Shown one piece after another: positions 1 to 46,595 of a stretch of DNA of 46,595 nucleotides. The stretch is taken from positions 1 through 46,595 of the forward strand of contig JAAUOP010000023.1 of assembly GCA_012034805.1 (NCBI GenBank), given 5' to 3'. A program made the position numbers and the translations under genes. This stretch comes from Synechococcales cyanobacterium CRU_2_2. GTDB taxonomy: Bacteria; Cyanobacteriota; Cyanobacteriia; PCC-9006; JAAUQQ01. Below the pieces are notes generated by a model. It worked only from the letters and a program-made list of their open reading frames with translations, ran no database searches and was not told where the DNA came from. The stretch's first letter is position 1, and the number at the start of each line of letters is the position of its first letter.

Positions 1-203
1 GATTGGTTTATCTGCCGCCTTACTCACCGGACTTTTCACCGATTGAGAATTTCTGGTCAAAGGTTAAGGCTATTCTCAAAACCTTAGGAGCCCGCAGTTC
101 TGAAGCCCTCATTGAGGCGATGGAAAAAGCCTTTTTACAAGTCTCAGAAACTGACATCAAACACTGGTTTACACACTGCTGTTACTGCTCCTTAGACTTA
201 TGA
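1..203 (+). mobile_element. IS630-type transposase, C-terminal end (cut by window edge)
   Basis: The reading frame is already open at the window edge and stops at 201-203. It shows the hallmark C-terminal block of IS630/Tc1-like DDE transposases: LPPYSPDFSPIENFWSKVK, where the E of the IEN motif is the last catalytic acid, followed by a short helical tail. These enzymes cut and rejoin the ends of their own element at TA targets. Only about 66 residues are visible, so completeness cannot be judged. No terminal inverted repeat could be assigned downstream. Confidence 0.8.
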
Positions 204-302
204 AATCCGCTATATCTAAGATTAAGAAAAGGCAAGTTCTAGATACATTTTCTAAATGCATGAGAGTAACGACCTGAGAGTAACGAGCGGGTTCACCGCC
301 CC

Positions 303-1139
303 TTAAGACTCACAAGCTACTCCATCTGTATCGCGATCGCGACTTAAAGTGTAATTGGGGTCACCCGGCGTAAAATCGCTTCCCACTCCCATATCGCGCA
401 AAGATTCGCAACTTCCGCTCACATAGCCATCACTCGCCTCGGACGACGGCACAACCTGAAGCGCTGCGGCTGCCTCACGCTGTATTTCAGCAAACTGGGC
501 TTCTTGCTCCTGGCGTTGCTGCTCGGCGATCGCCTCATTCTCAGCGACTCGGGCCGCGTTCATTTGGACGACCGCATCCTCGTGATTGAGTTGATACTCC
601 TTCTGCTTGCTCCGCGCATCAGCAGCAAAGCTGTCTCCATCTGCGACTTCATTGAGCTGATTAATGCTCGTTTGCCAGGTATCAGCAATCTCGGCCCAGT
701 CGTCTGATGTGGTCGCGGTCGCTCTGTTCTGAGTTGCGGTTGTGGCCAAGGCGATCGCCTCTTCATAGGCTGCCGGCGGAGCGGCTGTCGGCGCTATAGA
801 TGCCTTTGTGGCTTTGAGTTCAGGGGCTTCTGTGGCTGGTGTTGTCACTGGCTGTTCTGCTACAGAGGAATTATTGGGCTCGGGAGCGGCGATCGCCATC
901 ATCAAAATCAGTGTTGATAAAATGGTGCCAGTAATCTTGCTCGACCTTGACCAGCTCGTGCGCCACAGCAGCACAATACCCAATGGTGGCATCAACCCTA
1001 GGCTACTGAAGATCCATCGTTTCTGCTGATACCACTTTTTTGGGATGCTGTCGGTGCTTGGCTTGGAGCGATACTGAGTTTGTGTCATGACTCTAGGTTG
1101 CGAAAGGGGCTGGATTGTTTTCTCTTTTTCAAGAGGCAC
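303..1139 (-). CDS. Excalibur-domain (putative calcium-binding) membrane-anchored protein
   Basis: 278 codons. The last 35 residues form an excalibur domain: paired cysteines, a GVG-F-PGDPNYT core and the terminal DRDTDGVACES, a calcium-loop-like Asp cluster ending in a cysteine. Two hydrophobic stretches near residues 43-59 and 69-86 suggest membrane anchoring. Between them and the excalibur domain lies an Ala/Glu/Gln-rich helical segment (about 110-225), probably extended or coiled. An alternative start at 1088 (MTQTQYRSK) would shorten the N-terminus by 17 residues and I cannot choose firmly. Excalibur domains are usually extracytoplasmic; the substrate or partner is unknown. Confidence 0.7.
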   Translation of the reverse strand: MPLEKEKTIQPLSQPRVMTQTQYRSKPSTDSIPKKWYQQKRWIFSSLGLMPPLGIVLLWRTSWSRSSKITGTILSTLILMMAIAAPEPNNSSVAEQPVTTPATEAPELKATKASIAPTAAPPAAYEEAIALATTATQNRATATTSDDWAEIADTWQTSINQLNEVADGDSFAADARSKQKEYQLNHEDAVVQMNAARVAENEAIAEQQRQEQEAQFAEIQREAAAALQVVPSSEASDGYVSGSCESLRDMGVGSDFTPGDPNYTLSRDRDTDGVACES

Positions 1140-1284
1140 AGCTGATATTCGCTACTTACAAGTCCCTTTGAGGTGATTCCGGCAATATGCTTAATTCTGG
1201 AGCAGGATTTTTGACTACAGCCATAGAACGAGTACGTATTGTCGAAACCGCCTACTTTTATAAATCCTCAAGTGGGTGGTTCAT

Positions 1285-1966
1285 TTATGTGAGTGATGGA
1301 GAGAATGAAGCGTCATGGGCCTGCTTGAGGCGCAATTGCTGGTTGTAGTGGTGAACGAAATTCCAGATCGCAGCCTCATGATTCTCTTGTTTCTTGGAAA
1401 ACGAGAGCGCCTTTCTCACCAAGCGCGATACCCTTTGTCTCAGGGTGCAGTTGAACCTTTCAATGTAATGGGTCAGCCCATTTTCTTTGCCAACTGCTCG
1501 ATGGCCTTTATTTGGAAGGACGCAGGCATAGCTCTCCCAATAATCGGTGTAGATGACTGCACATTGGCGATAGACTCCCGGCAGCGAGCGCCATAAGGCT
1601 TCGGCAGACTGGGCACTTCGGTCACCAATATGAAGACCGATGATTTCGCGAGTGTCCGCATCTAGAGCGAGCCAAACCCATTGTTTGTTGCCTTTGTGGT
1701 TCACGAACGACCAGAGCTCGTCCATCTGAACCGTTAGGGCTTTTTTACCTTTTCGTCACCTCCACTTTTTTAGGTATGGTTTTGACTTTGGCGTTGACAT
1801 AGGTCTGAATACAGCTCTCAGAGCGCTGCATCACCCGCGCAATGCCCGCGATGGCAAGCCTTTCAAGCAGTAAACGTTCGAGCAATGCGACCTCGATGCC
1901 AGCAACCCGCGTGCTTTCCCCATCAAGTTGGCATTTAACACCCCCACCGCCAGTTTTGACATGCAA
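1285..1966 (-). pseudogene. IS1-family transposase, frameshifted and probably 5'-degraded
   Basis: Two frames on the minus strand make up an IS1 transposase. The upstream frame (1966-1745) has the helix-turn-helix part (LLLERLAIAGIARVMQ, then YVNAK) and stops in an A-rich stretch. The downstream frame (1725-1285) holds the DDE catalytic part: MDELWSFV, WVWLALDADTREIIG, YTDYWESY and YIERFNCTLRQRVSRL. The second frame lies +1 relative to the first, not the -1 shift used by classical IS1. Deleting one base from the A4 run (minus strand of 1750-1753) would fuse them. No convincing N-terminal zinc finger is readable before the helix-turn-helix, so the element is probably inactive. It abuts the promoter region of the divergent glycosyltransferase gene. 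Confidence 0.8.
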
Positions 1967-2024
1967 GCCGCTGGTCTGCCATAAACTGGGGAACCGATCG
2001 CTGCTCAGCTAGCTGGTTAAACCG

Positions 2025-2996
2025 ATGGTTGATCTCTCCGTTGTCGTGCCGCTCTATTGCGAAGAATCGAATGTCGATTGCCTGCTCGAACGGCTGGAAT
2101 CGGTGCTGGCCGCAACGGGGCTGAGCTACGAAATTGTCTGCGTGGATGATGGAAGCCGCGATCGCACCCTCGACCACCTCATCCTGCACCACTACCGCAA
2201 CCCGGCCATCAAAGCCATTGCCCTGTCGCGCAACTTCGGCAAAGAAATCGCCATGACCGCTGGCATCGACGCGGCCAGCGGTGAGGCGGTGATTCCGATT
2301 GATGCGGATTTGCAAGACCCGCCAGAGCTGATTCCGGAGCTGGTGGCCCGCTGGCGGCAGGGCTATGAGGTGGTCTACGCCCAGCGGCGATCGCGCCAGG
2401 GCGAAACTTGGCTCAAACGAACCACAGCAAAGGTATTTTATGGTCTGATCGGTCGCATGACGGCGATCGAAATTCCGGCTGATACTGGCGACTTTCGGCT
2501 GATTGATCGGCGGGCGGTAGATGCACTCAAACAACTGCCCGAGCGCACGCGCTTTATGAAAGGTTTGTTTGCCTGGGTGGGCTTTCGACAAACGGCGGTG
2601 TTGTACGACCGCGCCCCCCGCCACAGCGGCCAAACCAAGTGGAACTATTGGCGACTGTGGAATTTTGCCTTGGATGGCATTACCTCGTTCAGCTTTGGGC
2701 CGCTGCGCATTTGGAGCTATGTGGGCAGCCTAATTTCCGTGGGGGCATTTGGTTACGGGGCGTTTTTGATTGTGCGCACACTGTTTTTGGGCATCGACGT
2801 TCCGGGCTATGCGTCTTTGATGGTGACGATGCTGTTTTTGGGGGGAATTCAGTTGTTGACGCTGGGCATCATGGGGGAATATTTAGGGCGAATTTATGAG
2901 GAGGTGAAGGGCCGACCCTTGTATTTGGTGCGCGAGTGTTATGGTTTGGAAGCGGTCAGCCATTGCACCATTCAGCAGCCTCGAAGACTCTCTTAG
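2025..2996 (+). CDS. Family 2 glycosyltransferase (polyprenyl-phosphate sugar transferase type)
   Basis: 323 codons. The N-terminal GT-A fold is clear: LSVVVPLYCEESNV at the start, VDDGSRDRT at about 42-50 and the DADLQDPPE metal/nucleotide-sugar motif near 93-101. The C-terminal quarter has two membrane segments (about 232-255 and 263-290) separated by a short loop, then the conserved GEYLGRIYEEVKGRPLY. This architecture is typical of GtrB/DPM1-like enzymes that load a sugar onto undecaprenyl or dolichyl phosphate at the inner membrane face. The sugar cannot be told from sequence. It stands alone; the IS1 remnant lies only 58 bp upstream and may have replaced its native promoter. Confidence 0.9.
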   Translation: MVDLSVVVPLYCEESNVDCLLERLESVLAATGLSYEIVCVDDGSRDRTLDHLILHHYRNPAIKAIALSRNFGKEIAMTAGIDAASGEAVIPIDADLQDPPELIPELVARWRQGYEVVYAQRRSRQGETWLKRTTAKVFYGLIGRMTAIEIPADTGDFRLIDRRAVDALKQLPERTRFMKGLFAWVGFRQTAVLYDRAPRHSGQTKWNYWRLWNFALDGITSFSFGPLRIWSYVGSLISVGAFGYGAFLIVRTLFLGIDVPGYASLMVTMLFLGGIQLLTLGIMGEYLGRIYEEVKGRPLYLVRECYGLEAVSHCTIQQPRRLS

Positions 2997-3390
2997 AAAC
3001 GGGCAGTTTATGGACTTGTCAGCTTACGCTCAAACGGCTGGACTGCCAATAGAAATCTCATGCCAGGTTACTGACGCGATCGCACTCTCCGCTGTATGTT
3101 CTTGCCAATGCTCCATAACACGTCAATGAATTGAGCGTCATGCCCATTACCTCTACGGACTTCCCTGCACTTTAACGCAGTGCTCAAGCCATAGCGCCCC
3201 ACCCTCTCGACTTCCTGAAACAGTTGCCGAGCCCGCTGTCGGCACTCCTGCTCCAGCATCTTCTGCAACGACCGCGAATTCGCTGACTGCCCAATGAGCA
3301 AGACGTGACAAGTCAACTGAAAAGATTTACATTGGCCGAGCTTTGTTCAACAAAATCGTGCAACTTAAAGTTGCGTGGGAAGCGATCGCC
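2997..3390 (+). other. Intergenic region without a supported gene
   Basis: About 390 bases between the glycosyltransferase and thrB. A minus-strand open frame (3316-3068, 82 codons) with a plausible-looking helical composition is present, but I recognise no family and see no ribosome binding site. It could be the eroded end of an older gene. No tRNA, terminator hairpin or repeat stands out. Confidence 0.4.
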
Positions 3391-4326
3391 ATGTCCACCA
3401 CCGTCCAGGTCTCCGTCCCCGCCACCACCGCCAACCTCGGCCCCGGCTTCGACTGCCTGGGCGCTGCGCTCACCTTGTCGAATCGGTTTCGCTTTAGCCC
3501 ATTGCCAGAAGCTGCGCCCCTCAAGATTACGGCCACGGGCGAAGGAGCCAACCAAATTAAGGTCGATGCCAGCAACTTGGTCTACCAGGCCTTCTGCCGC
3601 CTCTTTGCCCAAATTCGGCAACCTGTCCCCGCCGTCCACATCCACATCGACGCCGAAGTGCCCCTAGCTCGGGGCTTGGGTAGCTCGGCCACCGCGATCG
3701 TCGGTGGGTTGGTCGGGGCGAATGAGCTCGCGGGGCGGCCCTTGGCGAGGGATGCGATCGCATCCCTCGCCACCGAAATCGAAGGCCACCCGGACAATGT
3801 CGTCCCCGCACTTCTGGGCGGCTGCCGCCTCGCGGCTTCTGGGTTGGACAGCGCTCAAACCAGCCGCCCCTGGGAAATCTGCGAACTCCTCTGGCATGAG
3901 AAAATCATCCCGATTGTCGCCGTCCCGGATTTCGAACTGTCCACCAGCGCTGCCCGCAGCGTTCTGCCCGAGCAATACAGCCGAGCCGATGCCATCTTTA
4001 ACATGGCCCATCTGGGTCTCTTGATTCGAGCCTTGGAAACGGGCCGCCAAGACTGGCTCAGGGCCGCGCTGCAAGATCGAATTCATCAGCCCTATCGGAC
4101 ACAACTGATCCAAGGATTTGATGCAGTGCAAGCCGCTGCCCTGGAGGCAGGGGCCTATGGGCTGGTGATTAGCGGCGCAGGGCCGACGCTGCTGGCGCTG
4201 GGTGCGCCGGAGACCGAGGGAGCGATCGCCCAAGCCCTGCAAACCACTTGGCATAGCCAAGGCGTCACTGCCCGAGTCCAGGTGCTGCGCATTGACACCC
4301 AGGGCACCGTGGTGAGCATGGGCTAA
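3391..4326 (+). CDS. thrB: Homoserine kinase (threonine synthesis)
   Basis: 311 codons from the ATG at 3391. The frame stays open from 3343, but [19 protein letters not shown] matches the usual N-terminus of the family. It is a GHMP kinase: [15 protein letters not shown] at the start, the ATP-binding loop [16 protein letters not shown] near residues 91-106 and a C-terminal [14 protein letters not shown] motif. It phosphorylates L-homoserine with ATP to O-phosphohomoserine, the substrate of threonine synthase, in the cytoplasm. The next gene, ndhD, is 312 bp away and functionally unrelated, so co-transcription is not implied. Confidence 0.95.
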
Positions 4327-4638
4327 TCTCCCTCCTGGCCAGGGGATTGACACAGGTGTTGACGCTCGGCGCAGGAAAGTCTTGGGCTGGGCAAATCTCT
4401 AGAAAATCTGTAGATTGCTCTTTACATTTGTTTACATGATTGGCTAGGATGGGGCAGAAAGCTTGAGCAAAAGTACTCAGCCCTTCGTGATGCGTGACTT
4501 CTCTTAACGTTTCTTAAGGCTGAGCCCCAGCACTCACTTCACTCCGGCGCATGTTGCCAGTGGCGATTGATCAGCGATCGCTCCTCGACACCGCAGACAG
4601 CGTGCTCCTCAATCACCAAGTTCTTCGGTCTTGAATTG
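4327..4638 (+). other. ndhD leader region with imperfect inverted repeat
   Basis: 312 bases between thrB and ndhD. The arms CTCAGCC (4476-4482) and GGCTGAG (4518-4524) can pair, with a second nested pair CTTAA/TTAAG at 4503-4507 and 4514-4518. No T-run follows, so it is not a classical terminator; it may be a leader hairpin of the ndhD transcript. The ndhD frame is open from 4567 but the upstream 24 residues are not membrane-like and look untranslated. Confidence 0.35.
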
Positions 4639-6240
4639 ATGGAAACTGCTCAATTTCCCTGGCTTACTCTGATTTTGCTGCTTCCCTTGGCAGCAGCGCT
4701 CCCGATTCCCGTCATTCCAGACAAAAATGGCAAAACCATTCGCTGGTATGCCCTCGGGGTCGGTTTGATTGATTTCGCCTTGATGATCTACGCCTTTGGC
4801 AATCAGTATTTGCTGCAAAGCACTGATTTTCAGATGGTTGAGAAGTATGCTTGGATCCCTCAAATTGGCCTCAACTGGTCTCTGGCTGCCGATGGCCTGT
4901 CGATGCCGCTGGTCTTGCTGACGGGCCTGGTCACCACGCTGGCCATCTTGGCTGGTTGGAAAACCACCGAGAAGCCAAAACTGTTCTATGGGCTGATGCT
5001 GATTATGTACAGTGCCCAGGTTGCGGTGTTTCTAGCCCAGGATTTACTGATGTTTTTCTTGGTCTGGGAAGTGGAACTGGTGCCGATTTATTTGCTAATT
5101 TCGATTTGGGGCGGGCCGAAGCGGCTTTATGCTTCAACAAAATTCATCCTTTATACAGCGATCGCTTCCATCTTCATCTTGCTCTGTGCCCTCTCCATGG
5201 CCTTCTACGGCGTGGACGCCGGCGCACCCCTCACCTTCGACATGCAAGAGCTAGGCCTGAAGGATTATTCCCTTGGCTTTGAGCTGTTGATGTATGCCGG
5301 TTTGCTGATTGCCTTTGGCACCAAGCTGTCAGTCTTTCCGCTGCACACTTGGTTGCCCGATGCCCACGGCGAGGCCAGTGCGCCCGGTTCGATGCTGTTG
5401 GCGGGTGTTTTGCTCAAAATGGGGGGCTACGGTCTGCTGCGCTTCAATGTTGAAATGCTGCCCGAGGCGCACATCCAGTTTGCGCCCGTACTTGCTGTTT
5501 TGGGCGTGGTCAACATTGTTTATGGTGCCCTGTCGGCCTTTGCCCAGGACAACCTCAAGCGCCGCATTGCCTACTCCTCCATCTCCCACATGGGGTTTGT
5601 TCTACTGGGCATCGCGGCCTACAACAGCCTGGGCCTGAGCGGCGCAATGCTGCAAATGGTGTCCCACGGTTTGATTGCAGCGGCCTTGTTTTTCCTCTGT
5701 GGCGTGGCCTACGATCGAACCCACACCCTCAAGATGGAAAAGATGAGCGGCTTGGCCAAACAAATGCCGATCGCCTTTGCGCTGTTTACTGCCGCCTCCA
5801 TGGCCTCGTTGGCCCTGCCCGGCATGAGCGGCTTCGTCAGCGAACTGGCAATTTTCGTCGGCTTCGCGACCGATACCGCCTACAGCTATGGCTTCCGCGT
5901 GGTGGTGGTTTTGTTGGCGGCAGTGGGTTTGGTGCTGACGCCGATGTATATGCTCTCGATGTTGCGCCGGGTATTCTACGGTGAGAAGCAGCTCAAGCTC
6001 GATGGCTTTGACGCCAGCCCCCGTGAAGTGTTTATTACCCTCTGTCTGTTGGTACCGGTGATTGGTATTGGCGTCTATCCGAAGCTGGCGATGAATTTGC
6101 ACGATGTCAAGACTGAGGCGATCGCCGCCCGTGTCCAGTCTTCCTTACCGGTTCTGGCCCAGCGTCAGCAGGGCACCCTGTTCGCCCAGCAGCTCACCGC
6201 ACCGCGTATTGCCGAAGCGGATTTCGTCCAGGTGGATTAA
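4639..6240 (+). CDS. ndhD: NAD(P)H-quinone oxidoreductase (NDH-1) subunit 4, NdhD1-like
   Basis: 533 codons from the ATG at 4639 ([11 protein letters not shown]), which matches the usual NdhD N-terminus better than the open frame back to 4567. It is a polytopic membrane protein of about 14 helices with the proton-pump antiporter-like core: [17 protein letters not shown] (with the conserved Glu), [21 protein letters not shown], and the lysine-bearing [17 protein letters not shown]. It is part of the thylakoid NDH-1 complex in cyclic electron flow and respiration; different NdhD copies define different complexes. NdhD1 rather than a CO2-uptake paralogue is my inference from the general look, not a phylogeny. 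No ndhF is adjacent. Confidence 0.93.
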
Positions 6241-6300
6241 ATCTGAATCACCGGGGTCAGGGTGGAATTCAGCACCATCGTTGGATTGAATGCTCGCGCC

Positions 6301-6819
6301 TTAGTAGTCCGTGCGATCGCCCTTGTTCGCCCACTCCTGGAACACCACATTTGCCTCATCCCGCAACAATGGATGCATTGGCAACTGACGATCGCTCTTC
6401 TCCCGCTCCAGCTCCCTGTAGATGAACTGGTCGTCAAAGGCGATCGCCGCCGCATCCTCCTTCGTATTGCCATAAAAAACGCGGTCGAGCCTCGCCCAAT
6501 AAATTGCCCCTAAGCACATCGGGCAAGGTTCGCAGCTTGTGTAGAGTTCACAACCGTTGAGCTGAAACGAATTCAAGTGGGCACAGGCGCGCCGAATCAC
6601 CACCACCTCGGCGTGGGCCGTCGGGTCGTTGCTGGAGGTGACTTCGTTGTGGCCCTCGGCGATAATTTGACCGGCCTTGACGATCACGACGCCAAAGGGG
6701 CCGCCTTGGCCGGTACGCATGCCGTGCTGGGAGAGGGCGATCGCCCGCCGCATGTACGCTTCGCGTTGGGGATTGGGTTGAGGCTTCTGCGGTTCTGGAG
6801 ACTGGGCGGCTTCGCTCAT
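6301..6819 (-). CDS. guaD: Guanine deaminase (cytidine-deaminase fold)
   Basis: 172 codons, convergent with ndhD across 60 bp. The zinc site is intact: HAEV (about residues 71-74) supplies His and the proton-shuttling Glu, and PCPMC (about 100-104) supplies two Cys. The surroundings resemble bacterial guanine deaminase rather than the tRNA editing enzyme TadA: GGPFGVVIVKAG, SNDPTAHAE, YTSCEPCPMCLGAIYWA and AFDDQFIYREL. It would convert guanine to xanthine and ammonia in purine salvage. The N-terminal 20 residues are a Pro/Gln-rich tail that may not be translated if a later start is used. TadA is the alternative, but the FDD-FIY segment argues against it. Confidence 0.82.
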   Translation of the reverse strand: MSEAAQSPEPQKPQPNPQREAYMRRAIALSQHGMRTGQGGPFGVVIVKAGQIIAEGHNEVTSSNDPTAHAEVVVIRRACAHLNSFQLNGCELYTSCEPCPMCLGAIYWARLDRVFYGNTKEDAAAIAFDDQFIYRELEREKSDRQLPMHPLLRDEANVVFQEWANKGDRTDY

Positions 6820-6963
6820 CGTGGTTTCCTCGCGGGATGGGTGGGTTGCCAGACGTCGGCTTGCTGATTGAAGGCCTCGCTATTTTGCCGCAATTTTCCC
6901 AGCGAATTGGTATCTCAGGAATGAGAACTGAATGAAATTTGCATCCTGATGCGGGGGCAAGGC

Positions 6964-6991
6964 GCTGTGCTTCAATGTCTGTGCTTCAATG
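6964..6991 (+). repeat. 14-bp direct tandem repeat, 2 copies
   Basis: GCTGTGCTTCAATG (6964-6977) is followed at once by TCTGTGCTTCAATG (6978-6991), 13 of 14 bases identical. It sits 37 bp upstream of the petL start, so it lies in its leader or promoter. Confidence 0.9.
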
Positions 6992-7028
6992 GATGTAGCG
7001 CTTTGAATACCTCTGAAGAGAAACCACT

Positions 7029-7121
7029 ATGGGAATTGTCTTGTACTTCGTCGTTTTGGGTGGAGCCTTTGCTGCTGCTGTGGCTCTGTTGTTTGGTCTG
7101 CGGGCGGTCAAGCTGATCTAG
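7029..7121 (+). CDS. petL: Cytochrome b6f complex small subunit PetL
   Basis: A 30-codon gene from ATG 7029 to TAG 7119-7121. A purine-rich GAAGAG lies about 9 bases upstream as ribosome binding site. The product is a single transmembrane helix of small residues (LYFVVLGGAFAAAVALL) ending in the positively charged GLRAVKLI, which fits the short PetL subunits of cyanobacteria. PetL is a peripheral one-helix subunit that stabilises the dimeric b6f complex in the thylakoid membrane. A strong hairpin terminator 32 bp downstream supports a monocistronic transcript. Other one-helix photosynthetic peptides are possible, but the C-terminus favours PetL. Confidence 0.75.
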   Translation: MGIVLYFVVLGGAFAAAVALLFGLRAVKLI

Positions 7122-7152
7122 ATGATTGGACTCTGGGTCATGGATTTGAGTC

Positions 7153-7180
7153 AAAGGGCTTCGTTTGTGCGAAGCCCTTT
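7153..7180 (+). terminator. Hairpin terminator after petL
   Basis: Perfect 11-bp inverted repeat AAAGGGCTTCG (7153-7163) and CGAAGCCCTTT (7170-7180) with a 6-base loop. It follows petL by 31 bp. The downstream strand is only modestly T-rich, so it might act as a bidirectional or RNA-stabilising hairpin. Confidence 0.8.
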
Positions 7181-7267
7181 GTTGTGGGAGATTTGGGGCG
7201 TTGCTGAATTCTGGTATGAATCCGACGTTGACGACTTCGCGAATGCTGGACGAACGGCGGTTCGTCC

Positions 7268-7942
7268 CTACAGGTTCTCTGAGGGCTGCGATCGCCCACT
7301 CGTCTGGGCAATCTGCTGCCCGAGATGACGCAGAATCTTGAGCACTGCCGCTAACTCATTGCCGGGAGCATAGAGCGAAAACGTGCGTGAAACGGCAAAC
7401 TGATTTTTTTCTTCCTTGGACAGTTTGACGAAGGCGAACTCTGCGCCGTTGGTGAGCAGCCCGAATGCGATCGCCCCAGGACTGGACAGCATGTAGCTCA
7501 GGGCCTGGGGCAGGGCAACGTTGAGCGCAAATGTCGTCATCTTTGCTTCGATGGCAAGCACCCAAAGCTGGCCCAGAATGACCAAAACATCAATATTGCC
7601 CCGCACGATCGCGCCATCCTCCGCTGGACTCGAAATTTCGATGCCCAGTTCAGGCCGGATGCGAAACGGAGGCTGATAAAACGCCGCGAGGTCCAGTAAG
7701 CGAGCCAGCACCACCATTTTGACGGCTTCTTCCAGTAGCGGCGGCTCTTCGAGTAGATACTTGAAATTGCCCCGAACCCGACTCACCTCCGCCGCATCCG
7801 CCTCCGAGAGCTGGCTGTCGATCGCCAGCCACTCCGTAAAAAATTGTGGATTCTCCGCTTCAGATAGGCCAAAGTGCTGCCGAAGCTCACCGAGCGTGAC
7901 CTTGCTGGCTTGGATTGCCTGTACCATCACGATGTCTCCCAA
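7268..7942 (-). CDS. PD-(D/E)xK-like protein resembling type I restriction R-subunit N-terminal domain
   Basis: 224 codons; a start at 7927 (MVQAIQASK) is equally possible. The centre has a nuclease-like fold signature: RGNIDVLVILGQLWVLAIEAK, i.e. an Asp, hydrophobic strand, then E-x-K, as in HSDR_N-type domains, near residues 117-137. An upstream E in RPELGIEIS could be the first acidic residue. Many cyanobacteria encode stand-alone proteins of this kind with no methylase or helicase beside them, as here, so an active restriction system is not implied. DNA cleavage is inferred from the motif only. It is flanked by petL and leuB, which are unrelated. Confidence 0.6.
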   Translation of the reverse strand: MGDIVMVQAIQASKVTLGELRQHFGLSEAENPQFFTEWLAIDSQLSEADAAEVSRVRGNFKYLLEEPPLLEEAVKMVVLARLLDLAAFYQPPFRIRPELGIEISSPAEDGAIVRGNIDVLVILGQLWVLAIEAKMTTFALNVALPQALSYMLSSPGAIAFGLLTNGAEFAFVKLSKEEKNQFAVSRTFSLYAPGNELAAVLKILRHLGQQIAQTSGRSQPSENL

Positions 7943-8162
7943 TTCCTCTTGTGTGGCCTGAGCTAACCCTTCATCGAGCCTTTCGCCTCAACCTTCATCT
8001 AAACCTTCACCCTCGCCTTAGCCTAACGGTTTTCTTCGCCCGATCGCACGCTCCCTCTTTGGATCAGCTGACATTACCTGGCATCACCTGCCATTTCTGG
8101 CCATTTCTGCGTATCCTGGTTCTGCCTGATTCACAAGCGAAATATTCACGAGAGCAATAGAT

Positions 8163-9260
8163 ATGCCCCAGACCTATCGCGTTACCCTGCTCCCTGGCGA
8201 TGGCATTGGCCCCGAAATAATGGCTGTTGCCGTGGATGTTCTCAATGTGGTAAGCCAGCAGCACAACCTACAGTTTGAGTTCTCCGAGGCGTTGCTGGGT
8301 GGGGCGGCGATCGATGCCACGGGGTCGCCGCTGCCGGAGGAAACGCTTGCGGTCTGCCGCCAAAGTGATGCGGTCTTGTTGGCGGCGATCGGCGGCTACA
8401 AGTGGGACAATTTGCCCCGTCACCAGCGCCCCGAAACCGGTTTGTTGGGTCTGCGTGCGGGGTTGCAACTGTTTGCAAACCTACGTCCTGCAACAATTTT
8501 GCCCCAGCTGATCGACGCGTCGAGCCTGAAGCGTGAGGTTGTGGAAGGCGTCGATCTGATGGTAGTCCGGGAGCTGACCGGCGGAATTTATTTTGGCGAA
8601 CCCAAGGGCGTGTTTGAAACCGAGTCTGGGGAGCAGCGCGGGGTCAATACCATGGCCTATAAGGTCTCGGAAATCGATCGCATTGGCCGTGTTGCCTTTG
8701 AAATCGCCCAGAAGCGTGGCAAAAAGCTCTGCTCGGTGGATAAGGCCAATGTGCTGGAAGTGTCGCAATTGTGGCGCGATCGCATCAACGCCCTCGCTCC
8801 CGAATACCCCGACGTCGAGCTCAGCCACCTCTACGTCGATAATGCCGCGATGCAACTGGTGCGTGCCCCCAAGCAATTCGATACCCTGGTCACCGGTAAT
8901 TTGTTTGGCGATATTCTTTCGGACATTGCCGCCATGCTCACCGGCAGCATCGGCATGTTGCCCTCGGCCAGTCTGGGGGCGAGTGGCCCTGGATTGTTTG
9001 AACCCGTCCATGGTTCTGCGCCGGACATTGCGGGCCAGGACAAGGCCAATCCGCTGGCCCAGGTGTTGAGCGCGGCGATGATGTTGCGCTACGGTCTCGA
9101 TCAACCAGCCGCCGCCGCCCAGATCGAGCAAGCGGTCATGCAGGTGCTGGATGCAGGCTATCGCACCGGCGATATTCTGGCCGAGGGAATGGCCGAGGGG
9201 ATGAAGCTCACGGGCTGCCAGGCCATGGGGGCGGCGCTGTTGGATGCGTTGAGGGGGTAA
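8163..9260 (+). CDS. leuB: 3-isopropylmalate dehydrogenase (leucine synthesis)
   Basis: 365 codons, normal family length. Clear motifs: [13 protein letters not shown] at the N-terminus, the substrate-binding [16 protein letters not shown], the catalytic Tyr in [18 protein letters not shown], the Lys/Asp pair in [17 protein letters not shown] and [11 protein letters not shown], the metal Asp in [19 protein letters not shown], and [17 protein letters not shown] for NAD. It oxidatively decarboxylates 3-isopropylmalate to 2-oxoisocaproate in the cytoplasm. An AGAG-type ribosome binding site precedes the ATG. No other leu gene is near, which is usual in cyanobacteria. Confidence 0.97.
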
Positions 9261-9652
9261 ACTCTGGGGCCGTTTGTCAATGGATGATGTGTGGCCTGCG
9301 TGAATTGGACTAAGCGGTTTCCCACAGTGCGCAATTGCCTTCCGTATGCACGGAGTCGGTGGTCTGCAAGCCGCTCGGCTTCGATCTTCCGCCCCATGTA
9401 TAGATCGAAATTACTATAATGGAAACCACGAAATTGATGTCCCGATCGCGCGAAAATGCGGGGTGAGTCACCACACCCATCAACATGCCTTTGCCCCCTT
9501 GAGGGGGTTGGATCCATCGAAAGATCTCGGAAACGACGATTTTGCCTTCACAATTGAGGGTTTAGAACTCCGTGTTTCCCGAGTATTCTCTTCTTTGGGG
9601 GAAATGATAGGCTAGCGGTCACAAGGCAAATTCGAGAGCGAGGCTTAAGTTC
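9261..9652 (+). other. Long intergenic region upstream of small conserved gene
   Basis: 392 bases with no supported gene. A small G/C hairpin (CCCCC-TTGA-GGGGG, about 9495-9508) and several A/T-rich tracts are present; TACTATAAT at 9413-9421 is a good -10 candidate without an obvious -35. The region probably carries the promoter and leader of the next gene. Confidence 0.35.
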
Positions 9653-9931
9653 GTGGTATACGCAGCACCCACAATGACCATGCAAAACTTTGAGCAGCCT
9701 GCCGCGAGCCATCGGGGCGTTCCCAATCTGTTAGACCCTGCCCTGCTTCAATCCGCCCGCAATATTTACCGTTCGTTTTACGAAGCCCATCCTGATGTGA
9801 CCCAGCGCCCGATGGGCGTGGCGCTCAATCGCTATAACCATCGTGGCAAGCTGATCTTTGGTCGCAAGCCGATTTTGTTGCCTCAAGAATGCTTTATTCC
9901 CTTTGAGCAAATTCAGTCTGAGCTCTATTAA
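9653..9931 (+). CDS. Small conserved protein of unknown function
   Basis: 92 codons from GTG 9653; ATG 9674 (MTMQNFEQ) is the likelier start, giving 85 residues. The sequence has no cysteines that would form a metal site, no membrane segment and no signal peptide. The middle (LLQSARNIYRSFYEAHPDVTQ) is helical and amphipathic; the end (YNHRGKLIFGRKPILLPQECFIPFEQIQ) is basic then acidic. I do not recognise a named domain. Its stop codon overlaps a 14-bp tandem repeat. It lies 60 bp before pilD on the same strand and may be co-transcribed with it. Confidence 0.6.
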   Translation: MVYAAPTMTMQNFEQPAASHRGVPNLLDPALLQSARNIYRSFYEAHPDVTQRPMGVALNRYNHRGKLIFGRKPILLPQECFIPFEQIQSELY

Positions 9932-9950
9932 CTGGGCTCTATTCACTGGG
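9923..9950 (+). repeat. 14-bp direct tandem repeat, 2 copies
   Basis: CTCTATTAACTGGG (9923-9936) and CTCTATTCACTGGG (9937-9950), 13 of 14 identical. The first copy contains the stop codon of the upstream small gene. The ATT-ACTGGG core resembles the 14-bp repeat at 14352-14435. Confidence 0.85.
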
Positions 9951-9991
9951 TTTTCGTGAAGTCAGGGTGCGTGAGGCCAAGTTCGATTTTT

Positions 9992-10846
9992 ATGGATGCG
10001 CTGACTCATTTACAGATACTTTTATATCGCATCGTTGCGAGTCTGCCACTGCTCTTCGTGTTTGGCTTGGGGGCGGCGATCGGTAGTTTTCTTAATGTCG
10101 TAATCTATCGCTTGCCCCAAGACCTTTCGCTGATCCATCCCCCCAGCCGCTGCCCCCATTGCAGCCACCGGCTTGGCCCCAGCGAAAATATTCCGATTTG
10201 GGGCTGGATTCGGCTCAAGGGTCGCTGCAAAAGCTGTCGGGCCTCGATTTCGCCTCGCTATCCCCTGGTGGAGTTGGCGACGGCGCTGGTGTTTGTTTTG
10301 ATTGTTGCGATCGCCGGCTGGTCTTGGACAGCGGTGGGCTACGGGGTGTTGTTCAGCTGGTTACTGGCCCTCGCGCTGATTGATTTTGATACGCAAACTT
10401 TGCCCAACCCCCTGACCCAGTCGGGTCTGTTGCTGGGCCTGGGGTTCCAGGCGATCTTGGGATTTTTGGAGTCCCAGGGGGCGATCGCAGGGACAATCCA
10501 GGGGCTGATGGGCGGCGTGATCGGGGCTGTGCTGGGCATTTGGCTGTTGGGCACGATCGGTCTGCTGGGTTCTGTGGCCTTGGGCAAGGCTGCCATGGGC
10601 GGTGGGGATGCCAAGCTGGCTGCGATGATGGGCGCTTGGCTTGGCTGGAAGCTGCTGCTGTTGAGTCTGTTTTTGGCGGCCTTGGGGGGTGCAGTGGTCG
10701 GCAGTATCGGCATCTGGATTGGCTTACTCCAGCGCCAGCAGCGGATCCCGTTCGGCCCATTTTTGGCCTTGGGTGCTGCGATGAGCGCCCTGTGGGGCGG
10801 TGGGTTGATTGCCCTTTACCAAAGTTTTTTCTGGACGACCACCTAG
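9992..10846 (+). CDS. pilD: Type IV prepilin peptidase / N-methyltransferase
   Basis: 284 codons from ATG 9992 (MDALTHLQI). Complete PilD architecture: first helix with GSFLNVVIYRLP, a cytoplasmic zinc-type loop with two Cx2C pairs (RCPHC and CKSC, the methyltransferase part), then several membrane helices. Both catalytic aspartates of the aspartyl protease are visible: DFDTQTLPN and the GGGD of MGGGDAKLAAMMGAWLG. It cleaves the leader peptide of prepilins and methylates the new N-terminal Phe at the cytoplasmic membrane face, needed for type IV pili, motility and DNA uptake. No pilus genes are adjacent. Confidence 0.95.
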   Translation: MDALTHLQILLYRIVASLPLLFVFGLGAAIGSFLNVVIYRLPQDLSLIHPPSRCPHCSHRLGPSENIPIWGWIRLKGRCKSCRASISPRYPLVELATALVFVLIVAIAGWSWTAVGYGVLFSWLLALALIDFDTQTLPNPLTQSGLLLGLGFQAILGFLESQGAIAGTIQGLMGGVIGAVLGIWLLGTIGLLGSVALGKAAMGGGDAKLAAMMGAWLGWKLLLLSLFLAALGGAVVGSIGIWIGLLQRQQRIPFGPFLALGAAMSALWGGGLIALYQSFFWTTT

Positions 10847-10956
10847 GACATCGGGGCCTTTCCGACAAACTGCTAGGATGAGTTCGGGTTACGGGTCAAA
10901 TACCCAACACCCCTTGCTTCTGAGTTGTCCCAAACGCATGCCCCCGAGGCGCTGCT

Positions 10957-12009
10957 ATGTCTCTACTTGATTGGTTCGCAAATCGCCGCAAGGCTGAACC
11001 CACAAACCAAGCTCAGCCTGAGCGCGATATTTCCGATGGTCTCTGGACGAAGTGTGACGCTTGCGGGGTCATGACTTATACCAAGGATTTACGAACCAAT
11101 CAGATGGTTTGCCTGGAGTGCGGCCACCACATGCGAGTGTTTAGCGACGAGCGGATTGAGCAGGTGGTGGATGCGGGCACTTGGATGCCGTCGCATGAGC
11201 AGGTTGCGCCGATGGATCCCTTGGAGTTTCGCGATCGCAAGTCCTATGGCGATCGCCTCCGCGACACCCAGGCCAAAACAGGCCTCAAGGATTCGATCCA
11301 GACGGGTATTGGCAAAGTTGACGGGGAACCCGCTGCCGTTGCCGTGATGGATTTTCGCTTCATGGGCGGCAGCATGGGCTCTGTGGTCGGGGAAAAGCTG
11401 ACGCGTTTGATTGAACAAGCGACGGCGGAGCGGTTACCCGTGCTAGTGTTCTGCGCTTCGGGCGGAGCGCGGATGCAGGAAGGCATGCTCAGTTTGATGC
11501 AAATGGCTAAAATCTCGGGTGCGCTCGAGCGGCATCGGCAGGCGAAGTTGCTCTACGTTCCGATTTTGACCCATCCGACGACGGGCGGTGTGACGGCCAG
11601 TTTTGCGATGTTGGGCGACTTAATTGTGGCGGAGCCCAAGGCGATGATTGCCTTTGCGGGGCGACGGGTGATTGAACAGACCCTGCGCGAAAAGTTACCC
11701 GATGACTTCCAAACGGCGGAGTATCTATTGCAGCATGGCTTCGTCGATTTGATCGTGCCGCGCACCCAAATGAAGACGACCCTAGCCCAGTTGATTCGTT
11801 TGCATCAGCTGCCCCAGCAGGCATTGTCTGAGCAGGCATTGTCTGAGCAGGCATTGTCTGAGCAGGCATTGTCTGAGCAGGCATTGTCTGAGCAGCCATT
11901 ACCCAGTGCCGCGGAGCATGGCTCATCCTTGAATTCCGTTCTGAATTCATCGCTCAATGGGGGCGGGGGTCAATGGGACACCGCGTCCGCTGGGAGTGGT
12001 GCCGCCTAG
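10957..12009 (+). CDS. accD: Acetyl-CoA carboxylase carboxyltransferase subunit beta, with repeat tail
   Basis: 350 codons. The N-terminal zinc ribbon has two Cx2C pairs (CDACG near 34 and CLECG near 53). The crotonase-fold core follows with [22 protein letters not shown] and [16 protein letters not shown]. With AccA it transfers the carboxyl group from carboxybiotin to acetyl-CoA, giving malonyl-CoA for fatty-acid synthesis in the cytoplasm. The core ends near residue 285. After it the gene carries five perfect in-frame 15-bp repeats encoding ALSEQ, then a Ser/Gly-rich tail, so it is longer than most bacterial AccD. The tail is probably disordered and dispensable. Confidence 0.96.
11821..11895 (+). 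repeat. 15-bp tandem repeat, 5 perfect copies, in accD
   Basis: Unit GCATTGTCTGAGCAG repeated five times without a mismatch, in frame, encoding (ALSEQ)5 in the C-terminal tail of AccD. Perfect identity suggests recent expansion by slippage and likely strain-to-strain length variation. Confidence 0.97.
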
Positions 12010-12087
12010 TTTTGCGCTCGCTCGCCACAACGATGATTTGGCTTCCCTCAGGTTCTGGTTCCTTGTTGCATTTCCCCGATAGCTCCC

Positions 12088-14302
12088 ATGGGACGACCCA
12101 AGAAAAGTGCTGGCGGACAGCCCGCTGATTCAGTCAATGCTGGCGCGCCTGATGCGGGCGTAGCCGATGTGGGTGCCCCTTCGGCAGCACCCAGTTGGAA
12201 GCTGACAGAAGACCTGCTCAAAACCCTGAATCAGGAGTTGGGTGGGCTGAAGGAATATGTGCTGGCGGATTTGCGGGGCGAGATTACGTCGCTGCGATCG
12301 AAAAAACTCCAGCTGGAAACTGACATTAATCGACTGCAGAGCCACTGGGATAGCTTGGTGAGCGATCGCGATCGCGCCCAGCAGCAGCAGTGGGCGCAGC
12401 AGTTTTCCCAGGTGATGGCCCAAAACCTCCTTCAGGATCTGCAAGCCCAGCTGTTGGGGACGGATGCGACTGGCACCGAACGGCCCGACCAACGGCCCGA
12501 GCAGCGGTTATTGATCCTACGGGAGCAGATTGCGGGGTTGGAATCGGTCTTGGGGGGAGCGATCGCTGGGGTTCGTCACGAACTGGGCCGCCACGAAAGC
12601 GCCCTCAGCCAGCAGGTGATGCGCATGGAAACCCTGGAGCAGCAGGGGGAAGCTATTTTGAGTCGTTTGGTGGAGCGGTTGCAAGCGTCGGGCCAGGGAC
12701 AAGCTTCGGCCCAGCCGACTCCAACGCCTCGCTCCCAGGGACTTAGCCCCATCTCCTTCACCCTGGGCAGCACTTCCACCACCGGGATTGCGGCCAGTCT
12801 GCGCAGCCGTACCGAGGAGACTGGCCCAGTTCAGCGGCCCAAACCTCAGTGGTTCAAACTCCAGCCAACCCGGTTCCGACACCCTCAGCCCCAGATGCGC
12901 CAGCTCAAGGATCAGCCCAAATACCGGCCCAAATACCGGATCAAATATCGGCCAAAATACCGGCCAAAACACCGGTCCAGAAGTCTGTCGCGGCCTCTGT
13001 AGAGCCGGATCCGGCCCTTGTGATCAACGCCTTTCCCGCCGATGTGCTGTTCGGGAACCGAGCGGCTAGTCCCCCCGCCTCCAAGGCTGCTGTAATTCCG
13101 CCCTTTGATTCTGATTCGGCCTGGGTTGCTTCGGATCCGCCGCCCAAGGCCCCTCCGATACCGCCCGTTCCACCCGTTTCGCCCGTTCCGCCTAGGCCTA
13201 ATCCATCCCGCGAAGCCGAAGTCGATCCCGAAGACCCCAGCGCTCCGTTCGTCGCCTTGCCCTCCCCCGACTCTCTCGAGGAAGTTTCGCCGCGACAGCC
13301 GACAACGCCTCTGGCTGAGGAAACCTTCCGCTTCGCCACTTCCCCCCAGGAGGAAATTTCCCAGCCATCGGCAGCTTCATCACCCGCCTGGGTTGCCGGT
13401 TTCATCAGTGCTGGCCTCTCCCTAATCCTGCTGGCGTTGCAATACTGCACGGTTCAGCTGATTTTCCACGGTGCGCCTTGGCTAGGCACCGCTGGGCAGG
13501 GATTTATTCAGCCCACTTGGGGCAGTGCGCTGTTGACCTTTTGGATCCGGATGCTGATGGTGCTGCCCCTGATGATCGTGATTGGGCATGGCATTTATCC
13601 GCCGCTGTTGGAGGAAATGCAGGAAGTCGTTCGAAGTCGCGATCGCCGCCCTCTAATCTCCATTGTGCTCAGCAGTCTGCTGCTGTTTTTGTCCCAATTG
13701 TTGCTGTACCGTTCCATTGGGATCTCCTCCGCTAGCGTTGCGGTGGGTCTGCTGTTTGTCTATCCGGCAGCCGTCAATCTTTTCGGCGTGGGTCTGTTCA
13801 AGCGTCCAATCTCCCAGCAAGCCCTACTGACCCTGCTGCCGATCGGCCTCGGGGGGATGATTTTGCTGGTTCAAAGCGGCAGTGCGGGTGTCAATCCCGG
13901 TGGACTCAGCGCGATTTGTTTTGCGCTTTATGTGTTGGTGGGTCGGCTGTATACACGCCATTTGCATCTGCTGACCCTGACGGTGATGCAGTTTGGCTTA
14001 GCCTGGCTGTTTTCGATGCCTGCGCTGCTCTTGTTGCGCCAGGCGTCTCCGGCCAATGAGGTGGGCTATGTGGTGGCTTGTCTGGTGTTGAGTCTGACCG
14101 TATTTTTGAATTATTTTTCAATACGGCGAGTTTGAATCGGTTGGGGCCAGCCTGGAGCAGTATTGTGAATGGCTGGACGCCTTTGTTGGTCGCCCTGCTC
14201 AGCATGATTTTCTCGCTCGGGAGTCTCACCCTGCCCCAGGGGCTCGGTATTTTGCTGGTGACTTTGGGGGTTACAGCGCTCAATCTGGAGCGATCGCGCT
14301 AG
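12088..14302 (+). pseudogene. EamA/DMT-type membrane transporter with N-terminal coiled-coil extension, two frameshifts
   Basis: Three consecutive frames form one protein of about 737 residues. Frame one (12088-about 12848) starts MGRPKKSAGG and has a long helical Gln/Leu/Glu-rich region (about 40-215) that looks coiled-coil. Frame two (about 12849-14115) has a Pro/Ala linker with 12-bp repeats, then hydrophobic helices of a DMT transporter (LILLALQYCTVQLIF, SSLLLFLSQLLLYRSIGISSASVAVGLLFVYPA). Frame three (about 14114-14302) gives the last two helices (VNGWTPLLVALLSMIFSLG, LGILLVTLGVTALNLERSR). The second break is in a T5 run (14114-14118) where one extra T restores the frame; the first lies near 12846-12850 and also needs one added base. 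The order coiled-coil/linker/EamA is known from other cyanobacteria (from memory). The substrate is unknown. Either a recent pseudogene or sequencing indels. Confidence 0.7.
12915..12974 (+). repeat. 12-bp tandem repeat, 5 copies, in the EamA-gene linker
   Basis: Units GCCCAAATACCG (x2), GATCAAATATCG, GCCAAAATACCG and GCCAAAACACCG. In the frame that continues into the membrane domain they encode AQIP/DQIS/AKIP-type tetrapeptides; in the other frame they encode a basic KYRP repeat. This favours the Pro/Ala reading as the true one. Confidence 0.85.
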
Positions 14303-14351
14303 CCCCAGGACGGTTTGTACCCAGGGGAAAGGATTTCACAGATCTGGAGCT

Positions 14352-14435
14352 GTCGGGCTGGGCTCATTGGACTGGGTTTATTGGACTGGGTTTATTGGAC
14401 TGGGCTTATTGGCCTGGGCTCGCTGGACTGGGCTT
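14352..14435 (+). repeat. 14-bp tandem repeat, 6 copies, intergenic
   Basis: Best copies ATTGGACTGGGTTT at 14366-14379 and 14380-14393; units at 14394, 14408 and 14422 differ by one to four bases and a degenerate unit starts at 14352. Period 14 is not a multiple of 3 and no gene reads through. It lies between the EamA gene and the small cysteine-motif gene at 14560. Confidence 0.93.
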
Positions 14436-14559
14436 TTGATTGAGCCCGTGCCCTTGGTAGGATGAGGCGTTGGTGAGGTCGTCGTTTGAGATGCCTTTGA
14501 ACGCAGGCCGTTGAACTTAAAGATTAAGCAATAAAAATTAGACAATCAGGAGGGTGATG

Positions 14560-14802
14560 ATGGCAGAGCAACAGGAACAGGTTTGCCCGGTGTGTTCCGT
14601 GAAGATTATCGGCTCGGCAGCGGGCGATCGTGTCGTGTTTTCCTCTGGCCCTGAGGGCAGCCGGGCGAAGCTGTGGGCGCGGGTTTGCCAGTTTGTCGAT
14701 AAGCCTGCTTGCATCAATCGCGATCGCAACGCTATCGGTCAGGTGGGCACGAATGATTATTTCAAAGCAGAACCCCCTGCGATCGAGGAATCCGGCGGCT
14801 GA
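14560..14802 (+). CDS. Small CPVC-motif protein, unknown function
   Basis: 81 codons from ATG 14560, preceded by a near-perfect AGGAGG at 14548-14553 with a 6-base gap, which decides the start over the GTG at 14554 and ATG at 14557. One CPVC pair near residue 9 and two further isolated cysteines (ARVCQF, KPACIN) could make a zinc or redox site. The rest is polar with no membrane segment: RVVFSSGPEGSRAKLWARV and INRDRNAIG. I recall similar short conserved hypothetical proteins in cyanobacteria but no function. It is followed 57 bp later by the DUF72 gene on the same strand. Confidence 0.7.
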   Translation: MAEQQEQVCPVCSVKIIGSAAGDRVVFSSGPEGSRAKLWARVCQFVDKPACINRDRNAIGQVGTNDYFKAEPPAIEESGG

Positions 14803-14859
14803 GCCCTAGGGCGTGGGGTGGCTGGGTCTGAGCGAGAGCGGGTGCTCGGGAGGTGGTGC

Positions 14860-15731
14860 ATGGTCGGGTCATTTTTCTTGGGCTGCGCGGTATGGGCCTA
14901 TCGCGATTGGGTGGGAGATTTTTATCCTGCGGGGAGCCAGCCTCGGGATTTTCTGCGGCTGTATGGCGATCGCCTCACCGCTGTCGAAGGCAACACGACC
15001 TTTTATTCGCTGCCGAGTGCCGAGATGGTGCAGCGCTGGCAGCAGGAAATGCCACCCCACTTCCAGTTTTGCCCCAAGCTGCCCCGAGACATCACCCACG
15101 CAGGAGCCCTAGAGCCGCTGATTTCCCAAGCCTTGGCGTTTGTGGAGCAGATGCACCCCCTAGGCTCGCGCCTAGGGCCGATTTTTCCCAGTTTCCCCCA
15201 GGCTATGGCCCCGAAAAGTTGGCTGATTTGACCGCCCTGCTGCAAGCTTGGCCCCATGCCCAGGTGCCCCTGGCGATCGAAGTGCGGCACCGGGCTTGGT
15301 TTCAGCCTGGCCCAGCGGCGCGGCTCAACCAAGCGCTGCAGGCCCAGGGCACAGCCCGCGTTCTGTTAGACACCCGCGCAATTTACGATGGCCCCGATGA
15401 CCCCCAAAGCGCTTCCCAGCGAAAAAAACCTCAACTGCCGCTCCAGCCCGCTCTTACCGCTGGGTTTACACTGGTGCGCTTGATTACCCACCCCGACCCC
15501 CAGCGCAATCAGGGGTATTTGCTAGAATGGGCCCAGCGGATAGCTCAGTGGCTGCAGCAAGGCATCACGGTTTACTTTTTTATACATTGTCCCGAGGAGG
15601 CGCGATCGCCCGCCACGGCCCATCACTTCCAACACCTGCTCGAACAGCGAGGCCAAGCTCTCGGGGTTGCCATTCCGCCATTGCCTTGGGATGGCTTGGC
15701 GCTGCCACCGGATCAGCTCAGCTTATTTTGA
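14860..15731 (+). pseudogene. DUF72 family protein, one frameshift
   Basis: Start at ATG 14860 (MVGSFFLGCAVWAY), preceded by GGGAGG. The first frame carries the typical DUF72 N-terminal half: GCAVWAYRDWVGDFYP, the VEGNTTFYSLPS block and FCPKLPRDITH. It leaves register at the T5 run 15182-15186. One extra T there gives LGPIF-SQFPPGYGPEKLADL and continues to the TGA at 15729-15731, with IEVRHRAWF and the C-terminal YFFIHCPEEARSPATAHHF. All family blocks are present, so the gene looks intact apart from one base. DUF72 proteins have a TIM-barrel fold; the reaction is unknown. Confidence 0.8.
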
Positions 15732-15806
15732 CGTGAGAGAACAAGGCCTTGAAAACGATATGCTGGAGAGCCGACGTTCAGCTGGATGTCCAGCCGAATG
15801 TCCAGA

Positions 15807-15843
15807 TGATCAAATTGATCAAACTCTAATGATCAAACTTTTT
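15807..15843 (+). repeat. TGATCAAA direct repeats upstream of the FdC2-like gene
   Basis: TGATCAAA occurs at 15807, 15816 and 15830. The last two begin 14-bp units TGATCAAACTCTAA and TGATCAAACTTTTT. TGATCA is itself palindromic, so these could be regulator binding sites in the ferredoxin leader, but they may be only another short tandem duplication. Confidence 0.6.
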
Positions 15844-15850
15844 TGATGCC

Positions 15851-16240
15851 ATGACCTTTGAGCCTTTGATCCAGCCGACGGTGTACACGGTACGTGTGCG
15901 CGATCGCCAGCGCGGTGTTGAGTACACCGTCCGCGTACCCGAGGATCGCTATATCCTGCAGTGTGCCGAAAGCCAGGGCGTAGACCTGCCCTTTTCCTGC
16001 CGCAACGGCGCTTGTACCGCCTGCGCCGTGCGTGTCATCTCCGGCAAATTACATCAGCCCGAAGCCATGGGTCTTTCGCCCCATCTGCGCCGCCAGGGCT
16101 ATGCGTTGCTCTGCGTCAGCTATCCCCGCTCCGACTTAGAAGTCGAAACCCAAGATGAAGACGAGGTGTATGAATTGCAATTCGGTCGCTACTTTGGCAA
16201 AGGTCGGGTGCGCGCCGGGCTTCCCCTTGACGAGGATTAA
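15851..16240 (+). CDS. Plant-type [2Fe-2S] ferredoxin, FdC2-like with C-terminal extension
   Basis: 129 codons. Iron-sulfur ligands are visible as CRNGACTAC (CX4CX2C, near residues 50-58) plus a distal Cys in YALLCVSYP, the plant-type pattern. The spacing and the conserved C-terminal extension (DEVYELQFGRYFGKGRVRAGLPL) match the FdC2 subgroup of cyanobacteria and chloroplasts rather than photosynthetic PetF. FdC2 proteins are electron carriers of low abundance, tied by genetic work to photosystem assembly and iron response; the direct partner is not settled. A possible nuclease leader starts 3 bp after its stop, suggesting an operon. Confidence 0.85.
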   Translation: MTFEPLIQPTVYTVRVRDRQRGVEYTVRVPEDRYILQCAESQGVDLPFSCRNGACTACAVRVISGKLHQPEAMGLSPHLRRQGYALLCVSYPRSDLEVETQDEDEVYELQFGRYFGKGRVRAGLPLDED

Positions 16241-16378
16241 CGGTGGCTGAATCGATGCGGGTCAAATCGATCGCGGCTCAGTGGATGGAGAAATATCGAG
16301 AGAAACCCCTGGCTCGCAATCTCAGGCGTGACCTGCTTTTTGGGCTGCTCATGACCTGGATGGTTTTTTGCTCTGGGG

Positions 16379-16870
16379 ATGCACCGGTGCGCCCCCAAGA
16401 CAACTCTCGTTGAGGCTCGCATCCAACGGGTCGTCAGCGGCCATACCCTCGAAGTCACAATTCCCAGCGCCGATCCAGCCCGGATTCAGCGGGTTCGCCT
16501 CATTGGCATTGACGCCCCCAATATCGAGCAAAAACCTTGGGGAGCGAATGCCCAACAGTTTTTGCAGCAGCAGCTCGATCGCCAAGTTCCAGAAGGATCC
16601 ACCGACAAGCCCTCGGTTGAGCTCGAAGTTGACCTTCAGCAGCAGGATGAGTACCAACGGGTGCTGGCCTATGTTTGGCAGGATAATCAGCTCCTCAACC
16701 AGGTGATGATAGCCCAAGGGCATGCTTTGGCGGCGTCCCGGTTACCCAACGTGCGCTACGAAGAGCGCCTCAAGCGGGCCCAGGAAAGCGCCCGACTGAG
16801 CGGACTAGGTCTTTGGGATCCACAAAATCCCATGCGACAGACGCCGGTGGAGTTTCGTGGGACGCTCTAG
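16379..16870 (+). CDS. Staphylococcal-nuclease-like (thermonuclease) protein, N-terminus uncertain
   Basis: 163 codons from ATG 16379. SNase fold motifs: VVSGHTLEVTI, VRLIGIDAPNIEQKPWGANA (with the conserved Asp), YQRVLAYVWQDNQLLNQVMIAQGHALA and the C-terminal AQESARLSGLGLW. The usual catalytic Arg-Glu pair is only partly evident, so activity is uncertain. Just upstream, another frame starts at GTG 16243 or ATG 16255 and ends in a hydrophobic stretch (DLLFGLLMTWMVF). Removing one T from the T6 run 16364-16369 would join it to this gene as a signal or anchor sequence. The true product may therefore be an exported nuclease of about 205 residues. Confidence 0.75.
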   Translation: MHRCAPKTTLVEARIQRVVSGHTLEVTIPSADPARIQRVRLIGIDAPNIEQKPWGANAQQFLQQQLDRQVPEGSTDKPSVELEVDLQQQDEYQRVLAYVWQDNQLLNQVMIAQGHALAASRLPNVRYEERLKRAQESARLSGLGLWDPQNPMRQTPVEFRGTL

Positions 16871-16929
16871 AGGTGAGCCGAATGATCCACCCGAACCTAC
16901 CGGTTTGACAAAATTCTCGTTCCTAAAGC

Positions 16930-16968
16930 GCAAAGTTCCTACGCAAAGTTCCCACGCAAAATTCCTAT
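16930..16968 (+). repeat. 13-bp tandem repeat, 3 copies, at the start of the suhB-like gene
   Basis: GCAAAGTTCCTAC, GCAAAGTTCCCAC and GCAAAATTCCTAT. The last copy runs into the start codon at 16967, so the leader and ribosome binding region are made of repeats. Confidence 0.85.
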
Positions 16969-17800
16969 GCCGAGTCCACAAAAGTTACAGACGTTCTTGG
17001 ATATTGCCACCGAGGCTGCCCTGGCTGCTGGTGCGGTCCTACAGCAATGTTGGGGGAAACTAGACAGCATTGAGGAAAAGGGGCGATCGGGGGATTTGGT
17101 CACCAATGCCGATCGCGCCGCCGAAGCCGAAATTCTCAAGATTCTGGGCCGCCATCTGCCGAACCATGCGATTTTGGCCGAAGAGTCTGGCCAGATGGGT
17201 GGCAGCTTGCCGGATTACCTCTGGGCGATCGATCCCCTCGATGGCACCACCAACTATGCTCACCAATATCCGCTATATGCTGTCTCCATTGGCTTGCTCT
17301 ACCAAGGCACCCCGGTGCTTGGCGTCATCTTTTCACCCTTTTTCCAGGAACTCTATCGGGCGGCTTCCGGCCTCGGCGCCACCTGCAATCGCCAGCCCAT
17401 CTGTGTCTCCAAGACGACCAGCCTCGAAAAAAGCTTGCTCGCAACCGGCTTTGCCTACGACCGGCATGGACGTGATGACAATAACTACGCCGAATTCTGT
17501 CGCCTCACCCACCTCAGCCAGGGAGTGCGACGCGGGGGCTCCGCTGCCTTGGATCTTGTTTTTGTTGCTTGTGGCCGTCTCGATGGCTACTGGGAGCGTG
17601 GTCTTTCTCCCTGGGATGTGGCGGCGGGTGTTGTGCTAGTACAAGAGGCGGGAGGACTGGTCACGGCCTATGATGGCAGCACGTTTCAGGTTGACTCTGG
17701 CCGAATTTTGGCCACCAATCGCCACTTGCATCTCGCCCTTGGTGAGGTATTGAAAAATACTTGCTCTCTGGGAAATCCGGATCAGTATGAATTGGCCTAG
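16967..17800 (+). CDS. suhB: Inositol-monophosphatase family phosphatase
   Basis: 277 codons. All metal-binding motifs of the family are present: DLVTNADRAAE, ILAEESG (Glu), WAIDPLDGTTNYAHQYPLYAVSIGL (two Asp) and the late GLSPWDVAAGVVLVQEAGG (Asp). It hydrolyses a sugar or inositol phosphate with Mg2+. In cyanobacteria such genes may act as inositol-1-phosphatase or histidinol phosphatase; the downstream hisZ makes a histidine role possible but unproven. It heads the conserved cyanobacterial order suhB, DnaJ/TPR, hisZ, ferredoxin. The start codon lies in a tandem-repeat leader. Confidence 0.92.
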   Translation: MPSPQKLQTFLDIATEAALAAGAVLQQCWGKLDSIEEKGRSGDLVTNADRAAEAEILKILGRHLPNHAILAEESGQMGGSLPDYLWAIDPLDGTTNYAHQYPLYAVSIGLLYQGTPVLGVIFSPFFQELYRAASGLGATCNRQPICVSKTTSLEKSLLATGFAYDRHGRDDNNYAEFCRLTHLSQGVRRGGSAALDLVFVACGRLDGYWERGLSPWDVAAGVVLVQEAGGLVTAYDGSTFQVDSGRILATNRHLHLALGEVLKNTCSLGNPDQYELA

Positions 17801-17937
17801 AGAAGTGAAAGAGAAGTTTGGGGATGTAGGCTATGACCCTGCATTTCTGCAAGACATCCCCTACAATGCTTCAGGAGTACCCCTTCTGAACAGATAGCTT
17901 TGGCGATCGCTCTAAGGGCTAGCACTGGAGCGTCAAG

Positions 17938-17993
17938 GCTTGGTTGCAGACGCTTGGTTGCAGACGCTTGATCGCAAACGCTTGATCGCAAAC
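17938..17993 (+). repeat. 14-bp tandem repeat, 4 copies, before the DnaJ/TPR gene
   Basis: GCTTGGTTGCAGAC twice (17938, 17952), then GCTTGATCGCAAAC twice (17966, 17980), with a degenerate fifth unit. Two pairs of identical neighbours suggest successive duplications. It ends 30 bp before the start codon at 18024. Confidence 0.93.
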
Positions 17994-18023
17994 GGTTAAC
18001 TTCAGACTCATCAAGGGCACGCA

Positions 18024-19126
18024 ATGTCTTTCGAGATTAAAACCGGTCTTTTTCTCCTCGACGATTTCGTTGATCACCACGCCATCCTCGGGGTGCCTGT
18101 GGATGCGGACGCTCAAGCCGTGCGCAAACGCTATCTCAAAATTGCGCGCAAGCTGCACCCGGATAGCTTGGCGACGCTGGGTGATGCCGAGAAAAAGTTG
18201 GCGACCCAAGTGCTCTCTAAGCTAGTCAACCCGGCTTACGAGATGTTGTCTCAGGAGAGAAACCGTAAGGAATACCAAATCCTGGTTCGGCTCAAGGGCA
18301 AGCAGGCAATTCAGCAGAAAGTTTCGATCGCAAACTTTTCCGACGATGCGAAGAAACTGGCAAAGGCTGGCAATGTCGATCATGACTACCAGCAACAGCT
18401 CAAAACCCTAGCCAACGATCAGTACGAAGACCTCAGTGCCCTCGATCAACTCATTGGCAAGCTCAGTGAGTTGAATTTGATCTATCTGATCCGCAAGGAG
18501 GGCAACGTTGCGTCTCGGCCAACAACGGTCACCCAGGCGGGTGCCCAGGGGGGGGCTGCGATCGCCACCCCAAACAACCCACCGCAAAACACCTTCAACA
18601 ACGGCCCCAGCACCACAGTTCAAGACCAACCCCAGCGCATGTCCTTAGCAGATGGCTATCTTCGCCGAGCCGAGGAATACGTCCGCAAGCGCGCCTATGC
18701 CCAGGCCGTGCTAGAGCTGCGTGACGGTCTGCGGGCAGCCCCCAAGGATAGCCGTTGCCATAGCCTCATGGGCATTGTCTATCTCCACCAGAAACAGGCC
18801 ACCATGGCCAAGGTCTCGATTAAGCGGGCCTTAGAACTCAATCCCAAGGACGTCAGGGCTCTAGAAGCCAAGCGCCACCTAGAGCGACTGGGCCACCAGA
18901 TTGACCTTGCCCGGCTCCGGGGTCATCCTCGGGCCTAGCTGGGCGAAATTCGGCGCAGACGTCGGGGGGCTCTACTAACAGCTCGTCTTCGAGTAGCGGA
19001 TCGAACGGCTCATCTTCGAGTAGCGGGTCGAACGGCTCATCTTCGAATAGCGCCTCCTCGAAGTCCGATGCCGGAGCCCCGAAGAAAGGCGGTTTGTTTG
19101 GCGGTCTGTTTGGCAAGAAGAAGTAG
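18024..19126 (+). pseudogene. DnaJ-domain TPR protein, C-terminal frameshift
   Basis: The first frame (18024-18938) starts MSFEIKTGLFLLDDFVDHHAILGVPVDADA and has a J-domain near residues 20-80, though the normal HPD is HPDS within KLHPDSLATLG. TPR helices follow at about 210-290 (YLRRAEEYVRKRAYAQAVLELRDGLR). It stops at LARLRGHPRA. In frame +2 the sequence continues through Ser/Asn/Gly repeats to the basic GGLFGGLFGKKK and a TAG at 19124-19126. One extra C in the C3 run 18910-18912 joins the two (gives LAPAPGSSSG). The joined gene ends 2 bp before the hisZ start, the natural operon spacing. Likely a co-chaperone-like membrane- or complex-associated protein of unknown target. Confidence 0.78.
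18986..19039 (+). repeat. 27-bp tandem repeat in the Ser/Gly tail of the DnaJ/TPR gene
   Basis: Two copies of a 27-base unit beginning TCTTCGAGTAGCGG (18986 and 19013), differing at one base, plus a partial third from 19040. The period is in frame with the tail ending in GLFGKKK and encodes SSSSGSNGS, which supports that frame as coding. Confidence 0.85.
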
Positions 19127-19128
19127 CC

Positions 19129-20390
19129 ATGGTTTATCAGCCGCCGACAGGTGCTCGCGATCTGCTTCCCCTTGAGGTCAATCAACAGCGTTGGATTGAA
19201 GCCCGGTTGCAACGAGTGTTCCAGCGCTGGGGATATCGCCAAATTATTACCTCGACCCTAGAGCGTTTAGAGGCGCTGACGGCAGGTGGGGCCGTGGATC
19301 CGGCCACGGTGCTTCAGGTTCAGGCGGCTGAAGAGGAGAGTGACTTGGGGCTGCGTCCCGAATTGACGGCTTCGATCGCGCGGGCTGCTGCGACTCGCTT
19401 GGCTCAGACTCCGAGGCCGTTGCGGCTGTTTTATTTGGCCAATGTTTTTCGCAAGGGGAGACGCCAGGAAATCTATCAGGCGGGGGTTGAGCTGCTGGGT
19501 ACAGGTACGATGCTAGCCGATGCAGAGACCTTGCTATTGCTGTGTGATTGTCTGTCCCATTTGGGCCTAGCACCGGTGGATGAGAACCCCTCGACTGACC
19601 CTGCCATGACCTGTTCGCTGGTGGTGGGGGAAGCAGCACTGACGCGATCGCTCCTCGAGCCCTTTCCCGAAAAGCTGCGATCGCAGGTTCTCCAGGCGAT
19701 CGCCCAGCTCGATCGGGTCACCCTAGAGTCTCTCGACCTCGACCCAGCGCTCAAGACCACAGCCCTGACGCTGTTGGATTTGCGCGGCAACCCCACTGAT
19801 GTGCTGGCGAGACTGAAGCAATTGCCGATCACCGAGGCCCAAGCGGCGATCGCCGGCGCCTACAGAGCCTCACCGACCTGATCGAAAAACGCTTGCAAAC
19901 CCGCGCCAGTATTGACCACACAGTACCCAAGGTCATTTTGGATTTGAGCCTCGTTCAAACCTTCGATTACTACACCGGCATTGTTTTCGAAGTTGCTTGC
20001 CGCACCCATGCGGGCACCTGGGTCGTTGGCCGGGGCGGTCGCTACGACCAGCTTCTGGGTCTCTACAATCCCAAAGGCGAGAGCTCCCCCGGTATTGGCT
20101 TTTGTTTGGAAATCGAAAACCTTCAGCAGGTGCTCAAATCCGTCCATCGTCTACCCAAGGCCATTCCGAGCAGCGAGTGGCTGGTCGTGCCCCGGACGGA
20201 GGCCGCCTACGATGACGCATTGCAGTATGCCAGCATGCTCAAGGACACGGCTAAACTGGTGCGGGTGGAGCTGTACCTGGAACCCACTTGCTCTCCAAAC
20301 AGCATCCGCCGCTATGCCCAAGAGCAGAATATTCGCCGCATTGCCTGGATTGGGGCGGGTCAACTGCCCGAGATTGAGGCGTTAGCTTGA
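19129..20390 (+). pseudogene. hisZ: ATP phosphoribosyltransferase regulatory subunit, one frameshift
   Basis: HisZ is a histidyl-tRNA-synthetase-like protein without charging activity that complexes with short HisG at the first step of histidine synthesis. Frame one (19129-19881) has the start (PPTGARDLLPLE), the class-II-like core (LRPELTASIARAAATRLAQ, LRLFYLANVFRKGRRQEIYQ) and the middle domain. It goes out of frame just before its TGA. The frame open after about 19861 has the rest: KVILDLSLVQTFDYYTGIVF, GRGGRYDQLLGLY and SPGIGFCLEIENLQ, ending at 20390. One extra C after GGCGCC (19859-19860) restores about 420 residues, the family's usual length. Both halves look well conserved, so a real gene with an indel error is likelier than a dead gene. 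Confidence 0.83.
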
Positions 20391-20513
20391 GCAAGAAGGC
20401 GTTGCCAGCCTGGTCTTCTTGCAAATGTGGAATTCCTGCGTCAGACGGGGTGTGGTGATCTTGTCTTGGGCTTGCAGTAAAGTGGGAATTGAAAGCCGCT
20501 GAGGAAATATGCC

Positions 20514-20738
20514 TTGTCCCATACGATTGTGACCCACATCTGTGAAGGCGTCGCTGACTGTGTTGATGCTTGTCCGGTGGCCTGCATTCATGAAGGCCCT
20601 GGTAAAAACAAAAAAGGTACGGACTGGTACTGGATTGATTTTTCCACCTGTATTGACTGTGGTATCTGTCTACAGGTGTGTCCTGTGGAAGGGGCAATTC
20701 TGGCGGAGGAAAAGCCGGAACTGCAGCAGACACCTTAA
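20514..20738 (+). CDS. Bacterial-type ferredoxin with two iron-sulfur cluster motifs
   Basis: 74 codons beginning with TTG at 20514 (reads MSHTIVTHICEG). The AGGAAA at 20502-20507 is well placed for it; the nearby ATG at 20509 is out of frame. Eight cysteines: CEGVADCVDACPVAC and CIDCGICLQVCPVEG, the second being a classical CX2CX2CX3CP 4Fe-4S motif. The first differs in spacing from standard 8Fe ferredoxins and may bind a 3Fe or 4Fe cluster. It is highly conserved in cyanobacteria after hisZ. A soluble electron carrier; partners unknown. If TTG is not used, one missing base between 20509 and 20514 would put the ATG in frame. Confidence 0.88.
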   Translation: MSHTIVTHICEGVADCVDACPVACIHEGPGKNKKGTDWYWIDFSTCIDCGICLQVCPVEGAILAEEKPELQQTP

Positions 20739-20884
20739 GGTGGCAGACCAAATTCACAGATCAAATATTCACAGGTTAAATAAGGTGCTGTTCTTCCATT
20801 TTGTCTTTCCCTTAAACGAAGACTGCTACTGAATCTCGGTGACTTCGATGGCTGAGGGCGCATCAAGCAAGTCGGGGAGGCGTT

Positions 20885-20933
20885 GCGCCAAAAGCCTGGT
20901 CAGGGTTATTGTCCCTGACTAGGCTTTTGGTGC
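20885..20933 (+). terminator. Long hairpin, probable terminator of the suhB-fdx operon
   Basis: A 21-bp stem (two G-U pairs) with a 7-base loop: the left arm contains CCAAAAGCCTGGTCAGGG and the right arm CCCTGACTAGGCTTTTGG. It lies 150 bp after the ferredoxin gene. The long stem could also come from a small mobile element. No clean T-run follows. Confidence 0.75.
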
Positions 20934-20989
20934 GTCTATCGAACCTGTTTTTTCCATTGTGCGGTGGCGGTGTTCGATTTCTTTCACCT

Positions 20990-21175
20990 TGACCTTGCTG
21001 ATTGAATTCGACTGGATTTCAGGCAAGACCCTCACCACTCTGCTTCAGGTTTAGGCCTATTCCCAGCGTCATCATCGCCATATCCGCTATGCTTAGTTTG
21101 AGCAGCAACAGATTCCTCTTGGCTCAGGGATGGTTGAAAGCGCCTGCAAGTGGTTGATTTTGATCAAGGATGGCT
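20990..21175 (+). pseudogene. ISKra4-like transposase C-terminal remnant
   Basis: Reading from about 20990 gives FEQQQIPLGSGMVESACKWL near 21094-21153, close to the C-terminal IGSGAVESACK block of ISKra4-family transposases from memory. In-frame stops (TAG at about 21052 and 21091) and loss of the frame after about 21160 show decay. The IS110 copy lies right after it, so the region is a stack of nested elements. Confidence 0.55.
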
Positions 21176-21206
21176 GGACAATTTTATCAGATACTGTGTT
21201 GCGCTG

Positions 21207-22178
21207 TCAAGGGGTAGGCACTAAAAGTTCTGGCTTAAACGGTTGGCCTGACTTGAGAACGCCGTAGACCACTCGAATCAATTTGTGCATCACTGCGCCT
21301 ACCACTTGCATTTTATTTTTGCCCCGCGAACGCAATCCCTCGATCCAGGGTTGCAGTTCTTCACAACATCGAATGGCCGTTAACGCTGGAAAGTATAACG
21401 CGCGCCGCAGATGCTCATTGCCAATTTTGCATAAGCGTGTGCGCCCATGTACTGATGTACCAGATTCCTTCGCCTGTGGCGTTAGTCCCGCATAGGCGGC
21501 CAGTTGCCGAGCTGAGCCAAACACCGTCCAATCTCCGATTTCTGCCAAAATTTGGCTCCCACTTAAAGTAGAAATCCCCTTAATACTGGTCATCAACGTT
21601 AAGGCACTATCCAACTCTTTATACTTTTTCATGTGAGATGAAATCACCTGCTTCAATTGCGCCATCTGTTTTTCGATGAATTCAATATGAGCTTCGATAT
21701 CTTCATGTAAGGACTCTATTGTTGTTTCTAATCGGGTCTTTTCTTGACCAATGATCTGTTGTAAATCTTCCAGTCGCCTAGTCATTTGCTGTAGCTCTGC
21801 CGTCTCAGGCTTCGGCGGTATCCAAGCTTTCGGCTCCATCGTCTGACAGAACCGCGCAATCGTCGCACTATCCGCGCTATCTGTTTTAGTTCGTCTCAAT
21901 TCGCTTTGAGCAAACCCTGAAATACGAGCAGGATTGACCACACTGACTCGATGCCCTTGCTCATGTAGATATCGGGCGACTGCCTGCCCATAGGTGCTCG
22001 TCGCTTCTAAACAGGCGCTTACAGACTCGACCTCTTGCCCTCTTAGCCAGTCTGCTATTTCGGCAAAGCCACTTGCATCGTTCCTTACCTGTTTTTTCTG
22101 CGGCCTGCCACTTCCTTTCAATAGAGCTAGATGGAGCGTGGCTTTGCTCACATCAATCCCAAGGATACTTGCATTCAT
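21207..22178 (-). CDS. IS110-family transposase (DEDD recombinase)
   Basis: 323 codons. N-terminal DEDD domain: LGIDVSKATLHLALL (first Asp), ACLEATSTYGQAVARYLHEQGHRV (Glu) and RRTKTDSADSATIARF (third and fourth acidic residues). C-terminal Transposase_20 domain with the serine loop: TSIKGISTLSGSQILAEIG, FGSARQLAAYAGLTPQAKESG and LCKIGNEHLRRALYFPAL. It is a seekRNA/bridge-RNA-guided recombinase family. The ORF is complete and undamaged, so this copy may be active. A structured non-coding stretch upstream (22179-22430) is the expected place for its guide RNA. IS110 elements lack typical terminal repeats. Confidence 0.93.
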   Translation of the reverse strand: MNASILGIDVSKATLHLALLKGSGRPQKKQVRNDASGFAEIADWLRGQEVESVSACLEATSTYGQAVARYLHEQGHRVSVVNPARISGFAQSELRRTKTDSADSATIARFCQTMEPKAWIPPKPETAELQQMTRRLEDLQQIIGQEKTRLETTIESLHEDIEAHIEFIEKQMAQLKQVISSHMKKYKELDSALTLMTSIKGISTLSGSQILAEIGDWTVFGSARQLAAYAGLTPQAKESGTSVHGRTRLCKIGNEHLRRALYFPALTAIRCCEELQPWIEGLRSRGKNKMQVVGAVMHKLIRVVYGVLKSGQPFKPELLVPTP

Positions 22179-22239
22179 AAGAGCTCACCAGCCTAGAGAA
22201 ATGCCTGATACCAGTCCTATCCTCATCAATTCAGGGTGG

Positions 22240-22379
22240 CTACCAAACAGGAAGTCCCTTTGATACTTGTCCAGATTGGCTTGGCAGGGAGGCGGAAAAC
22301 AGAACCATTTCGGGATCTATAATCTGAGTACCAGCTTGAGCAGCGTCAGGGACTATCCAGATTCTCCGGCGGTTCTGTT
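22240..22379 (-). ncRNA. Candidate IS110 bridge RNA
   Basis: Upstream of the transposase on the minus strand two stem-loops can be drawn. The first has the arms AACAGAACC and GGTTCTGTT (22371-22379 and 22298-22306, 9 bp) enclosing about 64 bases, with an inner stem AATCTG/CAGATT. The second has CTGCCAA and TTGGTAG (22281-22287 and 22240-22246, 7 pairs with one G-U) enclosing 34 bases. Two internal-loop stems in the left non-coding end are the layout described for IS110 bridge RNAs. An 8-mer, GGGACTAT on the + strand, is shared between the first loop (22349-22356) and 22414-22421 near the presumed element end, as expected for a guide. Manual folding only. Confidence 0.5.
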
Positions 22380-22430
22380 ATCAGCTTAACGCTGATTCCT
22401 CCAATGATATGAGGGGACTATGTTCTCAGG

Positions 22431-22563
22431 TATGGGAGCGATCGCGTCTATGCCGATATTGCTGCGAAGAAGGCGATCGCAGCCGAAAGACAAAATCAGC
22501 AAATAATTGCGGGGGCGGTCGAGCTACGAACCTTAGAGCGATTTGAGGAAGCTGAGAAAAAGT
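22431..22563 (+). pseudogene. Interrupted coding fragment between two IS elements
   Basis: About 44 codons remain open from 22431 (YGSDRVYADIAAKK, IIAGAVELRTLERFEEAEKK) and are cut at 22564 by the ISAs1 end. Ala/Glu/Lys/Gln-rich and helical, as in a coiled-coil. Two HIP1 octamers lie inside. I do not recognise the family. It is probably a piece of a gene lost through IS insertions, but a chance open frame cannot be excluded. Confidence 0.35.
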
Positions 22564-23764
22564 CAAGGCTATTTCAAGTTAATCAGAGAAAGAAGATAGC
22601 TAAAGTTGTATGAGCAGTCTCTAGCCGCCTTGGCCATGTTAGAGCAGCCAGCTGCTCGATAGGCATTGAGTGCACAGTCCCGAGCGGCGGACATGCAATG
22701 GGGTAGCATTCCAGTGCGAATGCGAGAGGCATCCTCACCTTGGGAGACATCTCGGCAATAGTGAACCTTGTTTTCCACATGCCAATAGGCTCGAATACGG
22801 GCGGCAAGTTCGGCTGCCGATTCATTCAACGATGTGATGAAAAACCGAACAAAGGGTTTGTTGACAATGTACTTCCCCCCTTTGAGGACATTACGTTGAG
22901 ACTCAATGCGTACAAAAGTTCTAACGCCAGGCCAATCTTCTACCCCCTCGCAACTGTGCCCAATACTAATGGTGCGATGGTCGATGCGACCATGGCTCTT
23001 GACCGTCTCGCTGTACTGCTCTTGAGCGCTAAAAGCCGCTTCGACAGTGGTTCGGCGCTTTCTGTGGTTGTATTTGAGTGGGGCGAGGTAGTGGTTCTCA
23101 CTCTGAATGATCTGACGGCACAGTTTTTTTGGGGTGTTGAGCGCATCAAAGGCAAAAACGACGCCTTTAACTCCCTGTTCGGCCAATCGTTTGACAACCA
23201 AGGGTAAAGCCGTGATCTCATTGCTCTTGCAATCCACCGCAATCGACTCCAGGATTAGACCTCGCTCAACGATGTAGCTTATCACCAGTTGAATGGCGGG
23301 ATGGGACGGTGCTCGGCCATCAACCGCACCCACTTCGTAGGAGCCTCGAAGCACTTTGCCATCTATCGCCACGGTCTCACCTGCTTGAGGAGTCACCTCG
23401 AAAAAGCTCGATAAACAAGCGCCATAGGCTTGATAGTCGATGCCCAGCATCACTCGCCGTAAGGTGCTGTAGGACGGCAATCTATCCTTCCGGGGCTCAA
23501 ACAAGGCCACCAGGTCATCGTGATAGCCCTTTACCCAGTCACCCATCGCGTTGAGCCCTCGGCAACCGGCAACGACCGCTAGCGTGAAAATGCCAATGCA
23601 CAGGGTTTGCTTGTGCTGCTTACCGTTGCTGCCACGTGGATCGGATAAGCCTGCAAAGGCGTTCAGGCTCTCTAGCTCTTTCATCTCATCTAACTGATTC
23701 TCGTCCTCTCTGGTATCGTTTATCTCTACTCAGATTGCTCTCTCACTAACGTGAAATAGCCCTG
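22564..23764 (-). mobile_element. Complete ISAs1-family insertion sequence
   Basis: A 1201-bp element bounded by imperfect inverted repeats: the left end starts CAAGGCTATTTCAAGTTA and the right end, read inward, CAGGGCTATTTCACGTTA. The transposase occupies most of it; its stop codon lies inside the left repeat. No matching target duplication of 8-10 bp is seen at the outer borders, so the flanks have changed since insertion or the edges are off by a few bases. Confidence 0.85.
22569..23684 (-). CDS. ISAs1-family transposase
   Basis: 371 codons. Features of ISAs1/H-repeat DDE transposases: the N-terminal FAGLSDPRGSNGKQHKQTLCIGIFTLAVVAGCRG, PSYSTLRRVML, the first catalytic Asp in VAIDGKVLRGSY, VFAFDALNTPKKLCRQII (second Asp) and a C-terminal AYWHVENKVHYCRDVSQGEDASRIRTG with the Glu of HVENK. 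It is complete with no stop or shift, so possibly active. It is on the same strand as the IS110 transposase but the elements are separate. Confidence 0.93.
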   Translation of the reverse strand: MKELESLNAFAGLSDPRGSNGKQHKQTLCIGIFTLAVVAGCRGLNAMGDWVKGYHDDLVALFEPRKDRLPSYSTLRRVMLGIDYQAYGACLSSFFEVTPQAGETVAIDGKVLRGSYEVGAVDGRAPSHPAIQLVISYIVERGLILESIAVDCKSNEITALPLVVKRLAEQGVKGVVFAFDALNTPKKLCRQIIQSENHYLAPLKYNHRKRRTTVEAAFSAQEQYSETVKSHGRIDHRTISIGHSCEGVEDWPGVRTFVRIESQRNVLKGGKYIVNKPFVRFFITSLNESAAELAARIRAYWHVENKVHYCRDVSQGEDASRIRTGMLPHCMSAARDCALNAYRAAGCSNMAKAARDCSYNFSYLLSLINLK

Positions 23765-23815
23765 GAATACAGTGAGTTTGCGGTAGGGTAATTGCTCTAA
23801 CTTCGACTCACCCCC

Positions 23816-24799
23816 ATGACAGATCACCTACCTCTCGACCTAACCCCCTCCATTCTCAGAAACCTCAACGCCCGCACCCTTTATCGGGGCGACATCCTGT
23901 TTCCCTGTATTCCGGCTGCTTGCGGTGCCTACGTCAGCCACCTTGATACCCTCATGCGCAACTTTGGTCAGGCATTTGTGCCAGAGGAGCTAGAGCAACT
24001 ATCAACGCTTCTGCTCACTGCTATGAGCCAGGGTTACGCCCAAAGCCCTAATGCCCAAATCGTCTTTCACTACGAGGTGAAGGGGACTGCCCAGTTACAA
24101 AAAACGATCGCCTGTGAAATCTCCCTTGTGTTACCGTCCTTAGGCGAACAGTACGATACCTGGTATCGAATGGAGGACGCATCGCCCCTGTTTGGCGGGG
24201 TTGCCGATGCCAAGGTGCTGGCGGTGCTGGCCGAGTTGCTCCCGATTGAAACAACCGGCATGGAGCGGCCTAGGGTTTTGGATATTGGCGCAGGCGATGG
24301 CCGCAATGCCATTCCGATCGCCCAGAAAAATTATCAGGTCGATGCTGTTGATCTCACGCCGGAACTGACGGCTGAACTCAAACGAAAAGTTGCCCAGATC
24401 CAGCTTGAACCCAGGTTAAAAGCCTTTGCAGCTGACCTCCTCGATCCGGCCATAAGCTTTCAAACAGACTGCTATGATCTGGTTTTCTTGTCAGAAGTGA
24501 CATCGCATTTCCGCAGTGTAGACGAGCTGCGGCAAATGTTTCTCAAAGTTTCAGCCTGTCTGAAACCAGGGCGGTATTTACTGTTCAACTGCTTCTTGGC
24601 CAAGGAGGGGTTTGAACCAGATGATATGGCTGTCGAAATGTCTCAAATTGCCTGGTCAAGTTTATTCTTGCGATCGCAGCTCGAAGCGGCCCAGACTGAC
24701 CTCCCGTTGAGATTGATTTCGGATGAGTCAGCTATTGAGTATGAGCGATCGCATCTCCTGCAGAACACTGGCCCCCTACCCCGTGGTACATCTAAGTGA
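23816..24799 (+). CDS. SAM-dependent methyltransferase, damaged C-terminus
   Basis: 327 codons. The class I methyltransferase core starts near residue 160: VLDIGAGDGRNAIPIA (motif I), VDAVDLTPELTAEL (motif II), then YDLVFLSEVTSHF (motif IV) and LKPGRYLLFNCFLA. The N-terminal 150 residues are a separate domain that I do not recognise. The frame loses its register at 24757-24758 (CC): one extra C changes the tail to HLPAEHWPPTPWYI and a TAA at 24793-24795, which looks more like the normal family end. The gene meets a truncated gene of the opposite strand exactly there, so the last residues may be lost by a deletion. Substrate unknown. Confidence 0.75.
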   Translation: MTDHLPLDLTPSILRNLNARTLYRGDILFPCIPAACGAYVSHLDTLMRNFGQAFVPEELEQLSTLLLTAMSQGYAQSPNAQIVFHYEVKGTAQLQKTIACEISLVLPSLGEQYDTWYRMEDASPLFGGVADAKVLAVLAELLPIETTGMERPRVLDIGAGDGRNAIPIAQKNYQVDAVDLTPELTAELKRKVAQIQLEPRLKAFAADLLDPAISFQTDCYDLVFLSEVTSHFRSVDELRQMFLKVSACLKPGRYLLFNCFLAKEGFEPDDMAVEMSQIAWSSLFLRSQLEAAQTDLPLRLISDESAIEYERSHLLQNTGPLPRGTSK

Positions 24800-24942
24800 C
24801 TGGTAAAAAATAGCGTACCATCCGCAGCAACGGCGATACTTTCCAAAAATGTATTGAGAGGAAAATCAGCAATTTGATGTGCTGAAACAAGGTTAACAGA
24901 TGACTCTGCAAAGATTGAGGGTAATCCAGGCGAGGTGGACAT
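24797..24942 (-). pseudogene. Truncated SMP-30/gluconolactonase-like gene (5' piece)
   Basis: Minus-strand frame from ATG 24942 (MSTSPGLPSIFAESS) reads IADFPLNTFLESIAVAADG and then TLFFTSHL, close from memory to the first beta-propeller blade of SMP-30-like proteins. It ends where the tail of the convergent methyltransferase begins, so at least 80% of the gene is missing. The start of the frame may extend to 24987. I judge this a deletion product with one join near 24795. Confidence 0.5.
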
Positions 24943-25030
24943 TAAAGCTCTCCTGCTATCAAATTTGTCGCAGACTAAATCTACCACGTTATTTTTCTAA
25001 AGCCTGTCTTTCCCAGAACCTAGATTTTCG

Positions 25031-25116
25031 GTCTAACGACTAAGATAAGCGGCGGCAGGCAGCCTTTGCAACCTCACTAGGATCTCTCGTCCGTCCGCTT
25101 CATCGACTTGTTAGCT
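25031..25116 (-). repeat. attC-like integron recombination site B
   Basis: 86 bp. On the minus strand: R'' AGCTAAC, then AAGTCGATGAAGCGGACGG, a loop with GGTTGCAAAGG, then CCGCCGCTTAT and R' GTTAGAC. The arms pair except for single unpaired bases: GATGAAGCGGACGG on the 5' arm against GATAAGCGGCGG on the 3' arm (extra G, extra A). Extrahelical bases on the 5' arm are what tells attC orientation, so it points along the minus strand. It begins 42 bp after the stop of the toxin gene, the usual cassette position. Confidence 0.72.
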
Positions 25117-25157
25117 GGCTTTCCCCACAGACTACCTCGGCTTACCTTTCACTAATA

Positions 25158-25652
25158 CTAAGGCTCTTGGGCAAGATCTAAAATACGCTGATATAACTGG
25201 GGGCTGACACGAAAACCACTCTGGTTGATCAAGGCATCCATAACGGGTTGAACTTGAGGGATGAGGATTCTTTGTTTAGCCACGAGCAAAATACCCAGAA
25301 TACCGATAATAGACAGCCCAAGCCGAATAGCTTCTTGTCGTCCCAATCTTTCATCAATGAGTAGGTCATCGGCTTGTAGCTCAAGGGCTAATGCAATGGC
25401 ATGGGCTTCTCCAGCATCCAGTCCCCGTTCTTGTTGCAGTTGGTCAGCAAGTTGAGAGTTGATGAGGGATTGGGTTTGAATCCAGGTCAGTTGGAGAACG
25501 GCTGAGATCGTGGGGTTGCTGGCTGCTGCCAGTTCGTTAGCAACCACATCAGGAATGACCACCGTTTGATAAATGGCTTCTAGCAACCAAAGGTGATGGA
25601 CAAGGGCAAGATTTGAAAGGGCAGAAGTATCGCTGACAACGATCATAGCCAA
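25158..25652 (-). CDS. DUF3368/PIN-like toxin of a toxin-antitoxin pair
   Basis: 164 codons. PIN-fold nuclease pattern: VVSDTSALSNLALV (first Asp), VIPDVVANEL (Glu), GLDAGEAHAIALALE and DDLLIDERLGRQEA (late acidic residues). PIN toxins cleave RNA, usually tRNA or mRNA. Its start overlaps the end of the upstream antitoxin gene by 10 bp, so they are translated together. All acidic positions are present, so it could be active. It is the last gene of the putative cassette before attC-like site B. Confidence 0.85.
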   Translation of the reverse strand: MAMIVVSDTSALSNLALVHHLWLLEAIYQTVVIPDVVANELAAASNPTISAVLQLTWIQTQSLINSQLADQLQQERGLDAGEAHAIALALELQADDLLIDERLGRQEAIRLGLSIIGILGILLVAKQRILIPQVQPVMDALINQSGFRVSPQLYQRILDLAQEP

Positions 25653-25882
25653 CCCCGATCGCGCAGATGTTGAATATCCTGCTCAAGGTCTTCCACGTCG
25701 TAGTGAACACAAATACCGCGATCTGCCAGCAGTTTTTGAAAGTCCATGATGTAGATTCCGGCAATTTTGCTGGCTCTGCCAAGGCTGATATAGTTTTGCT
25801 GGAAAAGCGCGATCGCCATTTCTCGGCGCAGGTCTGCTTCTGTGAGGGCTAGGTTATCAGGCAGGTCGATGGTAATTTGCAT
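25643..25882 (-). CDS. UPF0175-type antitoxin
   Basis: 79 codons. Starts with MQITIDLPDNLALTEADLRREMAIALFQQNYISLGRASKIAGI, the ribbon-helix and helix layout of UPF0175 proteins, which are usually partners of DUF3368 toxins, and ends with an acidic helix (VEDLEQDIQHLRDRGWL) that could neutralise the toxin. It likely also represses its own operon. The pair is common in cyanobacterial genomes and often moves horizontally. Confidence 0.85.
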   Translation of the reverse strand: MQITIDLPDNLALTEADLRREMAIALFQQNYISLGRASKIAGIYIMDFQKLLADRGICVHYDVEDLEQDIQHLRDRGWL

Positions 25883-26017
25883 GGTTTTGAGTCCGTTGAG
25901 TTGAATGATTGTTATTTCGCATCTTCGCTGATACCTTCGAGAAAAGCGATCGCTGCCGTATTGCCCGCCTCCCAGCCAGGAACGCTGAGTTCGAGGGTAG
26001 ATGGCAGAGAAAGCCCG

Positions 26018-29000
26018 CTAGCGTTTTAGCCACCACACCAACATCACTACCGCCAGCCCCACAGCAAACCAGAGATAAAATGGTTGATTCCTGGCGCGGG
26101 TTTGAGCGGTGCGAGTTTTTCGTTGATTGACTTGGCGTTCTCGATCATACCAATCGCTCAGGGATTCGGGTTTGGGGTCATCGCCAATGGAAGGCGCAAG
26201 GCGGCGTTGGGCAGGGATGATTTGATTGCTGCACTGACGAATGGCTTGATTGCATTGTTCGACCATGTGTTCGAGTTTGAGGTCTGCATAAATGGCTTCG
26301 GCTTGTTGGAAGTTGAGCAAGGCTTGACCAGGGTCATCCAGCTTGGCTTGAGCAAGTGCCATATTGAATAGCGAGGTTCCAACTCCCCAGCGATCGTCAA
26401 TTTTCTTTTGAATCGTCAGGGATTGTTGATAGTAAGTGATTGCTTGCCTATAATCTCCTGAAGAATTGTAGGCATTACCAAGTCCAGTTAAAGACTCTGC
26501 TTCACCACGTTTATAACCGATCGCCCGTTTTATTTCTAAGGATTGTTGGTGGTAATTAATTGCCTGCCTATAGTCGCCTAGGAAATCGTAGACATTGCCA
26601 AGACCATGTAACGAATTGGCTTCAAATTCACGATTACCAACTTTACGCTGAATAAGCAGTGCTTGGTGATAGAGATCAATAGCTTTGTGATAGTCACCTA
26701 ATGATCGAAAAATATTGCCCAAGTTGCATAATGAACCTCCTTCACCATCACTATCGCCAATGACCTGTCGAATTTCCAAGGATTGTTGATAAGCGGCGAT
26801 TGCTTTTTCATAGTCTCCTAAATCGCTGTAGACACTTCCAAGACCAGTCAAAGAACTGGCTTGACCTCTCTGATTACCAATCTCTTGATCAATAGCCAAG
26901 GATTGTTGATGAGAGATAATCGCTTGTTCGTAGTTCCCCAAAGAATAGTAGATATTGCCAAGACCATTTAAAGAAGCAGCTTCACCCTGCTTATGACCAA
27001 TTTCTCGCAAGATTTTAAGGGATTGCTGGTGGTAAGTGATTGCCTGTCCATAATCCCCTAAAGAATGATAAATATTACTAAGACTATTGAGAGAACCAGC
27101 TTCACCTTTCTTATTGTTGATTGAACATTCAATTACTAAGGATTGTTGGTGATAGGTAATCGCCTTTTCATAGTTTCTTGAAGAGCCATAGGCATTACCA
27201 AGAGCACTTAAGGCTGTAGCTTCGCCACTTTTATCACCAATAGTTCGTAAGATTTCTAGAGACTGCTTGTAGTAGGTGATGGCTTGTTCATAATTACCCA
27301 GAAAACGATATGCATTGCCGAGATTTCCTAGGCAAAGAGCTTCACCACGTTTATCACCGATCTCTTTCGAGATACCTAGAGCTTCTTGGTGGTAGGTAAT
27401 TGCTAACTTATAGTCATCCAGGTTATGGTAAACGCTGCCGAGATTACATAGAGAACCAGCTTCACCATGTTTGTCGCCGATTGCCCGTGAGATTTCTAAA
27501 GATTCTTGCTGGTAAGTAATTGCCTGACTATAGGAACATAAGGAATTGTAGACAGTACCGAGATTGCCTAGAGCAGCGGCTTGTCCTTCTAGATACTTCA
27601 GGTTAGTGAAGTGGTTATAGGCTTGTTGATGAGCAGTGACGGCCCTTGGGTAATCCCCCAAATTTTGCTGGAAATTGCCTAATCGCGTCCAAGCCCAGCC
27701 GAGATTTTGCGTTTCGGTGTCATCTGCCGGTTGCCATGCAGTGGTCAAGCGCTCATACAGCGGCAGCAACGATCGCCAGTGACCCGCCCGATCAAGCTGA
27801 TGGAAACAGCGATCAAGCAGATCATAAGCCCGCTGGTATTGCCCCAATTCACAAGCATGATAAAACGCTTCCAACGGTTCTCGGCAACTGGCGAGGGTGC
27901 CATCCCAAGGTTGGGCGTGACGGGTGTAAAAGGCAATGGCTTGCTCATGGGCAACGGTCGTTTGCGCTTGTTCCTCTGCGCCCAACTGCAAATATCGGGC
28001 AATTAAGGGCAAAAATCAAACCGCCATTCGCCATCAAGTTTTGATTCCTGCACAAAACTCCAGCGCGCCAAATAGCGCAACTGCTGGAGTTCCACCGCCT
28101 CATCCACCATTGCCTGTGCCATCCCCAGCCCAAACCCTTGTCGCACCACACTCAACCGCCACAGCAAAACCCGCAACCACGCCGGATGCAACCGCTCAAA
28201 ACTGGCATCCAACACTTTGCCCACACTCGCTTCCGAATCTCCCCGGTGGGACTCAACAATGCCCCGCAGCAGTTTTACCCCACTACGCCCCAACCGCAAA
28301 ATCTCCGGTTGCTCAAAATCTTCCTTTCCTGCCGCTTCAGCAAGTTCACCGCCAATGTCAACAGCAACGGGTGTCCATCCGCCGCTTCGACAAACGCTTC
28401 CAGATCCGCTTGCTCCCCAGTTACGCCCTCCCCTTGCAACAAAGCCACCCCTTGCTCCCGGTCTAATCCCCACAGGGGCAGCCAAGTCCACGCATTGGCC
28501 GATGGCAACTCCAGCCGATACTGACTGGTCAGCAGCAGACAGCCCCCACCACTCCGCCCCAGCCAGCCAGCCAGAAACTCGCCATAGGGCTGCCAGAGTG
28601 CCTCACTTTGGAACAACGTCTCCAGGTTATCCATCGCTAATACACAGGAATGCTGGATCAGATTGTTCAGCGACTCTTGCACTAACGCCGCGTCATCCAG
28701 TTGCTCGTAGGTTTCCCGCCGCTGGTCATACGCCACTTCCCCCACCAATTTGCGAATCACCCAGCGAGCAAAGGTGCCAAAGGCGATGGGTTCCTGAAAA
28801 TTGACCCACAACGGCTGACTCTCAAACCCAGAATCCGATGCGGTTGCCAAGATTTGCACCACCTTCGCCGCCGTTGCCGACTTGCCATAGCCTCCGGCTC
28901 CTTCCAGACCAATCACACGCAACTGCTGGGTAGCTAACCACTGCCGCAACTGCGTTTCTTGCGGGCGAGTCTGCCAGAGTTCATCCTTGGGCAACGGCGG

Positions 29001-29156
29001 CAAACCCTCATTCACCACAGAACTCAGGGCTTTGGCTCGTTGGGTGTAGTGAATCGTCTGGGTAATGCTGCCAATCCGAATTACGTTGGCTGTGACGTTC
29101 TGAAGCGCAATTTGCTGGGGCGTGGGTTGCTGAGGCGTGGGCTGTGGGTCAGTCAT
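26018..29156 (-). pseudogene. STAND (NB-ARC-like) ATPase with about 11 TPRs and a C-terminal membrane anchor, two frameshifts
   Basis: Three successive frames give a protein of about 1045 residues. Frame one (29156-about 28324): Walker A GLEGAGGYGKSATA near 84-97, Walker B CVLAMDNLETL near 171-181, a sensor-like LLLTSQYRL and a GLPL-like DGHPLLLTLAV. One extra G near 28323-28324 leads into frame two, a winged-helix-like part (LHPAWLRVLLWRLSVV). One extra base in the A5 run 28011-28015 leads into the TPR frame. That frame has about 11 tandem 40-residue repeats of the form GDYxQAITYHQQSLEI-IGDKxGEA-SL-NLGNxY, and ends in YLWFAVGLAVVMLVWWLKR, a membrane helix. STAND ATPases act as signal switches, often in phage defence or cell death. 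Domains are complete in order, so indel error rather than decay is plausible. Confidence 0.8.
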
Positions 29157-29160
29157 GAGT

Positions 29161-29619
29161 TCACTGTTTCTGAGTCAAATTGTCAAATTCCAAACTCTCT
29201 GCTTCCACATCTACCAGCAATTGCTGATCCGCTGCACCTGTTGCCTCTTGGCGTACATCTTTGGCTTTGATCCCCTTGCTCGTCTTAATGCCCACAAGCA
29301 TTTGCTGCACGCGCTCCGGCTCTGCTTTCTGGATCTCCGTGACGATCGCCGCTAGCTCTGCGCGAAAATCCTCATCCTCGACAAACTCCGCCTCTAAAAC
29401 TGTCTCTATCTTCCGCTGTGCATCTAGAGCATTTCCCTTCGCTGCCGCGATCGCCGCCAAATTTTCCTCCGTCTTCTTCCGTCCCTTAAAGCGGTTGGCG
29501 ATCGCTGTCCACAACTGCTCAATCAGCTTCTCCGCCGTTTTTCCCGCTGCGCTCTCGGCAAACTTCTGCGCCGCCAAACCCACGATTAGAGCCGTCGTAA
29601 TCGGTTCTGTCATCGCCAT
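29161..29619 (-). CDS. Helical partner protein of the STAND ATPase
   Basis: 152 codons, 4 bp before the STAND gene on the same strand, so probably co-translated. Almost entirely helical: ITTALIVGLAAQKFAESAAG then KTAEKLIEQLWTAIANRF, then a charged stretch (KKTEENLAAIAAAKGNALDAQRK) and DEDFRAELAAIVTEIQKAE. Similar N-terminal segments occur fused to NB-ARC or other effector proteins in cyanobacteria (from memory), so it may be a separate effector-associated domain linking the ATPase to its effector or membrane. No enzyme motif is visible. Confidence 0.6.
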   Translation of the reverse strand: MAMTEPITTALIVGLAAQKFAESAAGKTAEKLIEQLWTAIANRFKGRKKTEENLAAIAAAKGNALDAQRKIETVLEAEFVEDEDFRAELAAIVTEIQKAEPERVQQMLVGIKTSKGIKAKDVRQEATGAADQQLLVDVEAESLEFDNLTQKQ

Positions 29620-29754
29620 TCTCCCGTTAGGTGTTTCTTCTATTAAAACTCGTCGATCGCCCCCATGAAACGACTGCTGGAGCGATCTCTTCCTAAACGT
29701 TTTTGCACTGACTGATAACTTCTAAGAACGAGTGCAACACCTTTGTGCGAAGCC

Positions 29755-29839
29755 AGCTAACGGTGCGCTTGAGCGGCTGCAACCTGCTTCGCAATGCACC
29801 CAGAGCCTTATTCAGTCCGCTCCAAGCGAATTGTTAGAC
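29755..29839 (-). repeat. attC-like integron recombination site A
   Basis: 85 bp. On the minus strand: R'' GTCTAAC, AATTCGCTTGGAGCGGACTG, a loop containing GGTTGCAG, then CCGCTCAAGCGCACC and R' GTTAGCT. CGCTTGGAGCGGACTG on the 5' arm faces CGCTTGAGCGGCTG on the 3' arm: the same two extra bases (G, then A) as in site B. The AACAATTCG start is close to the common attC consensus (from memory). Same orientation as site B. Confidence 0.75.
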
Positions 29840-30129
29840 CGCCACGCCGCCAACAATCCCCAATCCAACCTTGCCACTCACAGCTTAACCCGAAACCACA
29901 ACCGCCTCCACAAACTGACTTCGCGGTGCTTTGAAACTGGCAAACTCGACCCAAGCCACCGTCCCAACCCACAACCATCGCGCCTTCACAGATCTCCATC
30001 GCGCCGCTTTGACGCTCACAGATCAACCTGAAACGACGAACCCAAAACGAGAAATCATCGCGGCGATGGAAAGCTCACAGATATGCTCTCTGCACCGTCT
30101 CGACTATCAAGTACGAAGCGGTCTAACTA

Positions 30130-30347
30130 TTAGTTTTTATGCACGATGCTTGATAACTCCCTCCTCCCGGTATTCTCAAGCGCTAGCGCCGTATAATCCC
30201 TGGCCATGACCTGTTATCCAGGCAATTCTGCTGGATAACACCTCTGATTGGGTATTATCAGGCAAGGCTGCATGATAACAATCCATTTCTCGGCATTATC
30301 CCGGCATCGCTGCCTGATAACATCCCCATAGAGGTATTATCGTGAGG
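30130..30347 (+). repeat. 41-bp palindromic-core repeat array, 5 copies plus a part
   Basis: Units of exactly 41 bases start at 30130, 30171, 30212, 30253 and 30294; a part starts at 30335. The best three share TATTATC, a GGCA-CTGC/GCTGC core and GATAACA, followed by 13 variable bases ending in GG. Each unit forms a small hairpin (for example TTATCCAG with CTGGATAA). The outer two units are degenerate. The last unit is broken by the MITE. Unequal spacer size, variation in the core and period 41 argue against CRISPR. Confidence 0.85.
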
Positions 30348-30349
30348 TT

Positions 30350-30440
30350 GGGAGCATGTCACTTTCTGGAGAGCATACCTGTCAAGCAGAGGCTGAAAGC
30401 ACGAGCTTTCGTAGTCATCTTAAAAAGTGACATGCTCCCG
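30350..30440 (+). mobile_element. Short MITE with 8-bp target duplication
   Basis: About 90 bp bounded by perfect 16-bp inverted repeats GGGAGCATGTCACTTT (30350-30365) and its complement (30424-30439), with an inner hairpin GAAAGC-ACGA-GCTTTC. GTGAGGTT occurs immediately left (30342-30349) and right (30441-30448), a target duplication. It is too short to encode a protein and so needs a transposase in trans from an element with the same ends. Confidence 0.88.
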
Positions 30441-30448
30441 GTGAGGTT

Positions 30449-30795
30449 TCATCAGAATTACCACAGTTCAAAGAAACCCCATGTCTGACTATGGCAAATT
30501 GAGAAAGAGTTTCCCCTCTCATTTGCAGTGGCATCCTCGTCCACGAGCTATTGGGACTGACTTGTTCCGACGAAGCAGAATTCTTTTTAAAAGTGGCAGA
30601 GCGACTTGCCGGATTCCAAGGACTTAAATGCGATCGCCGTTACTCCACTCTTGGAACTAGTCGGCTTTGATGATCCGCCTTACCGATTGCGATCGGAGCT
30701 GATGGTAGACATTCAGACCCAGTAGGAGCAGCAAATACTGTAGTTCGGGAAGGGCCATCCATCTTGATAGGAAGTTTTGGGCGATCGCCCACAGA
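30449..30795 (+). other. Intergenic region without a supported gene
   Basis: Contains the remainder of the interrupted 41-bp unit, then open stretches with protein-like composition (one reads ELLGLTCSDEAEFFLKVAER) that have no start, no ribosome binding site and no recognised family. Possibly the remains of a lost gene at the island border. Nothing else is seen before glpK. Confidence 0.3.
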
Positions 30796-32364
30796 TTAAC
30801 GCGAAGCATCCGTCCAGTGTTTAGTGTGTTCCACCGCTTGTTGCCAGCGGGCAAAGTGCTCGGTCGCAACAGCGCTGGTGGCCAGCGGAGCGATCTTCGG
30901 TTCAAAGACGCGATCGACCTGGCGGGTTGCAATGAGGGAGTCGTAATCGTGCCAGAAGCCGATGGCCAGACCCGCTGCGAACGCGATTCCCTGGACAGTT
31001 GCGTCTAGAATCTGGGGTCGCTCGACCGGAATGCCGAGCACATCGGCCTGGAACTGCATCAAAAAGTTATTCTGGCAGGCACCGCCATCGACCTTGAGGC
31101 GGGTAATCGGAGTGGCGCAGCCGAGGTTGATCGCATCGATGACTTCCTTGACTTGAAAGGCGATCGCCTCCAGTACCGCCCGTACCAGGTGCGCCCGCTG
31201 CGCACCGCCCGTCAACCCCAAAAATGCCCCGCGCGCCGACATATCCCAGTGGGGTGCGCCCAAACCGCTCAGGGCCGGGACAAAGTAAACCCCATGGGTA
31301 TGGGAAACTTGCTGAGCCAACACTTCTGTTTCGTCTGCATGGTCAATCAGCTTGAGGCCATCACGCAGCCACTGGATGCAGGCTCCGCTTGTGAAAATGG
31401 CACCTTCTAGGGCGTAGCCGACGGAGAGCCGGTGCGGATGGGCGTTACTGGGATGGGCGTTCCTCGGATTAGCCTCAGGTGCGGACTGACTCCAGGCGAT
31501 CGTGCTCAACAATTGCTTGACCCGAACCACCTCAGAGCCCGTGTGGGCAACGAGAAAACTGCCTGTGCCGTAGGTACATTTGAGCAAACCGGGGCGATCG
31601 CAGCCATGGGCAAACAGCGCTGCCTGCTGATCCCCCAAAACGGCGCTAATCGGAATCTCGACCCCCAGAATCGATCGCTCCAAGTTGCCAAAGTCTCCCA
31701 GGCTAGGCCGCACCTCGGGCAACAGTTCTGCCGCAAGGCCAAACAACTCCAGCAACTCGCTATCCCAAGCCTGGGTTGCCAAGTTCAGCAACATGGTGCG
31801 ACTGGCATTGCTGGGGTCGGTGGCATGGACTTGCCCGCCGGTCAGGTTCCAGAGGATCCAGGCATCCACAGTTCCCGCGAGCGTGGTCTCCAGATTTACA
31901 GGCGTACCTGCCGCTGCTAGATGATTCAACAACCAGTTGAGCTTGGTTGCCGAAAAATAGGCATCCAGCACTAATCCGGTTTTGTCATAGATCCATTCGG
32001 CCTTGCCTGCAGCCCGCAGCTGGTCGCACAAAGCTGCCGTGCGCCGATCTTGCCAAACGATCGCTCGATGCAACGGCTGGCCCGTCGTTTTGTCCCAGAG
32101 CAAACAGGTTTCGCGCTGCACCGTCAGCCCCAGGGCCGCAATCTCGCGAGGCTCGATCGCGGCATCCCGTACAGCGGCGTGCATCGCCCAGCACACTGCC
32201 TGCCAAATTTCGCTGGGGTCGTGTTCGAGCCAGCCCGGCTGGGGATAATGCTGGGTCAGTTCCCGGTAGGCTTGGCCTACCCTTTGGCCTGCGCGATCGA
32301 ACACCATGGCACGGTTGCCCGTGGTACCCAGATCCAACGCCATGATGTAGCGGGGGATAGACAT
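30796..32364 (-). CDS. glpK: Glycerol kinase
   Basis: 522 codons, FGGY family. MALDLGTTGNRAMVFDRAG at the N-terminus binds phosphate; IVWQDRRTAALCDQLR, KTGLVLDAYFSATKLNWLL and DAWILWNLTGG mark the glycerol kinase subgroup; GDQQAALFAHGC and VDGGACQNNFLMQFQADVL are the second ATP/hinge motifs. It phosphorylates glycerol to sn-glycerol-3-phosphate, feeding lipid synthesis or glycolysis. It is slightly longer than the usual 500 residues because of an Asn/Ala/His-rich insert near 295-310. It starts 12 bp after the end of the gyrA/parC-type gene on the same strand, so it may be read from that promoter. Confidence 0.95.
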   Translation of the reverse strand: MSIPRYIMALDLGTTGNRAMVFDRAGQRVGQAYRELTQHYPQPGWLEHDPSEIWQAVCWAMHAAVRDAAIEPREIAALGLTVQRETCLLWDKTTGQPLHRAIVWQDRRTAALCDQLRAAGKAEWIYDKTGLVLDAYFSATKLNWLLNHLAAAGTPVNLETTLAGTVDAWILWNLTGGQVHATDPSNASRTMLLNLATQAWDSELLELFGLAAELLPEVRPSLGDFGNLERSILGVEIPISAVLGDQQAALFAHGCDRPGLLKCTYGTGSFLVAHTGSEVVRVKQLLSTIAWSQSAPEANPRNAHPSNAHPHRLSVGYALEGAIFTSGACIQWLRDGLKLIDHADETEVLAQQVSHTHGVYFVPALSGLGAPHWDMSARGAFLGLTGGAQRAHLVRAVLEAIAFQVKEVIDAINLGCATPITRLKVDGGACQNNFLMQFQADVLGIPVERPQILDATVQGIAFAAGLAIGFWHDYDSLIATRQVDRVFEPKIAPLATSAVATEHFARWQQAVEHTKHWTDASR

Positions 32365-32376
32365 GGCGATCGCCCC

Positions 32377-34896
32377 CTACTGCCCCAGGGACAGCGACCC
32401 GTCCCCTAGGGCGATCACCGACACCGAGATAACCTGCTCCGATCGTTCTGGTTGCAGCAAACGCTTGCCGGGACTGTCCTTTCCATGGATTTTGATCTGA
32501 TCGAGATCGAGCGTCGCCACCCGCTCTTGATCCGTCACCACCGTCACCACGGCGTCCGGCTTCGACACCACCACCGCTGTGAGCAGATCGTTCTTGAGCG
32601 CAAATTGGAAGCCCGCGTTGCCCAAATCGCCGCGATTGCCCACCGAGAGCAAATCCGCAGGCATCCGCTTAATGTAGCCCTTCGCCGAGGTCATCAGCAG
32701 CTCTGCGCCGCCGCCCACGGCCACACAGCCGACGATGCGTTCAGTCGATCGCATCCGAATCGCCTTCGCTCCCTGGTTGTTCCGGTTCGATTGGGGCAAC
32801 TGATCATCGCGAATGCGGAACCGCAGCATCCGACCGCCAGAGGTCGCTAGAATCAGCGACTGGCCTTCCTCGGCGGGCAAGACAAACTGAACCTGGTCAT
32901 CACCTTTGAGCTTCATCAGCGTCAGCCCTCGCCCAGTCAAATTGGCACATTCTGCTAGAGGGAGCCGCTTCACCTGGCCTTTTTGGGTCATCAGGATCAG
33001 CTCCCGAGATTCGTAGTCTTCTGGCAGTCCAAAGCTACACAATAAGCTGTCCGGAGCAGCTTGGAGCGCCTCAGGTAAAAGCGCAATCATCGGCTCTCCC
33101 TTGGCCTTAGCTTTGCCTTTCGTCAGCGCTAGTTCGCGCACCGGGAAGGAAAATGCTTTGCCATCTTTTGTAAAGGCAATCATCTCTTGGTCTGGATTGG
33201 CAACCTCAACTCGAATCACAAAATCTTCGACCGCCTCCAATTCCGGGCGAACTGCGGGCAATCCTTGACGCTGATAAGCCTTGAGAGGCAGCCGACGCAA
33301 ATAGCCTTTGTGGCTGAGTTCTAAGGCCGTGGGCTCTTCGATCTGGCCGCTATCGACAAAGGTTTCTGCAATTTCTTGGACAAATTGCGCCGCCTCTTCC
33401 TGGGTTTGGATGCGGGTGCGGCGAGGGGTGTCGTACTGGCGCTTGAGGGCACGGAGGTCTTTTTTGAGGGATTTGAGCAATTCGTTGCGATCGCCCAATA
33501 GCTTCTCCAAGCACTTAATTTCGGTCAGCAACAGCGCCTGTTCATCGTGGAGCTTTTGCTGTTCAATCCCCGTAATCCGCCGCATTGGCATGGCCAAAAT
33601 GGCGTCGGACTGGCGATCGTTCAGCTCAAATTCCACCTGAAACTGGGCCTTGGCCGTCGCGGCGTCTGGGGCGTCGCGCAAAATTTCAATCAGTCGCTCA
33701 AGATCACCCAGAGCCTTGAGCAAACCCTCGACAATCTCCAAGCGATCGCGCGCCACCACCAAACTATGGTTATAGCGACGGGTGAGGGTGATCTCGCGAA
33801 AGGCCAGAAACTCCTCCAGAATTTGCTTGAGTGTCAACTGGCGGGGCTGACCATCGACGATCGCCAGCAAAATCGAGCCAAAATTCGATTGCAATGCCGT
33901 TTTTTGGTAGAGCAACTGGAGCAAATGGGCTGGGTTGGCCTCACGCTTGAGTTCGATTACCACGCGCATGCCATCGCGATCGCTCTCATCGCGAATGTCT
34001 GCAATCCCATCGAGCTTGTCCTGGTTGACCAGCTCAGCCACCTTCTCAATCCAGGCCGCCTTATTCACCTGGTAGGGCAACTCTGTGATAATCAGCGCCG
34101 TTCGCCGCCGCCCTCGCCCCGCCGGAACCTCTTCAACTGCGCTCACCCCTCGCACCGCGATGCTACCGCGCCCTTCGGTGTAGGTTTTTTCAATCCCGTC
34201 CCGGCCAATGATCTCTCCGCCGGTCGGAAAATCTGGCCCCGGAATCAGCTGCGCCAACGCGACATCAGTCAAACCAGGCCGATCAATCAGCGCAATCAAG
34301 CCGTCAATAATTTCCCCCAAATTGTGCGGCGGGATATTGGTCGCCATGCCCACTGCAATCCCCGAGCAGCCATTCAACAGCAAAAACGGCAGCTGGGCTG
34401 GCAACACCACTGGCTCTTGCTGGGAACTGTCAAAGTTGTCGGTGAACTCGACCGTCTCATCGCCAATTTCCCCCAGCATGGCTTCGTTGCTGATGGGCGC
34501 GAGGCGTGTCTCGGTGTAGCGCATGGCCGCAGGCGGGTCATTGTCCACAGAGCCAAAGTTACCGTGGCCCGCAATGAGGGGATATCGGCAGGAAAAATCC
34601 TGAACCAGGCGCACCAGGGCGTCGTACACCGACTGATCCCCGTGGGGGTGGTACTTACCCAACACGTCCCCAACCACGCGGGCACACTTGCGATAGGGAC
34701 GATCGGGGGTCAAACCCAATTCATGCATCGCAAACAGAATGCGCCGCTGCACCGGCTTCAGACCATCCCGCACGTCCGGCAGCGCACGCCCTACAATGAC
34801 GCTCATGGCGTATTCCAAATAGGAGCGCTGCATCTCTTCATGCAGGGCAATGGGAACCACCCGCTCGTTGTCTAAAAGGTTCAGTTGATTAGCCAT
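32377..34896 (-). CDS. Type II topoisomerase subunit A (ParC-like, second GyrA paralogue)
   Basis: 839 codons. Catalytic domain complete: [18 protein letters not shown], the quinolone-determining region [16 protein letters not shown] and the active-site Tyr in [10 protein letters not shown]. The C-terminal beta-pinwheel has six blades of the type [15 protein letters not shown] and [13 protein letters not shown]. The canonical GyrA box (QRRGGKG) is absent: the matching region reads [12 protein letters not shown]. That suggests a topoisomerase IV-like decatenating subunit or a diverged gyrase. With subunit B it passes DNA duplexes through a double-strand break. No gyrB/parE is beside it. Divergent from the response regulator at 35359. 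Confidence 0.9.
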
Positions 34897-35358
34897 GGGT
34901 CATTGCCAGGGAATGTCTCTACGGGGATGTCTCTATATCGCAACTTGATAGTACTCAAAATAGTATTTAAGTACCATTGACTTAAGTCTCCAGCGCTCTA
35001 GGCAGCGCAATGGTTGCTGGCCCAGGGGTCAGGCTGTTCGATATCAAGCGATGTCTCGACCAATTTGCAATCTAGCAGAGATACGGAGCAAGGGTTAAAA
35101 TCCGTTGGAATCTGGTTGAAATCTACTGGGCTCTCGCGATCGATTCTGGCTCGAAATCTGCCGGGATTCTGGCCGGGATTCTGGGGGATGCCGTCTTGTG
35201 CTTGTGCTGCATTGCTTTGGGCGATATTTCGAGGTCTTATTCGATGAATGATACGGTTTGATGCGGTTGGACGACCCGATTTAGGTTAAAAATAGTAGCC
35301 AACGGTCTCTGTGCGTTTTGTACGTCCTGAGGCCGTGCCCTCCTGGATGGAAAGCAAA
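34897..35358 (-). promoter_or_regulatory. Divergent promoter region of the topoisomerase and response-regulator genes, LexA-box-like site
   Basis: 462 bases without a gene. On the minus strand GGTACTTAAATACT (34975-34962) fits the cyanobacterial LexA consensus RGTAC-N3-DGTWCB, recalled from work in Anabaena, with one mismatch. TTTTGA-N17-TATAGA about 60 bp closer to the topoisomerase is a weak promoter candidate. A 12-bp tandem repeat GCCGGGATTCTG (35160-35183, two copies) lies on the other side. Confidence 0.35.
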
Positions 35359-35754
35359 ATGGCCACCGTTCTCATCGTCGAAGATGATAAGGCAAATATC
35401 TTGGTGTTCTCCAAAATTCTCAAAAAGCGTGCAGGGCTAGATGTCCGCGCGACGGAAGATGTGGAGGAGGTGGTTGAACTTGCCGATTCTGGCCAGATTG
35501 ACTTAATTTTGATGGATGTCGCCCTCTCCCGCAGTCTGTACAATGGCCAGTCGATCGATGGTATCAAAATCACCCAGATGCTCAAGGCTCGGGAGCGGAC
35601 CCAGCATTTGCCGATTATTTTGGTGACGGCCCATGCGATGCGGGGCGATCGCGAGAACTTTCTGGGCCAGAGCGGAGCCGATGACTACATTAGCAAGCCG
35701 GTGGTCGATCAGCAGGCATTTGTGGATAAAATCTTGTCGCTGATCAAAGCGTGA
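35359..35754 (+). CDS. CheY-like single-domain response regulator
   Basis: 131 codons from ATG 35359 (MATVLIVEDDKANILVF). Receiver domain: acidic EDD near 8-10, the phosphorylated Asp in LILMDVAL (Asp53), Thr in LVTAHAM and Lys in YISKPV. There is no output domain, so it must act by protein contact. The partner kinase is not in the window. The last 11 bp overlap the end of the convergent NACHT-pentapeptide gene. Confidence 0.9.
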   Translation: MATVLIVEDDKANILVFSKILKKRAGLDVRATEDVEEVVELADSGQIDLILMDVALSRSLYNGQSIDGIKITQMLKARERTQHLPIILVTAHAMRGDRENFLGQSGADDYISKPVVDQQAFVDKILSLIKA

Positions 35755-38700
35755 GCCCTGAGCCGGGTTGGGTCGGACTGAAAAGTTCGCTCAGGCCGGG
35801 GAGAAATTCGTCCGGGAGGGCGATCGCCTGCTCTAGCCCCCGCACCCCCTCAAGCCGCGTCGTCTCATCCCAGCGGACTCCCTGGAGCTGGGCCTGGGTG
35901 AGGTCTGCGCCGCTGAGATCTGCACCGCGTAAATCGGCTTGATGCAGCTTGGCGTGGTTCAAGTCTGCCAGACTCAAATTGGCAAAATTGAGGTCCGCCA
36001 GACTCAAATCTGCCGAGCTGAGGTCTGCCAAGCTCAAGTTGGCCTTGTGCAGCCAAGCATTGCGCAAATCTGCCTTGCTAAACGAAGCGCGGTTCAAGAT
36101 CGCCTCCTGCAACGACGCGCAGTTGAGGCTGGCGCTGCGCAAATCCGCCAAGCTCAAATCCGCCCGGTTCAAAATCGCGCCGCGCAAATCCGCCAAACTC
36201 AAATCCGCCAAACTCAAATCTGCGCCGCTTAAATCCGCGCCATGGAACAGCGCCCCAATGAGGTCTGCATTGCTCAAAAAGGCCTGAATTAGCGTCGCCC
36301 CGGTCAAAATGGCCCGACTGAGGGACACTCGCCGCAAATTGGCCTGACTCAAATTGACCCCATTCAAATTGGCCCCACTCAGATCCGCGCCGCGCAAATC
36401 AGCCTGGCGCAGGTCTGCACCGTTGAGATTCACGCCGCTGAGATCCGCGCCGCTGAGATTGACCTGGCGCAGATCCGTGCCCCGCAAATTGGCTCCGCTG
36501 AGGTGGACGCCGCTGAGGAAAGGGCCAACAATGTCGCTGAAGGCACTGGGGCCAATGCACTGACCTGCCTGGATAATTCGCAGCAGGCGATCGGGCGATC
36601 GCGCCATCGTCGTCCGTCCCGTTGGATAGAAAATAATCTTCTGCTTCAGTGCTTCGCGCACCCGCGCATAGCGATTGAGCTCCAGCAGCAAAATCATCAC
36701 GTTAAAGCCGGTATAGGCATCGACTTGCCGCTGACCGAGGGGTTTTTCTCGATATTGCTGTTGCTTTTTCAACTGCTGCATTTTTCGTTGGGGCAACGTC
36801 GGCGGCTCCTCATCGATGATTCGGCCCGTAGCCCAGCGCAAATAAAAATCCTGCAGCCGTTGGAACAACGCCTCCGGTGCAAAACTCGGGCTTTGATCCA
36901 ACATCACCAGCAAAAACTGGACAATTTCCGGGGTGAGGCCACCGTAACCGAGCAAGTCATAGATTTCCCAGTCCACGTCAGCCGTTTCGGTGCCTGATGG
37001 ACGGAGTTTGGCCCATTCTTCTAGGCCGACGCGCAGTTGTTCTGCGAACAGAAACTGACTGAAATGGCGGTGGCTGAGCGTCAGCACCGCCATGTGCTGA
37101 CTGGAGCGGGGGGATTGGATCGTCGCGATCGGCAAAGGCATCAGCGATGGCTGAATCACCAGGGTGCCTGGGAACGGTGCCGCGAGATCGGCATCCTCCT
37201 CCCCTCCATTCAGGGACTTGCGACCCAGCAGGGAAGGGTGGGTGAGGCGTTGCTCGATCGCCGACAGCGGCACGGTTTCGGTTCCCAGCTGAACACTACA
37301 CAAGCCTGCTTCTCGCAACATCACTCGCAGCTGTTCGGGCTTGAGTCCCAAGGTCACTAGCTCCGACTCCTCAATCACCCAGTCCATCAGCCGTGTGAAA
37401 AACTTCACCTTGGCCCCGGCTTCGCTGGTGACTTCGAAGGCATTGGCGGGCAGTTCTCCCTTGTAGAACATGGCTGCTAAAAGGCCCAAAAACAGAGGCT
37501 CCTGGCTCAGATCTCGGATGCTCTCTGGCAAATAGGGATGGTTTAAGAACTCCTTGAATGCCTCTGGGCGATAGCCCGTGCGTTTGGCCAACTGCTGCAC
37601 CCAGCTTTGCCGCAGGGCATCGTCCATTGGCAAGATTTCTAGACGGGTGATGTTGTCAGGGACTTTCAGCTGCCGATCCAACAGGGACAGGGTTCGCCCC
37701 GTCAGCAAAATGCGGTGCTCTCGCTCTAGATAGCCGATGCAACCACGCTGGAATTGGCTCACCTGCTCGAGAAATTGTTCGAGGGTCGCACCCGGAGACT
37801 GGCTGAGGCCAAGAGTATCCACGCCGTCGATGATAAACAGAAAGCGGACGTTGGCAGCGGCAAGCCAGTTGGGATCATCTTGGGTGAAGTCCCGATCGAT
37901 CGCTTCCCCCAGCCACGTTTCAAAGCCGTTACTGCGCGAGCCATTACCGCGCGAGCCATTACCGCGCGATCGATGGCTGACATCACCCGGTGGCGACACA
38001 TCCCGCAACTGTACCAACACCGGGGTCCAACCGGGATGGAGGTGAATCCTCGCCCAGTCGGCAAACATCCGACAAAAGGTACTTTTACCCCGTCCGGCCT
38101 CCCCTTCGATAAACAGGATTTGCTCTGGGTTCCGTTCGTCGTCTAGCCAGCTATGGACACACTGATGCAGCGGCAAAATGGGGTATCCGGGTCGGGGTTT
38201 GCTATCAGGGCCGAGGGCTCGAGATTGGGGGGGGACGTAGAGATCTTGCAGGGTGAAGGCGTCGGCAAAGAGGCCTTCACCCTGCTCACACTGAATCACT
38301 TCATCGAGATAGGTGTCGATGCTGAGGTACTTGCGCAGAGCCGCACGTCCGCCGATGCGGTACCACTCGATCAGCCGCTGGACGCGTTCGCCTGAGTTAT
38401 TTAATGGGGCGCGCATCCGCTGTTCGGTGAGCTGGGCGGTGCGGTGGGCGATCGCCTGGGCGGCTCCTTCTTTCAGGCCCAACTGGGTCAGTCGGGTCGC
38501 AAAAAGAGGGTTAAAGGCCTTGGCAAGTTGACTCGAAGGAAAATCAATCAGCGCCAAGCGAACATCTTCGTCGGCTAAGACCAGCTGGCCCAAATCCTGC
38601 AGCCCTTCTGCGACCCGAGGTGACACCGGGTCTTGCCCCACTTGCTTGAGCCAAGGCCACAGCTTGGGACTCGACAAAATCGTTTTGATGCTTTCAAGAT

Positions 38701-39028
38701 AGGCCGCCTGGCTGACCAAACAAACGCACTGGCCCAGGCTGGGTTCCTGTTGGGTCTTGTCTCGGTAAAACTGGAGCAAATCCCCAGCCACCCGCTCAAA
38801 GGGAATGGTGAGCGCCATAAATTTGCTCAACGGCAAATTAAAAATATCGAGCAGCGAGGTGATTTGGCCCACCATCGGCCCCAAGGCCTGGGACTGCGGG
38901 CCTTCGTCTTGGAGTGTGGCGGCCAGCCTCAGCACTGTCTCCGCAGCATCCATCCCCAAGGGCACCGCCTCACCTGCGATCAGCCCCTTGATATCCGTGG
39001 TTAAAAATTTCCAGATTCGCGTTGACAT
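35744..39028 (-). CDS. NACHT-type STAND ATPase with C-terminal pentapeptide repeats
   Basis: 1094 codons from ATG 39028 (MSTRIWKFLTTDIKGLI); the frame stays open to 39193 but that would overlap the divergent DUF4058 gene start. N-terminal helical domain (1-260) of unknown type. NACHT ATPase: Walker A EGEAGRGKST near 308-317, Walker B LFIIDGVD near 397-404. A helical arm follows, then about 43 pentapeptide repeats (A-D/N-L-S/R-x) from about 840 to 1050 that fold as a right-handed beta helix. A 15-bp in-frame repeat (SRGNG)3 sits at 354-368. Such proteins are common in cyanobacteria; some relatives act in phage defence, but the role here is unknown. Confidence 0.87.
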   Translation of the reverse strand: MSTRIWKFLTTDIKGLIAGEAVPLGMDAAETVLRLAATLQDEGPQSQALGPMVGQITSLLDIFNLPLSKFMALTIPFERVAGDLLQFYRDKTQQEPSLGQCVCLVSQAAYLESIKTILSSPKLWPWLKQVGQDPVSPRVAEGLQDLGQLVLADEDVRLALIDFPSSQLAKAFNPLFATRLTQLGLKEGAAQAIAHRTAQLTEQRMRAPLNNSGERVQRLIEWYRIGGRAALRKYLSIDTYLDEVIQCEQGEGLFADAFTLQDLYVPPQSRALGPDSKPRPGYPILPLHQCVHSWLDDERNPEQILFIEGEAGRGKSTFCRMFADWARIHLHPGWTPVLVQLRDVSPPGDVSHRSRGNGSRGNGSRSNGFETWLGEAIDRDFTQDDPNWLAAANVRFLFIIDGVDTLGLSQSPGATLEQFLEQVSQFQRGCIGYLEREHRILLTGRTLSLLDRQLKVPDNITRLEILPMDDALRQSWVQQLAKRTGYRPEAFKEFLNHPYLPESIRDLSQEPLFLGLLAAMFYKGELPANAFEVTSEAGAKVKFFTRLMDWVIEESELVTLGLKPEQLRVMLREAGLCSVQLGTETVPLSAIEQRLTHPSLLGRKSLNGGEEDADLAAPFPGTLVIQPSLMPLPIATIQSPRSSQHMAVLTLSHRHFSQFLFAEQLRVGLEEWAKLRPSGTETADVDWEIYDLLGYGGLTPEIVQFLLVMLDQSPSFAPEALFQRLQDFYLRWATGRIIDEEPPTLPQRKMQQLKKQQQYREKPLGQRQVDAYTGFNVMILLLELNRYARVREALKQKIIFYPTGRTTMARSPDRLLRIIQAGQCIGPSAFSDIVGPFLSGVHLSGANLRGTDLRQVNLSGADLSGVNLNGADLRQADLRGADLSGANLNGVNLSQANLRRVSLSRAILTGATLIQAFLSNADLIGALFHGADLSGADLSLADLSLADLRGAILNRADLSLADLRSASLNCASLQEAILNRASFSKADLRNAWLHKANLSLADLSSADLSLADLNFANLSLADLNHAKLHQADLRGADLSGADLTQAQLQGVRWDETTRLEGVRGLEQAIALPDEFLPGLSELFSPTQPGSGLTL
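37925..37969 (-). repeat. 15-bp tandem repeat, 3 copies, in the NACHT gene
   Basis: Unit GCCATTACCGCGCGA on the + strand, three in-frame copies (first with two changes), encoding SRGNG repeats in the loop after the Walker A strand. In-frame like the accD repeat, and also 15 bp. Confidence 0.9.
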
Positions 39029-39121
39029 GGGCCAGTGCAGCTCCGGTGGCACAAGCGGACAATCCGCCTCTAATCCAGTTTGCCCAAGCGGACGCCGAGC
39101 TAAACTGGGAGAACGTTCTGG

Positions 39122-39973
39122 ATGCCGCCCATGCTGCTCCTCGATCACTTTCGTCCGCCCCTGAGCACCCGTCGCCACTGGCATTCCTTCCATAATGCCT
39201 GGGCGACCTATTTGGCCAGCGATCTCAACCAGCGATTGCCGGAAGGTTTCTTTGCAGAACCCAATGTCCAGTTCGGCACTGAGGTCCAGTTCGGCATTGA
39301 GATTGATGTGGCAGCCTTCGAGGAAAATAGCGAAGCGTTAACGTTGACACCTTCACTCGCCTCACCAGATGCATCTGTCCCAGGCTGGCAGCCGCCGACT
39401 CCGACCCAGACGATCGCCTTTGAATCCAGCGATGCGATCGTCGAGGTCAGCATTCTCGGGAGCGAGGGTGGGCCAAACTTGAGAGCGGCGATCGAACTCG
39501 CTAGTCCAGCCAACAAAGATCGTCTCCAACAGCGCAACGCCTTTGTTTCAAAATGTGAGACTTACTTGCGCGAGGGGATTGGGTTGGTGATTGTGGATGT
39601 CGTGACCACACGACAGGCAAATTTGCATCAGGAACTGCTGGAGCGTTTCGCGGGAGGCTCGGCGGTTGGCTCCGCCAACCTCCAACGGATCGCACCCTCT
39701 AGTCAAGGCTCTGAGCAGCCTCACGCTGACCAGCCTCCCGGTTTTCGGCTCGATGGCTCATATGTAGGGGGTTACCGCAGTGTGATTGATTGCAGCTCAG
39801 CCGAGCGATCGCAACCCAGTGCCGCAGGATCGCTACAAATTTGGTACGAGTGCTTTGGGGTTGGCGAGGCTCTACCCACGCTGCCACTTTGGCTGGGGCA
39901 GCAGTTGTGCCTACCACTTCTACTCCAGGAAGCCTATGCCCAAACTTGCCGATCGCAGCGCCTAGGAAACTGA
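39122..39973 (+). CDS. DUF4058 family protein
   Basis: 283 codons. Typical DUF4058 features: HWHSFHNAWATYLASDLNQRLPEGFFAEPNVQFG at the start and IELASPANKDRLQQRNAFVSKCETYLREGIGLVIVDVVTTRQANLH in the middle. The family resembles the Uma2/PD-(D/E)xK-like nuclease group in layout (my inference), but a full active site is not evident. Cyanobacteria often carry many copies. Divergent from the NACHT gene across 93 bp, and convergent with glycerate kinase 20 bp away. Confidence 0.82.
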   Translation: MPPMLLLDHFRPPLSTRRHWHSFHNAWATYLASDLNQRLPEGFFAEPNVQFGTEVQFGIEIDVAAFEENSEALTLTPSLASPDASVPGWQPPTPTQTIAFESSDAIVEVSILGSEGGPNLRAAIELASPANKDRLQQRNAFVSKCETYLREGIGLVIVDVVTTRQANLHQELLERFAGGSAVGSANLQRIAPSSQGSEQPHADQPPGFRLDGSYVGGYRSVIDCSSAERSQPSAAGSLQIWYECFGVGEALPTLPLWLGQQLCLPLLLQEAYAQTCRSQRLGN

Positions 39974-39993
39974 TCCCATCACCCTCAACAGGT

Positions 39994-41163
39994 TTAGGTC
40001 AGCGGCTTGAGGGCGATCGTGACATCTGCCACATTGGTTCCCGTCGGCCCTGGAATCACCAGATGATTGAGCTGGGCAAAAAAAGGATAGCTGTCGTGCT
40101 GCTCCAGGGCCAGTTGGGCATCGAGCCCTTGGGCGATCGCCTGTGTAACAGTTGACGAATCAACCCAAGCTCCCGCCGCATCCGTTGGCCCATCGGTGCC
40201 GTCGGTGGCCAAGGTGAGGATGGTTGCGGGAATTTGACGTTGGTGGAGGGCGATCGCCGCTGCCAGCGCCAGTTCTTGGTTGCGTCCGCCCTTGCTCCGA
40301 GTCTCTGCGGTCATTGTTACCGTTGTCTCGCCGCCATAGATCAGCACCGTACCCGCTGGTCGCTGGCCAATTTGTGTGGCGATTTCCCGACCCCGAATTT
40401 GGGCTTCTCCCGTCAGCTCCGTCGTCACAATTTCCACCGCATAGCCCGCCTTTGAAAACACCTGGGCCACTGCTTCGCAGGCTTGGCGATTGTTGCCAAT
40501 CAAACTGTTCTGCGCTGAGGGGTGGTTCGTCAGGCCCGAAGCGATCACATCCAGCGGATCACCCACCACATCGGAGAGGATTAACCCCACGACCTGAGCG
40601 GGCTGAGCTAGTTCGACGAAACCGCCGCCCTTGAGGCGATCGAGGTGCGATCGCACCGCATTCATTTCCCCAATATCTGCACCGCTGCGCAGCAGCGCTT
40701 CGTTGATCACCTGGATCATTGATAGAGAAATTCTCGCCTGGGGCGCAACCATCAAGGCTGAAGCACCGCCAGAAATGCCTGCAAAAATCAAGGTTTTTTC
40801 GGTACAGTTTTCTAGCAGTTGGCAGACGCGATCGCCTGCAAATTGACTGTTTTGATCGGGCACGGGGTGAGCAGCTTCGATGAGTTGCCAGTGCGCTGGC
40901 AATTGGGTATTGCCGGTGTGGTCATATTTGGTAATCACGACAGCTGAGTCAATCACATCCCCCAAGATGGTAGCGAAGGCTCGGGCCATGGGGATGGCTC
41001 CCTTACCCACGACGATGAGACGGATGTCGCGATCGCGCAAGTCGTATGGGTGTTGGGCGATCGTGAGGGTGTGTTGCTGCCGGTGTAGATGGCGGTTGAG
41101 GGCAAGTTCTGGATTGGCGGCTTGCAGGGCGGCGGTGATGGCGCGATCGAGAATAGAATCCAT
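39994..41163 (-). CDS. Glycerate kinase, type II (MOFRL family)
   Basis: 389 codons. The two family domains are visible: VVGKGAIPMARAFATILGD, IFAGISGGASALMVAP and LGRSGADIGEMNAVRSHLDRLKGGG in the N-terminal part, and GGETTVTMTAETRSKGGRNQELALAAA followed by ATDGTDGPTDAAGAWVD in the MOFRL part. It phosphorylates D-glycerate, usually to 2-phosphoglycerate; in cyanobacteria this could feed photorespiratory glycerate back into central metabolism, though the plant-like 3-kinase is a different family. No neighbouring photorespiratory gene is seen. Confidence 0.9.
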   Translation of the reverse strand: MDSILDRAITAALQAANPELALNRHLHRQQHTLTIAQHPYDLRDRDIRLIVVGKGAIPMARAFATILGDVIDSAVVITKYDHTGNTQLPAHWQLIEAAHPVPDQNSQFAGDRVCQLLENCTEKTLIFAGISGGASALMVAPQARISLSMIQVINEALLRSGADIGEMNAVRSHLDRLKGGGFVELAQPAQVVGLILSDVVGDPLDVIASGLTNHPSAQNSLIGNNRQACEAVAQVFSKAGYAVEIVTTELTGEAQIRGREIATQIGQRPAGTVLIYGGETTVTMTAETRSKGGRNQELALAAAIALHQRQIPATILTLATDGTDGPTDAAGAWVDSSTVTQAIAQGLDAQLALEQHDSYPFFAQLNHLVIPGPTGTNVADVTIALKPLT

Positions 41164-41294
41164 GGGCTAGCTTTTCTCCAGAAAAATGTGGCAAAAGCAA
41201 ATGCAGAAACCTTGACTTTGATCGCTTCTAATCGATTGGGAATCGATGCTGATCATCTGAATTTTACATCCAAATCTCAATGTGGAAATTTGAG

Positions 41295-42269
41295 CTACAG
41301 AGGATGATCTTCAACACTTAACCAGCATACTCGTTTCAGTGGCAATACCCAGTCACATTCCCGCACCAAAATTTGCAGAGAATCCCATAGTTCAGGATCG
41401 TGATCACAGTTCAATTCACTAATGCAAAAATCCATTTTCCCCATCCACCATGCCCATTGATTCAGTGCTATCTGTTCTGGGGGGAATGAGGTGTTGATGG
41501 CATTCGCATAATCCTGGAATGGGAAGTCAATCGTTACCGTGTTAAAATCATGATTGATGGATTGTCTGATCGCAAGAACCAGACTGGCATTAACCTTTCG
41601 CTCTAGCTTTCTTTGCCAGCGATCGCCCAGAAAACGACGATTTTGCCATCGTTGTAACCAGCTCTGAGCCTGATCCGAGACCAGCTTCTCGTTGGCCAAG
41701 AGCCAAATCCCAAGGACGTACAGACTTGCGTAGAACAACGCCTTCAGCAAATGAAAATCGCCCAAAAGCGAACAAAGGTATTCGAAGGGAAACCAGACAT
41801 AGCTTAAGAAAATCATGACTACGGCTGCGAATACCCCTAGACCTGATGAGGCCAGCATCGGAGTAAGCATGACTAAGTAAAATAGAAAAATTAAGCTGAG
41901 GGGCCAAAAGGTAGCAATCATCCCAGCAAAACACAAGAGGCCTAGAGCAACATACGGGTACTCCTTGACATTGTCTCCCTGTCGAAGCTTCAGTATTTGT
42001 TTGTAAAGCGTTTCCTCCAAGCTATGGAACGGACTGTTCTCGCTGCCAAAGCGAGCGCTGAGTCGATTGTTGTGGAGTTGGGGAGATCGCAAGCCCAGTT
42101 TGTGGTAGAGGAGGACGATAGCGACCTCCATACGCTCTTGATCTATCGTATCTTTCGGGCCAGTCAATTCTGCCCATTTCCTCAAATACAGCGGAATTCG
42201 TTCTCTGCACTCTGACGGAATGTATGTCAGTCTTCGTTGTCTTGATCGAAATGGATGAATCCAACGCAT
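41295..42269 (-). CDS. Membrane protein of unknown function, weakly DUF6745-like
   Basis: 324 codons. The N-terminal part (LYLRKWAELTGPKDTIDQERMEVAIVLLYHKLGL) and the end (LNQWAWWMGKMDFCISELNCDHDPELW) have the general pattern of cyanobacterial DUF6745-like proteins (weak, from memory). Two or three hydrophobic segments near 107-150 and 155-195 (PYVALGLLCFAGMIATFWPL, FLFYLVMLTPMLA, LFYASLYVLGIWLLA) insert a membrane block between them. No catalytic motif. Codon use and AT content are higher than in the neighbouring genes, suggesting a more recent gain. Confidence 0.55.
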   Translation of the reverse strand: MRWIHPFRSRQRRLTYIPSECRERIPLYLRKWAELTGPKDTIDQERMEVAIVLLYHKLGLRSPQLHNNRLSARFGSENSPFHSLEETLYKQILKLRQGDNVKEYPYVALGLLCFAGMIATFWPLSLIFLFYLVMLTPMLASSGLGVFAAVVMIFLSYVWFPFEYLCSLLGDFHLLKALFYASLYVLGIWLLANEKLVSDQAQSWLQRWQNRRFLGDRWQRKLERKVNASLVLAIRQSINHDFNTVTIDFPFQDYANAINTSFPPEQIALNQWAWWMGKMDFCISELNCDHDPELWDSLQILVRECDWVLPLKRVCWLSVEDHPL

Positions 42270-42400
42270 ATCTAGCCTTGCTTACTCTTCAGTCTATCCA
42301 TCGTGGTTTCAATTTTTATTCATTGACTTAGAATTTGAATAATCAGCCAAGGCTTGAATGGATGGTCTGATAGCGTCACAAAATATAGGTGCAAAGTGGG

Positions 42401-43531
42401 ATGAATTTGACAGTGATTAAAGCTTTGGTCGTCGAGTATTCCAGGCCAAAACGCTGTTGGGCTGCCGCCCTAAGTGTTCTCTGCGTGGGAGGTTTTGGCC
42501 TCCCTGCGACATCTGCCATCGAGCCTGTCACCCAATCTACGACCGAGCCAGCACCAGAGGACACCTTAAAGTCCTGCGTCTTTCATGTGATATTAGAAGC
42601 TCGTAAACCTTGGCGATTGCTAAACGAGGAGACGTTTGAATTAGTCCAGCAATTGATGGAAGAAGGTACCAAGCTTCAGAAAATCGGCACCCAAGAATCG
42701 TTGCAGCAGGCAAAAAGTAAATTCGAGCAAGTCATCCAAATCACCCAGACCGCAGGAGAGCGCCGATTGCAGCAAAGAGCTTGGTCTGAGATGGGAGAAA
42801 CGGCATTTGCCCTCGATGACCCCCAAGGGGCCACCACGGCTTACAAACAGATCCTGCCCTTGTTGTATCTGGATGACGATAACTACGAGGAGCAGAAGGT
42901 TGATGTCCTGGGAAAAATAGGAAAAGCCTACCGTGCGCTGGGGAAAAATCAGCAGGCCCTGGAGATTTACAATAAAGCATTAGTGCTGATTCGACGTCGC
43001 GATCGGTGGATGGGCAATTGTCTCAGAGAGGCGAGAACACTCAATTCTATCGGTGAGATCTATGCAGATAAAAATGAGCTTGAAAAAGCCCTCATCTACT
43101 TCGAGCAAGCCTTAAAGCTAAGACAGTTGCTGCCGCCGCATCCACTTGATTTTGATCCAGTAGATATTCTCAACAATCATGGCAAAATTTATTTTGCTTT
43201 CGGCGATACTTCGAAGGCATTAGCATTTTTTGATTGGTCTTTTCGCATAGCTGGGTGGCTAGTTCAGAGTGTCCAAATCAGCTGGGATGCTTTAGGCTCG
43301 GAGTTCACAGTTTCAGGCTATACTCTAGACGGTATTCAGCAAGAGGCGCAGCTGGGGGTAAAACAATTGGAGGCTACGATTTCTATTCTAAATCAGCTCT
43401 ACCCCAATATTGAAAGCCCAGAGCAGAAAACAATTTACATTGATAAGCTGAAGCAATGTGAGGGGCTCAAAGCGGAACTAGAGAGGCAATTAGAGATGAT
43501 TGCTCAGCAGCGTCGGAGATCGAATGTATGA
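42401..43531 (+). CDS. Exported TPR protein
   Basis: 376 codons from ATG 42401 (MNLTVIKALVVEYSRPKRC). An N-terminal hydrophobic stretch (WAAALSVLCVGGFGL) then PATSA suggests a signal peptide with cleavage after ATSA. TPR-like helical pairs follow: LQQRAWSEMGETAFALDDPQGATTAYKQILPL, KIGKAYRALGKNQQALEIYNKALVL and EIYADKNELEKALIYFEQALKL. The C-terminal third is helical without a known motif. A protein-interaction role in the periplasm is likely; partner unknown. It stands alone and divergent to the gene at 42269. Confidence 0.75.
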   Translation: MNLTVIKALVVEYSRPKRCWAAALSVLCVGGFGLPATSAIEPVTQSTTEPAPEDTLKSCVFHVILEARKPWRLLNEETFELVQQLMEEGTKLQKIGTQESLQQAKSKFEQVIQITQTAGERRLQQRAWSEMGETAFALDDPQGATTAYKQILPLLYLDDDNYEEQKVDVLGKIGKAYRALGKNQQALEIYNKALVLIRRRDRWMGNCLREARTLNSIGEIYADKNELEKALIYFEQALKLRQLLPPHPLDFDPVDILNNHGKIYFAFGDTSKALAFFDWSFRIAGWLVQSVQISWDALGSEFTVSGYTLDGIQQEAQLGVKQLEATISILNQLYPNIESPEQKTIYIDKLKQCEGLKAELERQLEMIAQQRRRSNV

Positions 43532-43902
43532 GGGGGTCGGTAATGCGTTAATTCATATTTGGACTCGCTATGGTTTTGAATTACTGCAGTAGCAGTTGTT
43601 TTCTTGGAACCCCCACCCAAGCCAAAACTGCTTCTCTCTGAACCACCCTCGACCCAGCAACCGCCGAGCTTGTGACGTAATTTTATGGCCATCTGAATAT
43701 AGAAACCTTTTATTGGTCACTGTTTAGTTTACCCTGCAAGATGAGTCGCATAATTAGACAACTCAGGAGGCAACCGAGGTGTTCTGGCTGGGTTTTGGGC
43801 AATTGGGGGTCAGGTTCTAGCCAGCTTGGCTCAATAGTCGGCGTTTAAGCCCTTAGAATGGATCGACACCCGATCCTTGTACGATTTTCTGCCTCGCGAC
43901 CT
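43532..43902 (+). other. Intergenic region before prfC
   Basis: 371 bases with no supported gene. A/T-rich around 43690-43760 (TATAG and TTTAG-rich), likely the prfC promoter. An open frame reaches prfC from 43858 but has no matching N-terminus and is likely leader. Confidence 0.4.
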
Positions 43903-45540
43903 ATGAGCACCCAGCCGGATCTGAACCTTGCCGACCTCAAAGACGAAATCGATCGCCGCCGAAACTTCGCGATCATTTCTCACCCAGATGCTGGGAAGAC
44001 GACGCTGACCGAGAAACTGCTGCTGTACGGCGGGGCCATTCAGGAAGCGGGGGCCGTGAAGGCGCGGCGATCGCAGCGCCAAGCAACCTCCGACTGGATG
44101 GAAATGGAAAAGCAGCGTGGCATTTCCATCACCTCCACCGTGCTCCAGTTCGACTACGATAGCTTCCAAATCAACCTGCTCGATACCCCCGGTCACCAAG
44201 ACTTTAGTGAAGACACCTACCGCACCCTTGCCGCCGCTGACAATGCGGTGATGCTAGAGGACGCCGCCAAGGGGTTGGAGCCGCAAACGCGCAAGCTGTT
44301 TGAGGTGTGTCAGATGCGCAAGATTCCGATTTTTACATTTTTTAATAAAATGGATCGGCCTGGGCGCGAGCCTTTGGAACTTTTGGATGAAATCGAGCAG
44401 GAATTGGGTCTCAAGACCTATCCGGTGAACTGGCCGATCGGGGGGGGCGATCGCTTCCAAGGGGTTTACGATCGCCGCAGCCAAGATGTCCACCTATTTG
44501 AGCGCAGTACCCATGGCAAAAAGCAAGCCGAAGAAACTGTGTTCAAGCTGGGTGACCCGCGTCTCGTGTCTTTGATTGCTCCAGATCTGTATGCACAACT
44601 CAAAGAAGAAGTCGAATTACTTGATGCAGCCGGGGCTGAGTTTGATCTAGAGAAAGTCCATGCGGGGATTCTGACGCCGGTTTTTTTCGGCAGTGCCATG
44701 ACCAATTTCGGTGTGGAACTCTTTCTCAAATCATTTTTGGAATATGGTCTCAAGCCAGGAGAGCATACGAGCAATCGGGGCGAAATTGAGCCGACGTACC
44801 CAGAGTTTACGGGATTTGTCTTTAAGTTGCAGGCGAACATGGATCCGAAGCATCGCGATCGCATCGCCTTCATCCGCGTTTGCTCGGGTCGCTTCGAAAA
44901 GGACATGACTGTCCAGCACGCCCGCACCGGCAAAACCGTTCGCCTCTCCCGTCCCCAAAAGCTGTTTGCCCAGGGCCGTGAGTCGATGGAAGAAGCTTAC
45001 CCAGGGGATGTAATTGGTTTGAATAATCCAGGGGCTTTTGCTATTGGCGACACGATTTATACTGGAAAAAAGCTGGAATATGAAGGAATTCCCTGTTTTT
45101 CACCTGAGATTTTTTCGATTTTGCGCAATCCGAATCCTTCAAGATTTAAGGGTTTTAATAAGGGTGTTTCAGAACTGCGCGAAGAAGGTGCGGTACAAAT
45201 TATGTACTCGACTGATGAATCGAAGCGAGAGCCGATTTTGGCTGCGGTGGGTCAGTTGCAGCTCGAGGTTGTGCAATACCGTCTAGAACATGAGTATGGC
45301 GTAGAAACCCGCCTCGATCCTTTGCCCTACAAAGTGGCACGCTGGATCGATGGCGGTTGGGAAAGTCTGGAAAAATTGGGCCGATTGTTCAATGTTTTGA
45401 CGGTTAGAGATAGCTGGGGGAGACCCGTGTTATTGTTCAAGAATGAGTGGAATGTGAATCAGCTGTTGGCTGATCATAAGGAGTTGAAATTGAAGGCGAT
45501 CGCCCCTGTTGTTTCGGGCCAGGAGCCCATCTCAGTCTAA
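43903..45540 (+). CDS. prfC: Peptide chain release factor 3
   Basis: 545 codons from ATG 43903 ([20 protein letters not shown]). Translational GTPase with all G motifs: [18 protein letters not shown] (G1), [13 protein letters not shown] (G2), [16 protein letters not shown] (G3) and [12 protein letters not shown] (G4). The RF3-specific C-terminal part follows ([27 protein letters not shown]). It recycles RF1 and RF2 from the ribosome after stop-codon hydrolysis, using GTP. Complete and of normal length (about 530-545). Confidence 0.97.
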
Positions 45541-45803
45541 TTTTGTAGGGGTCGGTATTCCCGACTCTTAGGGGTATGAGGCGCACCACAAAATCTGCAT
45601 TGGGCAGGGTATGGAACGCGTCAGGAATTCTGTGTTGGGCGCGGGATGTCTTGGGTGACGTAAAATTACAGCAGGGGGTGCGCCATAAAGTTATCGGATT
45701 GGCCGGGTGCATTGGCGGGAGTTAGAGAGATTTTTCTCCGAAATAAAAGTAACGTATTGCTCCTGAATCCGTAAGGTCAACCAGGAGATTGAAAGGCCTT
45801 AGG
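45541..45803 (+). other. Intergenic region with an 8-bp inverted repeat pair
   Basis: 263 bases between prfC and chaC. GGCGCACC (45580-45587) and GGTGCGCC (45677-45684) face each other 105 bp end to end, as in a small non-autonomous element, but no target duplication is seen. GTCGG-TATTC-CCGAC at 45551-45565 is a small hairpin that could help terminate prfC. Confidence 0.4.
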
Positions 45804-46499
45804 CTAAAACCGCTCTAGCCGATCGCGCACGCTCAGCAAATGTCGATCGATAATGCCACATTCTGCCAAACCGGTGATCGTCGCATGGAGATAGTCCGCG
45901 CAAGAGCCCAGAGAGCCACGGGCGATCGCGATCGTCGCTGCCACCTCTGTTACCGACAGTCTAGGCGCATACAGCGGATGGCGAGGATTGATCGTGAAGG
46001 CGATCGCGGTCATGGCTTCAGGCTTTGATTCAGTCTCCGATTTAGGCTCCGATTCGGTCATCTCCGTCAACAGCTTTACCCAACGGGGGATATAGGATCC
46101 CACCAGCATTTCCCGTTTCCAGAGCAACAGTAACTCCGTCGAGACATGCTCTGCGGCCACCCGGTAGGCAACACCGCGACAGCTGCCGCCCCGCTCTAGA
46201 GCCAAGACCAAGCCTTGCTGTTCGGGAGTCCCGCGTCCGATGGGCGTGCGCATACAGAACCGGCGGTGCCAACCATAAATTTTGCTGGGGCGGCGATCGC
46301 CATAGTGCAAAATCGGGTTCCAAATCAGCGAACCATAGGCAAAAATCCAAACGTCGCCCTGGTTGGGCTTCTGGCTTAGGGTCTGGGCGATCGAAGCCTG
46401 CAGTTCGGCGGTGCTGAGTAGGTAGGGCAACAGTTCCGGGGCTTGCCGAACCATCTGTTGCAACTGTTCTGAAACCAGCGTCTCGCGAGTCAGTGCCAT
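45804..46499 (-). CDS. chaC: ChaC-type gamma-glutamylcyclotransferase
   Basis: 231 codons. FAYGSLIWNP near residues 54-63 is the signature of the cyclotransferase fold; YGWHRRFCMRTPIGRG and GLVLALERGGSCRGVAYRV match ChaC proteins, and the catalytic Glu is likely in LLLLWKREM. ChaC cleaves glutathione to 5-oxoproline and Cys-Gly in the cytoplasm. A Ser/Glu-rich insert (ESEPKSETESKPEA) at about 149-162 is extra compared with the family. It is preceded by AT-rich TTATAAA repeats (46510-46535). Confidence 0.9.
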   Translation of the reverse strand: MALTRETLVSEQLQQMVRQAPELLPYLLSTAELQASIAQTLSQKPNQGDVWIFAYGSLIWNPILHYGDRRPSKIYGWHRRFCMRTPIGRGTPEQQGLVLALERGGSCRGVAYRVAAEHVSTELLLLWKREMLVGSYIPRWVKLLTEMTESEPKSETESKPEAMTAIAFTINPRHPLYAPRLSVTEVAATIAIARGSLGSCADYLHATITGLAECGIIDRHLLSVRDRLERF

Positions 46500-46528
46500 G
46501 GAGAAAACCTTATAAAGCTTTATAAACC

Positions 46529-46595
46529 TTATAAAAAGGGCTTGGCCAGCCAGTAGGCCGTGACGATGCGGGAGTCGATCGCTTGGCCCGATCGC
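46529..46595 (-). CDS. C-terminal end of an unidentified gene (cut by window edge)
   Basis: Minus-strand frame open from the window edge to TAA at 46531-46529: AIDSRIVTAYWLAKPFL. The composition is protein-like and the gap to chaC is short (29 bp), but 22 codons are too few to identify a family. Confidence 0.35.
   Translation of the reverse strand, partial: RSGQAIDSRIVTAYWLAKPFL

Follow-up and report, generated by a model that had tools for sequence, protein, structure and literature searches.

The window analysed here, a contig of 46,595 nt (C57), comes from a cyanobacterial draft genome of 5.3 Mb in 332 contigs that is 88.9% complete. Its minus strand carries two attC-like sites of the same orientation, at 25031-25116 (86 nt) and 29755-29839 (85 nt), both of which carry AGCGGAC in their 5' arm and a GGTTGCA loop element. 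An earlier note, made from the sequence, had described them as bracketing an integron-like cassette, and the coordinates, lengths, orientation and motifs that it gave are all correct, the sites being minus-strand attC. Two transposase-like ORFs (323 and 371 aa) lie near the integron flank at 21207-23684, probably of IS110 and ISAs1 type as judged by eye. On the other side, at 35744-39193, an ORF of 1149 aa appears by eye to be NTPase-like with C-terminal pentapeptide-like repeats.

Two attC sites in the window

We built a covariance model (R2) from six attC-like sites of other cyanobacterial genomes, each close to an intI gene or a fragment of one, with both window sites left out of the training set. 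It matched exactly twice in the 46.6-kb window, on the minus strand and at the coordinates above, with 70.6 bits (E 1.7e-18) for the attC of cassette 2 (25031-25116) and 64.9 bits (E 8.5e-17) for that of cassette 1 (29755-29839), so that both sites pass a covariance-model check of the kind which the earlier note had proposed. Covariation was strong in an alignment of eight attC sites: both sides had changed in 19 cells, compared with an expectation of 6.7. Both window sites also leave the same two bases unpaired, as had been observed before: a G and an A are extra-helical on the R''-L'' arm, for example GAT[G]AAGCGG[A]CGG against GAT-AAGCGG-CGG in 25031-25116. Their position on this arm agrees with the published definition of extra-helical bases (PMC2727003).

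The terminal boxes had been described as of RYYYAAC/GTTRRRY type. The AAC/GTT core is indeed kept in the R''/R' boxes of both sites, but the strict consensus is broken in one box of each, namely R'' of 25031-25116 (AGCTAAC) and R' of 29755-29839 (GTTAGCT), and a strict scan of the window recovered neither attC. These outer deviations are due to box-swapping, as AGCTAAC and GTTAGCT are mutually complementary boxes of one cassette. In a simple hairpin scan the two attC scored 12.1 and 14.8, with 20 shuffles of the window reaching up to 12.0 and two other window matches at 12.4 and 15.2; an Rfam search of the window gave no relevant match. Plain DNA folding of the integrated sites, a check that had also been suggested, gave no significance (z -0.5 to -1.5), which is expected because the R boxes of an integrated site come from different cassettes. 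When the attC of both cassettes were rejoined as circles they did fold as expected: the R stem paired perfectly, the spacer stayed unpaired and the L stem was bulged. Judged from their sequences, 25031-25116 and 29755-29839 are genuine integron recombination sites (attC).

Cassette boundaries and the cargo of cassette 2

A circular cassette that integrates between G and TT splits its attC, and the last R' bases are left at the 5' end of the cassette; box-swapping is the signature of cassette insertion. Both cassettes of the window begin with a box that complements the R'' of their own attC. In cassette 2 (25037-29760, minus strand, 4724 nt), R' GTTAGCTGGCTT complements R'' AAGCCAGCTAAC exactly over 12 nt, and in cassette 1 (29761-30126, minus strand, 366 nt), R' GTTAGACCGC complements R'' GCGGTCTAAC over 10 nt. 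Cassette 1, which is without a convincing gene, starts at the attI crossover described below and ends at the crossover within attC 29755-29839. The R' remainder after the last cassette (25029-25036, minus strand) is TTAGACCG. The box that follows the attC of cassette 2 is GTTAGACCG and belongs elsewhere; a third exact copy of GTTAGACCG, at 30119-30127, marks the start of cassette 1. The 4.7-kb block is identified by these boundaries as a predicted mobile gene cassette bounded by attC. The original reading of an integron cassette is thereby borne out by the left-out model, by the R''/R' complementarity and by the recurrence of the toxin-antitoxin and attC end in other genomes, and its large size, which had been called unusual, is confirmed at 4,724 nt.

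All genes of cassette 2 lie on the minus strand. A 152-aa ORF (29161-29619) without Pfam or PADLOC match precedes a STAND gene of NB-ARC-TPR type (26018-29156) that is broken across three overlapping frames. These are an NB-ARC/STAND ATPase N-terminal part (28275-29156; NB-ARC E 7e-5, just short of the Pfam cut-off), a middle part in another frame (28003-28491) and a TPR-repeat part (26018-28012; TPR_12 E 1.6e-92). The breaks fall near 28.3 and 28.0 kb, where the overlap of ORFs in different frames suggests a frameshift; the split gene is probably either a pseudogene or a draft error. The STAND-ATPase block announced in the earlier note is thus present, although its split had gone unnoticed. 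Stretches on contig C292 of the source genome (G000) are 68-75% identical to parts of cassette 2.

A UPF0175-type antitoxin gene (25643-25882; PF03683 E 3e-22) and a DUF3368 PIN-type toxin gene (25158-25652; PF11848 E 1.9e-16; PADLOC candidate PDC-S70, E 2.4e-63) are adjacent and constitute a predicted toxin-antitoxin pair. The toxin gene lies directly before an attC, as stated previously, but the site concerned is 25031-25116 rather than the one labelled 'site B'. A search for related cassettes, again a suggestion of the note, found the pair together with attC in six other genomes (G140, at 92%, G036, G043, G164, G238 and G047), and in two of these the alignment reaches exactly to the crossover. 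With the same terminal boxes, the pair forms a cassette of ~1.0 kb between two attC in G238 and one of ~2.1 kb in G043. Since the pair and its attC occur elsewhere alone as a ~1.0-kb cassette, cassette 2 resembles a toxin-antitoxin cassette with 5' cargo that may have been replaced or enlarged.

An attI upstream of cassette 1

The two attC sites are not the whole structure: a third crossover, a 366-nt cassette and an upstream attI had been missed. The DNA directly before cassette 1, at 30127-30345 on the minus strand, is an array of ~220 bp, made up of about five imperfect palindromes of 31-33 nt that recur with a period of ~42 bp and are followed by the crossover G30127|T30126 (TAATAG|TTAGACC). 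The array is 81-82% identical to two further copies in the source genome, on contigs C234 and C102. The C102 copy abuts an intI remnant, the adjacency that is lacking at the window, and the C234 copy flanks another cassette with its own attC. Identity between the window and these copies is lost just past G|TTAG, no more than 4-5 nt beyond the crossover. We also modelled the sequence of the last attI unit and crossover (R3), with the window excluded from training; this model gave one significant match in the window, at 30121-30171 (E 1.5e-5). Several relatives, including G001, G002, G019, G028, G038 and G055, have similar arrays that separate intI from the first cassette.

Other methods were less informative at the window copy. 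A half-site matrix from other genomes found 2 sites in the attI (shuffle mean 0.6, maximum 4), the criteria of a strict palindrome finder were too harsh to be of use there, and Tandem Repeats Finder returned nothing on the array. With the matrix and the palindrome finder this weak, the identification of the attI rests on homology and position; the window attI is a divergent subtype. A MITE-like inverted repeat (30350-30441; GGGAGCATGTCACTTT...AAAGTGACATGCTCCC), with copies 93-96% identical in the family relative G002, occupies the flank at which an intI would normally lie. In G002 there are also attI-like palindromes on C71 (5405-5490), where a glpD-like gene and another ORF converge; these are either a relic or units that exist also outside integrons.

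Could the cassettes have been inserted at an ordinary attG-like genomic site instead of an attI? The first cassette boundary has no attC upstream, and IntI is reported to recognise attG sites (cited in PMC12901181). We consider this very improbable and dropped it, as it is contradicted by the attI homology: the ~215 bp upstream of the crossover have homologues both next to an intI remnant and at the attI position of C234. We give next to no credence to a reading without integrons, in which the sites are chance hairpins or REP-like repeats flanking a genomic island. Hairpins by themselves are common, and the C71 palindromes of G002, which resemble those of the window, have no attC nearby; however, leave-out E-values of 1e-17, box-swapping, exact crossover boundaries and attI beside intI in other genomes all speak against it, and the success of the R2 leave-out model refutes it.

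intI in the source genome

No intI match was found on the window contig, and tblastn of six IntI proteins against the window gave no match, consistent with the integrase-free window noted before. With at least two attC and no intI, the window would be classed as a CALIN. It had earlier been likened to attC clusters that lack an integrase, which holds for the missing intI but is incomplete: the presence of an attI makes the window an integron platform without intI, not merely an attC cluster. The search for IntI elsewhere in the genome, which had been recommended, returned five intI fragments from the draft and no complete gene. At least three of the five overlap in residues and must therefore be separate copies. 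An intact intI could be missing from the assembly because the draft is fragmented and incomplete. The source genome has 16 attC matches at E <0.001, on 12 contigs, and ~11 attI-like sites.

On contig C207 of the source genome (L100, 4435-5006), group II intron pieces (group-II-D1D4-3 and D1D4-1) lie beside an attC with a disrupted R'' box; introns that target attC are known, and the C207 pieces resemble them. At three attC-like sites, on contigs C187, C200 and C314 (L102, L108 and L109), the usual R'' box is replaced by a shared upstream end, GTCTCCCCATAA, which would fit insertion of one and the same element at each.

Dispersed attI platforms in relatives

We surveyed 59 relatives, with the source genome counted in. 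attC matches were present in 46 of the 59, and intI above the TIGR02249 cut-off in 20. Six attI-like sites were found in the closed genome G028, together with a single intI match above that cut-off. Across 25 attI loci, every nearby attC match (23/23) is downstream of the attI and on its strand, and in ~30 pairwise comparisons of attI loci the upstream homology stops at +2 to +15 of the crossover, the exceptions being attI pairs with an identical first cassette. In G028, one cassette (TTAGCCCTCAGCGCCC...) begins at the crossover of three attI platforms and, by BLAST matches, is also found at two further cassette junctions. Two attI regions of Calothrix sp. NIES-3974, at 1.17 and 3.44 Mb and so 2.3 Mb apart, share 97.6% identity between -328 and +10. 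At one platform intI is full-length; the other keeps a 22-codon remnant of the gene and is followed by four attC. An identical first cassette is found on three platforms of two scaffolds in Leptolyngbya sp. PCC 7375, where segmental duplication is also possible because the homology crosses the crossover. Two relatives (G039 and G047) gave no R3 match despite many attC and intI matches, indicating that the palindromic attI type is not universal. No empty insertion site was found in relatives by flank synteny, as the flanks are not conserved there. So far as can be read from DNA, closed or named genomes carry several dispersed attI platforms each, mostly without intI.

These platforms could be ordinary decayed integrons, each once a complete intI-attI-cassette unit, in which intI was deleted or broken here and the other attI copies decayed independently, with no service in trans. 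Remnants of intI still abut the attI on contigs C139 and C102 of the source genome, in G026, on C201 of G002 and in Calothrix (1169k), and intI pseudogenes are common (PMC2426708). On the other hand, many attI have no detectable intI remnant (the window, C234, two on C322, C133, four in G028 and three in G001), and near-identical attI copies, as well as a shared cassette at several platforms of one genome, suggest recent copying or exchange. We put the chance of independent decay at a little under even. The strongest rival to service in trans is that duplicated integrons decayed, though both may hold.

Interpretation

The window is very probably an integron platform that has no integrase gene of its own, arranged attI-cassette-cassette on the minus strand. 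The order would be attI (30345-30127), the 366-nt cassette with attC 29755-29839, and the 4,724-nt cassette with attC 25031-25116, the whole being one of the ~11 attI-like platforms of the source genome. IntI would have inserted each cassette through the folded bottom strand of its circular attC, with crossover between G and TT. Beyond what the sequences themselves show, namely the attC, the attI, the cassette boundaries, a draft with no complete intI and several platforms per genome in relatives, the step of interest would be the use of such platforms in trans. We postulate that an IntI whose gene lies elsewhere in the cell feeds, or once fed, the window platform, that the array may now be frozen, and that the toxin-antitoxin pair could stabilise it. 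A plasmid-borne attI still works once IntI is supplied (PMC8191803), which makes service in trans plausible. More broadly, many cyanobacteria may have a distributed integron, where a single IntI, or none of the cell's own, acts on many scattered attI, cassettes move between platforms and the palindromic attI array spreads as an intI-less module; we advance this tentatively, at a little under even odds.

The attI is multi-copy and mostly apart from intI in closed or named genomes such as Calothrix sp. NIES-3974 and Leptolyngbya sp. PCC 7375. If service in trans is true, integrons are miscounted, because some CALINs may be live platforms; if the distributed integron is true, several chromosomal contexts receive cassettes, as opposed to one array behind one promoter. 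With R3 an attI model from outside class 1 becomes available; the sites of cassette expression and the spread of attI become directly testable questions. No description of multi-copy attI platforms or of palindromic attI in cyanobacteria was found in the literature searched, with subscription journals and preprints outside its scope.

Comparison with known systems

The textbook integron has one landing site (attI) beside its integrase. IntegronFinder 2 likewise describes typically one attI close to the integrase, with attI poorly described outside class 1 (PMC9024848). Our window resembles a CALIN (PMC9024848) in having attC and cassettes with no intI nearby, but differs in that an attI is present and that there are several such platforms per genome. 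Cyanobacterial integrons and a Cyanobacteria-specific attC model have already been published (PMC8352920, PMC2426708). The attC architecture is shared with the sedentary chromosomal integrons of Cyanobacteria (PMC8352920), and cyanobacterial intI is widespread (20 of the 59 genomes surveyed here); in contrast to a single intI-attI array, we find many small dispersed platforms. Delta-attI-type cassettes of class 1/2 integrons (PMC12901181) also have extra attI-derived sequence away from intI, though mostly as short attI fragments that replace attC inside an array, whereas here attI regions of 200-300 bp lie at separate chromosomal places. Finally, attI1 with its accessory direct repeats (PMC8191803) likewise has extra repeated elements beside the crossover, which in our case form an array of palindromic units, with the ~42-bp period given above, as putative IntI-binding units.
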